Origin: Pseudalkalibacillus sp. SCS-8
Lineage (GTDB): Bacteria; Bacillota; Bacilli; Bacillales; Fictibacillaceae
NCBI RefSeq assembly: GCF_040126055.1
Contig: NZ_CP143541.1
Location: 1,426,001-1,490,000, forward strand
Direction of reading: 5' to 3'
DNA: 64,000 nt
Part shown: positions 1 through 64,000 of the stretch, piece after piece
Position numbering within the stretch: the first letter of the stretch is position 1
How the letters are laid out: each line of letters begins with the position of its first letter
Notes under the pieces: generated by a model
Seen by the model: only the letters and a program-made list of their open reading frames with translations
The model's database searches: none
What the model was told of the DNA's origin: nothing
Position numbers and translations under genes: made by a program

Positions 1-1
1 T

Positions 2-487
2 TGGCGTTTTGAAGGGGAAGGACTTACCTTCGTCCATGAAAGCGATCGGGTCGTCGTTTTGAATGAGGAAGATATTCGTGGACGGGTATTATTTAAATGG
101 CTCGATCCAGGCGTTCAGCATTACCCTAAGGCAACAAACAGTCGTTATCATTATTGGTTTGACATCATCGAACCTGATGAAGATACGCTTATTGAAGCGG
201 AGTATGAAATCGACATGGTGAAGAGTGGACGGACTAAGCTGGAGGAAAACGGGATTCCGACCCATTTTCCAGCAGTCATCCGTTTGCCGGATGAACGAAA
301 ATATTATTTTGCGGGGGACTTTGCAGACATACCAGTGGATTATAATTCGAGATGGACACTACCCGATGTCTTTTATGGAATTTATTCCTTCTTCCATCCA
401 GATGAAGAATTTTTTTGGAAAAGTTACATCCCTATGATGGATCAGATATTGGAAGAGACTAATTCCAGCACGGATGGTTCTCTATAG
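2..487 (+). CDS. Hypothetical protein, C-terminal fragment (5' end outside window)
   Basis: The reading frame is open from base 2, so this is the tail of a longer gene; the TTG at 59 has no convincing ribosome-binding site. About 160 residues are visible. They are acidic and rich in aromatic residues (YHYWFDI, YYFAGDFAD, FYGIYSFFHP), which suggests a folded globular domain, perhaps extracytoplasmic. I do not recognise the family. The stop at 485-487 is followed after only 18 bases by the start of the membrane phosphatase-like gene, with a good ribosome-binding site between them, so the two are probably co-transcribed. Whether this is part of an exopolysaccharide or other surface locus cannot be decided from what is visible. 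Confidence 0.7.
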   Translation, partial: WRFEGEGLTFVHESDRVVVLNEEDIRGRVLFKWLDPGVQHYPKATNSRYHYWFDIIEPDEDTLIEAEYEIDMVKSGRTKLEENGIPTHFPAVIRLPDERKYYFAGDFADIPVDYNSRWTLPDVFYGIYSFFHPDEEFFWKSYIPMMDQILEETNSSTDGSL

Positions 488-505
488 AAGTAAGGAGCGT
501 ACAAG

Positions 506-2290
506 GTGAAACGATTGAAAAACTTTTCGTTATGGTTCATATTTTTAGCAACATTCGGCTTTGCTGGTGGAGGTTATTTCCTTCTATTCTTAATCGTTCC
601 TTTTGAAGAATGGCTTGTCAATAAAGGAGTTTCACAAAGTCAAATCGACAATCTCCTCTCGTATTTCGTATACGGGTGGATTATTTTCGGGTTTTTGATA
701 TCCTTCCTATATTTCATATTTTTTGTTAAGAAGAATAGAAAGATTGTGAGTTATGTTCTGGTTTTCTTTACAACCTTGAATGCAGCTTTTGTTTTCTATT
801 TATTCATGAATACGGACTCTGCAATTGTAGCGATGAGTAGAGGTGAGGTCGAGCAAACAACAGATCAGCTGACCTTTGGACCTTATCCGGATAAGGATTC
901 TTTACGGAATCTGAAAGAAGAAGGCTATGATGGTGTCATTACATTATTAAGTCCGACCATAATCTTTGAGAACGAACTGCTTGATAAGGAAATGCAAAAT
1001 GGGGAAGAAATCGGATTGAGCATTCATTCTTTTCCGATGCTCCCCTGGGTTGGAGATAACGGAGAATCGATAAATGGAATCGTCAACCTGGTGAAGGATA
1101 ACCCTGACAAGAACTTCTATGTCCATTGTTATTTAGGTAAGCACCGCGTTGATCTCATCAAGCAGACGATATTGAAAAGGTTGGAGGGACAGACCGAAAC
1201 TTCTTCAGAAAGTGCACGGATTCTTATACCATCGGAATTCATCCGTGGAAATGTCTATACCTATGATAGAGAGTCCATCATTCTCGGACCTTATCCAACA
1301 CCAGAAGAATGGCTCAAACTGGTCAGGTTGAATATCGGGGAAATCGTCACCTTGCTCGATGAAAATTCAAGCCGTTTTATGGAGGAAAAGAAGATCGCTA
1401 AAGAACAAGGGATGCTTTTCACCCCTTTTACTTTGGACTCAAAGTCTCCTGATCCAAAGCAGCTGGAGAACATCAGCAATTATCTAAGAAACGCACCGCA
1501 TAAAGTTTATGTACACGGTTTTTCAACAGAAAGGAAAATACGGGCATTGGAATTGATGCTCAGTAAAGGACTCCTTCCTGTTAAACAGGAGCTGTTATAC
1601 GACGAGTTTAATAAGGACAGCCTAGATATTGTAGGGGAATGGCTTGTGTTAGGAGCTGGGCTGAGAGCCGAACAGGCTTCCGTGTTAAAGCAGGCTGGAA
1701 TCAACACTGTCATGTATGCAGGGAATACGAAGGACTATGGCTCACATTTGATGGACGCAATCCTAAAAGAAAATTTGAAGTTGGAGTTTATTCCTTATAA
1801 AGGGAAAGATATCGATGATTTATACCAGCTAGCGTCCCATATTGCAAAATATGATTCTCAAACCTATCTGTATGGGTTGAAGGGAAAAGACAAAGCCACG
1901 TTACATAAGATGCTTGAAGGCATGTTGTATGGGGTGAAAGATGAAGAATTGCACGATTTGAAGGTTAAGAATGGAGCGTTTAACGTAAAGGCAAGAAAAC
2001 TTCTGATTGGACCATCTCTTGAGAAAGAGGAGTGGGTTAAATATTTGGTTCGAAATGGTATTACGAAGATCATTATGATACAGGCACCGAGTGTTCAATC
2101 TGAGGAAATGATAACACGTCAAAAGCAAATTGCGGCCAATCATCATATACCATTCCAGATCCTCCAGATGGATGAACAATATAGTGAAAAACTGCTTGAC
2201 CAATTATCAAACAGTGATGAAACCACCTATTTGATCGTACCGAATGAATTAAATGAGATGGTGTTACAAGACTTAGATGACTTTAGATAA
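506..2290 (+). CDS. Membrane protein with four tandem tyrosine-phosphatase-like repeats
   Basis: 594 residues, GTG start 7 bases after AAGGAGCGT. Three hydrophobic segments (about 7-30, 52-73, 80-101) are followed by four repeats that begin LTFGPYP (~122), IILGPYP (~258), WLVLGAG (~379) and KLLIGPS (~499). Each has the layout strand, helix, 'G-I/Y-x-x-V/I-I-T/M-L' strand, long middle, then a 'Y-V/L-H/Y' strand. Only repeat 1 carries a protein-tyrosine-phosphatase P-loop, HC-X5-R at 207-214 (Cys208, Arg214). Repeat 2 has HGFSTERK, repeat 3 YGLKGKDK and repeat 4 IVPNELNE, so the catalytic Cys is lost. What is seen: one apparently active and three degenerate domains on one membrane anchor. What is inferred: a phosphatase with pseudo-phosphatase binding modules, on the cytoplasmic side. 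Substrate unknown. It closes the partial operon at the window start and ends in a strong terminator. Confidence 0.8.
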   Translation: MKRLKNFSLWFIFLATFGFAGGGYFLLFLIVPFEEWLVNKGVSQSQIDNLLSYFVYGWIIFGFLISFLYFIFFVKKNRKIVSYVLVFFTTLNAAFVFYLFMNTDSAIVAMSRGEVEQTTDQLTFGPYPDKDSLRNLKEEGYDGVITLLSPTIIFENELLDKEMQNGEEIGLSIHSFPMLPWVGDNGESINGIVNLVKDNPDKNFYVHCYLGKHRVDLIKQTILKRLEGQTETSSESARILIPSEFIRGNVYTYDRESIILGPYPTPEEWLKLVRLNIGEIVTLLDENSSRFMEEKKIAKEQGMLFTPFTLDSKSPDPKQLENISNYLRNAPHKVYVHGFSTERKIRALELMLSKGLLPVKQELLYDEFNKDSLDIVGEWLVLGAGLRAEQASVLKQAGINTVMYAGNTKDYGSHLMDAILKENLKLEFIPYKGKDIDDLYQLASHIAKYDSQTYLYGLKGKDKATLHKMLEGMLYGVKDEELHDLKVKNGAFNVKARKLLIGPSLEKEEWVKYLVRNGITKIIMIQAPSVQSEEMITRQKQIAANHHIPFQILQMDEQYSEKLLDQLSNSDETTYLIVPNELNEMVLQDLDDFR

Positions 2291-2292
2291 AA

Positions 2293-2324
2293 AAAGACCT
2301 CCGGAAGCCCGGAGGTCTTTTATG
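2293..2324. terminator. Bidirectional terminator between the phosphatase-like gene and rnjA
   Basis: A perfect 12-bp stem (2293-2304 with 2309-2320) closes a 4-base loop. It is flanked by A on the left and T on the right, so it can end transcription from both convergent genes. Confidence 0.9.
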
Positions 2325-2331
2325 TTGATAT

Positions 2332-3999
2332 TTAAATTTCCATAATGATCGGCAAGATCATTGGTCTACGTTTTGTTTTCTCATACAGGAATGGAGCAAG
2401 GACATCGGTGATTTCATTTTTAATTTCTGACCATTGCGTAGTCCTTCTTTCCATCATTCCATTCAAATGTTTGGAAAGGATGCTCTGAGCGTCATTGATC
2501 AGATCTTCGGATTCTCTCATATAGACGAATCCACGTGAGATGATGTCCGGACCTGAGACGATCTTGAATTCTTTCATATTGATGCTCACAACTACGACGA
2601 CAAGACCTTCTTCTGAAAGGATCTTTCTGTCGCGCAGGACGATGTTTCCAATATCTCCAATACCATTACCGTCGACATAAACAGAGCCGGATGGAATTTT
2701 TCCAGCGATTGATGCTTCATTCTCACTCAAAGCAAGAACTTCACCGTTATCCATGATGAAGCAATTCTTTTCTTCAAGCTCACAATCAATGGCAAGCTTC
2801 GTGTGCATCTTCATCATTCGGTATTCACCGTGAATCGGCATGAAATACTTCGGTTTCATCAAGCGGAGCATCAATTTCTGCTCTTGTTGGCCACCGTGCC
2901 CGGAGGTATGAATGTCATTGAGTGAGCCTGCGATGACATTAGCCCCTGCACGATAAAGCTGGTTGATGATTCTGCTTACACTCAATGTATTACCTGGAAT
3001 CGGTGAAGATGAGAAGACAACCGTATCTCCAGGAATGATTTGAATTTGACGATGCGTACCATTCGCAATACGGGATAAGGCTGCCATCGGCTCACCTTGG
3101 CTTCCTGTACATAGAATGGTCACTTCGTTATCAGGCAGTCGATTGATTTGGTTGGCATCGATGAAAGTATCCTTTGGTGCCCTGATGTAACCGAGTTCTT
3201 GTCCGATCGTGATGGACGAATCCATGCTACGGCCGAATACGGCTACTTTACGATTATGCTGGACTGCTGCTTCGACAACCTGTTGAAGACGATGGATGTT
3301 GGAAGCGAATGTAGCAAAAATGATCCTGCCATCTTCTTTCCTGAAAATATCCTGGATGCTTTCACCGACTCGACGTTCTGACATCGTGAAATCTGGGACT
3401 TCACTATTCGTACTGTCCGACAGTAAACATAGCACACCTTCCTGACCGATTTGGGCCATTTTATTTAAGTTAGCCGGTTCGCCAACAGGCGTGAAATCAA
3501 ATTTGAAGTCTCCTGTATGGACGATATTTCCTGGAGGTGTCTTTACTACAATTCCATATGAATCCGGAATCGAGTGTGTCGTTCTGAAGAACGTCACGGA
3601 TGTCTTACGGAATTTGATGACGTCATCTTCTTGGATCTCATAAAGCTTGGCTCTTCGTAATAGGCCATGTTCTTCAAGCTTGTTTTTAACAAGTCCGATA
3701 GCGAGCTTACCGCCGTAAATCGGGATGTTGACCTGGCGGAGCAAATATGGAATTCCTCCGATATGGTCTTCGTGTCCGTGCGTAATGAATAAACCTTTGA
3801 TTTTATCAACATTCTTCACCAGGTAAGTATAATCTGGAATTACATAATCGATCCCTAACAATTCATCCTCTGGAAATTTGATACCAGCATCGACAAGGAT
3901 GATTTCATCCTGGAATTGAATGCCATATGTGTTCTTACCGATTTCGTCAAGTCCGCCTAGTGCGAAAACTGCTGTTTGATGGTTTTTTACAAATTTCAT
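2332..3999 (-). CDS. rnjA: Ribonuclease J1
   Basis: 555 residues, the full family length. RNase J1 is a 5'-to-3' exoribonuclease and endonuclease of the metallo-beta-lactamase/beta-CASP fold that matures rRNA and degrades mRNA in the cytoplasm. The zinc motif HGHEDH is at residues 74-79, the aspartate-bearing strand LVDAG at 35-39, and further conserved motifs ([17 protein letters not shown], and the beta-CASP GSQGEP near 300) are present. The C-terminal oligomerisation domain appears intact. The start ATG is 3 bases downstream of the rpoY stop, the usual Bacillus rpoY-rnjA pairing; a promoter lies upstream of rpoY. Confidence 0.97.
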
Positions 4000-4002
4000 T
4001 TG

Positions 4003-4212
4003 TTATCGTGTCTCCAATTCAAAATCTTCTGATTGCTTTTCGTATTCAAGATGGGATCCAGTAACCTCTTGAACAAATTCGATATTATAGTTGCGACCTG
4101 CTAGTGCACTACGTACTGCTTGCACAGAATCTGCTTCCATATAGAGGCTTTTGGTTGCTTCACGTACAGGTACCTCAAACAGATTCTCCTGATAAAATAC
4201 TTTAAAAATCAT
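4003..4212 (-). CDS. rpoY: RNA polymerase epsilon (small) subunit RpoY
   Basis: 69 residues (family DUF1447, formerly YkzG). RpoY binds RNA polymerase in Firmicutes, with a fold like the phage T7 inhibitor Gp2. The N-terminal strand MIFKVFYQE, the conserved 'P-V-R-E-x-T-x-S-L-Y' block and the 'RNYNIEF' block are all present. The start is set by AAGGAGAG 9 bases upstream. It is first in a two-gene operon with rnjA; the next start follows the stop after 3 bases. Confidence 0.95.
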
Positions 4213-4256
4213 GCTTAACTCTCCTTACCGTTTTCAATTAAATTCATCTGCGTTTT

Positions 4257-4285
4257 ATTATAAATGAATTCACCATGTTTTTCAT
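4257..4285 (-). promoter_or_regulatory. Putative sigma-A promoter of rpoY-rnjA
   Basis: Read on the minus strand: -10 TATAAT (4257-4262), a 17-base spacer and a weak -35 ATGAAA (4280-4285, four of six matches to TTGACA). It lies about 45 bases upstream of the rpoY start. The remaining bases up to 4685 contain no convincing gene. Confidence 0.5.
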
Positions 4286-4685
4286 GTTTTTTTCATCGAT
4301 TATGAATTTATGATGCCGACTATGTAAAAATGGTATCTGAATACATAAGATACCAAATTAATGGACGCAAAACAAATGATTCGTGATTGGGGACATACTT
4401 GGCCTTCGGGTGTAGCCCCTCAAAATTCTCCAATGTTCTCTGATTCGCTCTTTGATTCGTTTACTCATTTTTGTTGATTCTCCTTTTCTCATACATTTCA
4501 TCAAGTGGATGCTGCCAATAAAACAGCAAGAATCTGAAAGGGTTTATGACGGATGGCCAACCACTCCACATCACCTGATGTTATACTTAGTATGGAAAAA
4601 TCAGAGAAGAATCATTGAGGTAATAAGTGGCATTCACGATTATGACCGATAATATTGGGCCATTGAACATGAGAAGGGGACGAAG

Positions 4686-5606
4686 ATGAGATTATATATG
4701 GCATTGATCACTTTAAGCTTGATATGGGGTACTTCTTTCTATTTTATTAAAATCCTGGTCGAGGAGATCGGTCCATGGGGAATCGTTTTTCTTCGTTGTA
4801 CATTAGGAGCATTTACGTTATTGCTGATTATTATATTTCAAAAGAGAAAGTTCCAGTTGAAAGAATTACCTTGGAAGGCCCTCGTATTGGTGGGTTTTTT
4901 GAATGCGCTCATTCCTTGGGGGTTGATTGCAATAAGTGAAATGAAAATTTCGAGCAGTTTAGCCTCGATCGTGAATGCTACCACGCCTATATGGACGAGT
5001 GTCATAGGTGTTCTCATCTTCTCTGTGACACTGAATTTTAAACAGTGGGCAGGAGTGATGATCGGTTTCCTTGGAATCCTTGTTCTGATTGACCTCGATC
5101 CGGTCCAGTTATTCAAGGAGGATTTAATCGGAATGGGGACGATGATTGCGGCTACACTTTGCTATGGATTCAGCTCACAATTTACGAAGAGACATCTTCA
5201 AGGTATAAGTGTTATGATAATTTCAGTCATGACCCTGTTGGTCGGCGCTTTGGGAAGCTTACTCATCATGACTTTTACAGGAGCTTCTCTCTCGGTCCAA
5301 TCCTTTTCATTCGATATCATCGGAGCCCTGATTGGTTTAGGTGTTTTCGGGTCAGGACTCGCTTATCTGCTTTTTTATTACATGATACAAAAAGGCAGTG
5401 CAGAATTTGCGACATTCGTAACCTACCTTGTGCCGATTACAGCGATGGTGTGGGGATGGTTGTTGTTAGATGAACATATACCTCCACATGCAATTTATGG
5501 CTTATTGATGATTTTCATCGGGGTGTACCTGTCTACAAGGAAAACCGTCAAAAGCCATCAAGCAACTTCAAAGACAATCAACAAGAAACAAAGGGGTATT
5601 ATATGA
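4686..5606 (+). CDS. EamA/DMT-family permease
   Basis: 306 residues with about ten hydrophobic segments in two halves, as in two EamA domains (RhaT/YdcZ type drug/metabolite transporters). Recognisable elements are the N-terminal 'LIWGTSFYFIK' and the second-half 'GLGVFGSGLAYLLFY' plus 'VPITAMVWGWLLLDE'. The charged C-tail (residues ~285-306) is cytoplasmic. Start ATG lies 6 bases after AGAAGGGGACG. Its stop overlaps the start of the HAD phosphatase gene by 4 bases (ATGA), so the two are translationally coupled. The substrate cannot be told from sequence. This gene is an extra compared with B. subtilis, where ykrA is alone. Confidence 0.88.
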   Translation: MRLYMALITLSLIWGTSFYFIKILVEEIGPWGIVFLRCTLGAFTLLLIIIFQKRKFQLKELPWKALVLVGFLNALIPWGLIAISEMKISSSLASIVNATTPIWTSVIGVLIFSVTLNFKQWAGVMIGFLGILVLIDLDPVQLFKEDLIGMGTMIAATLCYGFSSQFTKRHLQGISVMIISVMTLLVGALGSLLIMTFTGASLSVQSFSFDIIGALIGLGVFGSGLAYLLFYYMIQKGSAEFATFVTYLVPITAMVWGWLLLDEHIPPHAIYGLLMIFIGVYLSTRKTVKSHQATSKTINKKQRGII

Positions 5607-6382
5607 AGAATAAAATTGTATTTTTCGATATTGATGGTACGTTACTGGATCACCAAAAAGAGATACCAGTAGGAACGAGATCAGCCATCCAAGAATTGAG
5701 CGAACGACAAGTACCGATGATCATTGCGACCGGTAGAGCTCCATTCATGTTCAAAGCTCTCCGTGAATCACTCGGAATTGATGGCTATGTAAGTTTCAAC
5801 GGTCAATATGTTTCTTATGAAGATTCTTGTGTTTATGAAAATCCACTTGATGAGTCAATTTTACAAAAGCTTGTCACACACTCTAATGAGTTCGACCACC
5901 CGATGGTCTTTCTGAATACGGAGGAAGGGAAGGCGACACATGATCAACATCCTCATATTCAGAAATCGATGAATGACTTGAAAATGCATCATCCTGCACA
6001 CGAGCCTGATTTTTTCCGTGGTCGCTCGATTTTCCAAGCACTACTTTATTGTGAAAAAGCAACGGAAGAATCCTTCTATAAAGACGCTTATAAGGATTTT
6101 AATTTTATCAGATGGCATCAATATTCCATTGATGTATTACCTAGAACAGGATCCAAGGCAGTTGGTATCGAGAAAATGATCCAGCATCTCGGATATCATC
6201 AAGAGGATGTCATCGCTTTCGGTGATGGTCTCAATGATTTGGAAATGCTTGAATATGCAGGAACAGGAATAGCAATGGGGAACGGTAAAGAAGCTGCAAA
6301 AAGATCAGCAGACTTCGTGACTAAAGCTGTCGATGATGATGGAATCCGTCATGGTTTGAAGAAGCTAGGTCTAATCCGATAA
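5603..6382 (+). CDS. ykrA: Cof-type HAD-IIB phosphatase (YkrA-like)
   Basis: 259 residues. All HAD motifs are visible: motif I FFDIDGTLLD (nucleophile Asp9, acid Asp11), motif II IIATGR (~39-44), the Lys of motif III in 'TGSKAVGIEKM' (~190) and motif IV FGDGLNDLEML (~210-220). The C2B cap lies between motifs II and III. Such enzymes dephosphorylate small phosphometabolites such as sugar phosphates or flavin and pyridoxal phosphates; the substrate here is unknown. The gene is coupled to the DMT permease by a 4-base overlap. Its place between rnjA and def matches B. subtilis ykrA. Confidence 0.88.
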   Translation: MKNKIVFFDIDGTLLDHQKEIPVGTRSAIQELSERQVPMIIATGRAPFMFKALRESLGIDGYVSFNGQYVSYEDSCVYENPLDESILQKLVTHSNEFDHPMVFLNTEEGKATHDQHPHIQKSMNDLKMHHPAHEPDFFRGRSIFQALLYCEKATEESFYKDAYKDFNFIRWHQYSIDVLPRTGSKAVGIEKMIQHLGYHQEDVIAFGDGLNDLEMLEYAGTGIAMGNGKEAAKRSADFVTKAVDDDGIRHGLKKLGLIR

Positions 6383-6435
6383 AGTCAACCTATGTAAGAG
6401 GATTGGAGAGAAGATCTCTCCAATCTTTATTTAAA

Positions 6436-6747
6436 TTACCAAACCCAAGAAGAACGTCCACGTGATGAACGCTTACGTCCAGAAGAACGTTTACGTCCAG
6501 TTGAGCGCTTCTTACCAGAAGATTTCGAACGACGCTTCTTGCCAGAAGACTTCTTACCAGAGGATTTTTTGCCAGAAGATTTCTTTCCGGAAGATTTCCA
6601 ATCATGGTCATAATACTTGTCTTTCTTCTTACAAATACACTCGAATTTTTCGAAGTCATAACCAGAAGACTTTTTGTCGCGCTTCTTACGACAAGTTCTG
6701 CAGTCGCACTTTTTCTTCTTCTTATATTCATACTCGTAATATCCCAT
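6436..6747 (-). CDS. Small Lys/Ser-repeat, Cys-rich basic protein (possible spore-coat protein)
   Basis: 103 residues, start set by AAAGGAGGT 7 bases upstream. The N-terminal half is Tyr- and Cys-bearing (YYEYEYKKKKK, CDCRTC, CICKKK). Residues ~51-70 are four head-to-tail KKSSG units, followed by degenerate RKRSSG units and a terminal SSWVW. The protein is extremely basic with no hydrophobic core, so it is unlikely to be an enzyme. Lys/Ser-repeat proteins such as CotG/ExsB are heavily phosphorylated coat proteins of Bacillus spores; this resemblance is compositional only. Other frames over the same bases look repetitive too, but only this one has a ribosome-binding site. It interrupts the usual ykrA-def neighbourhood. 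Confidence 0.75.
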   Translation of the reverse strand: MGYYEYEYKKKKKCDCRTCRKKRDKKSSGYDFEKFECICKKKDKYYDHDWKSSGKKSSGKKSSGKKSSGKKRRSKSSGKKRSTGRKRSSGRKRSSRGRSSWVW

Positions 6748-6842
6748 AGTTCAACCTCCTTTCCCTATTAACAATCTATTCAAGCTTGTCCTTGTCTGTC
6801 TGTACGATTGGAACATGGTAAACGCATATTTTTTGGCAAAAT

Positions 6843-6876
6843 AAAAAAGACTGGCGTTATTTTCGCCAGTCTTCTT
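6843..6876 (-). terminator. Terminator of def
   Basis: A 10-bp perfect stem (6847-6856 with 6864-6873), followed on the minus strand by six T. It lies about 30 bases after the def stop. Confidence 0.85.
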
Positions 6877-6906
6877 AATGCGAACTATGAAATTTTAGTG
6901 GTAATG

Positions 6907-7458
6907 TTATCGACCAATCGAAATCCCGTCCGGTCTTTCAAACGGATTCTCTTTGTTGATATGGTCATAGAACATTACCCCGTTCAGGTGATCAATTTCA
7001 TGTTGGAAGACAATCGAGGGGAGACCTTTTAATTTCAATTCGATTTCTTGACCATCTACATCGACCGCTTTAACTTTGATCTTATGATAGCGGGGAACAA
7101 ATCCAGGTACTTCTCGGTCGACTGAGAGGCAGCCCTCGCCCCCTTCGAGATAGGCTCTTTGAACAGAATGGCTGACAATTCGTGGATTGAATAAGGCATG
7201 GCTATATTCCATTCCATCTTCATCTTCAACAAGAACTGCAATCATTCGTTTACTGATGCCGATCTGTGGTGCTGCTATTCCGATCCCAGGTCGTAGATTA
7301 TATTTGACGCTCATTTCAGGGTCTTGACTATTGACCAAGAATTGATGCATCTTTTTCAAGGTTTCCCGGTCTTCCTCAGAAGGTGGCAATTGTACCGCTT
7401 CTGCTCGTTCGCGTAAAACGGGTGCACCCTCTCTTACTACATCATTCATCGTAATCAT
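6907..7458 (-). CDS. def: Peptide deformylase
   Basis: 183 residues, the type-2 length of Firmicutes deformylases. The enzyme removes the formyl group from the N-terminal Met of nascent proteins with a Fe2+/Zn2+ centre. The three family motifs are intact: GIGIAAPQIG (58-67), EGCLSV (108-113, metal ligand Cys110) and HEIDHLNG (153-160, ligands His153 and His157, catalytic Glu154). The start ATG follows GAGGAGT by 7 bases. It corresponds to B. subtilis defB (ykrB) by position. It is transcribed alone and ends in a clear terminator. Confidence 0.97.
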   Translation of the reverse strand: MITMNDVVREGAPVLRERAEAVQLPPSEEDRETLKKMHQFLVNSQDPEMSVKYNLRPGIGIAAPQIGISKRMIAVLVEDEDGMEYSHALFNPRIVSHSVQRAYLEGGEGCLSVDREVPGFVPRYHKIKVKAVDVDGQEIELKLKGLPSIVFQHEIDHLNGVMFYDHINKENPFERPDGISIGR

Positions 7459-7699
7459 ATTTTCAACTCCTCAAATCATGCTGTCTTACTTTAAACGTTC
7501 CAAAAAGCATTGTGATTATTTTAACACAATTTTGTTTTTAAAAGAATATGTGCCCAAAACAGGAAATGTTCATCTTCCGTTCTAAAACCAAAGAATCGGT
7601 CATAATTTACTATTATCCTTGTCCTGTATAATTTTCCTTGTATAGCAATATGGAAACGTATATCATAAATATTTAGAGAAGAATTCGATAGGGGGAACC

Positions 7700-8374
7700 A
7701 TGTTGTTCAGCAGAAAATCAGGTATCATCATGATTTTATTCACATTATCGGTGCTATTGGCAGGTTGTACAGCGGGGCAGTCAGTCGAGGAGAAAATGTA
7801 TGAACATCTTGAACAGGCAGTCACTTTGGAACAAGGTTTTGCCGATGTGCAACAGCCACTTGTGGAGGCTGAAGAAAAGGAACAGAAGCTCTTCAGTGAA
7901 ATCATGACTCTAAGTATGAAGGAGTTCGAACAGATCAAGAAAATGGCGGACGAAGCTTCGGGTTTAGCTGAAACACGTCAAGAGCTGCTTCAAAAAGAAA
8001 AGGAAAGTATAGATACAGCTTACGAAGAATTCAAATCAATCGAGGAAATGGTCGACCAATTAGAAGAAGAGAACCTGAAATCAATCGCAAAAGAACTTAC
8101 TCAAAAAATGAAGGATCGTCATGAAAGTTATAACAAGCTGAATGAAGCTTACAGCAAAGCACTGAAAATGGATCTTGAGTTATATGCAATGCTGAAGAAG
8201 GAAGACCTATCACTGGATGAGTTGAAGGCATTCACTGAGGAACTCAACCTTCAATATGATGAAGTACTGAAAAGTCAAAACGAATTTAATGCATTGACAG
8301 ATGAATATAATGAAAAGAAACAAACATTTTATCAAGAAGCAGGCTTCACAACTGAAAAACCGGATGCTGCTTGA
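7700..8374 (+). CDS. ykyA: YkyA-like lipoprotein
   Basis: 224 residues. A signal peptide (~1-22) ends in the lipobox LLAGC, so the mature protein is lipid-anchored on the outer face of the membrane. The rest is almost wholly charged helix (Glu/Lys/Gln-rich, ~25-215) and should form a long coiled coil. Position between def and pdhA and the overall pattern match YkyA, whose function is unknown. Start ATG follows AGGGGG by about 5 bases. The 241 bases between def and this gene hold a possible -10 (TATAAT at 7627-7632) without a good -35. Confidence 0.85.
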   Translation: MLFSRKSGIIMILFTLSVLLAGCTAGQSVEEKMYEHLEQAVTLEQGFADVQQPLVEAEEKEQKLFSEIMTLSMKEFEQIKKMADEASGLAETRQELLQKEKESIDTAYEEFKSIEEMVDQLEEENLKSIAKELTQKMKDRHESYNKLNEAYSKALKMDLELYAMLKKEDLSLDELKAFTEELNLQYDEVLKSQNEFNALTDEYNEKKQTFYQEAGFTTEKPDAA

Positions 8375-8382
8375 TGAGGGGC

Positions 8383-8412
8383 AAACCGATCTGAAAAGGT
8401 CGGTTTTTTATT
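8383..8412 (+). terminator. Terminator of ykyA
   Basis: A 10-bp stem with one wobble pair (8383-8392 with 8397-8406), GAAA loop and T-run. It separates ykyA from the pdh operon. Confidence 0.85.
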
Positions 8413-8568
8413 TTTTCATCCAAAGATTTCGTCAATCCTAAAAAAGCCTATTGTAAAAGGGATGCATTGTAATAGTACAGATGGTTTTTCTATACTAATA
8501 CAGAATGAATTACATCATGGTGGCCAACGCACTTAAGATCAGGGAAATACATAGAATAGACAATATGA

Positions 8569-8598
8569 TTGACGTGTTTTGAGGATGTAGTGTAAACT
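8569..8598 (+). promoter_or_regulatory. Candidate sigma-A promoter of the pdh operon
   Basis: TTGACG (8569-8574), an 18-base spacer and TAAACT (8593-8598), about 280 bases before pdhA. The 460-base gap (8417-8877) holds no gene. The proposed leader contains a perfect 8-bp inverted repeat, AAAGCATG (8713-8720) with CATGCTTT (8767-8774), enclosing a smaller hairpin at 8749-8763. There is no T-run, so it is not an obvious terminator. Confidence 0.35.
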
Positions 8599-8859
8599 AA
8601 AACCCATACGTAGTTGTACTAATGAAATGGATTATTTTTATTGGTACAGTTTTTTGTTTCTGCACCAGTATATACGATCGTCAGGAACGATTATTCAGCT
8701 TGGAAAAAGGGTAAAGCATGTTGTAGTCAGTTAGAAGGGAAACTTACGAAAACCTGTGGGTTTAGTCATGCTTTCGTACAAAAGTGGACAATCTAAGTAT
8801 TGTGTATATATTGTCTGGTTGTTTCTAATAAAGACACATCATGCAACTTTTTAATATGA

Positions 8860-9963
<1,104 letters not shown>

Positions 9964-9966
9964 GCC

Positions 9967-10944
9967 ATGGCCCAAATGACGATGATTCAAGCGATCACTG
10001 ATGCGATGCGCATTGAATTGAAAAATGATGAGAACGTTTTGATCTTTGGGGAAGATGTAGGTCAAAATGGAGGCGTGTTCCGCGCAACTGAAGGTCTTCA
10101 AAAAGAATACGGTGAAGATCGCGTCTTTGATACCCCGCTTGCAGAGTCTGGAATCGGAGGTCTTGCAATTGGACTTGCATTGCAAGGATACCGTCCAGTT
10201 CCTGAAATCCAGTTCTTCGGATTCGTATACGAAGTAATGGATGCGATTTCCGGGCAGATGGCTCGCATGCGTTACCGTTCTGGTGGACGCTACAATGCTC
10301 CAATCACCGTTCGTTCTCCATTTGGTGGGGGCGTTAAGACTCCGGAGCTTCACGCAGACAGTCTTGAAGGATTAATGGCTCAACAGCCTGGATTGAAGGT
10401 TGTCATCCCATCAACTCCATACGATGCAAAAGGTTTATTGTTAGCTGCTATCCGTGACAACGACCCTGTCATTTTCTTGGAGCATATGAAGCTTTATCGT
10501 TCTTTCCGAGGAGAAGTTCCTGAGGAAGAATATACGATCGAAATTGGTAAAGCGGATGTGAAAAGAGAAGGTAAAGATGTGACCATCATTACTTATGGTG
10601 CAATGGTACACTCTTCACTTAAAGCAGCAGAAGAACTTGAAAAAGAGGATATCCAAGCAGAAGTCATCGACCTTCGTACAGTAAGTCCGCTTGATATTGA
10701 TACAATCATTGAATCTGTCAATAAGACTGGACGTGCAATTGTCGTACAAGAAGCACAAAAGCAAGCTGGAGTTGCAGCGAATGTCGTAGCAGAGATCAAT
10801 GATCGTGCGATTCTATCATTAGAAGCACCAGTGTTGCGTGTAACTGCACCTGACACAGTGTTCCCATTCTCTGCTGCGGAAGATGTATGGCTTCCTGATT
10901 ACAAGGATATTGTGGAGAAAGCGAAGCAAGTAATCGATTTTTAA
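9967..10944 (+). CDS. pdhB: Pyruvate dehydrogenase E1 beta subunit
   Basis: 325 residues. It carries the transketolase pyrimidine-binding domain ([14 protein letters not shown]; activating Glu near residue 60 in 'VPEIQFFGF') and the transketolase C-terminal domain (~200-325). It starts 3 bases after pdhA, with AAGGAGT just upstream inside the pdhA end, so the two subunits are translated together. A gap of 57 bases follows before pdhC. Confidence 0.97.
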
Positions 10945-11001
10945 GCGAAAAAGAGATGAACTCTCCAGTCAGAGTATATACAAAACAAGGAGGCGAACCC
11001 T

Positions 11002-12339
11002 GTGGCGTTTGAATTTAAACTGCCGGATATCGGTGAAGGTATCCATGAAGGCGAAATCGTGAAATGGTTTGTCAAGAAGGGAGACGAAATCAAGGAAGAT
11101 GATATCCTTCTTGAAGTACAAAACGATAAAGCTGTCGTGGAAATCCCGTCCCCATATGACGGTACAGTAAAAGACATTAAAGTAGATGAAGGAACCGTAG
11201 CAGTTGTCGGTGATGTCCTTCTTACAATTGAAGCTGAAGGTTATGAAGGCGAAGAAGAGGCTGAAGAATCTGAAGCGAAAGAAGAAAAGAAGGAAGAAAA
11301 GCAAGAAGACAAGCAGGAAGCGAAAGAAGAAAAGAAAGATGAAAAGCCTGCTGAAGATGAAAAAGAAGAAACAAAAGCAGAACCGGCTTCTGAAGAAGAT
11401 AACGATCCTACAAACCGTGTGAAGGCTATGCCATCTGTACGTAAGTATGCTCGTGAAAAGGATGTCAACATCAAGAAGGTACAAGGATCTGGCAAGAACG
11501 GACGTATCTTGAAAGAAGACATTGACGCTTATCTTGAGGGTGGACAAGAAACAACACAGGAAGAAGCGACTCAAGAAACTGAAGCGAAGCAAGATGAGAA
11601 AGCTGCAGATGCAAAACCAGCTGCTGCAGCGCAGCAACAGCTTGAAACACGTGAGAAATTGAAGGGTATGAGAAAAGCGATTGCAAATGCGATGGTGAAT
11701 TCAAAACATACGGCTCCTCACGTTACGCATATGGATGAAGTCGTCGTGACTGACTTGGTCGCTCATCGTAAGAAGTTTAAAGAGGTTGCTGCTGATAAAG
11801 GCATTAAGCTTACTTACCTTCCATATGTCGTGAAAGCATTGGTTTCTGCATTGCGTGAGTATCCGATCTTGAATGCATCAATTGACGATAAGAACGAAGA
11901 GATTGTTCATAAGCACTATTACAATATCGGTATTGCTGCTGATACGGACGCTGGACTTGTTGTTCCGGTCATCAAAGATGCTGACCGTAAATCGATCTTC
12001 ACGCTTTCAGATGAGATTAATGAATTGGCAAAGAAAGCGCGAGATGGTAAGCTAACAACGGATGAAATGAAAGGAAGTACTTGCACGATCTCGAACCTAG
12101 GATCTGCAGGTGGACAATGGTTCACTCCGATCATCAACCATCCAGATGCTGCAATTCTTGGTGTCGGACGTATCCAAGAAAAGCCGGTCGTTGAAAATGG
12201 CGAAATCGTAGCTGCTCCTGTACTAGCGGTATCCATCAGCTATGACCACCGCCTAGTAGACGGAGTAACTGCACAGAACGCCTTGAATCATGTGAAGCGT
12301 TTATTGAACGACCCACAACTATTGATAATGGAGGCATAA
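11002..12339 (+). CDS. pdhC: Dihydrolipoamide acetyltransferase (PDH E2)
   Basis: 445 residues, GTG start after AAGGAGG. It forms the core of the PDH complex and passes the acetyl group to CoA. Domains in order: one lipoyl domain (1-80; lipoyl Lys in NDKAVVEI near 43), a linker (~83-135), the E1/E3-binding domain ([11 protein letters not shown] to KEDIDAYL, ~142-178), a second flexible linker, then the catalytic domain (~215-445) with the CoA-acetyltransferase motif SYDHRLVDG. The first linker is unusual: nearly pure Glu/Lys/Ala rather than Ala/Pro-rich. Other frames across it are open only because of this composition. Confidence 0.97.
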
Positions 12340-12341
12340 AA

Positions 12342-13754
12342 ATGGTAGTTGGAGATTTTGCTGAAGAAATTGACACACTCGTCATTGGATCAGGTCCCGG
12401 GGGATATGTAGCTGCAATTCGAGCTGCTCAAATGGGACAAAAGGTGACGATCGTCGAAAAAGGCGATATTGGTGGAGTATGTCTTAACGTAGGTTGTATC
12501 CCTTCAAAAGCAGTCATTAATGCAAGTCATCGTTTCGAGCACGCGCAACATTCAGATGACATGGGGATTACAGCTGAAAATGTCAAGGTCGATATGAGCA
12601 AGGTTCAAGAATGGAAAGCTGGTATCGTCAAGAAGCTTACAGGTGGAGTAGAAGGTCTTCTTAAAGGTAACAATGTTGAAATTGTAAAAGGGGAAGCCTA
12701 CTTCTCTGATACAAACACCGTACGTGTTACAAAAGATGAATATACTTCTCAAACGTACAAGTTCAAGAATTGTATCCTTGCGACTGGTTCCAGCCCAATC
12801 GAACTTCCGTCCTTCAAGTGGAGCGATCGTGTGATCTCCTCTACAGGAGCACTTGCTTTGACAGAAGTGCCGAAGAAGATGGTTGTCATCGGTGGAGGTT
12901 ATATTGGAATCGAGCTCGGAACGGCATATGCAAACCTTGGTACTGAGGTGACCATCCTTGAAGGTGGTAAGCAAATCCTTCCTGGATTCGAAAAACAGAT
13001 GAGCACGCTTGTTTCTCGCCGACTTAAGAAAAAAGGTGTAGAAATCATTACGGATGCAATGGCTAAAGGTGTCGAAGAATCTGACGATGGTGTCAAAGTG
13101 ACAGCTGAAGTCAAAGGTGAAGAAAAGTCATTTGACGCTGATTATGTCCTCGTCACTGTTGGTCGTAAGCCGAACACAGAAGAACTTGGTCTTGAGCAAA
13201 TCGGTGTCAAAATCAATGACAAAGGTTTGATCGAGGTAGACAAGCAAGGTAAAACTTCTGTAGATGGCTTGTACGCAATCGGAGATATCGTACCTGGTCC
13301 AGCTCTTGCTCATAAAGCTTCTTACGAAGGTAAAATTGCTGCAGAAGCGATTGCTGGTGAAGCTGCTGAAATTGACTATCTTGCGATTCCAGCTGTCGTA
13401 TTCAGTGATCCTGAGCTTGCAAGCGTTGGATACTCTGAAGCTGAAGCGAAGGACGCAGGATTTGATGTCAAAGCTTCCAAGTTTCCGTTTGGAGCAAATG
13501 GACGAGCGTTGTCATTGAACGATGCAGAAGGATTCATGAAGCTGATTACCCGTAAAGAAGACGGTCTTGTAATCGGTGCGCAAATTGCAGGCCCTAACGC
13601 TTCTGATATGATTGCTGAATTAGGACTAGCGATTGAAGCAGGTATGACGGCAGAGGATATCGCGATGACGATCCATGCCCACCCGACTCTTGGGGAAATT
13701 ACGATGGAAGCAGCTGAAGTTGCAATCGATCTACCGGTTCACATCGTTAAGTAA
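12342..13754 (+). CDS. pdhD: Dihydrolipoamide dehydrogenase (PDH E3)
   Basis: 470 residues, ATG 2 bases after pdhC. This flavoprotein re-oxidises dihydrolipoyl groups of PDH and probably of the other 2-oxoacid complexes, reducing NAD+. Visible are the FAD-binding [10 protein letters not shown] (~16-25), the redox disulfide in [13 protein letters not shown], the NAD-binding [10 protein letters not shown] (~186-195), the second FAD motif [10 protein letters not shown], and the C-terminal active-site HAHPTLGE. Last gene of the operon before a strong terminator. Confidence 0.98.
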
Positions 13755-13772
13755 TGAGTTGAATAATAAGCG

Positions 13773-13809
13773 AAAGGCTGTCGAGATTTTTCTCGACAGC
13801 CTTTTTTTA
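13773..13809 (+). terminator. Terminator of the pdh operon
   Basis: A perfect 14-bp stem (13773-13786 with 13791-13804), four-base loop and T-run. Confidence 0.95.
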
Positions 13810-13823
13810 TATGCTTCCTATAG

Positions 13824-14210
13824 TCAATTTGAATAAGCTGCTTCTAGCTCTTTCTGAATGGTATCCACGTTCCGCTCTCCTGTAACCCGTACCATTTCCT
13901 TTTGGCCATTCAATACAATGATTGTTGGAAACGTATCAATCTGATAATGCTTCACTAAGTCTACATCGTCCTTTTGAATGACAGATATTGAATTCAGCTT
14001 GTTCGGATATTTCTTTCGAAGTGATAACAATGCATCATAATAAAAGTGTTCGATATCCTGTTGTTTTTTCGAAGAAAAGACGAGTGTATGGATTTTATCT
14101 GCATCGAGATTCATTGATAATCGCTCATCGTTCGTAGTGAATTGACAGCTACTTAATACCATTATCATCATTAATGAGGCTGAAAGAAATCCAATGGATC
14201 TAAATTTCAT
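13824..14210 (-). CDS. Slp-like thioredoxin-fold lipoprotein
   Basis: 128 residues from the ATG at 14210; an in-frame ATG at 14228 would add six residues and overlaps the weak AAAGAAGTG site. A signal peptide ends in the lipobox VLSSC. The mature part has a thioredoxin-like pattern (LVFSSKKQQDIEHFY, then the cis-Pro strand DTFPTIIVLNGQKEMVRVTG) but lacks a CXXC active site. The position just after pdhD matches the small lipoprotein gene slp of B. subtilis; homology is inferred from place and type, not proved. It could tether a redox-inactive thioredoxin fold to the membrane surface. Confidence 0.8.
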   Translation of the reverse strand: MKFRSIGFLSASLMMIMVLSSCQFTTNDERLSMNLDADKIHTLVFSSKKQQDIEHFYYDALLSLRKKYPNKLNSISVIQKDDVDLVKHYQIDTFPTIIVLNGQKEMVRVTGERNVDTIQKELEAAYSN

Positions 14211-14406
14211 GGAGTTCACTTCTTTCATCTATATGTTTCGAACGGTTAAGATGAGTTTAACATGGATTTGTGTCGATTCTTGCTTCGTTTCTGATTCGTA
14301 AATGAAATGTTACAGAATTGCAACTTTAGAGGTGAATTATTGTGGTCGTAATAGGAATGTAAACATCATATAGATATAAGGGGAATAGGACGAAGGAGGG
14401 AGGAAT

Positions 14407-14640
14407 TTGTATACTGTCTTGATTCTGTCATCCGTACAGATGACGATTTGGAGCTTTTACGCTTTAGTCACCTATTTATCCCATCGTGATCCTTCTCTTT
14501 TCGAATATATCCTTCTGATCATCTTCTGTTATTTCGGCTATCTATTCGGAGTATATCTTCGTAGTCCGAAGATCTATTCTGGCGTATCAAGCTGTCTGGG
14601 GGCAGGAGCTTATTTGTTATACAAATATATGGTCACATAA
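14407..14640 (+). CDS. Small membrane protein, three hydrophobic segments
   Basis: 77 residues with a TTG start 7 bases after CGAAGGAGGG, a strong site that makes the start convincing. Hydrophobic segments lie at ~2-22, 32-50 and 57-74. No family recognised. It stands alone between the Slp-like lipoprotein gene (divergent) and the betaine transporter gene (convergent). Confidence 0.65.
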   Translation: MYTVLILSSVQMTIWSFYALVTYLSHRDPSLFEYILLIIFCYFGYLFGVYLRSPKIYSGVSSCLGAGAYLLYKYMVT

Positions 14641-14641
14641 A

Positions 14642-14671
14642 AAAATGGAGAGACGGATGTCTCTCCATTGT
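14642..14671. terminator. Terminator shared by the small membrane protein gene and the BCCT transporter gene
   Basis: A perfect 11-bp stem (14644-14654 with 14659-14669), four-base loop. The T-run is best on the minus strand, so it mainly ends the transporter transcript. Confidence 0.85.
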
Positions 14672-14683
14672 GTCCAGAATTCA

Positions 14684-16186
14684 TTATTTTTTATTCAACT
14701 TATAGTCTTCCTTCAATGCCTTCATGATGGCGAATATGATGAAGATCAATATGAAGGTGAACGGGAAGGCGGCGATGATCGAAGCCGTTTGTAAAGCCGT
14801 CAAACCTCCAGAATAGAGCAGGATTGCTGCAGAGGCAGCAACGACACCGCCCCAAATGAATTTGATGTAGTTGGAAGGGTTCAAGCTTCCGCCTGTTGTC
14901 TGCATACCAAGTACAAATGTTGCTGAGTCGGCTGATGTGATGAAGAATGTACTGATCAGTAAGATCGCGATGATAGACATCACACCACCGAGTGGGAATT
15001 GTTCAAACAGACCGAACAACGCCACCTCAGCTCCCATTTCGGTCATGAGGGAATACAGTCCTGATCCTTCCATACGTTCTTTATAGACAGCTGATCCACC
15101 GAATACGGAGAACCACAGGCCACCAAAGATGGTCGGAACTAACAGGACACCAAGAACGAATTCTCGGATTGTACGTCCTTTCGAAACACGTGCGATGAAC
15201 ATTCCGACAAATGGTGCCCAAGCAATCCACCATGCCCAGTAGAACACTGTCCATGACTGGATCCAGCCTTGCTTCGTTTCACTATATGGTCCGAGTGTGA
15301 AACTCATACTAGGCAGGTTTTGAATGTATGAGCCTAGCGTCTGAGTGAATACGTCCATGATGAAGTTCGTAGGACCTGCGAACAACAGGAAGAACATAAG
15401 CCCGATTGCAAGGACGATATTCGTATTACTTAAGTATTTGATTCCTTTGTTCAAACCAGTTGAAGCTGACAGGATGAACAAGACGGTTACAACTGCGATG
15501 ATGACTAATTGCGTGATCTTCGTGTTCTCAATACCATCAAAAACATAAGACAATCCACCACTGATTTGGGCTGCCCCGAAACCTAACGAGGTTGCGACTC
15601 CGAATACAGTTGCGAAAACAGCGATGACATCAATCAGGATACCAATAGGCCCATTGACTCGATCACCTAAAAGCGGCCTGAAAATGGCACTGATTAATCC
15701 AGGAGCACCTTTACGGAATTTGAAGTAGGCAAGTGCCAATCCGATTATTGTATATATGCCCCATGGGTGAAGTCCCCAGTGGAAAAATGCATATCGTAAT
15801 GATGCACGGGCTGACTCAACCGTTTCTCCATTTCCGGATGGAGGATCATAATAATGATATAACGGTTCAGCGACACCCCAGAAAACAAGACCAATTCCCA
15901 TACCGGCACTGAAAAGCATGGCAAACCAAGTGATAAGGTTATAGTCTGGTTCATCGTCATCATTACCGAGTTTGATTTTTCCATATCGGCTGAAAATCAG
16001 GTAGATGGAGAAAATCAAAAATGCGGTAGCTGACAATAAGTAGAACCAGCCAAATTTAATCTGTAAAAACTCTTGTATAGCACTCGTCTTCTCTTGGAGG
16101 CCATCTGGAGATAGTACGCCCCAAAGAATGAAGATGAATGCAATGATGAATGAAATGATGAATACTTTGTTGAATTTCTTCTTCAT
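14684..16186 (-). CDS. opuD: BCCT-family glycine betaine transporter (OpuD-like)
   Basis: 500 residues and twelve predicted membrane segments. BCCT carriers import glycine betaine or choline with Na+ and protect against osmotic stress. Diagnostic blocks are the glycine-rich GMGIGLVFWGVAEPLYHY (~96-113), the aromatic box WTVFYWAWWIAWAPFVGMFIARVSKGRTIREF (~310-341) and 'FITSADSATFVLGMQT' (~418-433). The G-x-G pair in GMGIG and the Trp-rich TM8 favour betaine over choline; this is inference. Start ATG follows AAAGGAGC. Two candidate promoters, one sigma-B-like, lie upstream. Confidence 0.9.
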   Translation of the reverse strand: MKKKFNKVFIISFIIAFIFILWGVLSPDGLQEKTSAIQEFLQIKFGWFYLLSATAFLIFSIYLIFSRYGKIKLGNDDDEPDYNLITWFAMLFSAGMGIGLVFWGVAEPLYHYYDPPSGNGETVESARASLRYAFFHWGLHPWGIYTIIGLALAYFKFRKGAPGLISAIFRPLLGDRVNGPIGILIDVIAVFATVFGVATSLGFGAAQISGGLSYVFDGIENTKITQLVIIAVVTVLFILSASTGLNKGIKYLSNTNIVLAIGLMFFLLFAGPTNFIMDVFTQTLGSYIQNLPSMSFTLGPYSETKQGWIQSWTVFYWAWWIAWAPFVGMFIARVSKGRTIREFVLGVLLVPTIFGGLWFSVFGGSAVYKERMEGSGLYSLMTEMGAEVALFGLFEQFPLGGVMSIIAILLISTFFITSADSATFVLGMQTTGGSLNPSNYIKFIWGGVVAASAAILLYSGGLTALQTASIIAAFPFTFILIFIIFAIMKALKEDYKLNKK

Positions 16187-16226
16187 ATTGTTGCTCCTTT
16201 CTTATATTTTTTAAAACACGTTTTCC

Positions 16227-16256
16227 ATTGTACTGAAAAACTCTATCTCTTTTCAA
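16227..16256 (-). promoter_or_regulatory. Candidate sigma-A promoter of the BCCT transporter gene
   Basis: Minus strand: -35 TTGAAA (16251-16256), 18-base spacer, -10 TACAAT (16227-16232), about 40 bases before the start codon. Confidence 0.45.
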
Positions 16257-16296
16257 GGATTTTGCTAGTCTTTTCATACTAAATTTCAATGTAGCT

Positions 16297-16321
16297 ATAC
16301 CCTATTTTGTACCTATATAAC
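16297..16321 (-). promoter_or_regulatory. Candidate sigma-B promoter of the BCCT transporter gene
   Basis: Minus strand: GTTATA (16316-16321), a 13-base spacer and GGGTAT (16297-16302). The -10 is an exact match to the general-stress sigma-B consensus and the -35 starts GTT. Stress-sigma control would suit an osmoprotectant carrier. Confidence 0.4.
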
Positions 16322-16414
16322 CAATCTATACGGGTTTTTAGGTGTTTCGCCTCTTTCTTTACAATTTTAGTCAATTTATACTTGTTGAAGATAAACAGAA
16401 AAAGGGGAGTCAAC

Positions 16415-17257
16415 ATGAAACAACTACTGATCTGGATGCTCGTCCTGGTGCTGGCGGGCTGTGCTGCATCACCTGCGAATGAGAAACCGGTTGAGCAAGA
16501 CACAGAAGAAACAGAGGATCAATCTAAGGAAGAATCTCCAACTGAAGGTGAAGAAGGGGATAATGAAGAAGAGGCTACGGATGAAGAAAATCAATCTGAA
16601 GAGGAAGAAAAACCGACAGAAGAAGAACCTGAAATTTCATACACCATTAACCCTGCGAATTGGACGTTGAAAGCTGAAGGAGAAGCCGACTCAAAGGTCG
16701 TGTTATTAACGATTGATGATGCTCCAGATAAACATGCTTTGGAAATGGCTGAAAAACTGAAAGAGTTGGATGTACCTGCGATATTTTTTGTGAATGGGCA
16801 CTTCATGGATACGAAAGAAGAGAAAGCGATCGTCAAACAGATCCATGAGCTTGGGTTCCATATCGGAAACCATACGATGACACACTCCAATCTATCCAAA
16901 ATTTCAGAAGAGAAGCAACGTGAAGAAATCGTCCAATTATCTGGAGTAATTGAAGAGGTTACAGGAGAAGCACCAATCTTCTTTAGAGCACCCTTCGGTG
17001 TCAATACGGATTATGCTAAAAAGGTCCTTAAAGAACAAGGTATGACATTCATGAACTGGACCTATGGCTATGATTGGGAGAGGGAGTACCAAACCTCAGC
17101 AGCGATTGCCGATATTATGGTGAATACACCATTGCTAACAGATGGCGCCATTCTTTTGATGCATGATCGTACATGGAGTAATGAGGCTCTTGTAGAGATC
17201 GTGAAGGGATTACGGGATAAAGGCTATTCATTCGCCGATCCTTCCCATATCAAGTAA
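16415..17257 (+). CDS. Lipid-anchored polysaccharide deacetylase (NodB domain)
   Basis: 280 residues from the ATG at 16415, which is preceded by AAAGGGGAG; the reading frame extends upstream but without a usable start. A signal peptide ends in the lipobox VLAGC. Residues ~25-75 are a Glu-rich disordered linker. The NodB domain (~95-280) has motif 1 TIDDAP, the metal motif HTMTHSN (H-x3-H), motif 3 RAPFG and motif 5 LLMHD. Motif 1 is TIDDAP instead of the usual TFDDGP but keeps both Asp. Such enzymes deacetylate peptidoglycan or other N-acetylglucosamine polymers outside the cell. No operon partners. Confidence 0.9.
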   Translation: MKQLLIWMLVLVLAGCAASPANEKPVEQDTEETEDQSKEESPTEGEEGDNEEEATDEENQSEEEEKPTEEEPEISYTINPANWTLKAEGEADSKVVLLTIDDAPDKHALEMAEKLKELDVPAIFFVNGHFMDTKEEKAIVKQIHELGFHIGNHTMTHSNLSKISEEKQREEIVQLSGVIEEVTGEAPIFFRAPFGVNTDYAKKVLKEQGMTFMNWTYGYDWEREYQTSAAIADIMVNTPLLTDGAILLMHDRTWSNEALVEIVKGLRDKGYSFADPSHIK

Positions 17258-17269
17258 TCTCTGCAATAA

Positions 17270-17303
17270 AAAAGGGGCCGCTTCTTTTAAAAGCAGCCCC
17301 TGA
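17270..17303. terminator. Terminator between the deacetylase gene and the convergent small gene
   Basis: An 11-bp stem with one mismatch (17273-17283 with 17291-17301), loop CTTTTAA. The minus strand has the T-run. Confidence 0.75.
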
Positions 17304-17311
17304 CTATTACA

Positions 17312-17713
17312 TTAGCGTTTATAATAATACATGACTCTTCCATTGAACAGATGAAGTTCTCCCGCCAGTTTTTTTGCTAAGAATTTGCAGAATTCATTCG
17401 CTTTTCCTTTGTCGCCATGAGTAGACCCTTCTGGAAGAACGATTTGGATGTGATCATTTCCTTGATTGCCTGTCCCCACGATTATGTATTGATAGTCTTC
17501 TTCAAGCCCTTTAAGCAAAAGATATTTTCTACCTTCTTGTTCCTGGTGTTTTACCTGATAGGGGAATGCAGCAGTCCCATATTCCCAGCTTAATTGCTCA
17601 CCTGTTTTGGTAGTGATTTCTTTATAATAATGAATCAAATTCTCAACTTCATCCAATTGGATTGTTTGCTGCTTCGATTTCTCTACCAATTTCACATAAG
17701 CACTATTGGACAC
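17312..17713 (-). CDS. DUF1885-like small soluble protein
   Basis: 133 residues from the GTG at 17713, 8 bases after AGGAG; a GTG at 17722 lies within that site. No signal or membrane segment. The helix-strand pattern ('SAYVKLV', 'LSWEYGTAAFPYQV', 'YIIVGTGNQG', 'HIQIVLPEGSTHGDKGKANEFCKFLAKKL') resembles the Bacillus family DUF1885, of unknown function. The family name is a memory-based match and not certain. Confidence 0.75.
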   Translation of the reverse strand: MSNSAYVKLVEKSKQQTIQLDEVENLIHYYKEITTKTGEQLSWEYGTAAFPYQVKHQEQEGRKYLLLKGLEEDYQYIIVGTGNQGNDHIQIVLPEGSTHGDKGKANEFCKFLAKKLAGELHLFNGRVMYYYKR

Positions 17714-17916
17714 CTTTTTCACTCCTGTCTAAGAATTCCTCTTTTTTCTAATAGTATCATTAGCATTGTGAAATTGACAGTCAATGTGTATCTGAAAATG
17801 CAAGCATGGATTGTAACCGAACTGAAAAGAAAATCTCACGTTAAAAAGTTGTTATTTTATTGCTGGCTGAGTATAATTAATAATAATATTCAAAATATTC
17901 AGGAGGAGGGCGTGGT

Positions 17917-18216
17917 ATGGATCTTTTTGACAAACTCTATGATGAAGACGAAACGGTAAAAGTACGGTTTGTAGGATTTACAACCGAACATGTCCGCTAC
18001 GATTTTGGGATCGTGTATACGAATATGTTCTTTGGTAAACCGCTCGTCGTTTGCATGCAAACCGGGCGCTCCACATTAATGGATGCGGCCGATTTGAAGA
18101 ACACCGAGAGTATTCAGAAGGCCTTCAAGATTCACTCGAAAAAGGAAGCTGAGGAACTAGCCTCATTCTTTGAAGAGTCACTCCCGTTCTCACCAATCGC
18201 AGAACAATATGATTAA
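17917..18216 (+). CDS. DUF3055 / SAV0927-family protein
   Basis: 99 residues. The N-terminal half, with 'RFVGFTTEHVRYDFGIVYTN' followed by 'MFFGKPLVVCMQTGRS', is characteristic of the conserved Firmicutes family DUF3055, whose function is unknown. The start ATG follows AGGAGGAGGG. A terminator follows directly, so the gene is monocistronic. Confidence 0.88.
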   Translation: MDLFDKLYDEDETVKVRFVGFTTEHVRYDFGIVYTNMFFGKPLVVCMQTGRSTLMDAADLKNTESIQKAFKIHSKKEAEELASFFEESLPFSPIAEQYD

Positions 18217-18225
18217 AATCAACAG

Positions 18226-18262
18226 TGCCCGGCATTCCGAGAGAGAATGTACGGGCTTTTTA
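18226..18262 (+). terminator. Terminator of the DUF3055 gene
   Basis: GCCCG (18227-18231) pairs with CGGGC, with further pairing inside through GCATTC/GAATGT and a bulged A. A T-run follows. Confidence 0.7.
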
Positions 18263-18311
18263 ATTTGATCTCCATGCTCGCGAAGCGTAACGAAAACATA
18301 TTCATGTAATA

Positions 18312-18322
18312 TATGTCATACA
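18312..18322 (+). promoter_or_regulatory. CcpN operator upstream of SR1
   Basis: TATGTCATACA is an exact match to the CcpN binding consensus TRTGHYATAYW, 8 bases upstream of the SR1 -35. A second site (TATGACAT..., 18344-18354, nine of eleven positions) lies between the -35 and -10. B. subtilis SR1 is likewise repressed by CcpN through an upstream site and a site near the -10 during growth on glucose. Confidence 0.75.
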
Positions 18323-18330
18323 ATTTAGCC

Positions 18331-18359
18331 TTGACAATTTATATATGACATCATATTAT
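18331..18359 (+). promoter_or_regulatory. Sigma-A promoter of SR1
   Basis: A perfect -35 TTGACA (18331-18336), a 17-base spacer and -10 TATTAT (18354-18359). It predicts a start near 18366. Confidence 0.85.
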
Positions 18360-18373
18360 GGTTGTAACGATAC

Positions 18374-18389
18374 AATAAAGCGCTTACAA
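18374..18389 (+). promoter_or_regulatory. cre-like CcpA site just downstream of the SR1 start
   Basis: AATAAAGCGCTTACAA matches the CcpA consensus WTGNAANCGNWWNCAW except for two positions in the left arm. If bound it would act as a roadblock inside the transcribed region. Position differs from the cre reported for B. subtilis SR1. Confidence 0.35.
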
Positions 18390-18413
18390 CAAGTGCTGGA
18401 GAGGGGATGGACA

Positions 18414-18542
18414 ATGGGCACAGTTATTTGTCAGACATGTAATTCTACAATTGAACATTTCGATGTTGAAAAGGTAACGACGTTATATTCCAACTGTCCT
18501 GACTGTAAGCAAAAGAGAAAAAGCGGTAAGAAAAACGCCTAG
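18414..18542 (+). CDS. sr1P: SR1P, GapA-binding small protein
   Basis: 42 residues beginning MGTVICQTCNSTIEHFD, with Cys pairs at 6/9 and 28/31 that probably bind zinc. In B. subtilis SR1P (39 aa) binds glyceraldehyde-3-phosphate dehydrogenase GapA and stimulates its interaction with RNase J1, whose gene is also in this window. The start ATG follows GAGAGGGGAT by 6 bases; the in-frame ATG at 18345 lies inside the promoter and cannot be used. The C-tail is basic (KQKRKSGKK), longer than I recall for the B. subtilis peptide. Confidence 0.87.
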   Translation: MGTVICQTCNSTIEHFDVEKVTTLYSNCPDCKQKRKSGKKNA

Positions 18543-18551
18543 ATATAGTTA

Positions 18552-18583
18552 AAAAACCGCCTCATTAAATGAGGCGGTTTTTC
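18552..18583. terminator. Terminator shared by SR1 and speA
   Basis: A perfect 13-bp stem (18552-18564 with 18570-18582), five-base loop, with A on the left and T on the right, so it works in both directions. Confidence 0.95.
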
Positions 18584-18592
18584 TTATTTCAC

Positions 18593-20068
18593 CTAAAAGA
18601 TCGGTTTGTGTTCCTTGATCACTCTGATCGTTTTCAGCGATTCATCTTCAGGACCTTGAACAGGTAAGCCTGCAGAAATGTTTTCGAAGATATAATCGAT
18701 GTTTTCCTGAGTTATAATTTCTCCTGGTATGAAGATCGGAATACCAGGGGGATAGACCATTACAAATTCAGCGATGATCCGCCCCGCTGACTCCTCGATC
18801 GGTACACTCTCCGTATCAGCATAAAACGCATCCCGAGGGGAAAGCGATAATACTGGAATACCCGGTACGCTGACAGGAACAGCCTTCTCCACCTTGTTCC
18901 CTGAATGGTGATGCTCACGAGCTAATTCAGTAAGTGCTGAAATGAGCTGGTCTACTTCTGTTTCGGTGTCACCTGATGTGATGATACAAAGGATGTTATA
19001 AAGATCAGAAAGCTCTACTTCAATATTGTGTTTCTCCCGTAACCACAGCTCTACATCATAGCCTGAAATCTTGAGTTCCTTCACAGAAATAATGAGCTTG
19101 GTCGGATCGTAATCATACGTTGCAGGTGTACCTAAAATTTCTTTTCCGACGCAATGGATGTTCGGAATTTCATTGATGCGTTTCCGAGCTGACTCTGCAA
19201 GATGGATGGCTTGTTCAGCCAATTCTCTTCCATGAATGGCAAGTCTCCTTCTTGCTACATCCAATGAGGCTAGGAGGATGTATGAGGTTGATGTCGTCGT
19301 CATCATACTTAGAATGGATTGGACCCTCTCAGGAGAGACCAGATTCCCGCGCACATTCAAAATCGAGCTCTGAGTCAAGGAGCCTCCTAATTTATGAACA
19401 CTTGTAGCGGCCATATCCGCTCCCGCCTGCATAGCTGACAGAGGCAAGCGTTCATGGAAGTGGATGTGCACACCATGAGCTTCATCGACTAAGACAGGAA
19501 TATCAAATGAATGAGCGAGGTTTACGATTTCACGCAAATTTGCACTTATCCCGAAATACGTTGGATTAATGACAAGAAGCCCTTTCGCATCAGGATGCTG
19601 CTCTAAGGCTTTCTTGACAGATTGCGTCGTAATCCCATGTGAGATCCCGAGCTCTGGATCGATATCTGGATGGATGAACACCGGTACAGCTCCAGAAAAG
19701 ATAATGGCAGACATGACGGATTTGTGTACGTTTCGCGGGATAAGGACTTTTTCACCTGGTTTACATACGGAAAGGATCATCGCCATGATCGCCCCACTCG
19801 TACCTTGAACAGAAAAGAATGTATGGTCGGCACCAAAAGCTTCCGCAGCAAGCTGATGAGCTTCCTTTATCATACCGTGTGGATGATGGAGATCATCCAA
19901 TGGACCAATGTTGATCAAGTCGATGGACAACGCATTTTCCCCTATGAATTCTCTGAATTCAGGATCCATCCCCCGACCTTTTTTATGTCCTGGAATATGG
20001 AATTGTATTGGATTTCGTTTGGCATGATTCAAAAGACCGGTAAAAAGCGGTGTTGCGTTTTGAGACAA
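18593..20068 (-). CDS. speA: Arginine decarboxylase (Orn/Lys/Arg decarboxylase family)
   Basis: 491 residues, matching the ~490 of B. subtilis SpeA. This PLP enzyme of the fold-I Orn/Lys/Arg family makes agmatine from arginine, the first step of polyamine synthesis. The PLP lysine is in 'ATSVHKLGGSLTQSS' (~226), the cofactor aspartate in 'LVDEAHGVH' (~194-202), and the N-terminal FHIPGHKKGRG block is typical. TTG start after GAGGTG by 6 bases; an in-frame stop directly upstream rules out a longer form. It faces SR1, which controls arginine breakdown. Confidence 0.93.
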   Translation of the reverse strand: MSQNATPLFTGLLNHAKRNPIQFHIPGHKKGRGMDPEFREFIGENALSIDLINIGPLDDLHHPHGMIKEAHQLAAEAFGADHTFFSVQGTSGAIMAMILSVCKPGEKVLIPRNVHKSVMSAIIFSGAVPVFIHPDIDPELGISHGITTQSVKKALEQHPDAKGLLVINPTYFGISANLREIVNLAHSFDIPVLVDEAHGVHIHFHERLPLSAMQAGADMAATSVHKLGGSLTQSSILNVRGNLVSPERVQSILSMMTTTSTSYILLASLDVARRRLAIHGRELAEQAIHLAESARKRINEIPNIHCVGKEILGTPATYDYDPTKLIISVKELKISGYDVELWLREKHNIEVELSDLYNILCIITSGDTETEVDQLISALTELAREHHHSGNKVEKAVPVSVPGIPVLSLSPRDAFYADTESVPIEESAGRIIAEFVMVYPPGIPIFIPGEIITQENIDYIFENISAGLPVQGPEDESLKTIRVIKEHKPIF

Positions 20069-20253
20069 TCATTACACCTCATTTATATGAATTTTACAAT
20101 TTTCGTTCTATGATAAAATGATAAAACAAAACAAAGTATATCAAATTTACGTCGTGTTGTATGTAGTTTTTCTTTGGATTAATGGTATACCCTGATCATT
20201 GTGATTGAAACAGCGTTCTTTTCTAAAAACTAGAATGTCGGAGGGTCCAGGAT

Positions 20254-21210
20254 ATGAATTGGAATACGAAACTTACAAGCTTGTTAGGAATTGAATACCC
20301 GATCATACAGGGAGGGTTAGCGTATCTTGCCTATTCTGAATTGGCTGCTGCAGTATCCAATGCAGGAGGACTAGGACAAATCACTGCAATGTCCATGGCA
20401 TCACCGGAGGAGTTAAGAGTTGAAATCAGAAAAGTGAAGGAGATGACGAGCCATCCATTTGGTGTGAATTTTGCCATTGGACAACATGGTCGGCCTTTTG
20501 AACATATGCTAGATGCAGCAATTGAAGAAGAAGTCCCTGTCATTAGCATGACTGGAGGAAACCCTACCCCCGTTTTCGAACGGTTGAAGGATACCGACGT
20601 AAAAAAATTGGTCCTTGTTGCTTCCAGGAGGCAAGCAATAAAAGCGGAACAACTTGGTGCAGATGCAGTCATGGTTGTTGGACAGGAAGGAGGAGGACAC
20701 ATTGGCAAGGATGATGTAAGCACAATGGTATTGACCCCGCAAGTAGTGGATGACGTATCCATTCCAGTTGTCGCGTCCGGTGGTATCGGTGATGGAAGAG
20801 GGCTGATGGCTGCAATGGCATTAGGAGCGGAAGGAATTGAAATGGGGACGAGGTTCATAGCGACGAAGGAATGTGTCCATGCACATGAGGCCTATAAACA
20901 AGCATTGATAAGCGGGGAAGAGACAGGCACTGTTTTAATAAAAAAATCATTGGGAGCCCCAGGCCGTGTTGTCAGAAATGAATGGGCTGACAAAATTATA
21001 GAAATGGAAAAAGAAAATCAAGGATATGAAAAAATGAAAGACTACATATCAGGTGAGGCGAACCAGGAATTTGCGATCCAAGGAAAATTGAATGAAGGCT
21101 TCGGATGGGCAGGCCAGGTGATGGGTAGAATTAAAGACACACCTACCGTAGATGAGTTATTTAACCGGATTCTTTCAGAAGCTGAACAAATCAGATTGAA
21201 ATGGGGATAA
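20254..21210 (+). CDS. FMN-dependent nitronate monooxygenase / FabK-like oxidoreductase
   Basis: 318 residues, a TIM-barrel flavoprotein. Conserved elements are the N-terminal 'YPIIQGGLAYLA', 'GGLGQI', the glycine-rich 'MVVGQEGGGHIGKDD' (~144-158) and the phosphate-binding loop 'PVVASGGIGDGRGLMAAMALGAEGIEMGTRF' (~172-202). The family covers nitronate monooxygenases and enoyl-ACP reductase II (FabK); sequence alone does not separate them. The start ATG follows TCGGAGGG. It is divergent from speA and monocistronic. Confidence 0.85.
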   Translation: MNWNTKLTSLLGIEYPIIQGGLAYLAYSELAAAVSNAGGLGQITAMSMASPEELRVEIRKVKEMTSHPFGVNFAIGQHGRPFEHMLDAAIEEEVPVISMTGGNPTPVFERLKDTDVKKLVLVASRRQAIKAEQLGADAVMVVGQEGGGHIGKDDVSTMVLTPQVVDDVSIPVVASGGIGDGRGLMAAMALGAEGIEMGTRFIATKECVHAHEAYKQALISGEETGTVLIKKSLGAPGRVVRNEWADKIIEMEKENQGYEKMKDYISGEANQEFAIQGKLNEGFGWAGQVMGRIKDTPTVDELFNRILSEAEQIRLKWG

Positions 21211-21227
21211 AAGCAAGAGAGTTGTCA

Positions 21228-21269
21228 ACCTGAAGCTTTTAGAATTCCCAACTTTCTTTTTACAGAGCC
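21228..21269. repeat. Decayed right-end fragment of the GGCTCTG element
   Basis: 42 bases from ACCTGAAGCTTTT to ACAGAGCC align without gaps to the right end of the copy at 30180-30609, with 31 of 42 bases identical by hand count. No left end is present. It lies between the flavin oxidoreductase stop and its terminator. Confidence 0.6.
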
Positions 21270-21281
21270 TAATATTCAAAA

Positions 21282-21318
21282 GACCAAGCAGGCAAACAGC
21301 CTGCTTGGTCTCTTTTTG
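21282..21318 (+). terminator. Terminator of the flavin oxidoreductase gene
   Basis: A perfect 12-bp stem (21282-21293 with 21299-21310), five-base loop and T-run. Confidence 0.9.
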
Positions 21319-21409
21319 TCTTTTACTCGGAACAATTTATAGATTTATTTCAATTGTGGTGATAAATACCTATACGTCCCTTCCAATACAGTAATATAAT
21401 ACATTAACT

Positions 21410-22060
21410 TTAAATGGATTCGTGTGATGCATAGATCCCGCTGGCGTATCGATAAAGAGGGAGAAGTGTATTGAATGTACGGTCCATTTCTGAAAGTAAT
21501 CCTTCACCGTCTTGAAGTAATCGATCATCATTAGGAATGTGGATTCCACATAGCAGTTCGGCTTTTTTGATATCCCTAAGACGGGTAGTCATTTCAACGA
21601 ATTTTTCCTTGTCAACATCACTGTTTCGAATGGCATCAGGCTTCGTATGATCAATCGACCAAACGAAATGTTCGGGAATTTGAGCGAGTATTTCATCTTG
21701 ATTGTTAAGAAGCGTTTCTGCAAAGTCCTTTTTAATAGGAGATTCATAAATCACAGCGAACCATACGAACAGATGACTTTGGAACAATCCGATTTGAAAA
21801 TGCGGTAACTTTTTATAACCCCGTTTACTGTTGGCGAATGCTACCCAGGTATCCTCTGGAGGATTCACGGTCCTTCGGGCATGTTTTGCAGTATGATAGT
21901 ACATTTCATCACCAGTAGCTGCAGATAATGTTGGAGCGAAATACTCACCAAGTTGTTCAAGTTTAGGTCTGATTTGGGACTGAATCCCTTCCATTCTTGC
22001 TTCCAGTCCTTGTATCTTGAATACATTGAAATCCTCAGTTGTGAAACCTTTAAACGACAT
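21410..22060 (-). CDS. yktB: YktB family protein (DUF1054/UPF0637)
   Basis: 216 residues. The blocks '[19 protein letters not shown]', '[17 protein letters not shown]' and '[19 protein letters not shown]' identify UPF0637 (YktB); function unknown. The start chosen is the ATG at 22060, 6 bases after GAGGTG; a GTG at 22069 belongs to the ribosome-binding site. It stands between speA and the yktC homologue as in B. subtilis. Confidence 0.9.
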
Positions 22061-22271
22061 ATGATTCACCTCTATTGATTGTTAAGCTGAATTCTACCAC
22101 ATCCGAGGAACCGATATCAAAATTGTAAACCAAGGCGTTAGAGCATTTTTGAAGAAGGGTGAGGGATGTAAAAAAAGAAGATGGAATATTTGTTTAAATA
22201 TTCAGAATAGTATGTTTAATACAAGCTGGAAGTCCAGGGAAAGTAATAAAAGAAAAGGAGTGTGAGTTACC

Positions 22272-22460
22272 ATGAAACAAGTGATTCAAACGCTGAAAAA
22301 GACGGAGGCAGAGCGACGAATCCCAGTTCTTCGATTAGAAATCGATTATGAATTGGCAACTCTACACGATGCACTCGTAGCAAAAGATCCAGAACAAATC
22401 AAAAGGTCGAAGAAAAAATTAGAACGATTGAGACAAGAAATGTTACAATTAGAGGCATAA
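22272..22460 (+). CDS. YkzI-like small charged protein
   Basis: 62 residues, wholly helical and charged (Lys/Arg 16, Glu/Asp 14 by rough count), possibly a short coiled coil. The ribosome-binding site AAAAGGAGTG is strong. Position between yktB and yktC matches ykzI of B. subtilis, of unknown role. It has its own terminator. Confidence 0.75.
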   Translation: MKQVIQTLKKTEAERRIPVLRLEIDYELATLHDALVAKDPEQIKRSKKKLERLRQEMLQLEA

Positions 22461-22478
22461 TAATTGTAAATTGGATAG

Positions 22479-22511
22479 AACGAACCTACAATAACGGGGT
22501 TCGTTTTTTGT
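22479..22511 (+). terminator. Terminator of the ykzI-like gene
   Basis: An 8-bp stem (22479-22486 with 22498-22505) followed by a T-run. Confidence 0.8.
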
Positions 22512-22546
22512 GAGAAAATATATAACATACATAGAGGAGTGACAAT

Positions 22547-23350
22547 GTGTCGACTGACTGGGAAAGAATATACGAACATGCGATTGAATGGGCATACGAA
22601 GCCGGTACGATCATACGGGATTCTTTCAGAAAACAATTGACCATCGAAACGAAATCCAATGCAGACGATCTGGTGACCAATATGGATCGGGAGGTCGAAA
22701 ATTTCCTTATTGACAGGGTCAGAAAATATTATCCTGATCATCAAATCCTCGGGGAAGAAGGAAGCGGGGATGACGTCCAATCTTTAGAAGGGACAGTCTG
22801 GATTATCGATCCGATTGATGGAACGATGAATTTTGTGCATCAGCAAACGAATTTTGCGATTTCCATAGCCGTCTATCATGAAGGGATCGGCAAGGTTGGT
22901 GTCATATACAGCGTTGTCAACGATGAAATGTTCCATGCAAGGGCAGGGAATGGCGCATATTTGAACAAGCTCGAATTACCGAGACTTGAACATGTGGAAT
23001 TGGATAAGTCAATTATCGCATTGAACGCAACCTGGCTTACGAATAATAAAAGGATGAATCCGAGCCTCCTCTTGCCGATCGTGCAATCGTGCAGAGGGAC
23101 AAGGTCTTATGGTTCAGCAGCCATAGAACTTGCATTCGTTGCGGCTGGACGTCTGGATGCTTATATTACGATGAGACTTTCACCATGGGACTTTGCTGCA
23201 GGGAAAATTCTCATTGAGGAAGTCGGTGGGACCATAACCAACTTAGATGGCGAACCACTGAACCTTTTAGATCGGAATTCCATTTTTGCAGGTGCGTCTG
23301 ATTTGCATGAACATATCCTTGAGAAATATCTTACGAATGGTGAGGGTTGA
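22547..23350 (+). CDS. yktC: Inositol monophosphatase-family phosphatase
   Basis: 267 residues, GTG start after AGAGGAGTG. The metal-binding motifs of the Mg2+-dependent, Li+-sensitive phosphatase family are intact: GEEG (~69), WIIDPIDGTMNFVH (~84-97) and the C-terminal 'SPWDFAAGKILIEEVGG' (~210-226), with 'GSAAIELAFVAAGRLDAY' before it. The family hydrolyses inositol-1-phosphate and other small phosphates. Its stop overlaps the start of the GNAT gene by one base (TGATG). Confidence 0.92.
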   Translation: MSTDWERIYEHAIEWAYEAGTIIRDSFRKQLTIETKSNADDLVTNMDREVENFLIDRVRKYYPDHQILGEEGSGDDVQSLEGTVWIIDPIDGTMNFVHQQTNFAISIAVYHEGIGKVGVIYSVVNDEMFHARAGNGAYLNKLELPRLEHVELDKSIIALNATWLTNNKRMNPSLLLPIVQSCRGTRSYGSAAIELAFVAAGRLDAYITMRLSPWDFAAGKILIEEVGGTITNLDGEPLNLLDRNSIFAGASDLHEHILEKYLTNGEG

Positions 23351-23820
23351 TGCACGTAAGAAATCTTATCTCGGATGACCTCCCGATGATGGTCGATTGG
23401 TTCGTTGAATCACAGGACTGGATAGCAGAAGAAGGCTTGCTTTCATCCGAGATAGATGTACAGAGAATTCAAGTATGGATGTCACTTTATGAAAAGTATG
23501 AGGGAGAATGGCTTGTATGGTTGAAGGATGAAAGTCCGATAGGAATGACTTTCCATGTCTTATCTGCACCATCAAATCAAAAGCCGTGGATCGGGATGGT
23601 AATGGTCAATCCATTGTATAGACGGAGGCACTTCGGTGTTGAAGTTGTGGAACGTATCGTTGAACAGATTTCCAAAGAGGGTACTGACATCGTTTATGCC
23701 GCCAGTCCATTCAAGCGTCTCTCTTGGATAAGGTTTCTTGGGGCCTGCAGTTTCGAGCAGATCGGATTAGAGAAATCTCCAGGAGGAAAAGAGTATATCA
23801 AATTCGCTAGATCTACCTGA
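23350..23820 (+). CDS. GNAT-family N-acetyltransferase
   Basis: 156 residues from the ATG at 23350, coupled to yktC by a one-base overlap. The GNAT core is visible: the 'MVMVNPLYRRRHFGVEVVERIVEQ' acetyl-CoA loop (~78-101, R-R-x-x-F/G-x-G/E type) and the terminal strand-helix 'FKRLSWIRFLGACSFEQIG'. Acceptor unknown. The tight coupling suggests a shared function with the phosphatase, for example on a small metabolite; this is inference. Confidence 0.8.
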   Translation: MHVRNLISDDLPMMVDWFVESQDWIAEEGLLSSEIDVQRIQVWMSLYEKYEGEWLVWLKDESPIGMTFHVLSAPSNQKPWIGMVMVNPLYRRRHFGVEVVERIVEQISKEGTDIVYAASPFKRLSWIRFLGACSFEQIGLEKSPGGKEYIKFARST

Positions 23821-23828
23821 TCATAGCT

Positions 23829-23878
23829 ACAGGGAACTTGGAAGCGTGCTCGCCTCCTTGATCGTTCCCTGTTTTGCT
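23829..23878 (+). terminator. Terminator of yktC-GNAT
   Basis: A 9-bp outer stem (23829-23837 with 23864-23872) continuing inside through GAAGCG/CGCCTCC, then a broken T-run. Confidence 0.65.
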
Positions 23879-23901
23879 TTTTGTTGATTACTTCCAAAGG
23901 A

Positions 23902-24093
23902 TCAACTGTTATTATGGTCTTGCTCACGGAACCTTTTTTTCAATGTAAAACCGACCCCCATCAGGATGAAAGTGGCGGTTATTGCGATAATGGCAAGTGG
24001 TAGGCTTTTCTCGCCTATAGCTACGCCAATCAATGCGATGCAAAACGTTACGGATAACGATATTAAAATGAAGATGACGGATTGCTTGTTCAT
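23902..24093 (-). CDS. ylaF: YlaF-like small membrane protein (DUF5325)
   Basis: 63 residues with two hydrophobic segments (~6-26, 32-50) and a basic C-tail. RBS AGGAGGG 7 bases before the ATG. The divergent position next to typA matches ylaF. Function unknown. Confidence 0.8.
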   Translation of the reverse strand: MNKQSVIFILISLSVTFCIALIGVAIGEKSLPLAIIAITATFILMGVGFTLKKRFREQDHNNS

Positions 24094-24153
24094 TGTTTAC
24101 CCTCCTATCCATAGTGTATCGAAAAATGGAACAAAGAAAAAGATTTCATTTTA

Positions 24154-24162
24154 TGCTATAAT
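24154..24162 (+). promoter_or_regulatory. Extended -10 promoter of typA
   Basis: TGCTATAAT, an extended -10 without a recognisable -35. A short palindrome GGGGATATTCCCC (24202-24214) lies between it and the ribosome-binding site. Confidence 0.45.
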
Positions 24163-24233
24163 AGAAAAGTTGAAAAAGAACTCGTTTGACACGAATAAGT
24201 AGGGGATATTCCCCATATTAAGGAGAGATTTAA

Positions 24234-26081
24234 GTGAATCTTCGAGAAGAACTTCGAAACATAGCGATCATCGCCCACGTTGACCACGGTAAAACGACAT
24301 TGGTCGATAAGTTACTACACCAATCAGGTACATTCCGAGACAACGAACAAGTCAGTGAACGTGCTATGGATTCGAACGATCTAGAAAAAGAACGCGGAAT
24401 TACGATTCTTGCGAAAAATACAGCAATTAACTATAAAGATAAACGGATCAACATCATGGATACACCTGGACACGCAGACTTCGGTGGTGAAGTAGAACGT
24501 ATCATGAAAATGGTAGATGGTGTCCTGTTGCTTGTGGATGCATACGAAGGCTGTATGCCCCAAACACGTTTCGTATTGAAAAAAGCATTGGAACAGAAAT
24601 TGACACCAGTTGTTGTCGTCAATAAGATCGACCGACCGTTCGCTCGCCCAGCTGAAGTAGTGGATGAAGTACTCGATTTATTCATTGAACTAGGTGCAGA
24701 TGACGATCAATTAGAATTTCCGGTCGTGTATGCATCAGCCCTGAATGGAACAGCAAGTACAGATCCGGACCCTGAAAAGCAAGAGGACAATATGTCAGCG
24801 ATTTTTGAATCCATTCTAGAGCATATTCCTGCACCGGTTGATACAAGTGACGAACCACTGCAATTCCAAGTGGCATTGCTGGACTACAATGATTACCTCG
24901 GTCGTATCGGAATTGGTCGTGTATTCCGTGGAACGATGAAGGTCGGTCAGAGCGTTGCTTTGATGAAGCTGGATGGCTCTGTTAAGAAATTCAGGGTCAC
25001 AAAGCTATTCGGTTTCCTTGGATTGAAACGGATTGAAATTGATGAAGCCAAGTCTGGAGACTTAGTTGCGGTATCCGGTATGGAGGAAATCAACGTTGGA
25101 GAGACGGTCTGTCCTGAAGAGCATCAAGAAGCTCTTCCGATTTTACGTATTGATGAGCCGACGATCCAGATGACTTTCCTAGTCAATAACAGTCCTTTCG
25201 CAGGGCGTGAAGGAAAGTACTTGACGAGCAGAAAAATTGAGGAAAGATTGAACCAGCAGCTTGAGACGGATGTAAGCTTACGGGTTGAGAACACGGATTC
25301 TCCTGATGTTTGGACGGTTTCAGGCCGTGGAGAGTTGCACCTGTCCATTTTAATCGAAAACATGAGACGAGAAGGATATGAGCTTCAAGTATCGAAACCT
25401 GTCGTTATCATCCGTGAAATCGATGGTCAAAAGTGTGAACCGGTTGAACGTGTCCAAATCGATGTGCCTGAAGAACATACAGGTGCAATCATGGAATCCT
25501 TAGGTGCACGTAAAGGTGAAATGGTCAACATGGTGAACCAAGGAAATGGTCAAGTACGACTAGAATTCTTGGTACCTGCACGTGGATTGATCGGATATAC
25601 AACTGAATTCCTTACATTGACAAGAGGTTATGGAATCCTGAACCATTCCTTCGATAGTTACCAGCCGGTCATCCAAGGGAAAATCGGCGGACGTAGAGAA
25701 GGTGTACTCGTTTCAATGGAATCAGGTAAAGCGTCCCAATATGGAATTCTGAATGTAGAAGACCGTGGAACGATCTTCGTTGAACCAGGAACAGAAATTT
25801 ATGAGGGAATGATTGTCGGCGAGCATAATCGTGAGAATGACATCACAGTCAACCTTACGAAAGTGAAGCAATTGACTAACATGCGTTCCGCAGGGAAAGA
25901 CAACACTGTCTCAATGAAAAAACCTCGTGTCATGACACTTGAAGAAGCCCTTGAATACTTGAACGATGATGAGTATTGCGAAGTAACACCGGAATCGATC
26001 CGTTTGCGTAAGAAGATTCTTGATAAAAACGAACGTGAACGTCTCGAGAAGAAGAAGAAGCTGGCTCAGCAAAATTCATAA
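24234..26081 (+). CDS. typA: Translational GTPase TypA/BipA
   Basis: 615 residues, GTG start after AAGGAGAG. TypA is a ribosome-binding GTPase needed for 50S assembly and growth under stress. G1 is HVDHGKTTL (~15-23), G2 in '[10 protein letters not shown]', G3 'DTPGHADFG', G4 'VVNKIDR'. The remaining EF-G-like domains and the TypA-specific C-terminal domain ('[25 protein letters not shown]') are complete. ylaH follows after 21 bases, as in B. subtilis. Confidence 0.97.
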
Positions 26082-26102
26082 TAAGAAAAGGAGACGGTAC
26101 TG

Positions 26103-26423
26103 ATGGGTGTAGATATTAATGAACGTCTTCAATTCTTCGCCAGGTTATACCAGGTCGATCAGAACCCTCAAATGGGGATGTGGTTCTTGTATCTTACAGT
26201 CCTATTCTTATCTATCCTCGTGTTTAAGTTAGGGTTTTCAAGAAAACTGCCGATCATTAAAGCAGCGATCGTCTATATTTTCCTGGCACTCGGGTGTACG
26301 ATATTGACCTTTTTCGCCGTTTTCCTTCCTGTAACAGAAGGCTTGATGGTTGCAGCGGCTATATTGGTCATCTATAAGGTTCGATTGCACCAATCAAAGA
26401 AAGAACAAAGCGAGTCATCTTAG
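26103..26423 (+). CDS. ylaH: YlaH-like membrane protein
   Basis: 106 residues with three hydrophobic segments (~26-45, 51-73, 74-93) and a charged C-tail. Position directly after typA and the '[23 protein letters not shown]' pattern match YlaH, of unknown function. ATG start after AAGGAGACGG. Its TAG stop falls within the left target duplication of the repeat element that follows. Confidence 0.85.
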
Positions 26424-26428
26424 AATAA

Positions 26429-26598
26429 GGCTCTGTTTAAGGAATGTTGTTGAAATTGAACAGCTTCAGGCGGACGCTTTCCGCGGGCAACGCTTCAGCC
26501 TCCTCGACCTTGCTCTGCGGGGTCTTCAGCTGTTGCTTTTCCCGCTGGAGTCGCCGCCTTACGCTTCTATAATATCAACAATAAAAGCTAACAGAGCC
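26429..26598. mobile_element. Compact GGCTCTG repeat element (MITE-like), copy 1
   Basis: A 170-base element with ends GGCTCTGTTTAAGG and its imperfect inverse GCTAACAGAGCC; the inner TGTTGAAATT/AATATCAACA also pair, giving ~30-bp imperfect inverted ends. It is flanked by TAGAATAA (26421-26428) and TAAAATAA (26599-26606), an 8-bp duplication with one mismatch. The interior is more GC-rich than its surroundings. It has no coding capacity. In reverse orientation it matches both halves of the copy at 30180-30609. Confidence 0.75.
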
Positions 26599-26636
26599 TA
26601 AAATAAAGAAGTTTGATCGTTTTGAAGCATATTAAA

Positions 26637-26666
26637 AACAGCTCAGTTTCGAACTGGGCTGTTTTG
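26637..26666 (+). terminator. Terminator of typA-ylaH, now separated by the inserted element
   Basis: A 12-bp stem with one wobble (26637-26648 with 26652-26663) and a short T-run. It lies 214 bases past the ylaH stop because the repeat element lies in between. Confidence 0.7.
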
Positions 26667-26702
26667 ATATCTACATATATACACAATAAGGGGGATGTAA
26701 AG

Positions 26703-26972
26703 ATGAACTTACAAGACACCTTATACAATTGGCTCAGCATTAAAAAAGTCTATGAAGAACGTCAAGATGATATGGCAGCGAAAGATACCTTTGAATTTTT
26801 TGAAGAAATACTTCGAGACGATCATCATCTCGAAAATATATCGATCGACAAGAAACCGCCAATGTACATCGTCAGCTATACCATTGAAGGAGAAGAACAA
26901 TCGAAACAATTTCCGATTGAATTGATCGATGCATTGTATGAGTCCATCGAATCTGAACCAAAATATAATTGA
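26703..26972 (+). CDS. Hypothetical small acidic protein
   Basis: 89 residues, ATG after AAGGGGGATG. The frame extends upstream into non-coding DNA but this is the first start with a site. No membrane segments. Acidic helix-strand-helix pattern ('TFEFFEEILRDDHHLENISIDKKPPMYIVSYTIEGE'). Family not recognised. It ends one base before the convergent ylaI stop. Confidence 0.7.
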   Translation: MNLQDTLYNWLSIKKVYEERQDDMAAKDTFEFFEEILRDDHHLENISIDKKPPMYIVSYTIEGEEQSKQFPIELIDALYESIESEPKYN

Positions 26973-26973
26973 T

Positions 26974-27174
26974 TTACCATGCTTCGTCTTCAGCTTGCTG
27001 GCTATACGTTATGAAATTACCTGAAGCTTTACGTTCTTCAGTACGTTCTTTAATCCTTGCATGACATGCTTGGCACATGTAAGTATGGATCGGTCGGTTT
27101 CTTAATTTTTTCGCCAGTGGGCTTTGGTCGTCAAGTTTTTCAATTTTATCACATAAAACACATTTGACACGCAT
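26974..27174 (-). CDS. ylaI: YlaI-like zinc-ribbon protein (DUF2197)
   Basis: 66 residues from the ATG at 27174, 6 bases after GAGGTG (a GTG at 27183 lies in that site). Two Cys pairs (CVLC ~5-8, CQAC ~35-38) form a probable zinc site. Function unknown. Confidence 0.85.
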   Translation of the reverse strand: MRVKCVLCDKIEKLDDQSPLAKKLRNRPIHTYMCQACHARIKERTEERKASGNFITYSQQAEDEAW

Positions 27175-27324
27175 ATGATCCACCTCTTTCTAGGACCAGT
27201 ATACCACGAATGAGCGCTACTGTATAAGCCGACCTGATTAGGAGGGTTCTGCTTATTGCTGTCGAATGTATGTAGTAACCAAAAGAATGAAATGTCACAC
27301 TCTTACGGAAAAGGAGCTGGTTAA

Positions 27325-27786
27325 ATGGCAACCAAACGCGCAACCACCTTGAATGAAAATCAATTCCAACACTTGCAGAAAGAGTGTTATGTGCTTGTCA
27401 CAACCGTTGATCCTGCTCTTCATACACCTTACGTAAATGCGATTTCCTGGGTTTATGCACCAGATGTCGAAACAATTATCTTTGCGATAGACAGTCGGTC
27501 GAAGGCAGTGCAGAACATTAATGAGAATGAAAATGTATCCATTACTTTAATCGAAGATGAGACGACTTCCGTAGTAAATGGAACTGCAGAGGTGATGGAG
27601 GAGCAGATGGATGCTGTCCCGATCAAGCTCTCCATGATCAAGGTCCATGTATCAGAAGTGAGAGATGCCATGTTTTATGGAGCGAAGATTTCACAGCCTC
27701 CTGAATATGAAAAAACATATGACCCACAAGCTGCAGCAAGGCTCGATCGCCAGGTCATGACAGCATTAAAGAGACGTCCTTCATAA
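27325..27786 (+). CDS. Pyridoxamine 5'-phosphate oxidase-fold (FMN-binding split barrel) protein
   Basis: 153 residues, ATG after AAAAGGAGC. The split-barrel pattern is visible: 'CYVLVTTVDPALHTPYVNAISWVYAPDVETIIFAIDSRSKAVQNINENENVSI' as alternating strands, then 'TTSVVNGTAEVMEE'. Such proteins bind FMN, F420 or haem; the ligand and substrate here are unknown. It is monocistronic, with a strong terminator. Confidence 0.8.
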   Translation: MATKRATTLNENQFQHLQKECYVLVTTVDPALHTPYVNAISWVYAPDVETIIFAIDSRSKAVQNINENENVSITLIEDETTSVVNGTAEVMEEQMDAVPIKLSMIKVHVSEVRDAMFYGAKISQPPEYEKTYDPQAAARLDRQVMTALKRRPS

Positions 27787-27795
27787 CGTGACAAA

Positions 27796-27828
27796 AGGGT
27801 GCCCGTTGAATTCGGACACCCTTTTTTA
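27796..27828. terminator. Terminator after the split-barrel gene
   Basis: A 10-bp stem with one wobble (27796-27805 with 27813-27822) and a T-run. Confidence 0.88.
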
Positions 27829-27864
27829 TGTGGTTTATTTTCTGTTATTTTGTTTTTTAAAGGT

Positions 27865-28488
27865 CTATTGTTGTTCCTTTACTCGGTCAGGCTCGGATGG
27901 CGTACTTTTCCCTTGTTTCTCCTGTTGATTTTGCAAGTCATTTTCTCGATCCTGAGGGAGATTTTTATCATTCTTTCGTATTGGATCAGGTTCCTTCTTA
28001 TTGATTTGACCAGGGACTTCAGGAATCAATCTGCCGGTAATGGCCGCCAATTCTTCTAAGATTCCAGCCACCGGTTTCCCTTCGCCGATTTGTCTGCCCA
28101 TTTCTCTTATACGTGAGAATAAATCCGGATCTGCTGTGATTGCTGCATTGGCTCCATAAGGATCATTCTGTAAGGCTTCTGCAACGCTATATTTTACTGA
28201 CCCGACTCTTGAGCGATCTAGGTTATCATCAACATCTATCCCGACAATCGCATATTTGCCGAAGACGACTGCGGTCGCATCTTTGACATCAGGTACTTTC
28301 GTTGCTAGATCGACAAGCCTTTTTGAAATTTGACGTGAGCTCTTCCGTTCTTCTTGGTTATATTCAACGCTTTGTCTGACTTCGATCGGTTTTGTATCAT
28401 CAGCGATTGTTTCATCTTGAGGCTCATTCTGACAAGAAATAAGGATCATGAAGAAAGACAAAATGATTAAACGAGGAAGTTTCCGCAA
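27865..28488 (-). CDS. ylaJ: YhcN/YlaJ-family sporulation lipoprotein
   Basis: 207 residues with a TTG start 7 bases after AAAGGATG. Signal peptide and lipobox LISC at ~16-19. The central domain ('DLATKVPDVKDATAVVFGKYAIVGIDVDDNLDRSRVGSVKYSVAEAL') is the YhcN/YlaJ domain of spore-associated lipoproteins. The C-terminal third is Pro/Glu/Gln/Lys-rich and probably disordered. Position within the yla set supports YlaJ. Confidence 0.88.
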   Translation of the reverse strand: MRKLPRLIILSFFMILISCQNEPQDETIADDTKPIEVRQSVEYNQEERKSSRQISKRLVDLATKVPDVKDATAVVFGKYAIVGIDVDDNLDRSRVGSVKYSVAEALQNDPYGANAAITADPDLFSRIREMGRQIGEGKPVAGILEELAAITGRLIPEVPGQINKKEPDPIRKNDKNLPQDRENDLQNQQEKQGKSTPSEPDRVKEQQ

Positions 28489-28642
28489 GGTTTTTCATCC
28501 TTTCATGAAAATCAGATTACGGTTATTCTTCGTTCAATCTTCTAACTTTATACAACCAGGCATACAATAATGTGCGAGGAAATACCGAACAAAAGCTGCC
28601 CCAATGACTTTTTCATCAGGCCAGCTTTTGTGTCAATTAAAT

Positions 28643-29140
28643 TTATCTGATTTCGAGCCGTACAATATGTCGGATTGGTTCCTTTCGATTCGAGCCATCC
28701 CCATAGTAAAAGTGAACAGGACCATCTTCCTTTAAAGGCTTTCCTTCTTTTGAAAACCCTAAAATCCCAGCTTGGGCCTCCTTTAACGTCATTTCAACGG
28801 TTTCATCGTTGGAGGTATGCAAAATCACGTGTTCAGCATGATCTTCTGGTTCAGCATTTTCTAAAAATGGCATGAGGGGAATACCGTAAGAATTTGAGAA
28901 CATTTCCTCTTTATCGTATTTCACCTTATTCTCATTCGTCATTGCCGGAATCTTTGCGCCCTCTTTTCGTTCTCTATCCCAATGCTCTGCTATCTGCTTT
29001 GTATAATGGTCTTCTGCCTGCAAGGGCTCTTCATCAAAGTAGGTATCAAGATTGACCTTCCGATCATCGAAGATCCATACTCCTGGGTCTAAAGTAATCG
29101 GATATTTGACATTTCCTTCTATAAAAACGATTGATTCCAA
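28643..29140 (-). CDS. Hypothetical protein next to glsA
   Basis: 165 residues from the TTG at 29140; TTG at 29143 and GTG at 29149 are in frame, but the latter lies in the AAGGAGTG site. A soluble acidic protein without signal. 'VKYPITLDPGVWIFDDRKVNLDTYF' near the N-terminus and 'VHFYYGDGSNRKEPIRHIVRLEI' at the C-terminus look like a conserved family, which I cannot name. By position (divergent from glsA) it may be the counterpart of B. subtilis ylaL; this is not verified. Confidence 0.75.
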   Translation of the reverse strand: MESIVFIEGNVKYPITLDPGVWIFDDRKVNLDTYFDEEPLQAEDHYTKQIAEHWDRERKEGAKIPAMTNENKVKYDKEEMFSNSYGIPLMPFLENAEPEDHAEHVILHTSNDETVEMTLKEAQAGILGFSKEGKPLKEDGPVHFYYGDGSNRKEPIRHIVRLEIR

Positions 29141-29250
29141 CAAGATCACTCCTTATAAAAATTCCGTAATAAGTATATCGTTCCATCTTCAATTTGTCAC
29201 ATTAGGGTATAGTAACAAATAGAATGTGATTTTGGAGGTGTGGATGTCAG

Positions 29251-30180
29251 ATGTATTGTGAAACAGATGAAGAACTGATGGAACTCGTTGAAAGGGCAAG
29301 GAGATACACGGATCAAGGGAAGGTCGCAAGCTATATTCCTGCATTGGAAAGAGCGAATCAAAACGATCTTTCATTAGCCTTGTATTACTCGAACGGCAAG
29401 TGTGTAAAAGCTGGTGACGTCGAAAAGAAATTCACTCTTCAAAGTGTTTCGAAGGTATTGACCTTAGCATTGGCAATCATGGACCGCGGCGAAGAGGAAG
29501 TGTTCAGTAAAGTGGGGATGGAGCCTACTGGAGACCCATTCAATTCCATCGCCAAGCTTGAAACACAGATTCCTGCGAAGCCTCTGAACCCGATGATCAA
29601 TGCTGGAGCTCTTGTCGTAACGAATATGCTGACAGGTCATTCCGTACATGACAGATTAGGGCGGCTCCTGTCTTTGATCCATGATATGACGAACAATTCG
29701 ATGATCGACATCGATGAAGAAGTAGCGCAGTCTGAATACGAAACCGCACACTTGAATCGCTCGCTTTGCTATTTCATGAAGCAGCATGGGATCATTGAGG
29801 GGGATATCGAGGAGTTGATGGATGTTTATACGAAGCAGTGTGCCATCCAGGTTACGTGCTATGATCTGGCCAGAATCGGAGTGGTTTTAGCCAATAAGGG
29901 GCTGGATCCCCAATCGAACAGAAGGATTCTGCCTGAGCGGATCGCCACGATCGTCAAGACCTTCATGGTTACTTGTGGTATGTACAATGCTTCAGGAGAA
30001 TTTGCAATCCAGGTTGGAATCCCGTCCAAAAGTGGTGTGTCAGGAGGAATCCTTGCATTGGTACCACCTTCCATCGGTGTAGGTGTATATGGTCCAGCAT
30101 TGAATGACAAAGGGAACAGCATAGGCGGGGTCAAATTGTTAGAAATGCTTTCTCAACGCTATGATTTGAGTATATTTTAG
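29251..30180 (+). CDS. glsA: Glutaminase
   Basis: 309 residues, ATG after TGGAGGTG. A beta-lactamase-fold glutaminase that converts glutamine to glutamate and ammonia. The catalytic S-x-x-K is in 'FTLQSVSKVLTL' (Ser66-Lys69 approximately), with 'NPMINAGALV' and the C-terminal 'SGVSGGILALVPPSIGVGVYGP' typical of GlsA. It corresponds to ylaM of B. subtilis. The repeat element begins at its stop codon: the last base of TAG is the first base of GGCTCTG. Confidence 0.95.
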   Translation: MYCETDEELMELVERARRYTDQGKVASYIPALERANQNDLSLALYYSNGKCVKAGDVEKKFTLQSVSKVLTLALAIMDRGEEEVFSKVGMEPTGDPFNSIAKLETQIPAKPLNPMINAGALVVTNMLTGHSVHDRLGRLLSLIHDMTNNSMIDIDEEVAQSEYETAHLNRSLCYFMKQHGIIEGDIEELMDVYTKQCAIQVTCYDLARIGVVLANKGLDPQSNRRILPERIATIVKTFMVTCGMYNASGEFAIQVGIPSKSGVSGGILALVPPSIGVGVYGPALNDKGNSIGGVKLLEMLSQRYDLSIF

Positions 30181-30609
30181 GCTCTGTTATCTTTTATTCT
30201 TGATTTTTAAGATTATTGAAGCGTAAGGTGGCGACTCCTGCGGGAAAAGCAACAGCTGAAGACCCCAACGAGTAATTAAGGATCTTCGACTAAAAGCCAC
30301 CACGTCCTATGGTGAACATCGAAGCCACCACATCCTGTGGAAGTGAGGAGGCTGAAGCGTCTGTCCAGCTCCATCGCCTAGGTGCTCGAGGTCGCTTCGA
30401 TTCCTTTCAAAACACTAATGGTGTTTTTTACAAGTAATCTCCAGCGCTTGCACTACAAGCATAAGGGCAACTAAGGCTCAGCCTTCGCTAAGGCTTGGCA
30501 TCGCCAAGTTTTCTTTATCGCACCTGAACAAGGCGATTCCGCATTTCTTAACCCGCGGAAAGCGTCCACCTGAAGCTTTTCAAAATCAACACCATACTTT
30601 AACAGAGCC
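30180..30609. mobile_element. GGCTCTG repeat element, mosaic copy 2
   Basis: 430 bases from GGCTCTG to CAGAGCC, flanked by ATATTTTA (30172-30179) and ATATTTTT (30610-30617), an 8-bp duplication with one mismatch. The first ~87 and last ~58 bases match the reverse complement of copy 1. Two further blocks are inserted inside (about 30267-30343 and 30361-30552). The second begins CTGTCCAGCTCCATCGCC and looks like an unrelated dispersed repeat. The frame on the minus strand (30471-30686) is repeat-derived. No other gene in the 526-base gap. Confidence 0.72.
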
Positions 30610-30706
30610 ATATTTTTAGGCGTATCAGCTGATTTATGTTGCAATTTCAGGTTCAAAACGATAGTATTGTTAGTAGAGAGAGGCACTTGGAACGGAGGGA
30701 TTCGAT

Positions 30707-30985
30707 TTGTCGACTGAGATGGTTACCGGTCATCGTGAAAAGGCATTTGCTTTATTACAGGCTGATGCAGAGAAAATTCTTAAGTTGATAGAAGTTCAGA
30801 TGGAAAACTTGACGATGCCGCAATGCCCTCTCTATGAGGAAGTACTCGACACACAAATGTTCGGTCTTTCTAGAGAGATTGATTTTGCAGTACGTTTGGA
30901 TCTGATTGAAGCAGAGCAAGGAAAGGCTTTGTTAGAATCACTTGAACGTCAATTAACGGCTTTACACGATGCCTGGTCGAAATAA
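30707..30985 (+). CDS. ylaN: YlaN, iron-responsive Fur partner
   Basis: 92 residues (DUF1507), TTG start after CGGAGGG. The sequence '[55 protein letters not shown]' is the conserved family signature. YlaN binds Fur and is needed for normal iron homeostasis in B. subtilis and Staphylococcus aureus. It precedes ftsW as usual, though an extra gene lies between here. Confidence 0.95.
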
Positions 30986-31000
30986 ATAGATATTTTAGAT

Positions 31001-31036
31001 AAAAATTCAAGCTGCTCATGACAGCTTGAATTTTTA
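31001..31036 (+). terminator. Terminator of ylaN
   Basis: A perfect 14-bp stem (31001-31014 with 31022-31035) with a 7-base loop. Confidence 0.9.
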
Positions 31037-31133
31037 TTATATATAGACATTATTAAGAAGTTTGGGACCCAACTTTTACGATGTAGAGGAAAGTTAGTTA
31101 TGGTACGATAGATGGGAAGGGGGAGGGGTTATC

Positions 31134-31601
31134 ATGGACGTAATCTTACTCACCATTTTCCTTCTGTTTCCGGTATCCAATCTATTGCATGAATTAGGGC
31201 ATTACATAACAGCACGCAGTTCTGGTATCCAAGACACTGAATTAAGGATTGGATACGGACCTGTCATATTCCATATCAACAATACCTTTTTGAATATGAA
31301 AGTGGGCTTGTTTTATTTTGCTGGGGCCTACACAGCCTGGAGTGGGACAAGTGCACTGAACCCAATACATCGTGTACTCATATCCATGAATGGGCCATTG
31401 GTCAATATGGTGGTAGCCGTGTATGGATGGGTTCTGTTACGTCGAGGCCCGTCCGTCGAGTACGAAATGACTCTCTCCATTTTTGTCATGATTAATCTAT
31501 GGATTGCAGTAGGCAACCTACTGCCTTATAAGCTCTTTGGCAAGAGTTCTGATGGGCTTGTTGCAATAAAAGGCTTGTGGCAAGTTCTAAAAAGGATTTA
31601 G
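31134..31601 (+). CDS. M50-like membrane metalloprotease homologue
   Basis: 155 residues, ATG after GGGAGGGG. Hydrophobic N-terminus with the zinc motif HELGH (19-23) at the end of the first segment. A conserved-type 'GPLVNMVVA' helix follows (~85-95), and a candidate third ligand Asp in 'GKSSDGLVAIKG' (~136-147). This is the layout of site-2 proteases, in minimal form and without a PDZ domain. Substrate unknown. It lies between ylaN and ftsW, where B. subtilis has nothing, and reads towards ftsW 95 bases away. Confidence 0.8.
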   Translation: MDVILLTIFLLFPVSNLLHELGHYITARSSGIQDTELRIGYGPVIFHINNTFLNMKVGLFYFAGAYTAWSGTSALNPIHRVLISMNGPLVNMVVAVYGWVLLRRGPSVEYEMTLSIFVMINLWIAVGNLLPYKLFGKSSDGLVAIKGLWQVLKRI

Positions 31602-31696
31602 GTACGGATTGTCCACTGTTTTGAAGGGGAAGGAAGGAAAATTGTTATTTTACTCGAATAGTTTTCAATATTACCTTTTATATGGGGATGACCAAC

Positions 31697-32893
31697 ATGC
31701 TGAAAAAAATGTTTAAGAATTACGATTATGCCATGATTGCGATTGTCCTGATATTATGTGGAATCGGTCTTGTGATGGTCTACAGCGCAAGTATGATCGT
31801 TGCCGTCATGGAATATGAATTTTCAAGTGATCACTTCTTTAAGCGGCACCTCCTATGGGTGATTATGGGAATAGTCGTTTTCTTCGTGTTCATGATGTTG
31901 CCCTATAAAATGTACCAAAAGTTGATCATTCCGATAACATTGGGTATGTTGTGTTCCTTAGTGTTAGTTTTATTTGGAGAAGAGACAAATGGAGCGAAGT
32001 CCTGGTTTGAAATCGGAGGCTTTAAAATCCAGCCGGCTGAGTATGCTAAAATTGGAATCATCATGTATCTGGCGTCCGTCTTTTCCAAGAAGCAGAGCTA
32101 CATATCTGATTTTAAAAAAGGGGTCATACCTCCTTTGACGGTTCTCGTCCTCGTCTGCGGACTCGTCTTCATTCAACCGGATCTTGGGAGCATGGCCATA
32201 ATTGGACTGTCCGCTTCAGTCATCATCTTTTGTTCAGGTATGAAGTGGAAGCACCTGTTCATGATGATTGGTTTTATCGGTTCCGTCGGTTTCATCGCTT
32301 TTAAATTTTTCTTAAGTGCGGAACAACTATCACGTTTTACCGGCGCGTATCGACCATTCGAAGATCCATTAGGGGATGGCATGCAGTTGATCAATGGATA
32401 CCTTGCCGTCGGAACCGGCGGGTTGTTTGGAAAAGGCCTTGGTCAAAGTATCCAGAAATATGGCTTTCTGTCGCATCCTCACACAGACTTCATCATTGCC
32501 ATTGTCGCTGAGGAGCTCGGTTTTATCGGTGTGTTCGTCATACTTTTATTGTTGATGTACATCGTATTTAAAGGGCTTTATACAGGTCTTCACTGTAAGG
32601 ATGCATTCGGCAGCTTACTGGCCATCGGTATATCCGGGATGATTGGTATCCAGACGATCGTCAATCTAGGAGCAGCATCTGGCATTTTGCCGATTACAGG
32701 TGTTACATTACCTTTTATCAGCTACGGAGGCTCTTCACTCATCCTGTTGATGATGAGTATGGGCATCCTTGTCAATATATCGATGTTTGTGAAATATCGG
32801 AAACAAAAGCAACCTCCGGCTGAACAATCTAATACTTCAATTAATCAACGACCAAAGCTAAAAGTCGTATCACAGCAACGTGTAACTCATTAA
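31697..32893 (+). CDS. ftsW: Cell-division peptidoglycan polymerase FtsW
   Basis: 398 residues from the ATG at 31697, 9 bases after GGGG; earlier in-frame ATGs at 31682 and 31688 have no site. About ten membrane segments. The SEDS signature 'GYLAVGTGGLFGKGLGQSIQKYGFLSHPHTDFIIAIVAEELGF' is intact, as is 'GVTLPFISYGGSSLI'. FtsW polymerises septal peptidoglycan with a partner class B PBP. The cytoplasmic C-tail is short. pyc follows after 13 bases, as in B. subtilis ftsW-pycA. Confidence 0.93.
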   Translation: MLKKMFKNYDYAMIAIVLILCGIGLVMVYSASMIVAVMEYEFSSDHFFKRHLLWVIMGIVVFFVFMMLPYKMYQKLIIPITLGMLCSLVLVLFGEETNGAKSWFEIGGFKIQPAEYAKIGIIMYLASVFSKKQSYISDFKKGVIPPLTVLVLVCGLVFIQPDLGSMAIIGLSASVIIFCSGMKWKHLFMMIGFIGSVGFIAFKFFLSAEQLSRFTGAYRPFEDPLGDGMQLINGYLAVGTGGLFGKGLGQSIQKYGFLSHPHTDFIIAIVAEELGFIGVFVILLLLMYIVFKGLYTGLHCKDAFGSLLAIGISGMIGIQTIVNLGAASGILPITGVTLPFISYGGSSLILLMMSMGILVNISMFVKYRKQKQPPAEQSNTSINQRPKLKVVSQQRVTH

Positions 32894-32906
32894 GGGAGGA
32901 ATCACT

Positions 32907-35900
32907 ATGCAAAAGAAAATCAACAAAATCCTTGTAGCAAACCGTGGTGAAATCGCCATTCGAATTTTCAGAGCATGTACGGAATTGGATATCCGTACAG
33001 TCGCTGTCTATTCGAAAGAAGACTCAGGATCTTTTCACCGCTATAAAGCGGACGAAGCGTATCTGATCGGTGAAGGTAAAAAGCCGATTGATGCATACTT
33101 GGATATTGAGGGGATCATTGAAGTTGCTAAGCGATATGAAGTGGATGCCATCCATCCAGGATATGGCTTCCTTTCTGAGAATATTCAATTCGCGAAAAGG
33201 TGTGGAGAAGAAGGCATTACGTTTATTGGACCTGAAACAGAACATTTACATATGTTTGGCGACAAGGTTCGTGCACGCGCTCAGGCTGTCGAAGCAGATA
33301 TTCCAGTCATCCCAGGAAGTGACGGTCCGGTTGAAACAGTTGATGAAGTAAGAGATTTCGCGAAGGAGCATGGCTTCCCAATTATTATTAAAGCCACTCT
33401 TGGTGGCGGGGGACGCGGCATGCGAATCGTCCGTAATATGGCCTCGTTGGAGGATGCTTATGACAGAGCAAAATCTGAAGCAAAGGCCGCTTTCGGAAAA
33501 GATGAAATCTATGTAGAGAAATTTGTTGAGAATCCAAAGCATATTGAAGTGCAAATTATCGCCGATAATGATAGAAATGTCGTTCACTTGTATGATCGTG
33601 ACTGCTCTGTACAGCGTCGACACCAGAAAGTCGTTGAGGTCGCCCCAAGTGTTTCCTTGACCGAAGAGAAACGCGAGGAAATCTGTGCTGCTGCTGTCAA
33701 ATTGATGAAACGAGTCAACTATGTCAATGCAGGAACAGTCGAATTTCTCGTATCTCCTGATGGATCCTTCTATTTCATTGAGGTCAATCCACGTGTTCAG
33801 GTTGAGCATACGATCACCGAAATGGTGACGGGAATTGATATCGTCCAGACACAAATCATGATTGCAGAAGGACACCTCTTGCATGACAGCCCAATTTCCA
33901 TACCTAAGCAGGATCAAATCAAGTGTCATGGTGTTGCCATCCAGTGCCGTGTTACGACAGAGGATCCAGCGAACAATTTCATGCCGGATACAGGAAAGAT
34001 CATGGCCTATCGTACCGGTGGAGGGTTCGGTGTAAGACTTGATGCCGGTAACGGTTTCCAAGGTGCCATCATTACACCACACTATGATTCATTGCTCGTT
34101 AAGCTTTCCACTTGGGCATTGACCTTTGAACAGGCAGCTTCCAAAATGGTCCGTAACCTTCGGGAGTTCCGTATCCGCGGAATCAAGACGAATATCGCGT
34201 TCTTGGAAAACGTCATCAAACATGAACAATTCATGTCTGGAGAATACAATACTTCTTTCATTGATACGACACCGGAATTGTTTGTATTTCCGAAGCGTAA
34301 AGACCGCGGTACGAAGATGCTGTCCTATATTGCAAATGTGACCGTCAATGGCTTCCCAGGATTAGAAAAACAGAAGAAACCGGCATTCAACAAGCCTCGG
34401 ATACCACATGTGGATTATACGAAGCCGTTCCCGGAAGGAACGAAGCAAATCCTCGACCAGGAAGGTGTCGAAGGATTGACGAAATGGATCAAGTCCCGAG
34501 AAGAAGTCTTGTTGACAGACACGACTTTCCGGGATGCTCACCAATCATTGCTGGCAACACGTGTCCGCACACATGACCTTCAACAAATCGCTGAACCTAC
34601 TGCTCGTCATTTGCCTGAACTCTTCTCTTTGGAGATGTGGGGTGGAGCAACCTTCGATGTAGCATACAGGTTCCTGAATGAAGACCCTTGGAGCAGGCTG
34701 ATCCAACTAAGGAAAAAAGCTCCGAACGTCCTGTTCCAGATGCTGTTGAGAGCATCGAATGCCGTCGGGTACAAAAATTACCCGGATAATGTAATTAAGG
34801 AGTTTGTTGAGAAATCGGCATCTGCAGGAATTGATGTATTCCGTATTTTCGATAGTCTGAATTGGATTGATGGAATGAAGGTCGCAATCGATGCCGTCAG
34901 AGAAACGGGAAAAGTAGCCGAAGCTACCATTTGTTATACGGGAGACATCCTGGATCCGAAACGTCCGAAATATGATTTGAATTATTATGTTTCCATGGCG
35001 AAGGAGCTTGAAAGTGCAGGAGCACATATCCTCGGAATCAAAGATATGGCCGGACTGCTTAAACCTCAAGCTGCATATGAATTGATTGCAGCCTTGAAAC
35101 AAGAAATCGATATACCAATCCACCTCCATACGCATGACACAAGTGGAAATGGTATCATGACCTATGCGAAAGCAGTAGAAGCAGGTGTAGATATCGTCGA
35201 TACCGCGATCAGCTCCATGTCAGGGTTGACCTCCCAACCGAGTGCAAACTCTCTCTATTATGCGTTGGAAGGAAGCGGTCGACAACCTAAGGTGTCAATC
35301 GGTAATCTTGAAGAACTATCCCATTATTGGGAGGATGTCAGAAAGTATTATCAAGGATTCGAGAGTGGCATGAATGCTCCTCACACTGAAATCTATGAGC
35401 ATGAAATGCCTGGCGGACAATACAGCAACCTGCAACAGCAAGCGAAAGCTGTGGGGCTGTCCCATCGTTGGGATGAAGTGAAGAAAATGTACCGAAGAGT
35501 GAATGACATGTTTGGAGATATCGTCAAGGTCACACCATCTTCCAAAGTAGTCGGAGATATGGCACTCTTCATGGTCCAGAATGATCTTTCAGAAGACGAT
35601 ATTTATGAAAAAGGCGAGTCTCTTGACTTCCCGGATTCTGTCGTAGAGATGTTCCAGGGCTATCTTGGTCAGCCGTATCAAGGATTCCCGAAAGATTTAC
35701 AGCAGATCATTTTGAAAGGTAGAGAACCTTTAACGGTCCGTCCTGGGGAACTCCTTGAACCTGTGGATTTCCAAGAGATGAAAGAGATGTTATATCACAA
35801 GCTGGATCGCCCTGTGACAAGCCATGATCTCATTTCTTATGCACTATACCCGAAAGTGTATATGGATCGGGAAAAAATGGTCGAACAATTTGGGAATATC

Positions 35901-36347
35901 AGTGTGTTGGATACACCAACGTTCTTTTACGGCATGCGGTTAGGTGAAGAAATCGAGATTGAGATCGAGCAAGGGAAAACGTTGATCGTGAAACTCGTTT
36001 CGATCGGAGAGCCTCAATTAGATGGTACGCGCACCGTGTATTTCGAATTGAATGGACAACCTCGTGAAGTTGTCGTCCGTGATGAAAACATCAAAACGAA
36101 CGTTGTAGCGAAGCAGAAAGCTGATAAGACCAATGAAAAGCATATTGGTGCATCAATGCCGGGAACAGTCATCAAGGTATTGGTTGAAAAAGGCGAAAGT
36201 GTTAAGAAAGGTGACCACCTCATGATTACTGAGGCGATGAAAATGGAAACTACAATTCAAGCGCCATACGATGCTGAAATCAAAGACATCCATGTATCCA
36301 ATGGAGAAACACTGCAAACTGGAGATTTGTTGATTGAATTAACGTAA
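32907..36347 (+). CDS. pyc: Pyruvate carboxylase
   Basis: 1146 residues, full length, ATG after AAGGGAGG. It makes oxaloacetate from pyruvate, ATP and bicarbonate for anaplerosis and gluconeogenesis. Domains in order: biotin carboxylase (1-~455; 'GYGFLSEN', ATP-grasp loop 'LGGGGRGMR', 'VNPRVQVEHTITE'), carboxyltransferase (~530-810; 'LLTDTTFRDAHQSLLATRVRT', metal 'HLHTHDTSGN'), allosteric/tetramer region, and the biotin carrier (~1075-1146; biotinyl Lys in TEAMKMET). A strong terminator follows. Confidence 0.98.
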   Translation: MQKKINKILVANRGEIAIRIFRACTELDIRTVAVYSKEDSGSFHRYKADEAYLIGEGKKPIDAYLDIEGIIEVAKRYEVDAIHPGYGFLSENIQFAKRCGEEGITFIGPETEHLHMFGDKVRARAQAVEADIPVIPGSDGPVETVDEVRDFAKEHGFPIIIKATLGGGGRGMRIVRNMASLEDAYDRAKSEAKAAFGKDEIYVEKFVENPKHIEVQIIADNDRNVVHLYDRDCSVQRRHQKVVEVAPSVSLTEEKREEICAAAVKLMKRVNYVNAGTVEFLVSPDGSFYFIEVNPRVQVEHTITEMVTGIDIVQTQIMIAEGHLLHDSPISIPKQDQIKCHGVAIQCRVTTEDPANNFMPDTGKIMAYRTGGGFGVRLDAGNGFQGAIITPHYDSLLVKLSTWALTFEQAASKMVRNLREFRIRGIKTNIAFLENVIKHEQFMSGEYNTSFIDTTPELFVFPKRKDRGTKMLSYIANVTVNGFPGLEKQKKPAFNKPRIPHVDYTKPFPEGTKQILDQEGVEGLTKWIKSREEVLLTDTTFRDAHQSLLATRVRTHDLQQIAEPTARHLPELFSLEMWGGATFDVAYRFLNEDPWSRLIQLRKKAPNVLFQMLLRASNAVGYKNYPDNVIKEFVEKSASAGIDVFRIFDSLNWIDGMKVAIDAVRETGKVAEATICYTGDILDPKRPKYDLNYYVSMAKELESAGAHILGIKDMAGLLKPQAAYELIAALKQEIDIPIHLHTHDTSGNGIMTYAKAVEAGVDIVDTAISSMSGLTSQPSANSLYYALEGSGRQPKVSIGNLEELSHYWEDVRKYYQGFESGMNAPHTEIYEHEMPGGQYSNLQQQAKAVGLSHRWDEVKKMYRRVNDMFGDIVKVTPSSKVVGDMALFMVQNDLSEDDIYEKGESLDFPDSVVEMFQGYLGQPYQGFPKDLQQIILKGREPLTVRPGELLEPVDFQEMKEMLYHKLDRPVTSHDLISYALYPKVYMDREKMVEQFGNISVLDTPTFFYGMRLGEEIEIEIEQGKTLIVKLVSIGEPQLDGTRTVYFELNGQPREVVVRDENIKTNVVAKQKADKTNEKHIGASMPGTVIKVLVEKGESVKKGDHLMITEAMKMETTIQAPYDAEIKDIHVSNGETLQTGDLLIELT

Positions 36348-36387
36348 GGTAATGATTGTCATAAATTGGAAACAAATAACATAAAAG

Positions 36388-36438
36388 AAGAGGGCCCGTT
36401 TGAAGCTAAGCAAATGCTTCGGGGTCCCTCTTTTTTTA
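36388..36438 (+). terminator. Terminator of ftsW-pyc
   Basis: A long, slightly imperfect stem (AGAGGGCCCG...TGAAGC with GCTTCGGGG...CCCTCT) and a seven-base T-run. Confidence 0.88.
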
Positions 36439-36494
36439 TTGAATATCATTTTTTTAAAATCATTCTTTCGGTTTAATTATCTATCCTCTAACAT

Positions 36495-37382
36495 TTAAGA
36501 CTTTCGCAGCAGGATCATGATGAGATAGCTTAAGGTCGCAAAGAGAATAGAGACGAAAAGCCCATGCATGAGTGCGATGAACAAGTTCAGTTTCGTAAAG
36601 ATGATCAATGCTCCAGTCAAGACTTGCAAGGAAACGAGTATGGTCAATAGTGAAAACGATTTATAAAGCGGCTCGATATCACGGTAATATTTCCGGATTT
36701 GTAAGTAACTGAGAAGAATCCAAACAAACAATAGACCGGCCATGATCCGATGCGTATAATGGATGAGCTCCAGCTCATTCGTTGGTGGAAGGATCTGACC
36801 GTTACAGAGAGGCCAGCCGGAACACGCAAGGCTTGCTTTTGTATGACGGACGAGAGCTCCCGAGTAAACCAAGATATATAGATAAGTAAATAATAAATAT
36901 ATATTCCATTTAAAGTTGCGATCGATATGGAGAACGACTCTACCTTTTTCATTTTCATAAATTACAATGGTTAATAACACGACACTTGCAAAAGATATAA
37001 GAGAAAAACCGAAATGAAGTGCCAGCGCGAAGGAGGATTGACCCCAAACGACAGCGGCTGCACCCAAAAGCCCCTGGAAGATGATGAAAAAGACAGAAAG
37101 GATTGCGAGAACTTTCACCTCTCTTGATTTCTTAAACGTCTTCCAAGACCAGAGAGCAAGGGTGATTACCATCAGACCGAGAATAGCGGATACAATCCTG
37201 TGGCTGTATTCAATCATGGTTTCCAACTCGGGTTGTGAGGGAAGAACTTCTCCATAGCATAATGGCCAGGAATTTCCGCATCCTTCACCTGAACCGGTTG
37301 TTGTGACAACGGCTCCCATCAAGAGGACAAGCAGCATTCCGAAACTCGTCAATATCGCAAATGACTTTAATAGTCGATACAT
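36495..37382 (-). CDS. ctaA: Haem A synthase
   Basis: 295 residues from the ATG at 37382, after GAAGGTG (a GTG at 37391 overlaps that site). Eight membrane segments in two four-helix halves. Both extracellular Cys loops are present: 'GSGEGCGNSWPLCYG' (~30-44) and 'KASLACSGWPLCNG' (~185-198). The haem-ligand His are in 'EYSHRI', 'LALHFG', 'HYTHRI' and 'ALMHGL'. CtaA oxidises haem O to haem A for the caa3 oxidase, whose operon is divergent. Confidence 0.95.
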   Translation of the reverse strand: MYRLLKSFAILTSFGMLLVLLMGAVVTTTGSGEGCGNSWPLCYGEVLPSQPELETMIEYSHRIVSAILGLMVITLALWSWKTFKKSREVKVLAILSVFFIIFQGLLGAAAVVWGQSSFALALHFGFSLISFASVVLLTIVIYENEKGRVVLHIDRNFKWNIYLLFTYLYILVYSGALVRHTKASLACSGWPLCNGQILPPTNELELIHYTHRIMAGLLFVWILLSYLQIRKYYRDIEPLYKSFSLLTILVSLQVLTGALIIFTKLNLFIALMHGLFVSILFATLSYLIMILLRKS

Positions 37383-37536
37383 GTTGGACACCTTCTTTAT
37401 ATAGAATAACCTTTGTGTAGTTCATCAGGGCTTTAGATCAATTCATTATTACGTATGTTATCGGGATTGTCGAACTCATCCGGAATGGATTGTCGAATGA
37501 AGTCTAGAGTAAGTATACAAAACTAGTGAATTCGTT

Positions 37537-37542
37537 TATAAT
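37537..37542 (+). promoter_or_regulatory. Possible -10 of the ctaB operon
   Basis: TATAAT, with TATACA (37514-37519) 17 bases upstream as a weak -35. The divergent ctaA-ctaB gap (37383-37730) otherwise shows no gene. Confidence 0.3.
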
Positions 37543-37730
37543 GTTAAAGGACAAATCGTGAATATCGTAACATAACTCTTTATGAGGAAGCATCACAAAT
37601 GTGAACAACCATAGACAATTTGTGAAAAGTTATTTTCATGAGGTCCATTTACTGATAAATTAGAATAGGTGTTTTCCTATACTAGATGTTGTAAGATATG
37701 GAAATAGAGATTATTAAAGGAGGTGGAAGC

Positions 37731-38669
37731 ATGAGCAAAACGAATACGACAACATATGAAGCATCAAGTCGAGTCATGGAGCCAGGGCCGTTGTCAGAAG
37801 CAAACCCTACAGGTACGTGGAAGGATTTCCTGACGCTTGCTAAAATGGGAATTGTCATGTCGAATTTGATTACGACATTCGCTGGATTTTGGATTGCATT
37901 GAAAGTAACCGATGCAAGCCTGTATGCACATATCCCGACTGCGATATTAACCTTACTCGGGGCAGCGCTAGTCATTGCTGGGGGATGTAGTCTCAATAAT
38001 TACATCGATCGTGACATTGATCATTTGATGGAGCGTACCCATGAACGGCCGACGGTTACAGGGAAGATTGATGCAAATCAAGTGCTTTGGGTAGGGATTA
38101 TCCTATCGGCAATCGGGACCGTACTACTGATGTTCGCCTCCTTGATGGCTGCACTTCTCGGAGTTATTGGACTGTTGGTGTATGTCGTCGTCTATACGAT
38201 GTGGTTGAAGCGTAAGCATTCAATCAATACAGTCGTTGGTGGTATTTCAGGTGCGATACCTCCGCTGATCGGGTGGGCAGCAGTTGACCCGAATCTGCAT
38301 ATGACAGCATGGCACTTGTTCTTAATAATGTTTTTATGGCAACCTCCTCACTTCTTAGCTTTGGCTATGAAAAGATGTGAAGAATACCGTAAAGCTGGAA
38401 TTCCGATGCTTCCTGTTGTTTCAGGATTCAAAATGACGAAGCGTCAGATGGTGGTATATGTTGCAGCGTTGCTTCCGGTAAGTTTGTATCTATACCACTT
38501 CGGATGGGTATACATCACTGTTGCAGCTGTACTAGGTTTAGGATGGCTGGCTCTTGGTATTTATGGGTTCTTTATGAAAGATGATATCAAGTGGGCAAGA
38601 ATGATGTTTGTCTATTCCTTGAATTATTTGACCATCATGTTTGTGGTTATGATCATCGTCAATCGCTAA
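37731..38669 (+). CDS. ctaB: Haem O synthase (protohaem IX farnesyltransferase)
   Basis: 312 residues from the ATG at 37731, which follows AAAGGAGGTGG; the frame extends upstream without a better start. A UbiA-family prenyltransferase that adds farnesyl to haem B. The Asp-rich motif '[15 protein letters not shown]' (~96-110) and the second '[17 protein letters not shown]' (~157-173) are present, with about nine membrane segments. First gene of ctaBCDEF. Confidence 0.95.
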
Positions 38670-38694
38670 GGGTGATTGTACCCTTAAGCGATTA
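38662..38694 (+). other. Hairpin at the ctaB stop codon
   Basis: AATCGCTAAGGGT pairs with ACCCTTAAGCGATT (one bulge), covering the ctaB stop. There is no good T-run, so it may partly stop transcription or stabilise the mRNA between ctaB and ctaC. Confidence 0.45.
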
Positions 38695-38749
38695 CATATT
38701 TTCAAAGTGATTCATTGTTAGTACAACAGAGAAAGTGGGGTTTGATTTA

Positions 38750-39799
38750 GTGATGAAACGATGGCTACGATTCAGCCGCATCATTCCGTTACTCGGAATC
38801 ATGATGCTAGGCTTAATGGGTTGCGGTAACCCACAGTTATCCGCACTTCAACCACAAGGTAAAGGGGCAGATGCCCTTTTCGACTTGATGATTTTAAGTC
38901 TTGCCATTATGGTTGTCGTCCTCGTAATTGTATTTATTCTTTTTGGTTATGTATTAGTTAAGTTCCGGGAACGTAAAGGTGATGACTTCATTCCGGAACA
39001 GGTTGAAGGGAACCACTTGTTGGAGGTTCTATGGACAGCGATTCCTATCGTACTTTTACTAGTACTAGCGGTACCGACTGTCATGACTACTTTCGATCTT
39101 GCAGTTAGTGAGAAGAGCGCTGAAGAGTCGAAAGATGGCGGGGACAAGGAAGGTCCAATGACGATTAATGTAACCGCTCACCAATATTGGTGGGAGTTCG
39201 AGTATCCTGACCAAGGTGTCGTAACAGCGCAAGAGCTTTATCTGCCAGTTGATGAAAGAGTCAATGTAAACTTAAGCTCAGCAGATGTCATCCACTCCTT
39301 CTGGATTCCGACGATTTCAGGAAAAATGGATACCAACCCAGGAGACAAGCTGGAGAACTCAATGTGGCTCCACCCTACAAAAACAGGTACATACCAGGGT
39401 GCTTGTGCGGAGCTTTGCGGTGACTCACATGCTCTCATGTACTTTAAAGTCAAAGTGCTTGAGCGCGACGAATTCGATGCGTGGATTGAAAGCATGAAGA
39501 ACACGAAATATGAAGATGCGCCATCCGAGGTCGCTCAAGGACAACAAATCTTTGAAAAGAACTGCTTATCCTGTCACGCAGTCGGTGATAAAGGCGGAAA
39601 TGTCGGACCGGCATTGACTGGATTCGCTGACAACGAGAAGGTAGCAGGTATTCTTGAACACAACAGAGAAAAAATCAAACTGTGGATTAACGACCCACAA
39701 GACGTTAAGCCAGGCAACAATATGCCGGACTTCAACTTCGATGAGAAGCAGTTAGACGCACTAACAGACTACCTATTGGAACTAAAAACCGCTGAATAA
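38750..39799 (+). CDS. ctaC: Cytochrome caa3 oxidase subunit II
   Basis: 349 residues from the GTG at 38750 (ATG at 38753 also possible; GTG at 38735 lies too near GTGGGG). A lipoprotein signal ends LGLMGC. Two membrane helices (~37-62, 82-103) lead to the cupredoxin domain with the CuA site 'CAELCGDSHALM' (~215-226) and the aromatic 'HQYWWEFEYPD'. A C-terminal cytochrome c domain (~255-349) has the haem motif CLSCH and a Met ligand in 'NNMPDF'. The fused haem c defines the caa3 type. Confidence 0.95.
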   Translation: MMKRWLRFSRIIPLLGIMMLGLMGCGNPQLSALQPQGKGADALFDLMILSLAIMVVVLVIVFILFGYVLVKFRERKGDDFIPEQVEGNHLLEVLWTAIPIVLLLVLAVPTVMTTFDLAVSEKSAEESKDGGDKEGPMTINVTAHQYWWEFEYPDQGVVTAQELYLPVDERVNVNLSSADVIHSFWIPTISGKMDTNPGDKLENSMWLHPTKTGTYQGACAELCGDSHALMYFKVKVLERDEFDAWIESMKNTKYEDAPSEVAQGQQIFEKNCLSCHAVGDKGGNVGPALTGFADNEKVAGILEHNREKIKLWINDPQDVKPGNNMPDFNFDEKQLDALTDYLLELKTAE

Positions 39800-39835
39800 G
39801 CGTGGTTTCAGTCGCTTTAAAAAGGAGGTACTATC

Positions 39836-41695
39836 GTGAGTAACGCACATGCAGCGAATAAAAGCGTTCTATGGGATTGGCTGACAACAGTCGACCATAA
39901 GAAAATTGGAATCCTTTACCTCATTTCCGGCGGGTTTTTCTTCCTTGTCGGTGGGATAGAGGCAGTTTTAATTCGTATTCAATTGATGGGCCCTGAAATG
40001 ACTTTCTTGACAGGGGACCTTTATAACCAAGTATTAACGATGCACGGAACGACGATGATCTTCCTGGCAGCCATGCCGGTCATCTTCGCCTTTATGAATG
40101 CCGTCGTCCCATTACAGATTGGAGCACGGGACGTAGCCTTTCCTTTTGTGAACTCATTAGGATTTTGGTTATTCTTCTTCGGAGGAGTGCTTTTGAACTT
40201 GAGTTGGTTCTTAGGCGGCGCACCAGATGCAGGTTGGACAGCCTATGCACCACTTTCTACACAATCTAGCGGACAAGGGGTCGATTTCTATGTCCTCGGT
40301 CTCCAGATTGCAGGTGCCGGTACGTTGATGGGGGGAATCAACTTCCTCGTAACCATCATCAACATGAGAGCACCAGGTATGACGTTCATGCGTATGCCAT
40401 TGTTCACATGGACTGCATTCGTAACGTCTGGTCTTATTCTTTTCGCATTCCCGGCATTGACAATCGGGTTCTTCTTGCTCATGTTCGACCGTGTGTTTGA
40501 AGCGAACTTCTTTGATGCCAATATGGGTGGAAACGCCGTCATCTGGGAGCACATCTTCTGGATTTTCGGACACCCGGAAGTATATATTTTGATTTTGCCT
40601 GCGTTCGGAATCATTTCTGAAGTTGTAGCGACATTCTCTCGTAAGAGACTTTTCGGTTACAGTGCAATGGTATTCGCAACTGTATTGATCGGTTTCTTAG
40701 GCTTCATGGTGTGGGCTCACCACATGTTTACTGTGGGTCTTGGACCAGTTGCCAACTCGATCTTTGCTGTTGCAACGATGGCTATTGCGATCCCGACAGG
40801 TGTTAAGATCTTCAACTGGGTCTTCACAATGTGGGGCGGACGAATCACATTCAATACAGCAAATCTGTTTTCGGTAGGATTCATCCCGACTTTCGTCATG
40901 GGTGGGGTAACAGGTGTCATGCTTGCAGTCGCTCCTGCTGACTATCAATACCATGACAGTTATTTCGTTGTTGCCCACTTCCACTACGTTATCGTAGGTG
41001 GATTGGTACTTGGACTCTTCTCTGGATTGTATTACTGGTATCCAAGAATGTTCGGTATAATGCTGAATGAAACATTAGGTAAGTGGAACTTCTGGACATT
41101 CTTCATCGGTTTCCACTTGACGTTCTTCCCTCAGCACTTCTTAGGTCTGATGGGTATGCCTCGTCGTTATTTCACATATCCTGAGGAATTCCAGCTCGGT
41201 TCCTTGAACATGATTAGTACTGTCGGGGCAATTTTGATGTCGGTAGGTACAGTCATTTTCCTTATCAACCTCGTCGTATCCCATAAAAAAGGGGAGCAGG
41301 TTGGAGGAGATCCTTGGAATGGCCGTACACTTGAATGGGCGATTCCAAACCCGACACCGCATTATAACTTCCTGCAAACGCCACTTGTTCGTGGACTTGA
41401 TGCATTATGGATCGAGAAAATGGCAGGGAACAAGAAGATGACACCGGCTGAACCAATCGGAGATATTCACATGCCGAACAATTCAATCCTTCCGTTCATC
41501 ATGTCATTTGGTCTCTTCATTGCAGGTTTCGGTTTCATTTACTTCAATACTGCAGGCACGGCAGCGTTGATTGCTGTAATTGTCGGTATGGGTATTGCAC
41601 TTGCTTGTATGTTCCTAAGATCATGGATTGATGATCATGGGTATCATATTCATAAAGAGGATTTACCGAAAGAGGATAAGGGGGTCGATGCATAA
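39836..41695 (+). CDS. ctaD: Cytochrome caa3 oxidase subunit I
   Basis: 619 residues, GTG start after AAAGGAGG. The haem-copper catalytic core: low-spin haem His in 'TMHGTTMI', the CuB/His-Tyr pair in 'FGHPEVYILILPAFG', the two CuB His in 'WAHHMFTVGL', and the haem a3/a pair in 'HFHYVIVGG'. The His-Pro-Glu-Val-Tyr block marks an A-type oxidase. It ends in a one-base overlap with ctaE (TAATG). Confidence 0.97.
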   Translation: MSNAHAANKSVLWDWLTTVDHKKIGILYLISGGFFFLVGGIEAVLIRIQLMGPEMTFLTGDLYNQVLTMHGTTMIFLAAMPVIFAFMNAVVPLQIGARDVAFPFVNSLGFWLFFFGGVLLNLSWFLGGAPDAGWTAYAPLSTQSSGQGVDFYVLGLQIAGAGTLMGGINFLVTIINMRAPGMTFMRMPLFTWTAFVTSGLILFAFPALTIGFFLLMFDRVFEANFFDANMGGNAVIWEHIFWIFGHPEVYILILPAFGIISEVVATFSRKRLFGYSAMVFATVLIGFLGFMVWAHHMFTVGLGPVANSIFAVATMAIAIPTGVKIFNWVFTMWGGRITFNTANLFSVGFIPTFVMGGVTGVMLAVAPADYQYHDSYFVVAHFHYVIVGGLVLGLFSGLYYWYPRMFGIMLNETLGKWNFWTFFIGFHLTFFPQHFLGLMGMPRRYFTYPEEFQLGSLNMISTVGAILMSVGTVIFLINLVVSHKKGEQVGGDPWNGRTLEWAIPNPTPHYNFLQTPLVRGLDALWIEKMAGNKKMTPAEPIGDIHMPNNSILPFIMSFGLFIAGFGFIYFNTAGTAALIAVIVGMGIALACMFLRSWIDDHGYHIHKEDLPKEDKGVDA

Positions 41696-42315
41696 TGGAC
41701 GTAGGTGAACGCTTAACGGATCAGAACTTCCCTGAATCCCCTGAAAAGGCGACCCTTGAGGGCAAGAACAAGTTTTTAGGGTTCTGGTTGTTCTTAGGTG
41801 GAGAAACTGTATTATTTGCTACATTGTTCGGTACTTACCTTGGTTTGCGAAATTCATTCGGTAAAGGACCAGAAGCATCCGAAATTTTCCAATTGCCGGT
41901 GGTCTTTATCGCAACAATGATTCTACTTACAAGTAGTTTGACGAGTGTGTATGCTGTCCTTGCTATGAAGGAAAATAACGTTAAGAAGATGCAAACGTGG
42001 TTCTTTGTTACCTTACTTCTAGGAGTAGCATTCCTTGGACTTGAGATTTACGAGTTTGTGGAGTATGTCCATCACGGGCATACCTTTACCTCAGGAGCAT
42101 TCGGCTCAGCGTTCTATACGCTCGTCGGATTCCACGGAGGACACGTTTTATTCGGAGTCCTTTGGATTGCAGCATTGCTAGTACGTAACAGAAACCGTGG
42201 GCTTACGCTATACAATGCGCCAAAGTATTACCTTTTCGCTTTATATTGGCACTTTGTCGACGTTGTATGGGTATTCATTTTCACAGTTGTTTATCTTATG
42301 GGAAAGGTGGGGTAA
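41695..42315 (+). CDS. ctaE: Cytochrome caa3 oxidase subunit III
   Basis: 206 residues, five membrane segments, ATG overlapping the ctaD stop by one base. The family features 'FLFGEGT'-like 'FLGGETVLFATLFGTYLGLR', 'FYTLVGFHGGHVLFGVLW' and 'YWHFVDVVWVFIFTVVYL' are clear. It is the five-helix form found with small subunit IV proteins. Confidence 0.95.
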   Translation: MDVGERLTDQNFPESPEKATLEGKNKFLGFWLFLGGETVLFATLFGTYLGLRNSFGKGPEASEIFQLPVVFIATMILLTSSLTSVYAVLAMKENNVKKMQTWFFVTLLLGVAFLGLEIYEFVEYVHHGHTFTSGAFGSAFYTLVGFHGGHVLFGVLWIAALLVRNRNRGLTLYNAPKYYLFALYWHFVDVVWVFIFTVVYLMGKVG

Positions 42316-42318
42316 TCG

Positions 42319-42651
42319 ATGGCTAGTCAAGATCAAACGAAATCAGTCCATCACCACTCGTCCTTGCAGAAGAAAATCAAGCTTAAGCAGGAACGCCGTC
42401 AGCATAATGTTTCATTCGTCATGATGATCTTGTTGACCATTGTTGCGTTCGCTGCGATTGCCAGTGATGCAATCTCAAATAAGGTCGCTATCCTGTTCAT
42501 CCTAGTCCTTGCTGGTGTACAAGTGTTTTTCCAACTCTATGTTTGGATGCATCTTGGTAACAAAGGGCATGAATTCCCGATGTGGGGCATAGCAAGTGGA
42601 CTGTTGATTGCAGTCATCACTGTCGGTACCCTTATGGGATTGATCTGGTAA
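42319..42651 (+). CDS. ctaF: Cytochrome caa3 oxidase subunit IV
   Basis: 110 residues with three membrane segments (~33-50, 55-75, 87-108) after a polar His/Lys-rich N-tail. 'FFQLYVWMHLGNKGHEFP' is typical of the prokaryotic subunit IV (COX4_pro). It starts 3 bases after ctaE. It ends the operon; ctaG does not follow. Confidence 0.93.
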   Translation: MASQDQTKSVHHHSSLQKKIKLKQERRQHNVSFVMMILLTIVAFAAIASDAISNKVAILFILVLAGVQVFFQLYVWMHLGNKGHEFPMWGIASGLLIAVITVGTLMGLIW

Positions 42652-42660
42652 TAACAGATG

Positions 42661-42690
42661 AGGTTGGCTCAAATGAGCCAACCTTTTTTA
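42661..42690 (+). terminator. Terminator of the cta operon
   Basis: A perfect 10-bp stem (42661-42670 with 42675-42684), AAAT loop and T-run. Confidence 0.95.
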
Positions 42691-42803
42691 TTTGCTCTAA
42701 ACTTCGATAAGGATTATTAAGGTAGCAATGGTTGCTTTTCATTAGAGGAGTTTTAGAAGCAATGATGAATATAGTTCAAGGATGGGAAAAAGGGGGTAAG
42801 ACG

Positions 42804-43997
42804 ATGGAGATTAGAACGATTAATGAAGATGAGTTTGATGATTTTCTCAAAATGGGGGAATTCGCTTTTCAATACGAATTATCAGAGGAAGAGAGAAAGA
42901 AACGTAGATCCTTCTTGAAAGTAGAAAATTGCTGGGCGCTTTATGAGGATGGGGCAATGGCATCCAAGCTCACAATACACCCTTTTGAAATATGGATAGG
43001 AAATAGAAATTTCTCTATGGGTGGTATTGCAGGGGTAGCTTCCTGGCCGGAACACCGACGAAAAGGACACGTACAAAAGCTTATGAAAAAGTCATTGGAG
43101 GTTATGCGTGAGCAGAGACAATACGTATCAATGCTCCATCCGTTTTCGTTTGCTTTTTATCGGAAATATGGATGGGAGATGACGCATACGACCAAAACGT
43201 ATGAAATAAAGCCTGAGCAGCTCCCTATACGCACTGCGAACATGAAGGGCAAGGTGGTGAGAATCCATCATGATATCCAACGCCTCAACGCCATTTATGA
43301 ACGTTACGCCCAGAACTATAACGGAATGCTGAAGCGCACAGAGAAATGGTGGAACTTCTCGATCTTAGAAAATTCACGGGACATTGTTGCGGTTTATGAG
43401 GATGAAGCTGGCGAGGACCAAGGCTATCTGATTTACAATGTCAAAGATAATCTAATGGAAATCGAGGAGTGGATCAGCCTGACGCCACATGCGAAATCTA
43501 CTATGCTCCAGTATGTCGCCAATCACGACTCAATGGTCAGAAAAATAAAAATACATCCTCCTGTTGAAGAATCCTTCGCCTTTTACATGGCGGATCCGAA
43601 AATCAAACAGGAATACAGCTCTTATTTTATGAGTAGAGTTGTGGATGTTAAGGGCTTCCTTGAACAATATCCTTTCAAGGGGGACCTGGAACGGTCGTTG
43701 ATTTTCCATATTGAGGACACATTCGCTGAATGGAACAACGGCACATTCATCGTTAGAAGCGATGATCATGGTGGAAGGCTGGTGGACTATTACCCGCCAA
43801 AGGAAGGCATGCGTTGCAGTCAAGAACCGCAAAGAGGCATCCTATGTACGATAAATATGTTTTCGACCATGTTCTTTAATCATATGAAGCCTACTGAACT
43901 TTCTACAGCAGGTATGATAACCGGAAAGCATGATGAACTTTCCTATTTGGAAACGATTCTTGTGGACGAGCGTCCATTCTTATATGATTTCTTTTAG
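42804..43997 (+). CDS. Eis-like GNAT acetyltransferase with sterol-carrier-like tail
   Basis: 397 residues from the ATG at 42804, which follows AAAGGGGG; the frame runs on upstream without a site. N-terminal GNAT domain with the acetyl-CoA loop 'VASWPEHRRKGHVQKLMKKSLEVMREQ' (~74-100), a second GNAT-like region, and a C-terminal SCP2-like part ending in the free carboxylate, as in the Eis family of ~400 aa. Eis relatives acetylate aminoglycosides or protein lysines; the substrate is not known. It occupies the place of ctaG. Confidence 0.87.
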   Translation: MEIRTINEDEFDDFLKMGEFAFQYELSEEERKKRRSFLKVENCWALYEDGAMASKLTIHPFEIWIGNRNFSMGGIAGVASWPEHRRKGHVQKLMKKSLEVMREQRQYVSMLHPFSFAFYRKYGWEMTHTTKTYEIKPEQLPIRTANMKGKVVRIHHDIQRLNAIYERYAQNYNGMLKRTEKWWNFSILENSRDIVAVYEDEAGEDQGYLIYNVKDNLMEIEEWISLTPHAKSTMLQYVANHDSMVRKIKIHPPVEESFAFYMADPKIKQEYSSYFMSRVVDVKGFLEQYPFKGDLERSLIFHIEDTFAEWNNGTFIVRSDDHGGRLVDYYPPKEGMRCSQEPQRGILCTINMFSTMFFNHMKPTELSTAGMITGKHDELSYLETILVDERPFLYDFF

Positions 43998-44024
43998 ACA
44001 ACATACTTTAACTGAGGCAAATAA

Positions 44025-44069
44025 AAAGGGTTGACCTCTCCGTTCCTTGAACGAGGTGAACCCTTTTTT
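44025..44069. terminator. Bidirectional terminator between the Eis-like gene and the AI-2E-type permease gene
   Basis: A 14-bp stem with few mismatches (44025-44038 with 44053-44066), A-tract left and T-run right. Confidence 0.88.
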
Positions 44070-44071
44070 CT

Positions 44072-45133
44072 TTAAATCTTGAAATTGGTTTTTACAATAC
44101 CTGCTTCACGAGCTGAATTGAATACGATGAGAATCATTGGACCGATGATGAAACCCATCGGGCCGATTAGCTTCAGGCCTAGGTACATCGCAATCAATGT
44201 CGAGAGAGCAGATAGTCCGATATGATGACCCATCACTTTCGGTTCAACTGTCCTTCGTATGATTAATAAAATCACAGCCAATACAGCTAGCTTTGTTCCT
44301 AAAACAATATTCCCCACCAGCAGATAATAAATCGCCCATGGTCCAAGAATGATGATCGAACCGATAATCGGAATGAAATCGATGATCCAAATGATGAATG
44401 CCATTAATAACGCAACATCCGGTACAATGATATACAATCCGATCAGAGCAGCCAAGAAAATGACGATACTAACAAGAAATTGAGCTTTTAAGAAGCCGAA
44501 AACAACGTATGATAGTCGTTTTGACATAAAATGTACTTTTTCTGCGGTCTTCTCTGTGAGATGGGCATAGAAGCGGCGGTGCAATCTCGGAAATTCAAGT
44601 AAGAAAAGGAACAACGTAATCAAATAGACCAGGATGCTCACTAAGTAACTAGGTATAAGTGATACAATTGAAGTTAATGATTCAATGTAATTTTTCTCTA
44701 ATAGTTTCCCTCGTAACGATTCCAAAAATTGATTGACCTGGCTGTTAATTTCAATAACGAATTCTTCAGGTAAATCCTGTGCGGCCTTCTCGAAATTCTT
44801 CTCGATGTCATCCCAGACATTGTTCACTTCTGATATATACGTAGGTGAATTTTCAACAAAGTCGATTGCTGAGGTTATCACTTTCGTCACGAGTACGTAG
44901 CTGCCGATCCCCATCAAGACCAAGAATAAGGTAAAAACGATAAATACTGAAAGGTTACGCTTGATGGATAGTCGATACTGAAACATTCGTACCGCGGGTT
45001 CGAGTATGAAGGCTGTCAGTATGGCGAACACAATAGGGAGAGAAATCGGTAGAATCCATATAAATGCCGCAATTATAATGATTGTAATAAGTAGATAGAT
45101 GAGCCAGCGTTTCCGTGTTGTTAGTTGTTTCAA
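44072..45133 (-). CDS. AI-2E/PerM-family transporter (YtvI-like)
   Basis: 353 residues, TTG start after AAGGGGG. About eight membrane segments; the C-terminal signature 'IIWIIDFIPIIGSIIILGPWAIYYL' (~238-262) and 'GLKLIGPMGFIIGPMILIVF' are typical of the AI-2E exporter/permease superfamily, including the sporulation membrane protein YtvI. An amphipathic periplasmic-like region lies at ~90-160. Substrate unknown. It is an insertion compared with B. subtilis between ctaF and ylbA. Confidence 0.85.
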   Translation of the reverse strand: MKQLTTRKRWLIYLLITIIIIAAFIWILPISLPIVFAILTAFILEPAVRMFQYRLSIKRNLSVFIVFTLFLVLMGIGSYVLVTKVITSAIDFVENSPTYISEVNNVWDDIEKNFEKAAQDLPEEFVIEINSQVNQFLESLRGKLLEKNYIESLTSIVSLIPSYLVSILVYLITLFLFLLEFPRLHRRFYAHLTEKTAEKVHFMSKRLSYVVFGFLKAQFLVSIVIFLAALIGLYIIVPDVALLMAFIIWIIDFIPIIGSIIILGPWAIYYLLVGNIVLGTKLAVLAVILLIIRRTVEPKVMGHHIGLSALSTLIAMYLGLKLIGPMGFIIGPMILIVFNSAREAGIVKTNFKI

Positions 45134-45320
45134 TATAGTCCCCCTTCCCCCGAAAACTCCTTACTTATATTATATGTGTTATGTGAAATTATGAACAGCC
45201 ATCTGTTCTAATAATCCACTTAATCCTTATCATTTTTGTCGACATAATAAATTTATAAACCTGTTGGCCTAAATCCGTTGGAAATAAAAAAAGTCTGACA
45301 TAATGAGCCAGACCTTCTTC

Positions 45321-45683
45321 TTAATTGGAGTGATGCTTTTCAATTTCCTCTTTTAATTGATTAAGAAGCTTCTTACATGTGTTTACGGTGTTCTTTGGAA
45401 AGTCTTCATCGTATTCCACGCCATGAGGATAATAATGTTTGCCTAGGTAAGGTTCCATTACTTTAATCAATGCGTGGGATGTTTCGACTTCACCTTCCAC
45501 TGCGACACATGGAATTCGCAGGTAGAAGACTTCACCCGTATCCATGTTTTCAAACTTGTGATCATATGTAATTCGTTCGTAATCCCACTGGCCAGCACGA
45601 ATGAAACCAACTTCATGCATCAAGTGCTCAAGCATTTCGAAGTCAAGTACTTTACCGGCCAAGCCGATTTCTTCAAATTTCAT
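45321..45683 (-). CDS. ylbA: YugN/YlbA-family protein
   Basis: 120 residues from the ATG at 45683, 7 bases after GTGGAGG; the longer frame lacks a start site. Small acidic soluble protein with 'MKFEEIGLAGKVLDFEMLEHLMHEVGFIRAGQWDYERITYDHKFE', the YugN-like pattern. Function unknown. Position at the head of the ylb genes supports ylbA. Confidence 0.85.
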   Translation of the reverse strand: MKFEEIGLAGKVLDFEMLEHLMHEVGFIRAGQWDYERITYDHKFENMDTGEVFYLRIPCVAVEGEVETSHALIKVMEPYLGKHYYPHGVEYDEDFPKNTVNTCKKLLNQLKEEIEKHHSN

Positions 45684-45844
45684 GAGGTATCCTCCACATC
45701 CTTCGATAGGTTCTTCCTTCACTATAATAGTATGAAATGTCTTAAGATGCAATGTTTCACCTCTTTATTCGATACAAAAAATGTTCAAGCTTGAAAAGAA
45801 ATTGAAAAATTGGTCAAACTAAACGGTGAAATGGAGGAGATAGA

Positions 45845-46465
45845 ATGAAGAAATGGTTATTCGCCGTTTTATGTTTGGCAGCTGGATTGTTCATTTTCCA
45901 TGCACCTGCGCATGCGCAAGGGCAATCTGTCCATATTGTAAAGTCAGGAGATACGTTATGGAAAATCTCAAAATGGTTTCAAATTGGATTATCAGAAATC
46001 ATTAATGCCAATCCACAATTTGAAAATCCCGACTTGATCTACCCTGGTGATAAGGTATATGTTCCTCGAAAGCAACAAATTAAAGAGATTGAGCGAGAGG
46101 TCATCAAGTTGACAAATAAGAAACGAGCCGAAAATGGATTAGGTCCTTTGAAAGCGGATTGGCAGTTGTCAAGAGTAGCCAGATACAAATCAAATGATAT
46201 GAAGAATAATGGCTATTTCTCTCACCAATCCCCGACATATGGTTCCCCTTTTGAGATGATGAGAGACTTTAATATACACTATTCCTCTGCTGGTGAGAAC
46301 ATCGCAATGGGGCAAAGTTCTGCACAGGCCGTTGTCAATGCTTGGATGAAGAGTCCTGGTCACCGTAAGAATATGCTGAGCTCGAATTATACGTACATTG
46401 GTGTCGGCTATGCAAAAGGCGGTTCAGGTCGATACTACTGGACACAAATGTTTATTAGAAAGTAG
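45845..46465 (+). CDS. Secreted LysM-CAP domain protein
   Basis: 206 residues. Signal peptide (1-24, cleavage after AHA). LysM domain at ~28-75 ('HIVKSGDTLWKISKWFQIGLSEIINANPQFENPDLIYPGDKVYVP') binds peptidoglycan. The CAP/SCP domain (~85-206) has 'LTNKKRAENGL', 'GENIAMGQSS' and 'SPGHRKNMLSSNYTYIGVGY'. Many sporulation-linked YkwD-type proteins have this architecture. Start ATG after GGAGGAG. A second CAP protein (ylbC) lies 650 bases downstream. Confidence 0.9.
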   Translation: MKKWLFAVLCLAAGLFIFHAPAHAQGQSVHIVKSGDTLWKISKWFQIGLSEIINANPQFENPDLIYPGDKVYVPRKQQIKEIEREVIKLTNKKRAENGLGPLKADWQLSRVARYKSNDMKNNGYFSHQSPTYGSPFEMMRDFNIHYSSAGENIAMGQSSAQAVVNAWMKSPGHRKNMLSSNYTYIGVGYAKGGSGRYYWTQMFIRK

Positions 46466-46473
46466 GTCGAAGT

Positions 46474-46911
46474 GTGAAGAAGCTAAAAGACATCATGACA
46501 AAAAATGTGGATTACTGTACGACACTAGACAATGTTTATGAAGCTGCTGTAAAGATGAAAAATGATCATGTAGGTGCCATTCCTGTTTGTGAGAATGATC
46601 AGCTGGTCGGGATGATCACCGACCGTGATATTGTGATTAGAGGAGTAGCTGAAAAGAAACCGAATGCTTCGAAGATAACCGATATCATGAGTGATCATAT
46701 TGTAACAGGTACGCCAGATATGACGGTAGATGAAGCCCTCGATCTCATGTGCAAACATGAAATACGCCGCTTGCCGATAGTTGAACAAAATCGACTTGCA
46801 GGTATCATCTCCTTAGGTGACCTTGCCATGCATCGAGAATCAAATCAACAAGCAGGTGTAGCTCTGACGGATATCTCCGAAGCGGAACCCGATCAGCAGG
46901 CTCATCACTGA
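46474..46911 (+). CDS. ylbB: CBS-domain pair protein (YlbB-like)
   Basis: 145 residues, GTG start with a weak site, 8 bases after the LysM-CAP gene. Two CBS motifs: 'IMTKNVDYCTTLDNVYEAAVKMKNDHVGAIPVCENDQLVGMITDRDI' (~7-53) and 'IMSDHIVTGTPDMTVDEALDLMCKHEIRRLPIVEQNRLAGIISLGDL' (~70-116). They probably bind an adenosyl ligand such as AMP or ATP. Role unknown. Confidence 0.9.
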   Translation: MKKLKDIMTKNVDYCTTLDNVYEAAVKMKNDHVGAIPVCENDQLVGMITDRDIVIRGVAEKKPNASKITDIMSDHIVTGTPDMTVDEALDLMCKHEIRRLPIVEQNRLAGIISLGDLAMHRESNQQAGVALTDISEAEPDQQAHH

Positions 46912-46915
46912 AACC

Positions 46916-46960
46916 AGCTTGTAGAGAACGCTATATGTTACTCTACAAGCTTATTTATTT
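46916..46960 (+). terminator. Terminator of the LysM-CAP/ylbB pair
   Basis: A perfect 11-bp stem (46916-46926 with 46941-46951) and a T-rich tail. Confidence 0.75.
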
Positions 46961-47113
46961 CCCATTCATCTTTAAAGGTGCATTTGCGAGTATGAATAGA
47001 GGGACGATTGAATAAGATGGGAGTAGCAGGCATGTACCGTATGATAGACAACCTATCTGCTTTCATGTAATGTAAAAGTAATCATAGATTATCGGCAATC
47101 GGGGGAGGGTATA

Positions 47114-48163
47114 ATGAAGCGACTTGGAATGATCATCGTAATTGCTTTCATCATGGTAGGACTAAGCGTTGTTTATGAGGACCTCTCAATGCTCCCTGAT
47201 TTGAAGGAAAAGCGTTCCGCTTCCGATGAACAGATCGAGCAGGCCGAAGACCAATCCACAAATGCGGAGATGAAACAGCCGATCAAGGGTGTTCAACGCT
47301 ACTTCTCCATGAATCAAGAGGAATTGATATCTGAACTTGGTGAACCTAATCAAATTGCTCCTTCCCCATACGGATATGACTGGTGGATCTACGATTTGGA
47401 TTCTAGCCAATATGTCCAGTTCGGGATGGACAAAGGCAAGGTCGTCACCACCCTTGTAATCGGAAAAAGTGTGGATGTTTCACCTTTGAAGCTTGGACAG
47501 AAGCGTTCTGATATACCGAAAGATATAACGTTTAAGAAAAACGTCCAATTACGCGTGAAGGGAAATGACTATCAGTTCCAGCTTACCGATGAAGAACTAC
47601 AAATCAGACCACTCGTCAAGATTGATGGCGTTTGGGCTCAACTATATTTCGACAGCTTCAATGATACGCTCGTAGGTGTTAGGTACATGGCTGAGGAGGT
47701 ACTGGCTATACAAAGACCTTATTCACTAGAGTATCGAGGGGAATTGATTGAACAACCTGAATTGAACGCCAAGCAACAAAGCCGAATAAACGAAGCGGAA
47801 GAGAAACAGATCTTCACTTTGACGAATGTCATCCGCGAACGTTACGGACTGGTTCCCTTAAAATGGCATGAAGAGACGTCCATTGTAGCCTTTGGACATA
47901 GTCGAGAAATGAAGAAAGAGAATTACTTCTCTCATGATTCACCAATGTCTGGTGATCTATCTGACCGACTGGATAAAGGAAATGTGAAATTCATTCAAGC
48001 AGGGGAGAACATTGCAGCCAATTATATTGATGGTATAGAAGCGGTTATCGGATGGTTGAACAGTGAGGGACACAGGAAAGCAATGCTCAACAAAGAATTT
48101 ACTCATCTTGGGGTGGGTGTATATGACAAATATTATACTCAGAACTTCATTGTTCCTTATTGA
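47114..48163 (+). CDS. ylbC: CAP-domain protein with CAP-associated N-terminal domain (YlbC)
   Basis: 349 residues. An N-terminal signal/anchor (~3-21) without a lipobox, an acidic linker, the CAP-associated domain (~55-200, 'SMNQEELISELGEPNQIAPSPYGYDWWIY'), then the CAP domain (~228-349; 'LTNVIRERYGL', 'GENIAANYIDG', 'NSEGHRKAMLNKEFTHLGVGVY'). Exported or membrane-tethered. ATG after GGGGGAGGG. Function unknown. Confidence 0.92.
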   Translation: MKRLGMIIVIAFIMVGLSVVYEDLSMLPDLKEKRSASDEQIEQAEDQSTNAEMKQPIKGVQRYFSMNQEELISELGEPNQIAPSPYGYDWWIYDLDSSQYVQFGMDKGKVVTTLVIGKSVDVSPLKLGQKRSDIPKDITFKKNVQLRVKGNDYQFQLTDEELQIRPLVKIDGVWAQLYFDSFNDTLVGVRYMAEEVLAIQRPYSLEYRGELIEQPELNAKQQSRINEAEEKQIFTLTNVIRERYGLVPLKWHEETSIVAFGHSREMKKENYFSHDSPMSGDLSDRLDKGNVKFIQAGENIAANYIDGIEAVIGWLNSEGHRKAMLNKEFTHLGVGVYDKYYTQNFIVPY

Positions 48164-48168
48164 CGAGG

Positions 48169-48198
48169 AAAGAGTGGCGAACAGGCCACTCTTTTTTG
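48169..48198. terminator. Terminator of ylbC
   Basis: A 10-bp stem (48169-48178 with 48185-48194), six-base loop and T-run. Confidence 0.9.
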
Positions 48199-48208
48199 TT
48201 TGCAAATT

Positions 48209-48697
48209 TTATCTTGGGATCAGATAGAAACTCCCGGAGGCTGCTGCAACGAGGGTGTTTTTTTCATCATAGATCTTAGCCTCCGTTACAGCTGTTTTTG
48301 AGCCAAGGTGGAGAATCGAGGCTTTACAACGCAGTTGGACTCCTTTACCAGGTGCTGTATAATTCAATTTCATTTCTGCTGTTACGGCTACACGGTTTTT
48401 ATCAATTTTCTTGTTTACAAGGGTACCCATGGCTGTATCTGCAAGAGTGGCTGTAAATCCTCCATGGACAATGTCGACGGAATTGTTTAGAAATGGGGTG
48501 ATGGGAATGGTCATCTCCAGTATGTCATCCTCTACCGACATAGACGTTTGCATGAAGCTTGTTATGTAGGTTGTATAGTTGCCTGCATTCTTTTGTTCCA
48601 ATCCGCTCAAAAGTTGATCGAGAACTTCCATGTCCACATTGGAGGAAGTATTGATAACTTTTTCAAGCTTTTCCATCAACCGATTTTTCATATCCAT
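48209..48697 (-). CDS. PaaI-family hot-dog thioesterase
   Basis: 162 residues, ATG after AGAGGTT. Helical N-tail (~1-30), then a hot-dog domain with the PaaI-type active-site helix 'NNSVDIVHGGFTATLADTAMGTLVN' (~66-90). Such enzymes hydrolyse acyl- or phenylacetyl-CoA thioesters. Monocistronic, convergent with ylbC. Confidence 0.88.
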   Translation of the reverse strand: MDMKNRLMEKLEKVINTSSNVDMEVLDQLLSGLEQKNAGNYTTYITSFMQTSMSVEDDILEMTIPITPFLNNSVDIVHGGFTATLADTAMGTLVNKKIDKNRVAVTAEMKLNYTAPGKGVQLRCKASILHLGSKTAVTEAKIYDEKNTLVAAASGSFYLIPR

Positions 48698-48842
48698 ATA
48701 AGAACCTCTTTTCTTTTTTCACGTCTTTTAAGTTTATCAATGAAAAAATAAGTCGTGCAACTAGAAAATAGGCGAACATAATAGCGTCCCACGTTGTACT
48801 ATATACTGTAGATTGAGTTGAACGTAATGGGGAGGCATTATA

Positions 48843-49253
48843 GTGAGTAAGCAAGCGAAGAACAACGAAAAGGTCGAACAATTCAAGATGTTTGTACGCT
48901 CACACCCTGGATTAATCGATCATGTTAAAAGTGGCAATCAATCCTGGCAGGAAGTTTTTACAGAATGGAATTTGCTTGGGGAAGAACATGAGCAATGGGG
49001 TCAATATATTGAGCGGAATATCGGGGTATCGTCAAAAAAGAAAGTGAAAACGAAAAGTAAGAATGTTAACGATCTATCTGTAGGAGAATTGTTGAACATG
49101 TTCAAGAACCTTGATATCGAGGAAGTCAGAGAATATGTGTCTCAATTCAGTTCAGCAGTGACGGGGATACAAGAAATGCTCCAACAATTCCAGTCAAAGG
49201 GACCGTCAAGGCCGCCGATGAACAATCCGTTTAATCATTACTTCAAAGATTAA
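48843..49253 (+). CDS. ylbD: YlbD-like putative coat protein
   Basis: 136 residues, GTG start 9 bases after GGGGAGG. Charged and Gln/Asn-rich; N-terminal 'EQFKMFVRSHPGLIDHVKSGNQSWQEVFTEWNLLGEEHEQW' matches the YlbD family, annotated as a putative spore-coat protein. Pro-rich C-end (PSRPPMNNPFNHYFKD). It is followed after 18 bases by ylbE. Confidence 0.88.
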   Translation: MSKQAKNNEKVEQFKMFVRSHPGLIDHVKSGNQSWQEVFTEWNLLGEEHEQWGQYIERNIGVSSKKKVKTKSKNVNDLSVGELLNMFKNLDIEEVREYVSQFSSAVTGIQEMLQQFQSKGPSRPPMNNPFNHYFKD

Positions 49254-49271
49254 CATAAAGGGAGATAGAGG

Positions 49272-49499
49272 ATGCGTAAAGAAGTCATTGAGTATCTAGA
49301 TCAGCGTCCGGATCTTAAATTCATCATCCGCGAACAGCCGGAGTGGTATCGGAAGCTGTCCCGAAATCCAGCTTCACTGCAGGAGCTTGAAACCGAAGCG
49401 AAGTATTTCTACGGTCAAACTTTCGGACAGAAAGTAGATCGATTACACGGACAAATCGAGTCCATCTCAAGGCTGATGGAATTATTTGTTAAGCAATAA
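49272..49499 (+). CDS. ylbE: YlbE-like protein
   Basis: 75 residues. 'RPDLKFIIREQPEWYRKLSRNPASLQELETEAKYFYGQTFGQKVDRLHGQIE' is the YlbE family core; helical, soluble, function unknown. Pairs with ylbD in one transcript. Confidence 0.88.
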   Translation: MRKEVIEYLDQRPDLKFIIREQPEWYRKLSRNPASLQELETEAKYFYGQTFGQKVDRLHGQIESISRLMELFVKQ

Positions 49500-49501
49500 G
49501 G

Positions 49502-49586
49502 AAGGTTGACTCAGGTAAGAGGTGTTGTACTCTCAAGCTGTAAATCCGAACAGTTTGAGAAAAGCACTTATGAGTCAACCTTTTAC
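49502..49586 (+). terminator. Large two-tier hairpin after ylbE
   Basis: Outer arms AAGGTTGACTCA (49502-49513) and TGAGTCAACCTT (49571-49582) are perfect complements 57 bases apart. Inside them TCTCAAGCTG (49531-49540) pairs with CAGTTTGAGA (49551-49560). A short T-run follows. It is larger than the usual terminator here. Confidence 0.65.
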
Positions 49587-49670
49587 ATATGGGCATGAAT
49601 TCTCTCTCGAAGTCTTACGGATATTAAATCTGAATCCAGTAAAACCTATCGGGTGAGGAGGTGCACGTAT

Positions 49671-50099
49671 ATGAAATTCAATCAAATCGGATCGTTAGGC
49701 GTCATACTTTTCGTGTTGTCAGGCTGTCAATTCACCCAGGACCGGAGCATCCAGCCTGTGCAAATCCTATCCAAACCAGATTCATTCCAAGCGATCGAAG
49801 TGACGAATACCACTTCTGAATTGACGATGACCGTAAGGCATATGGTCGCCAACGGGAATGTGTTCGTTGAATGCTATGTTCCCGGATTTACATTTACAGA
49901 CAAGGGAAAATCAAATGATCCTAAAAAAGGGCATCTGGCAATCTCGATTGATCACCAGAAACCCTATCCTGTTCATAAAGCAGCATTCATCGTTAAAAAT
50001 CTTTCAAAAGGAAATCACCATATCAAAATTACGTTGGTCAATGGAGAAGGAGAAAAAATCGATGGAATGGAGAAACAACTGTTCATCCAAATTCCATAA
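49671..50099 (+). CDS. Hypothetical lipoprotein with beta-sandwich-like domain
   Basis: 142 residues from the ATG at 49671, after GAGGAGGTG. Signal peptide with lipobox VLSGC (~18-22). The mature part is strand-rich ('AIEVTNTTSELTMTVRHMVANGNVFVECYVPGFTF', 'AAFIVKNLSKGNHHIKITLVNGEGE'), like an immunoglobulin-type domain. Family not recognised. It is an insertion between ylbE and ylbF compared with B. subtilis. Confidence 0.75.
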   Translation: MKFNQIGSLGVILFVLSGCQFTQDRSIQPVQILSKPDSFQAIEVTNTTSELTMTVRHMVANGNVFVECYVPGFTFTDKGKSNDPKKGHLAISIDHQKPYPVHKAAFIVKNLSKGNHHIKITLVNGEGEKIDGMEKQLFIQIP

Positions 50100-50110
50100 A
50101 AACACGTTCT

Positions 50111-50929
50111 CTAAGAGCTTAATTCTGAAATCACCTTTTTCCCGAAAGGATTCGGTGGATGTAACGGCTGGAACTTCTTCAGCAGATACTGGAGTATTTT
50201 TTCTTCAAGATTGATTTTCATCTCCCTTATCGCTTCATTCCCGAACAAGGTATTGAATTCAATGAAATAGATATGTCCATCTACAATCGCCAGATCAAAT
50301 CCAGCATGATCGATATTTAATTCCTTTGCGACTTGGATCGTTAAATCCAAAGCTTCCTTCGGTATATGATCGTGTTGGACGACCCCGCCTCTGGCGATAT
50401 TATTATGAAATCGCCCTTCACCTGAACGCCAGTAAGCGGCAACGATTTCATCTCCAACAACGCATACTCTGAGATCCCGTTCCATTTCCAGGTATTCCTG
50501 GATGTACAGGGTAGGATTATGCTCTGCATAGGCTAACAGATCCTCTTTCGATTCAATGAGGAATACGCCTCTACCCATGGAATTCCTAGGTTCTTTCGCG
50601 ACAAACGGAAATGGGAAGGTGTCCAAAATGTATTGGATGTTCCTTTCAGACCTGCCCAAAATCTCTGTATACGGAACATGCTCAGGACAAATCGTCCAAA
50701 AAGCACGGGTCATTTCAACTTTATCGTAGCCGAGTTGAATGGTTTCTGGACTTGGAAAAATGGGTTTCTTCAATCCGTATTGGATGGCGTTAACTTGCCA
50801 GCCCTCAGGAAACAAAATAACGTCGGCTTCCTTCAGTTTATCAGTCTCTCTAAACATCAGTTCCGGTTTGATATATTGGACACCTGGTAAACCAATCGTC
50901 CGAAATGGATTAAATGTAATTAGTTTCAA
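50111..50929 (-). CDS. RimK-like ATP-grasp protein (YheC/YheD-like)
   Basis: 272 residues, TTG start after AGGGGATAG. The ATP-grasp core is visible: 'FPFVAKEPRNSMGRGVFLI' (~107-125, phosphate loop), 'LYIQEYLEMERDLRVCVVGDEIVAAYWR' (~142-169) and the metal ligands in 'AGFDLAIVDGHIYFIEFNTLFG' (~209-230). Such ligases join a carboxylate to an amine. The substrate is unknown; spore-coat YheC/YheD proteins are relatives. It is convergent with the unknown lipoprotein gene and divergent from ylbF. Confidence 0.85.
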   Translation of the reverse strand: MKLITFNPFRTIGLPGVQYIKPELMFRETDKLKEADVILFPEGWQVNAIQYGLKKPIFPSPETIQLGYDKVEMTRAFWTICPEHVPYTEILGRSERNIQYILDTFPFPFVAKEPRNSMGRGVFLIESKEDLLAYAEHNPTLYIQEYLEMERDLRVCVVGDEIVAAYWRSGEGRFHNNIARGGVVQHDHIPKEALDLTIQVAKELNIDHAGFDLAIVDGHIYFIEFNTLFGNEAIREMKINLEEKILQYLLKKFQPLHPPNPFGKKVISELSS

Positions 50930-51100
50930 TTCGCTATCCCCTAAAGTATACTAAACGAGAAAATTATAGTTCCATTTTTATGTTGTGTCACTCCTTTTTG
51001 TGATGAAAATATGTGCAGTTTAGGTTGAGAACATGGAAATGCATGGGGTACATATGGCATAATGGGTGTAGACCCAAAGAAAGGGTGGAGGTGTAGTGAA

Positions 51101-51541
51101 ATGCTAGCAACTTTAGAAGGTATAGAAATCTTGGACGGAGCTGATGAATTAGCCAAAATGGTCGTCCATTCCGATATAGCTCAAAATTATCTATCAGCAA
51201 AGAAAAAGCTGAAACAAGATAAAAAAGCACAGAAACTCATTTCCGAATTCATCAAGATGAAGGAAAAGTATGAAGAAGTGCAGCGATTTGGTAAGTATCA
51301 TCCGGATTACAAAACTGTTTCCACAGACATCAGAGTATTGAAACGCGAAATGGATCTCCTTGATTCAGTGACCGAATTCAAGAAGGCAGAAAAAGAATTA
51401 GAGAAGCTTTTGAATGAAATAAGTGGATTGCTTGCCGGAAGGGTTTCAAAAAACATTAAAGTCCCGACTGGCAACCCGTTCTTTGATAATATGTCCTGTG
51501 GTGGAGGCTGCGGTTCAGGCGGCTCATGCGGTTGTGGATGA
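51101..51541 (+). CDS. ylbF: YlbF (RicF), subunit of the RicAFT complex
   Basis: 146 residues from the ATG at 51101, after GGAGGTG; the longer frame lacks a site. With YmcA and YaaT it forms the complex that modulates RNase Y cleavage and supports biofilm formation, competence and sporulation. Helical core (~1-120) and a C-terminal Cys-rich tail (CGGGCGSGGSCGC, ~132-145) that carries the [4Fe-4S] ligands of the family. RNase J1 and SR1P in this window belong to the same RNA-decay network. Confidence 0.93.
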   Translation: MLATLEGIEILDGADELAKMVVHSDIAQNYLSAKKKLKQDKKAQKLISEFIKMKEKYEEVQRFGKYHPDYKTVSTDIRVLKREMDLLDSVTEFKKAEKELEKLLNEISGLLAGRVSKNIKVPTGNPFFDNMSCGGGCGSGGSCGCG

Positions 51542-51553
51542 TTGCAATGATAA

Positions 51554-51590
51554 GAGGTCTGACACATTTGGAATGGTCAGACCTCATTTT
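51554..51590. terminator. Terminator of ylbF
   Basis: A perfect 10-bp stem (51554-51563 with 51576-51585) and ATTTTC tail. Confidence 0.8.
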
Positions 51591-51608
51591 CAATCCATAT
51601 AGATGCAG

Positions 51609-51929
51609 TTAATTCTTGAAACGGATACAATCATGACAAAGATTACCGCAACAAAACATCTTTTCGTTTGGGACATAAAATCGACAACGATAAACGAATG
51701 TCCTTCCTTCTTGGCGTACATAAATCATTTCGGATTGAAGCCGTTTTCCTTTCATGGATTGCACAGCAGCTTTTTCAAGAATTCGTTCTGCTTCTTTCTT
51801 GTGAATGGTTTCAGTAAAAGTCAGGTAAACAAAAGGAATTCCAGCCATCATGGCTTTTGAAATCGTTTCGATGCGCTCTTCTCTAGTCAAATGGCGATCG
51901 AAAGAAGTCCATACCGTTTCAAGGTCCAC
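51609..51929 (-). CDS. Hypothetical protein with C-terminal Cys cluster
   Basis: 106 residues from the GTG at 51929, 7 bases after AAGGGG (TTG at 51947 also in frame). Soluble; helical middle, then strands. The C-terminus FCCGNLCHDCIRFKN holds four Cys, suggesting a metal site. Family not recognised. It lies between ylbF and ylbG on the opposite strand. Confidence 0.65.
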   Translation of the reverse strand: MDLETVWTSFDRHLTREERIETISKAMMAGIPFVYLTFTETIHKKEAERILEKAAVQSMKGKRLQSEMIYVRQEGRTFVYRCRFYVPNEKMFCCGNLCHDCIRFKN

Positions 51930-52022
51930 TGCCTCACCCCTTAACAAGAATGTTTGACAAACAATTGAATGGAACAGTCCTTCATGCTAGACTGTAAAAA
52001 ACTGAAGCAAAGGAGTATGAAA

Positions 52023-52298
52023 ATGCTGACAAATCGAACAGGTTTAGCGATTTGGCTTCACTCTTTAAAATACATAAAACAGCTTCGTAAATATGGAAAT
52101 GTGCATTACGTATCGAAGCGGATGAAATATGCGATCCTTTATTGCGATACCGCCCAAAAAGAGCGAGTAATCGAGAAGCTTGAAAAACTTCACTTCGTCA
52201 AGAAAGTAGAGCCGTCCCATAAAGCCTATATCAAGACGGAGTATCAAAATGCTATGCCTGATAAGGCGAAGGAATACGATTATAAAATCGGATTATAA
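52023..52298 (+). CDS. ylbG: YlbG family protein (UPF0298)
   Basis: 91 residues from the ATG at 52023, 6 bases after AAAGGAGT. '[37 protein letters not shown]' is the UPF0298 signature; the length matches the B. subtilis protein. Basic, soluble, function unknown. Followed at 4 bases by a convergent gene. Confidence 0.93.
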
Positions 52299-52302
52299 AG
52301 AT

Positions 52303-52680
52303 CTATTGCCAAGCCGGGATGAGATGCTGCAACCGTAAGATTCCAGTTAAATATTGATAATACAAAGCGATTTCGTTAAATTCAGTGGATGGTCTTACTT
52401 CAAGGGTTTGGACTTCTTTACCATGCTTTTGAGCGCAGGCATTGAAAAGCTCCCAGCGTTTTGAATGTTCCTTTACGCCTTCACGGCATATGTAAATTGG
52501 CTGGAAGTTGGATTCGCCGGCCGGGTCCATTGTAATGGCCAATGAACAAACCTCTTGTTCTTTAATTACAGTCTTCAAAGCGATGAATCGTTTGACACGC
52601 TGTGCATTCGAATCCGCTAATTCAATCAGCTCATAAAGATCAGAATATCCTTCTCCTAATTCAATGAATCGTTGTATCAT
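52303..52680 (-). CDS. Hypothetical conserved soluble protein
   Basis: 125 residues from the ATG at 52680 (ATG at 52689 lies too near AAAGGA). No signal or membrane helix. 'MIQRFIELGEGYSDLYELIELADSNAQRVKRFIALKT' and the C-terminal 'FNEIALYYQYLTGILRLQHLIP' look conserved, but I cannot name the family with confidence. Confidence 0.75.
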   Translation of the reverse strand: MIQRFIELGEGYSDLYELIELADSNAQRVKRFIALKTVIKEQEVCSLAITMDPAGESNFQPIYICREGVKEHSKRWELFNACAQKHGKEVQTLEVRPSTEFNEIALYYQYLTGILRLQHLIPAWQ

Positions 52681-52759
52681 AAGAATCATTCCTTTCTGTT
52701 CATCCTTTACTGTAGCATGAAAAGGTCGAGGTGTGAACGAAGGAAGGGTGAGGATCTAT

Positions 52760-52938
52760 AAAAAAGGCCCGCAGGTACTTTGCCTGCGGGCTGTTCCATA
52801 TCCTTACATGCTAAAAACATCATTGAAATGTTTGTTTGCCGTAGGAACAGAACAATGGGAGAGGAGAAACCGGAGTTAAGCCTATGGGGAAATTAAGCTT
52901 ACTCCGTGGTTCAACTAACAACACCACGTATGATGTTG
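52760..52938 (-). ncRNA. csfG: CsfG-like sporulation small RNA
   Basis: The ylbG-ylbH(rsmD) gap is where B. subtilis encodes CsfG, a forespore-specific RNA of about 200 nt conserved in endospore formers. Here a minus-strand transcript of about 180 nt is predicted from a sigma-G-like promoter to a strong terminator (stem 52767-52775 with 52783-52791, T-run 52760-52765). It has a 5' hairpin (AACAACA...TGTTGTT) and two C/U-rich single-stranded motifs, TTTCTCCTCTCCC (52857-52869) and TTTCCCC (52886-52892), of the anti-Shine-Dalgarno type. The sRNA identity rests on position plus these features. Confidence 0.7.
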
Positions 52939-52945
52939 TTAATCC

Positions 52946-52975
52946 TATTATTGTACAGTTCAAATGTGGTTATAC
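52946..52975 (-). promoter_or_regulatory. Sigma-G/sigma-F-like promoter of the CsfG-like RNA
   Basis: Minus strand: GTATA (52971-52975), 18-base spacer, AATAATA (52946-52952). Against the sigma-G consensus GHATR-N18-CATWHTA this matches all five -35 positions and six of seven -10 positions. Confidence 0.6.
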
Positions 52976-53047
52976 ACCTTATTTAAGATTTATACTTATT
53001 TGTGGTAGGATAGTGGAGGAAAATAAAACGACGTGAGGTAAGGTTAA

Positions 53048-54104
<1,057 letters not shown>

Positions 54105-54158
54105 TCCTGACCATACATACTGATTCGTTGAAACACGATGATATGAACAACACCTTTT

Positions 54159-55367
54159 TCATCTTAAGGTGCGCCATTGAAGGAGCAAATAATAAAGTAA
54201 GCTTACGAAAGTCAAGGCAGCCCCGATTGTCAATAAGTGATCCCATGCCCCGTAAATCCATGAGATGGATGGATGTGAAGCAAAGGCTTCCACGACGGAC
54301 CCACTTCCATTATGATTAGAATATAACGGCTTCCACAAAATGACTGTCAAAAATGCCGCAATGAACCCGTGGCAAACTCTAGCCAACAAAAACGGCCGGA
54401 ACCTGATATCGGTTTCGGCCAAAATACTTGCCACTTGTGCCTGTACCGAAAAACCGTTGAAGGCTAGGATGAAGCTTACAATCGTAGCTTGCTGTAATAA
54501 CATTGCATCGGATGTTTCACTAATCAAACGGCTGCCGAGTGTTATCTCAAACAAGCCGGATATGAATGGTGGAACGATTTCTTGAGAATATCCGAATAAC
54601 ATGAAGACGGATGTTAATAGTGTTGCGATTACCGTTGTAATATGAAATTCTGCTAGCATTCTGTTCAATACAGAAAATAAAAGGATGAAACCCCCGATCA
54701 TTAGTAAGGTTTGTATAGAATGCTTGACGGCATCTCCCATCTGTTTTCCGAATGGCCGGGGGTCCATCTCCCTTACTTGATGCATTCCGTTCAACGCATA
54801 TGTAATCAGGTTTCGTTTTGCCTTGGGTCGCCGTATCGATTTCGTTTGCATAGGTTCTTTGTGAAAACGCATGATAAACCCAACAAATATGTTTCCGAGA
54901 TAATGAGCAGCGGCGAGCAGGATACCTAGCTCTGCATTATGGAAGAATCCTACGGAGACAGCTCCTAAGATGAATAAGGGATTTGAACAGTTCGTAAAGG
55001 ATACTAGCCTTTCAGCCTCGACACGGGAGATTTCCTTTTCTTGACGTAAACGGGCGGTCAATTTTGCTCCCGCTGGAAACCCGGATGCAAGCCCCATCGC
55101 CCAAACAAATCCACCGGACCCGGGCACTTTGAACAGAGGGCGCATGATCGGCTCCATTAAAACACCGATAAATTTTACGACTCCAAAACAGATCAGCAAT
55201 TCACTGATGATGAAAAAAGGAAGTAAGGACGGGAAAACGATCTCCCACCACATGGTCAATCCTTGCAATGACGATTCAAAGGCTGCTTTAGGAGATACCA
55301 TGATGGAAACAGCGAATAACGTCGTCAGCCCAGCAATGATTACATTTTTTATCCGTGAACGGTACAA
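54159..55367 (-). CDS. ylbJ: Sporulation integral membrane protein YlbJ
   Basis: 402 residues, TTG start after AGGAGG. About ten membrane segments with two 'Gate' (nucleoside-recognition-like) halves; 'PSLLPFFIISELLICFG' and 'GFPAGAKLTARLRQEKEISRVEAERLVSFTNCSNPLFI' are characteristic. YlbJ is a sigma-E-controlled mother-cell membrane protein needed for spore maturation in B. subtilis. It is convergent with coaD. Confidence 0.92.
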   Translation of the reverse strand: MYRSRIKNVIIAGLTTLFAVSIMVSPKAAFESSLQGLTMWWEIVFPSLLPFFIISELLICFGVVKFIGVLMEPIMRPLFKVPGSGGFVWAMGLASGFPAGAKLTARLRQEKEISRVEAERLVSFTNCSNPLFILGAVSVGFFHNAELGILLAAAHYLGNIFVGFIMRFHKEPMQTKSIRRPKAKRNLITYALNGMHQVREMDPRPFGKQMGDAVKHSIQTLLMIGGFILLFSVLNRMLAEFHITTVIATLLTSVFMLFGYSQEIVPPFISGLFEITLGSRLISETSDAMLLQQATIVSFILAFNGFSVQAQVASILAETDIRFRPFLLARVCHGFIAAFLTVILWKPLYSNHNGSGSVVEAFASHPSISWIYGAWDHLLTIGAALTFVSLLYYLLLQWRTLR

Positions 55368-55497
55368 TCTAAAGCCTCCTCATGAATAGGCTAGAATAGG
55401 TAGGTTAGAAAATAGGTTGTCCTTATCATTTATACGTATTGAATGAAAGAATAGACCAGCGTACTGCAGGGTTGCCAATCGTAAGGAGGTAAGGCTT

Positions 55498-56292
55498 TTG
55501 GATAAACCGAAAATCGGTCTGGCTCTCGGTTCAGGGGGTGCTAGAGGGTTTGCCCATATCGGTGTGTTGAAGGCACTCCATGAAGCGGGTATACCGATCG
55601 ACATGATAGCTGGCAGCAGTATGGGGGCACTGGTTGGGTCCTTCTATTGTGCAGGACATGAACCAAAAACAATGATTAAAATGGCCAGGATGTTTCGCCG
55701 AAGATATTACATGGATTACACCGTACCGAAAATGGGTTTCGTTTCCGGAAATAAAGTCAAGCAGCTCATCCATGCTTTTACGCAAGGAAAGAGGATTGAA
55801 GAGTTGAACATTCCGTTTTCCGTCATCACTACGGATCTGCTTAGTGCTGAAAAGGTGGTCATCACAGAAGGTCCGATCTCTGATGCGGTAAGAGCTAGCA
55901 TAGCTGTGCCTGGCATATTCGTACCCCAACGAATGGGAGACCGTCTACTCGTAGATGGTGGCGTGATTGACAGGGTACCGGTTTCCGTAATCAAAGAAAT
56001 GGGAGCGGATATCATCATTGCAGTCGATATTTCCCACATTAAAGAAAATCCAGAAATCAACACGATATTTGATGTCATTATGCAAAGCATCGATATTATG
56101 CAACGTGAACTTGTTAAAGCCCACGAGATTACGACGGATGTATTGATCAGGCCTCTAGTAGAAAATTTCAGTTCCTCAGCATTTAAAGATATTGATGAAA
56201 TTATAGAAATCGGAGAGATGGAAACGAAAGATAAACTCGTGGATATCGAAGCTGCAATACAAAACTGGAGGCAGAAGAATGAAGAAAATTAG
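55498..56292 (+). CDS. ylbK: Patatin-like phospholipase (YlbK)
   Basis: 264 residues, TTG start after TAAGGAGGT. Oxyanion loop GSGGARGFAHIG (~12-23), nucleophile GSSMG (~40-44), and catalytic Asp in VDGGV (~159-163). Such serine hydrolases cleave acyl esters of phospholipids; cytoplasmic, possibly membrane-associated. It overlaps ylbL by 14 bases. Confidence 0.93.
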   Translation: MDKPKIGLALGSGGARGFAHIGVLKALHEAGIPIDMIAGSSMGALVGSFYCAGHEPKTMIKMARMFRRRYYMDYTVPKMGFVSGNKVKQLIHAFTQGKRIEELNIPFSVITTDLLSAEKVVITEGPISDAVRASIAVPGIFVPQRMGDRLLVDGGVIDRVPVSVIKEMGADIIIAVDISHIKENPEINTIFDVIMQSIDIMQRELVKAHEITTDVLIRPLVENFSSSAFKDIDEIIEIGEMETKDKLVDIEAAIQNWRQKNEEN

Positions 56293-57304
56293 AACACAGT
56301 GGCCATGGGCCGTCGTATTATTAGCCGTTTTAATCGCCTTTCTACCATTACCTTATTATCATACTCAGCCAGGAGATGCGAAGCTTCTCTCACCAATCAT
56401 ACAAGTAGAGGATGGAAACAAGGCGGAAGGCTCCTTTATGTTGACGACTGTTCTTGTCGGGAAAGCGAATGCTGCAGAGTTCTTGTGGGCGAAGCTCCGT
56501 GAATATCATGAGGTCTTCCCCGAGGATCATGTAAAGGGCTCTGATGAAACAGAAGAAGAATATGAGACTCGCCAACTCCAATTAATGCAAAGCTCTCAAC
56601 ACGCAGCCACGATTGTAGCCTATAAAGAAGCGGACAAAAATATCGAGATTACGAATAAAGGTGTATTCATTACCGGGGTCATATCCGGTATGCCAGCAGC
56701 TGACCATTTAGAAGTCGGTGATTTGATCACCGCATTAAATGGCAAAGAAATTAAGACAGCTGAGGAGCTAGTCAAACGATTGAAGGCGTTTGATGAAGGA
56801 GACGAAGTCGAGTTGACCGTCAAAAGAAATGATGGTGTCGAGAATGTCAAAATCAAACTGAAGACATTTCCGGAACGATTGGTCAACAAAGGGGATGAAG
56901 AAAGAGCGGGCATCGGTATCACCTACCCGGTGACATTTACAGAAATCAAAACAGATCCAAAGTTGAAAATCGATACGGCTCAAATCGGTGGGCCTTCTGC
57001 AGGATTGATGTTCACGCTCGAAATTTATAACCAGTTGACCGAGGTCGATTGGACGAAAGGGTATAACATAGCCGGAACAGGAACGATGAACGAAAAAGCG
57101 GAGGTAGGTCCGATCGGAGGTATCAAGCAGAAGGTCGTCGCAGCAGATAACGCAGGAGCAGAAGTTTTCTTCGCACCTGAAGGCGCAGGGAACTATAAGA
57201 ATGCAAAGGAAGCTGCTGAAGACATTGGTACTGAAATGGAGATCGTACCTGTAAAAACCTTTAAAGATGCCCTTGATTATTTGAAAAATTTAAAAGAGAA
57301 ATAA
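56279..57304 (+). CDS. ylbL: PDZ-Lon-type membrane serine protease (YlbL/SepM family)
   Basis: 341 residues. One N-terminal membrane anchor (~9-25), an extracellular PDZ domain (~125-205, 'KGVFITGVISGMPAADHLEVGDLITALNGKEI') and a Lon-like protease domain (~215-335) with catalytic Ser in 'GGPSAGLMF' and Lys in 'GGIKQKVVAA'. YlbL degrades the checkpoint inhibitor YneA after DNA damage in B. subtilis. Translationally coupled to ylbK by overlap. Confidence 0.93.
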   Translation: MKKIRTQWPWAVVLLAVLIAFLPLPYYHTQPGDAKLLSPIIQVEDGNKAEGSFMLTTVLVGKANAAEFLWAKLREYHEVFPEDHVKGSDETEEEYETRQLQLMQSSQHAATIVAYKEADKNIEITNKGVFITGVISGMPAADHLEVGDLITALNGKEIKTAEELVKRLKAFDEGDEVELTVKRNDGVENVKIKLKTFPERLVNKGDEERAGIGITYPVTFTEIKTDPKLKIDTAQIGGPSAGLMFTLEIYNQLTEVDWTKGYNIAGTGTMNEKAEVGPIGGIKQKVVAADNAGAEVFFAPEGAGNYKNAKEAAEDIGTEMEIVPVKTFKDALDYLKNLKEK

Positions 57305-57305
57305 A

Positions 57306-57335
57306 AGAAAGGTGACAGATCGTCACCTTTCTTTG
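57306..57335. terminator. Terminator between ylbL and tmcAL
   Basis: A 9-bp stem (57308-57316 with 57322-57330), five-base loop, usable from both sides. Confidence 0.75.
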
Positions 57336-57336
57336 T

Positions 57337-58563
57337 TTATGTCTTTGTATTTAAACGTATTGGTGGTGTGGCATATTCATTTTTTAAGAGAGTGGAATGG
57401 TCTCGAGAAGGATATCCCAATGAATATGTAGCGCTTGCTTGGATGTCCTGTTCCAAGGTAGCATTTTCAAATTTAGAAAGTGTACTGACGATTGGATATT
57501 CCACTTGTTTTTTCATTTGGCTCAGGTAGTTCTGACCGCGTTCATTCATACCTAGTAATCGTATATATGGCGGTTTATCCGTCAAAGCCTTTTCCATCGT
57601 AACTTTCGTTGCATTCGTGAGAATATGTGTGCAAATCCGTTGTAAACGAGTCCAAGTATAACGTTTCGTCTTTACAGCCTCAATAAACGCTTTAAAAGAA
57701 TCTGCTTTACGGATATATGCTTTCAGCCGGTTCTCAATACCTTCCGAACAATCGTATATCTCAGCAAGCTCTTCTACAGAAGCAGTTATAAGACGGTATT
57801 TAAGTAACGGAAAATAGTTTTCCCAGCTCAGAAATCCGTTGTAGGTCTTCCAATGTTCTTCTAACAAACGATACGTTGTGTCAGGAACAAATCTTTCAAT
57901 TGAAGAGCGATCCCCATCACCTTCAAATAGAATTTTCCGAATCCCCGTTGCACTGGCAATATCGTGTTCTGTTCCTTCATCATGGTAACCTGCTCCAGTC
58001 CTTTTGACTGTATTTACAGACATCGAAGAATGTAAGCGACGGACGGAATCGACATAATGAAAACCTAATATATTGTTCGGTTTAGACAGGTCGAGCATCT
58101 CGCCTGAGCGGTTGGGAAGGGCTTCGAATGCACTGGAAACAGCAGCAGGATAGCTCATCCCAGTTTTTATGTATGCTTGAATCAGCTCATTGTATTCTTC
58201 TTCGTTATTGTTGATAAACTCAACCGAATCTAAGAAAGGCTGTATATTTCCAGATTCACTGCCGAAAATAACTTCATCTGTTCCCAATGCGTCCAATAGT
58301 GCGATAGCACCATAAGCGAATCGATCTGCGCGATGGGTAGCGTATGCATAAGGAAGTTCGATTACAAGGTCCACACCAGCTTCTAGAGCCATACGCGTCC
58401 TATACCACTTGGATACTAATGCAGGTTCTCCTCGCTGCAGGAAATTACCACTCATCACAGCGATGGTTACATCAGCACGGGAGACTTCCTTCGCTTGTTG
58501 CAGATGATACAAATGACCATTATGGAAAGGATTGTATTCTACCACTAGCCCTAATGATTTCAT
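57337..58563 (-). CDS. tmcAL: tRNA(Met) cytidine acetate ligase
   Basis: 408 residues (formerly YlbM), ATG after AAAAGGAGTCG. It activates acetate with ATP and forms N4-acetylcytidine at the wobble base of elongator tRNA-Met. The nucleotidyltransferase HxGH is in 'VEYNPFHNGHLYHLQQA' (~8-24), with 'MSGNFLQRGEPALVSKWYRTRMALEAGVDLVIELPY' following. Complete. Confidence 0.96.
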   Translation of the reverse strand: MKSLGLVVEYNPFHNGHLYHLQQAKEVSRADVTIAVMSGNFLQRGEPALVSKWYRTRMALEAGVDLVIELPYAYATHRADRFAYGAIALLDALGTDEVIFGSESGNIQPFLDSVEFINNNEEEYNELIQAYIKTGMSYPAAVSSAFEALPNRSGEMLDLSKPNNILGFHYVDSVRRLHSSMSVNTVKRTGAGYHDEGTEHDIASATGIRKILFEGDGDRSSIERFVPDTTYRLLEEHWKTYNGFLSWENYFPLLKYRLITASVEELAEIYDCSEGIENRLKAYIRKADSFKAFIEAVKTKRYTWTRLQRICTHILTNATKVTMEKALTDKPPYIRLLGMNERGQNYLSQMKKQVEYPIVSTLSKFENATLEQDIQASATYSLGYPSRDHSTLLKNEYATPPIRLNTKT

Positions 58564-58698
58564 TTTTCGACTCCTTTTAGTTGTTTAAGGAAATGGGATT
58601 ACGTTAAACTGTTAATACGCTCCATAAATATCGTTTCTATGATAATTTATTGTATCAAATTATCTGGAATAGTTAAAAACAACTGTAAAGAAAAAATG

Positions 58699-58727
58699 TT
58701 GACAATTTTTTTGTTGAAAGCTATAAT
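58699..58727 (+). promoter_or_regulatory. Consensus sigma-A promoter of ylbN-rpmF
   Basis: Perfect TTGACA (58699-58704), 17-base spacer, perfect TATAAT (58722-58727). The predicted leader is only about 20 bases long. Confidence 0.9.
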
Positions 58728-58755
58728 TACTACTGTTGCCCTGAGGTGATGACAA

Positions 58756-59283
58756 ATGAAATGGTCCATACAACAACTGAGAAGTTTTCAACGTAAAGGA
58801 CTTGAGATTGATGAAACAATCGAGTTAGATTCAATACGAGATATTGATCCTGAAATTCGTGAATTGACACCAGTACACGTCAAAGGTCACGGTGAAGTCA
58901 ATCAAAATCGGGCAGTATTTCATCTGACGATCAAAGGTGCGATGACGTTACCCGATTCGGTAACCCTCGCAGACGTTCTTTATCCATTCAACGTTCAATC
59001 GACTGAAATTTTTATGTTCGAACCCGATCATGGTATGGATGCGAATGAAGAGGACATCCATTTCGTAGAAGGAAATACTGTGGACCTGATCCCTTATATT
59101 CAGGAAAACATTTTGTTGGAAAAGCCGTTGAAGGTCATCAGCTCTGAACCAACGGACAACCCTCCAGCGCCGCCTTCAGGTAAAGGATGGGATGTCGTTG
59201 AGGAAGAACCGGATCAAAAGGAAAAAGTTGATCCACGGATGGCCGAATTGGCCAAATTCTTTGATAAAAATGATGAAAAGTGA
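58756..59283 (+). CDS. ylbN: YlbN / DUF177 protein (23S rRNA accumulation factor YceD-like)
   Basis: 175 residues, ATG after CTGAGGTGATG. Central 'VHVKGHGEVNQNRAVFHLTIKGAMTLPDSVTLADVLYPFNVQSTEIFMF' is the DUF177 fold. The acidic, Pro-rich C-terminus ends 'DPRMAELAKFFDKNDE', the conserved tail motif. The family is almost always linked to rpmF and affects rRNA levels; the mechanism is not settled. Confidence 0.92.
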   Translation: MKWSIQQLRSFQRKGLEIDETIELDSIRDIDPEIRELTPVHVKGHGEVNQNRAVFHLTIKGAMTLPDSVTLADVLYPFNVQSTEIFMFEPDHGMDANEEDIHFVEGNTVDLIPYIQENILLEKPLKVISSEPTDNPPAPPSGKGWDVVEEEPDQKEKVDPRMAELAKFFDKNDEK

Positions 59284-59345
59284 AGAAGCGTCAATAAAAA
59301 TTGACATTCTCTAACTGAACAATTTCCTCAAGGAGGTGGAAAACC

Positions 59346-59519
59346 ATGGCAGTACCTTTTAGAAGAACCTCTACTACTCGTAAAAACAAACGTCGTACAC
59401 ACTATAAGTTGAAAGTACCTGGAATGGTAAAATGCCCTAACTGTGGCGAATACAAGCTTTCTCACCGTGTATGTGGCGAATGTGGCACATACAAAGGAAA
59501 AGAAGTAGTTGAAAAGTAA
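59346..59519 (+). CDS. rpmF: 50S ribosomal protein L32
   Basis: 57 residues, starting [24 protein letters not shown] after AGGAGGTGGAAACC. Two Cys pairs (30/33 and 43/46; CPNC and CGEC) make this the zinc-binding form. Second gene of the ylbN-rpmF transcript. Confidence 0.98.
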
Positions 59520-59530
59520 GTTTAAAAGAC

Positions 59531-59562
59531 AACAAGGAGGATTCGTCCTCCTTGTTTTTTTA
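59531..59562 (+). terminator. Terminator of ylbN-rpmF
   Basis: A perfect 11-bp stem (59531-59541 with 59546-59556), TTCG loop and T-run. Confidence 0.95.
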
Positions 59563-59593
59563 TTGGGAAAAATAGGGTGGTGCCGAGATCCAT

Positions 59594-59962
59594 CCTCCCC
59601 TCAAAATCGTCAGATAGCATATTTGGGGGTAAGATAAGAGGCTTACCCTCCCTCAAAAATTGAAGAAAGATAATTTGAGGGTAGGGTAACAGGTCTATCC
59701 TGCCCTCAAAATCGTCAGAAAGTACATTTGGGGGTAAGATAAGAGGTTTACCCTCCCTCAAAAATTAAAAAAGATAATTTGAGGGTAGGGTAATAGGTCT
59801 ATCCTGCCCTCAAAATCGTCAGATAGCATATTTTGGGGTAAGATAAGAGGTTTACCCTCCCTCAAAAATTAAAAAAAGATAATTTGAGGGTAGGGTAATA
59901 GGTCTATCCTGCCCTCAAAATCGTCAGAAAGTACATTTGAGGGTAAGATAAGAGGTTTACGG
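59594..59962. repeat. 105-bp tandem repeat array
   Basis: TCAAAATCGTCAGA recurs at 59601, 59706, 59810 and 59915, giving periods of 105, 104 and 105 bases. About 3.5 units are present. Units alternate between a 'CAGATAGCATA' and a 'CAGAAAGTACA' version, so the array is also two copies of a 210-base unit. Each unit holds the palindromic pair CCCTCAAA...TTTGAGGG. The minus-strand frame at 59522-59761 is a by-product of the repeats. No gene lies between 59520 and 60090. Confidence 0.9.
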
Positions 59963-60090
59963 ACCATCATAAGGTAAGGATAATTTGCGGATTATCCTTT
60001 TCATTTTTCTAAATGCTACAACTTGATTTTAAATGGACCATGAAGATGTATAATGAAGAGAAGATATTCATTTGAGGGCGGGGGAGTCTT

Positions 60091-60855
60091 ATGGCTAAAA
60101 ACAAATTATTAGTAGAAGTAAAGGATGGAATTGGGTGGATTACACTTAATCATGCAGAAAGGTACAACGCGATAAATTACGAAATGATGGATCTGCTTGA
60201 CGATGCAATCAACCAATTGGAGTATGATGATAACGCCAAAGTACTGGTCATTACCGGATCAGGCGACAAGGCATTCTGTTCCGGTGGTGACCTTTCTGTT
60301 TTTCATCAACTCTATTCTGAAGAGGAAGCTTTTACGATGCTTTCTAAAATGGGCAATATCTTATATAAATTGTTCAAATTTCCGAAACCGACTGTGGCAT
60401 TGATGAACGGTGTAGCTGTTGGAGGAGGTTGTGAAATTGCGACCGCATGCGACTTTCGAGTAGCCGCTCCACATGTGAAGTTCGGCTTCATACAAGGGAC
60501 TCTTGGTATAACGACAGGATGGGGTGGAGCGACCTTCTTGATGGAGAGGATCGGCAAGTCCGGTGCACTTGAATTGTTGATGAGACCCATCAAATTTAGT
60601 GCCGAAGAAGGGCGGCAACGTGGTTTTATCCATGAAATTGTCGGTTATGATCAATTAGATGGCTTTGAACAATGGATCCAACCGATGACAAAGGTCTCCG
60701 CCAATGTGTTGAAAGCGTATAAGCAACGTTGGTTGGATCATGTGGAAATCGATCAAACAAAAGAGAAAATAAAACAAGAAATTGAAGAGTGTGCCCGCCT
60801 ATGGGCCTCTGAAGAGCATCATCAAGCTGTGCAATCATTTTTAGATCGCTCCTGA
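60091..60855 (+). CDS. Enoyl-CoA hydratase/isomerase (crotonase family)
   Basis: 254 residues, ATG after GGGCGGGGGAG. Crotonase fold with the oxyanion loops 'GDKAFCSGGDLSVF' (~57-70) and 'MNGVAVGGGCEIATACDFRVAAPHVKFGF' (~104-132). The second acidic catalytic residue expected near 'GTLGITTGWGG' is not obvious: the usual E-x-x-L-G-I-x-P is replaced by Q-G-T-L-G-I-T-T, so it may be an isomerase, decarboxylase or hydrolase rather than a hydratase. It is an insertion between rpmF and rsfA. Confidence 0.87.
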   Translation: MAKNKLLVEVKDGIGWITLNHAERYNAINYEMMDLLDDAINQLEYDDNAKVLVITGSGDKAFCSGGDLSVFHQLYSEEEAFTMLSKMGNILYKLFKFPKPTVALMNGVAVGGGCEIATACDFRVAAPHVKFGFIQGTLGITTGWGGATFLMERIGKSGALELLMRPIKFSAEEGRQRGFIHEIVGYDQLDGFEQWIQPMTKVSANVLKAYKQRWLDHVEIDQTKEKIKQEIEECARLWASEEHHQAVQSFLDRS

Positions 60856-60963
60856 ATCGTAAGAAACAGTTCCCCATGCATCTTTTACTAGATGGAAAGT
60901 CTATCTTTTCTAGTATCTGCATATGGTGTAGTAATAAAAGTAGACTTGTATGGAGGGATGAAG

Positions 60964-61587
60964 ATGGGCTCCACACGCCAAGATGCATGGAATCATGATG
61001 AAGATCTGTTATTAGCTGAAGTCGTACTCAGACATATACGTGAAGGTGGGACACAATTAGCAGCCTTTGAGGAAGTGGGGAAGAAGCTTTCAAGAACTTC
61101 GGCTGCTTGTGGTTTCCGCTGGAACTCACTTATACGAAAGAAATATGATACGGCAATCGCCATTGCGAAAAAGCAAAGGAAGCAAGCCGCGTCTCAATCA
61201 GGTAAATCCAAGAAGAAACAACACCATTCAACAGAACAAGTGAAAGTGATGAATGCAACCTACCAGGCAAAACCACACATATGCATGGATGATGTAATCT
61301 GTTATTTGCAAGGTTTACAGGAAGCTGAAAAAGATACCCATACGATTTTGGAAGATTATCATCATATGAAGGAACAATACGAACAAGTTGTAAAGAAGAA
61401 TGAAACACTCGAACAGGAAATGGAAAAATTGAAAGAGGAATACGATAAAGTCCATGAGGATTACAAGGTCCTGTTGAATTTCATGGAGCGTGCGCGGAAA
61501 ATGGCGATAACAGACGATGATACAGATACTCCACAAGTGAAATTCCAAATGGATTATAACGGGAATTTAGAAAAAGTCGAAAAATGA
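60964..61587 (+). CDS. ylbO: RsfA-family prespore transcription regulator (YlbO)
   Basis: 207 residues from the ATG at 60964, 6 bases after GGAGGG. N-terminal Myb/SANT-like DNA-binding domain (~3-50, '[50 protein letters not shown]'), basic linker, then a coiled coil (~125-185). RsfA proteins adjust sigma-F-dependent genes in the forespore of B. subtilis. Its place near rpmF matches ylbO. Confidence 0.9.
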
Positions 61588-61608
61588 TCGATGATTTAAA
61601 GGTCATAG

Positions 61609-61669
61609 AAAATGCCTCATCCAGCTCATCACGGCTTACAACCGCATGAGATGGAATGAGGCATTTTTG
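61609..61669. terminator. Terminator between ylbO and ylbP
   Basis: Long hairpin: AAAATGCCTCAT (61609-61620) with ATGAGGCATTTT, and an inner CCAGCTCAT/ATGAGATGG pairing. T-run on the plus strand, A-tract on the left for the minus strand. Confidence 0.85.
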
Positions 61670-61686
61670 TCTTGTCATTTATTTGT

Positions 61687-62214
61687 TTATGATTCAACTT
61701 CCATGGAAGAAAGATCAGTGTCTTTCAAAACCCCGCCACTCTCAGATGGTGACTGCTCATGGACACCTGCCGGATACCATACATAAGGGTTTTCTCCGCG
61801 GTCACGGTTTGGATTGTAAGTGACGGAAGTGAAGCCCATCTTATCCCAAAATTCACTGGAACGTTGGCGAGCATTGGTTTTCACTGGTAAATTGAAGGAC
61901 TTCGCATAATTCACGAGAGCGCTTCCAAAGCCTTTCCCATGATAATCCGGTAATACCTCCAGCTTCCATAGCTCCAGGTAGTCCTGTGGTGGATCGAAGT
62001 ATCGGTCATATTGCCCGTCAATTCGGTAAAGGCTCATTCTAGCAACCAATTTGTTTCCGTAATAAATGCCATAGAAAGGTGATTCACTATCATTCTCAAT
62101 GATGTTCTCTTGCAAATCCTCAAGCATGGATAGCTCTTGAATGCCATATTCTTTAAATTTCTTGAATTCCTCAAGCGTTTTATAATTAACGAGAAGTCTT
62201 TCCACTTTATACAT
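61687..62214 (-). CDS. ylbP: GNAT-family acetyltransferase YlbP
   Basis: 175 residues, ATG after AGGGGGAATG. The acetyl-CoA loop is 'LWKLEVLPDYHGKGFGSALVNYAKS' (~82-106, with H-G-K-G-F-G) and the family-specific 'NARQRSSEFWDKMGFTSV' follows. Substrate unknown. Last of the ylb genes here. Confidence 0.92.
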   Translation of the reverse strand: MYKVERLLVNYKTLEEFKKFKEYGIQELSMLEDLQENIIENDSESPFYGIYYGNKLVARMSLYRIDGQYDRYFDPPQDYLELWKLEVLPDYHGKGFGSALVNYAKSFNLPVKTNARQRSSEFWDKMGFTSVTYNPNRDRGENPYVWYPAGVHEQSPSESGGVLKDTDLSSMEVES

Positions 62215-62382
62215 ATATGCATTCCCCCTTGAATTACTCTCCCTTTCTATCTAACATTATTATATAATAAAATTACGAAAAATTCTGCAAAAGTGAAAAA
62301 TTTCTGCAGAAAACTACAGGAATCTTGATGATTCTTGTTGAAAGTAGTAGATTGTAGCCCATAGGAGTAGGAGGAGATGGTT

Positions 62383-63729
62383 TTGAAAAAGATTCTAATC
62401 GCAAACAGAGGAGAAATAGCAGCACGAATTGTAAAGTCATGTGAGAAACTAGGGATAGAACCCGTTATCGTGTATTCTCAAGCGGATCGGGAACTCCCAT
62501 ATGTTAAGAATGCAAAAATCGCATATGAAATTGGGGAACCTCCCGTTGTAAAATCTTATTTGAATAGTGAACGTATATTGGAAATCGCAAGATCCGAACA
62601 GGTGGATGCCATTCATCCTGGTTACGGTTTTCTATCTGAAAATGCTGATTTTGTTCGACAAGTTGAAAACGCTAACATTACATTTATCGGTCCTTCGGCA
62701 GACGTGGTGGAAACCATGGGGGATAAGGTCAAAGCAAGGAAAACGATGCAGGATGCAGGTGTTCCTGTCGTTCCAGGCAGTGAAGGGGCCTTGAAGGACG
62801 TAGAGGAAGCCGTAAAGCTTGCTGAAGAGATCGGATATCCTGTCATGATCAAAGCGAGTGCAGGCGGCGGAGGCATCGGGATGCAGCGCTGTGAGGATGA
62901 AAAGACGTTGCGAACCGCCTTCGTATCGAGCCAAAACCGCGCAAAAGCATATTTCGGCAATGATGAAATGTTTATGGAAAAGTTCATTACCAACAGCCGA
63001 CATATCGAAGTGCAGATTTTCGGTGATCACCAGGGGAATGTCATTCACTTGTTTGAAAGGGATTGTTCCATCCAACGGAGACATCAAAAAGTAGTCGAGG
63101 AGACACCTTCACCGTTTTTAAGTGAAGAGGTCCGCAAGCGTATTTGTGAATCAGCTGTTCAGGCAGGGAAGCATGTGGACTACACGAATGCAGGTACAGT
63201 TGAGTTTATCGTAGACGAAGAAGAGAATTTCTACTTCTTGGAAATGAACACCCGACTGCAAGTGGAGCATCCTGTCACTGAAATGGTTACAGGCCTTGAT
63301 TTAGTTGAATGGCAAATCCATGTTGCCCAGAAGAACCCTTTACCGAAAGAACAGGGTGATATCCAAAAGGTTGGACACAGCATCGAATACAGAATCTATG
63401 CTGAGGATCCGTCAACATTCATGCCTTCACCAGGGAAGATCAATAACTTCGAATGTCCTGAACTGGAAGGGGTAAGAGTAGATACAGGATATGGTTCAAA
63501 TACCCAGGTGACACCGTTCTATGATCCGATGGTTGCAAAAATCATTATTCATGGCAAGGACAGGAAAGTTGCCATTGAAAAATCGATCGACTTTTTCAAT
63601 CAATGGAATTTAGATGGAATCAAACATAATGGCCCGTTGTTTAAGACGATCCTTAATGAGCCAGCATTCCAAAAGGGGCATTATACGACTCAATTTCTTA
63701 ACCAAATCAATACAAAAGTAAACAATTAG
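62383..63729 (+). CDS. Biotin carboxylase subunit of an acyl-CoA carboxylase (AccC2/YngH-like)
   Basis: 448 residues from the TTG at 62383, 8 bases after AGGAGG; the ATG at 62377 is only two bases from that site. Biotin carboxylase with 'ILIANRGEIAARIVKSC', 'HPGYGFLSENADF', the ATP-grasp loop 'KASAGGGGIGMQR', 'ERDCSIQRRHQK' and 'EMNTRLQVEHPVTEMVTG'. It stands beside a separate biotin carrier gene, as in the yngHB leucine/acyl-CoA cluster of B. subtilis, rather than in the fatty-acid accBC operon. Substrate specificity depends on a carboxyltransferase outside the window. Confidence 0.9.
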   Translation: MKKILIANRGEIAARIVKSCEKLGIEPVIVYSQADRELPYVKNAKIAYEIGEPPVVKSYLNSERILEIARSEQVDAIHPGYGFLSENADFVRQVENANITFIGPSADVVETMGDKVKARKTMQDAGVPVVPGSEGALKDVEEAVKLAEEIGYPVMIKASAGGGGIGMQRCEDEKTLRTAFVSSQNRAKAYFGNDEMFMEKFITNSRHIEVQIFGDHQGNVIHLFERDCSIQRRHQKVVEETPSPFLSEEVRKRICESAVQAGKHVDYTNAGTVEFIVDEEENFYFLEMNTRLQVEHPVTEMVTGLDLVEWQIHVAQKNPLPKEQGDIQKVGHSIEYRIYAEDPSTFMPSPGKINNFECPELEGVRVDTGYGSNTQVTPFYDPMVAKIIIHGKDRKVAIEKSIDFFNQWNLDGIKHNGPLFKTILNEPAFQKGHYTTQFLNQINTKVNN

Positions 63730-63741
63730 GAGTGGATCAAC

Positions 63742-63954
63742 ATGAAGGAAATTACAGCATCAATGGCAGGCACAGTATTAAACGTATTAGTATCAGAAGG
63801 TGAAAATGTCACTGCAGGACAAGCTGTCCTTACACTTGAATCGATGAAGATGGAAATACCCGTTGAAACGACAGAAGAAGGAGAAGTCAGCTCCGTCAAT
63901 GTCAATGTAGGGGACTTTGTGAATGAAGGTGACGTACTGGTCGTCATGAAATAA
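63742..63954 (+). CDS. Biotin/lipoyl attachment carrier protein
   Basis: 70 residues, a single free-standing biotinyl domain with the biotin Lys in ESMKMEI (~34). 'MAGTVLNVLVSEGENVTAGQAVLTLESMKMEIPV' is the classic fold. It starts 12 bases after the biotin carboxylase with GGAGTGG upstream. Partner of that enzyme; similar to YngHB (BLAP). Confidence 0.93.
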   Translation: MKEITASMAGTVLNVLVSEGENVTAGQAVLTLESMKMEIPVETTEEGEVSSVNVNVGDFVNEGDVLVVMK

Positions 63955-63987
63955 AAATGAATGAGCGCTCGTTCTCTCACTAGCAAT

Positions 63988-64000
63988 GAAGGAGGATTCC
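63988..64000 (+). promoter_or_regulatory. Ribosome-binding site of a gene starting just beyond the window
   Basis: AAGGAGGATTCC at the last bases of the window suggests that another gene of the carboxylase operon starts immediately outside. Confidence 0.5.

Follow-up and report, generated by a model that had tools for sequence, protein, structure and literature searches.

The window analysed here, a stretch of 64,000 nucleotides from the genome of Pseudalkalibacillus sp. SCS-8, carries csfG on its minus strand, opposite the gap between rsmD (ylbH) and a gene that we take to be ylbG. It is an additional member of a known RNA family. We lean towards the reading that csfG of this Pseudalkalibacillus specifies a forespore RNA made by sigma-G, whose C/U-rich stretches would pair with Shine-Dalgarno regions and lower translation. 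The family itself having been known, what is new here is evidence from natural variants on which parts of the RNA are important, together with a lead from the distribution of CsfG and RoxS.

Identity and genomic context

Read from its promoter, the minus strand of the ylbG-rsmD gap has a hairpin at the 5' end, two unpaired stretches rich in C and U and, last, an intrinsic terminator (Table 1). A covariance model search, which the initial annotation had suggested, matched Rfam family RF00516 at 52758-52909 with 56.8 bits (E 3.1e-9; gathering cut-off 50). Its identification as CsfG is supported by where it lies, by its sequence and promoter, by the Rfam match and by its phyletic range; the location opposite the gap and a length of about 180 nt, both proposed in the same annotation, were borne out by the minus-strand elements with the RF00516 match and by the distance from predicted start to U-run.

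Table 1. Features of the csfG locus, in positions of the window
Feature	Positions	Strand	Remarks
ylbG (presumed name; DUF2129)	51969..52298	plus	neighbour in the window
DUF7147 protein gene (PF23648)	52303-52689	minus	between ylbG and csfG, on the strand of csfG
csfG RNA	52760..52940	minus	start near 52940 predicted from the promoter, end in the U-run; about 181 nt predicted
Intrinsic terminator and U-run	52760..52791	minus	stem 52791-52767, GCCCGCAGG..CCTGCGGGC
Hairpin 3	52792..52854	minus	from the fold; long
C/U-rich motif B	52857..52869	minus	UUUCUCCUCUCCC; unpaired, between hairpins 2 and 3
Hairpin 2 (P2)	52871..52906	minus	from fold, alignment and pair counts; recoded yet paired in the genus
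C-rich loop A	52885..52893	minus	AUUUCCCCA; loop of hairpin 2, from fold and conservation
Hairpin 1 (P1, 5' hairpin)	52915..52942	minus	from the fold; 52942-52931 paired with 52926-52915
Sigma-G-like promoter	52946..52975	minus	GTATA 52975-52971, 18-nt spacer, AATAATA 52952-52946
rsmD (ylbH)	53048..53602	plus	neighbour, divergent from csfG

The RNA resembles CsfG (S547) of Bacillus subtilis in its place and strand, the type of its promoter, its C-rich stretches, its structure and its terminator; Marchais et al. (2011) is said to be the paper on CsfG of that species. It differs from that RNA in a hairpin 2 recoded with compensating changes, and its hairpin 3 exceeds that of Fictibacillus by about 30 nt. 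The RF00516 match spans 152-154 nt in 6 of the 8 genomes of the window's genus and about 121 nt in Fictibacillus.

For comparison we used 124 csfG loci, of which 34 came from the family search; of the places that the class search listed, 30 were returned and 60 picked by hand, while weak class matches were left out and four weak second hits skipped. A copy of rsmD is present at 123 of these loci, the sole exception (L073, genome G415) having none within the 1.5 kb examined. The window's genus group (g1) takes in Pseudalkalibacillus decolorationis and P. salsuginis. Elsewhere in the window, a Bacillaceae-1 RNA (RF01690) matches the plus strand at 30274-30341 with 56.9 bits.

Strand and structure of the RNA

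Rfam names RF00516 the "ylbH leader" and draws it on the plus strand, opposite to csfG. A cis-acting leader of rsmD, as that label implies, would accord with Rfam scoring the plus strand, with a plus-strand fold in the window better than its own shuffles (-57.0 kcal/mol, z -3.4) and with a minus strand that is the more stable one at only 53 of the 124 loci. However, in the window the plus-strand fold is 10.8 kcal/mol weaker than that of the minus strand (-67.8 kcal/mol, z -6.8, with 0 of 200 shuffles as low), and the promoter and terminator lie in minus orientation and are mostly kept across the family. The wobble pairs also point to the minus strand: over hairpins 1 and 2 in 73 sequences it gives 74 G-U and 22 A-C cells, which are not independent because related sequences share changes, and the two counts are swapped on the other strand. 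Such an excess of G-U over A-C would be expected of a minus-strand RNA. In B. subtilis, according to passages of PMC3574147, northern blots detected only the strand opposite to Rfam's drawing, that is, CsfG. We consider an rsmD leader very improbable.

The RNA could instead be the 5' leader of the DUF7147 gene, which lies immediately downstream on the same strand. A strong terminator separates the two, however, and the gene was seen at only 43 of the 124 csfG loci, a count from which short flanks may conceal more; we consider this very improbable. A coding role for csfG is argued against by the indels in its loops between relatives, as judged from the alignment.

The 5' hairpin, the strong terminator and the two C/U-rich motifs of the initial annotation were all recovered as predicted elements, loop A falling in the loop of hairpin 2 and motif B between hairpins 2 and 3. 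As folded, the arms of hairpin 1 are AACAACATC..GTGTTGTT, and its first two bases precede the predicted start of the RNA. In the window's genus AAGCUUA/UAGGCUU replaces AAGACUUA/UAAGYUCUU in hairpin 2, which is still formed. The stem at 52791-52767 is the only terminator-like site in 51500-54500, a count that proves nothing alone because shuffles of the region yield 2.4 on average.

The structure is further supported by an alignment of 73 sequences, obtained by thinning the 124 loci for similarity. In a hand-written structure 94.4% of the cells are paired, compared with 90.2% in shuffles (0 of 500 reach 94.4%), and 12 of 20 pairs have changed on both sides, including all 7 of those counted in hairpin 1; part of the variation in hairpin 2 comes from the window's genus. 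Unconstrained RNAalifold returned only 7 pairs, two of them within the motif-B region and the other five in hairpin 1; hairpin 2 changes little outside a few lineages, and its columns are broken by the alignment.

Two loci of the genus, L033 (G028, P. decolorationis) and L034 (G032), have, in place of the usual csfG terminator, a long hairpin of 67 bp whose end is GTCAGTCCC; in L034 a T-run follows. Their 5' hairpin has an entirely different sequence that looks capable of pairing. We rejected a mobile repeat as the nature of the long-hairpin terminator, as it occurs in one copy each in 2 of the 9 genomes searched.

Promoter and sigma factors

The sigma-G-like promoter GTATA-N18-AATAATA of the initial annotation is present, with 10 of the 11 letters of the sigma-G consensus, and relatives show a similar arrangement. 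With a spacer range of 17 to 19 and the best score taken per upstream region, 78 of 118 distinct upstream regions scored 10 or 11 of 11, against 4.6% of mononucleotide shuffles, which supports the motif.

GG before the -10 element is a motif typical of recognition by sigma-F. At 3 nt before the -10, GG is present in 69 of the 106 copies scored from other genera; none of the 7 of the window's genus has it, TAC, TTC or TCC being found there instead. GG is not a defining trait of CsfG, because the remaining 37 of the 106 lack it too. The window itself has TAC, unlike most relatives with GGN, and therefore its promoter suggests sigma-G more than sigma-F; a weaker sigma-F input may follow. CsfG is under the forespore control of sigma-F and sigma-G according to passages of PMC8216469 and PMC4409812. 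In this species the RNA of about 181 nt would be made in the forespore by sigma-G, sigma-F contributing less than it does in relatives.

Motif B in natural variants

The 13 unpaired nucleotides of motif B (TTTCTCCTCTCCC) are identical in 113 of 113 distinct csfG cores aligned, a figure that leans upward because the loci were found with a model that rewards motif B. In the csfG copy of genome G151 (L249, 1343-1401), hairpin 2 is lost and the 13 nt GGTTTCTCCTCTCCC are kept; downstream of motif B, that copy has a hairpin whose loop is C-rich. These variants suggest, at the level of sequence, that motif B matters most and that hairpin 2 is replaceable.

In four genomes RF00516 gave a weak second hit; we rejected these hits as paralogues, since none was matched at E up to 1 by R1, the model that we built in this analysis. 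A single genome (G191) had two R1 matches.

Distribution in Bacilli and link to sigG

At E up to 0.001, RF00516 matched every one of the 34 genomes in the window's family, 32 of them over the cut-off, and, in a drawn sample of Bacilli, 230 of 398 genomes (193 over the cut-off). Run on the same 398 genomes, R1 also matched 230, seven differing from the RF00516 set, so that the union amounts to 237. sigG, detected with TIGR02850 at E at most 1e-75, was found in 267 of the 398 (238 over the cut-off), the window's genome included. None of the 237 csfG-positive genomes is without sigG, while 30 of the 267 sigG-positive ones gave no csfG match. csfG thus tracks sigG, except in one sigG-bearing family without csfG, and the tie to sigG is supported by these counts.

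That family, f18, accounts for 24 of the 30 genomes; the others are G048, G112, G151, G204, G278 and G366. In G112 and G204 rsmD is missing too, so the absence of csfG there may be an assembly gap. Genus g64 of family f19 (G079, G302, G347, G391) appears in neither the csfG nor the sigG list; the other f19 members among the matches listed are positive for both. We take f18 as Planococcaceae because, in a comparison with 23 named rsmD proteins, those of its 24 genomes came out nearest to Lysinibacillus, Ureibacillus or Solibacillus. No csfG was found in these 24 sigG-bearing genomes, where the best R1 score at rsmD loci with filters off was 15.8 bits (E 0.13), nor at 9 named Lysinibacillus, Solibacillus and Ureibacillus rsmD loci, where it was 12.5 bits (E 0.28). 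Those 9 belong to 80 named rsmD loci, 38 of which R1 matched and 42 of which it missed: 25 of Planococcus or Planomicrobium, 3 of Caryophanon, 4 of Lactobacillaceae, 1 of Streptococcaceae and the 9 just mentioned, these last presumably from spore-forming genera and the other 33 from non-spore-forming ones.

Search for targets

According to passages of PMC8216469 (2021) and PMC9147052 (2022), no mRNA target of CsfG was known, in agreement with the initial annotation. The introduction of a 2025 paper makes the loose statement that mRNAs for sporulation, germination and competence are regulated by CsfG and KrrA; it cites the 2011 paper on CsfG and a paper on KrrA. The target prediction that the initial annotation had suggested was carried out as two pattern screens, in 10 and 12 genomes, and no target shared across genera emerged from them.

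The first screen looked for GGGAGAGGAG with RTG 3-13 nt later. In the 30 of 33 listed places examined over the 10 genomes, nothing recurred between genera apart from the complement of csfG itself. Among its matches are genes that we take to be spoIIIAG (G003) and lysA (G032); the string matched in spoIIIAG is also listed for G011.

The second screen, for GGGAGAGGAGAAA, tolerated one mismatch in 13 and returned 118 sites, 12 of them csfG copies, over 12 genomes. The 106 others compare with 129 for the reversed pattern, so that extended sites complementary to motif B are not in excess, and 46 of the 106 lie at start-like positions. No such site is shared between genera at a translation start among the 106 sites of the 12 genomes. 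Among 13 pairs of homologous loci, the site is at the same place in two only. A coding site in G000 (the window's genome) and G003, in a gene that is presumably uvrC, was rejected as a shared target, conserved codons explaining it. The start region of a protease gene in two Pseudalkalibacillus genomes (L335 in G000, L340 in G032) is complementary to motif B at 12 of 13 letters, with the mismatch at the same position. At L296 in the window's genome (G000:C1:2754888-2754900, minus), 16 nt early in a lipid-kinase-like gene, inside roughly its first 20 codons, are complementary to motif B; we treated this as chance, since the locus has no homologue among the hits in G032. Near-identical flanks within a genome, which would point to ribosomal RNA, were not seen among the second-screen sites.

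The absence of an excess of complementary sites counts against an antisense role, as do the sigG-bearing Planococcaceae that lack CsfG. The 13 invariant letters and, in most lineages, the nearly invariant stems of hairpin 2 argue in the same direction, being more than Shine-Dalgarno pairing should need. Motif B might instead be read by a single fixed partner, either a protein or some structured RNA, with mRNA pairing secondary. Such a partner would fit the invariance of motif B in all 113 copies, its retention where G151 lost hairpin 2 and the lack of an excess of extended complementary sites. CsfG would then be a protein-sequestering or ribosome-directed forespore RNA. In B. subtilis CsfG co-precipitates with Hfq, as described in passages of PMC3574147, yet hfq was found in 23 of the 24 csfG-less f18 genomes; we thus rejected loss of Hfq as the cause of csfG absence in Planococcaceae, and Hfq binding does not speak for a fixed partner. 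We regard a fixed partner as unlikely, if worth keeping in mind.

The reading that we prefer is still that of an antisense RNA. Three hairpins and the terminator would keep the two C/U-rich stretches open, and these, in a plausible anti-Shine-Dalgarno role, would pair with G-rich Shine-Dalgarno regions of a set of forespore mRNAs. This pairing would lower their translation, as RoxS does.

Comparison with RoxS and FsrA

RoxS (RsaE, RF01820) has C-rich unpaired regions, as CsfG has, and differs from it in sequence and locus. Passages of PMC4409812 propose a mechanism common to both as possible, and those of PMC8216469 place RoxS under ResDE and malate, not forespore sigma factors, and group FsrA with CsfG and RoxS for its C-rich regions. 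FsrA shares such unpaired regions with CsfG but, unlike it, is a Fur-controlled iron-sparing RNA.

At E up to 0.001, RF01820 matched 24 of 24 f18 genomes (10 over the Rfam cut-off) and also G195, G116, G342 and G151, which gives 28 of 37 genomes, 14 of them over the cut-off; there was no match in G000, G032, G003, G020, G109, G075, G344, G053 or G073. In the window's family it matched 0 of 34 genomes, the window's own included. The two RNAs are therefore reciprocal in these families: the Planococcaceae have RoxS in 24 of 24 and CsfG in 0 of 24, the window's family CsfG in 34 of 34 and RoxS in 0 of 34. None of the 67 genomes checked for both has neither. This reciprocity is a lead and not a test, because csfG status guided the choice of genomes and, in essence, two clades are being contrasted. 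The presence of RoxS in all 24 CsfG-less Planococcaceae fits overlapping roles of the two RNAs. It is tempting to go further and propose that CsfG and RoxS are partly interchangeable, with at least one kept in sporulating Bacilli, and that motif B of CsfG reads one universal partner rather than a changing list of mRNAs; taken together, we think this improbable.

In summary, natural variants point to motif B as the most important part of CsfG, a strongly conserved RNA of spore formers, and the Planococcaceae are sigG-bearing relatives that manage without it.
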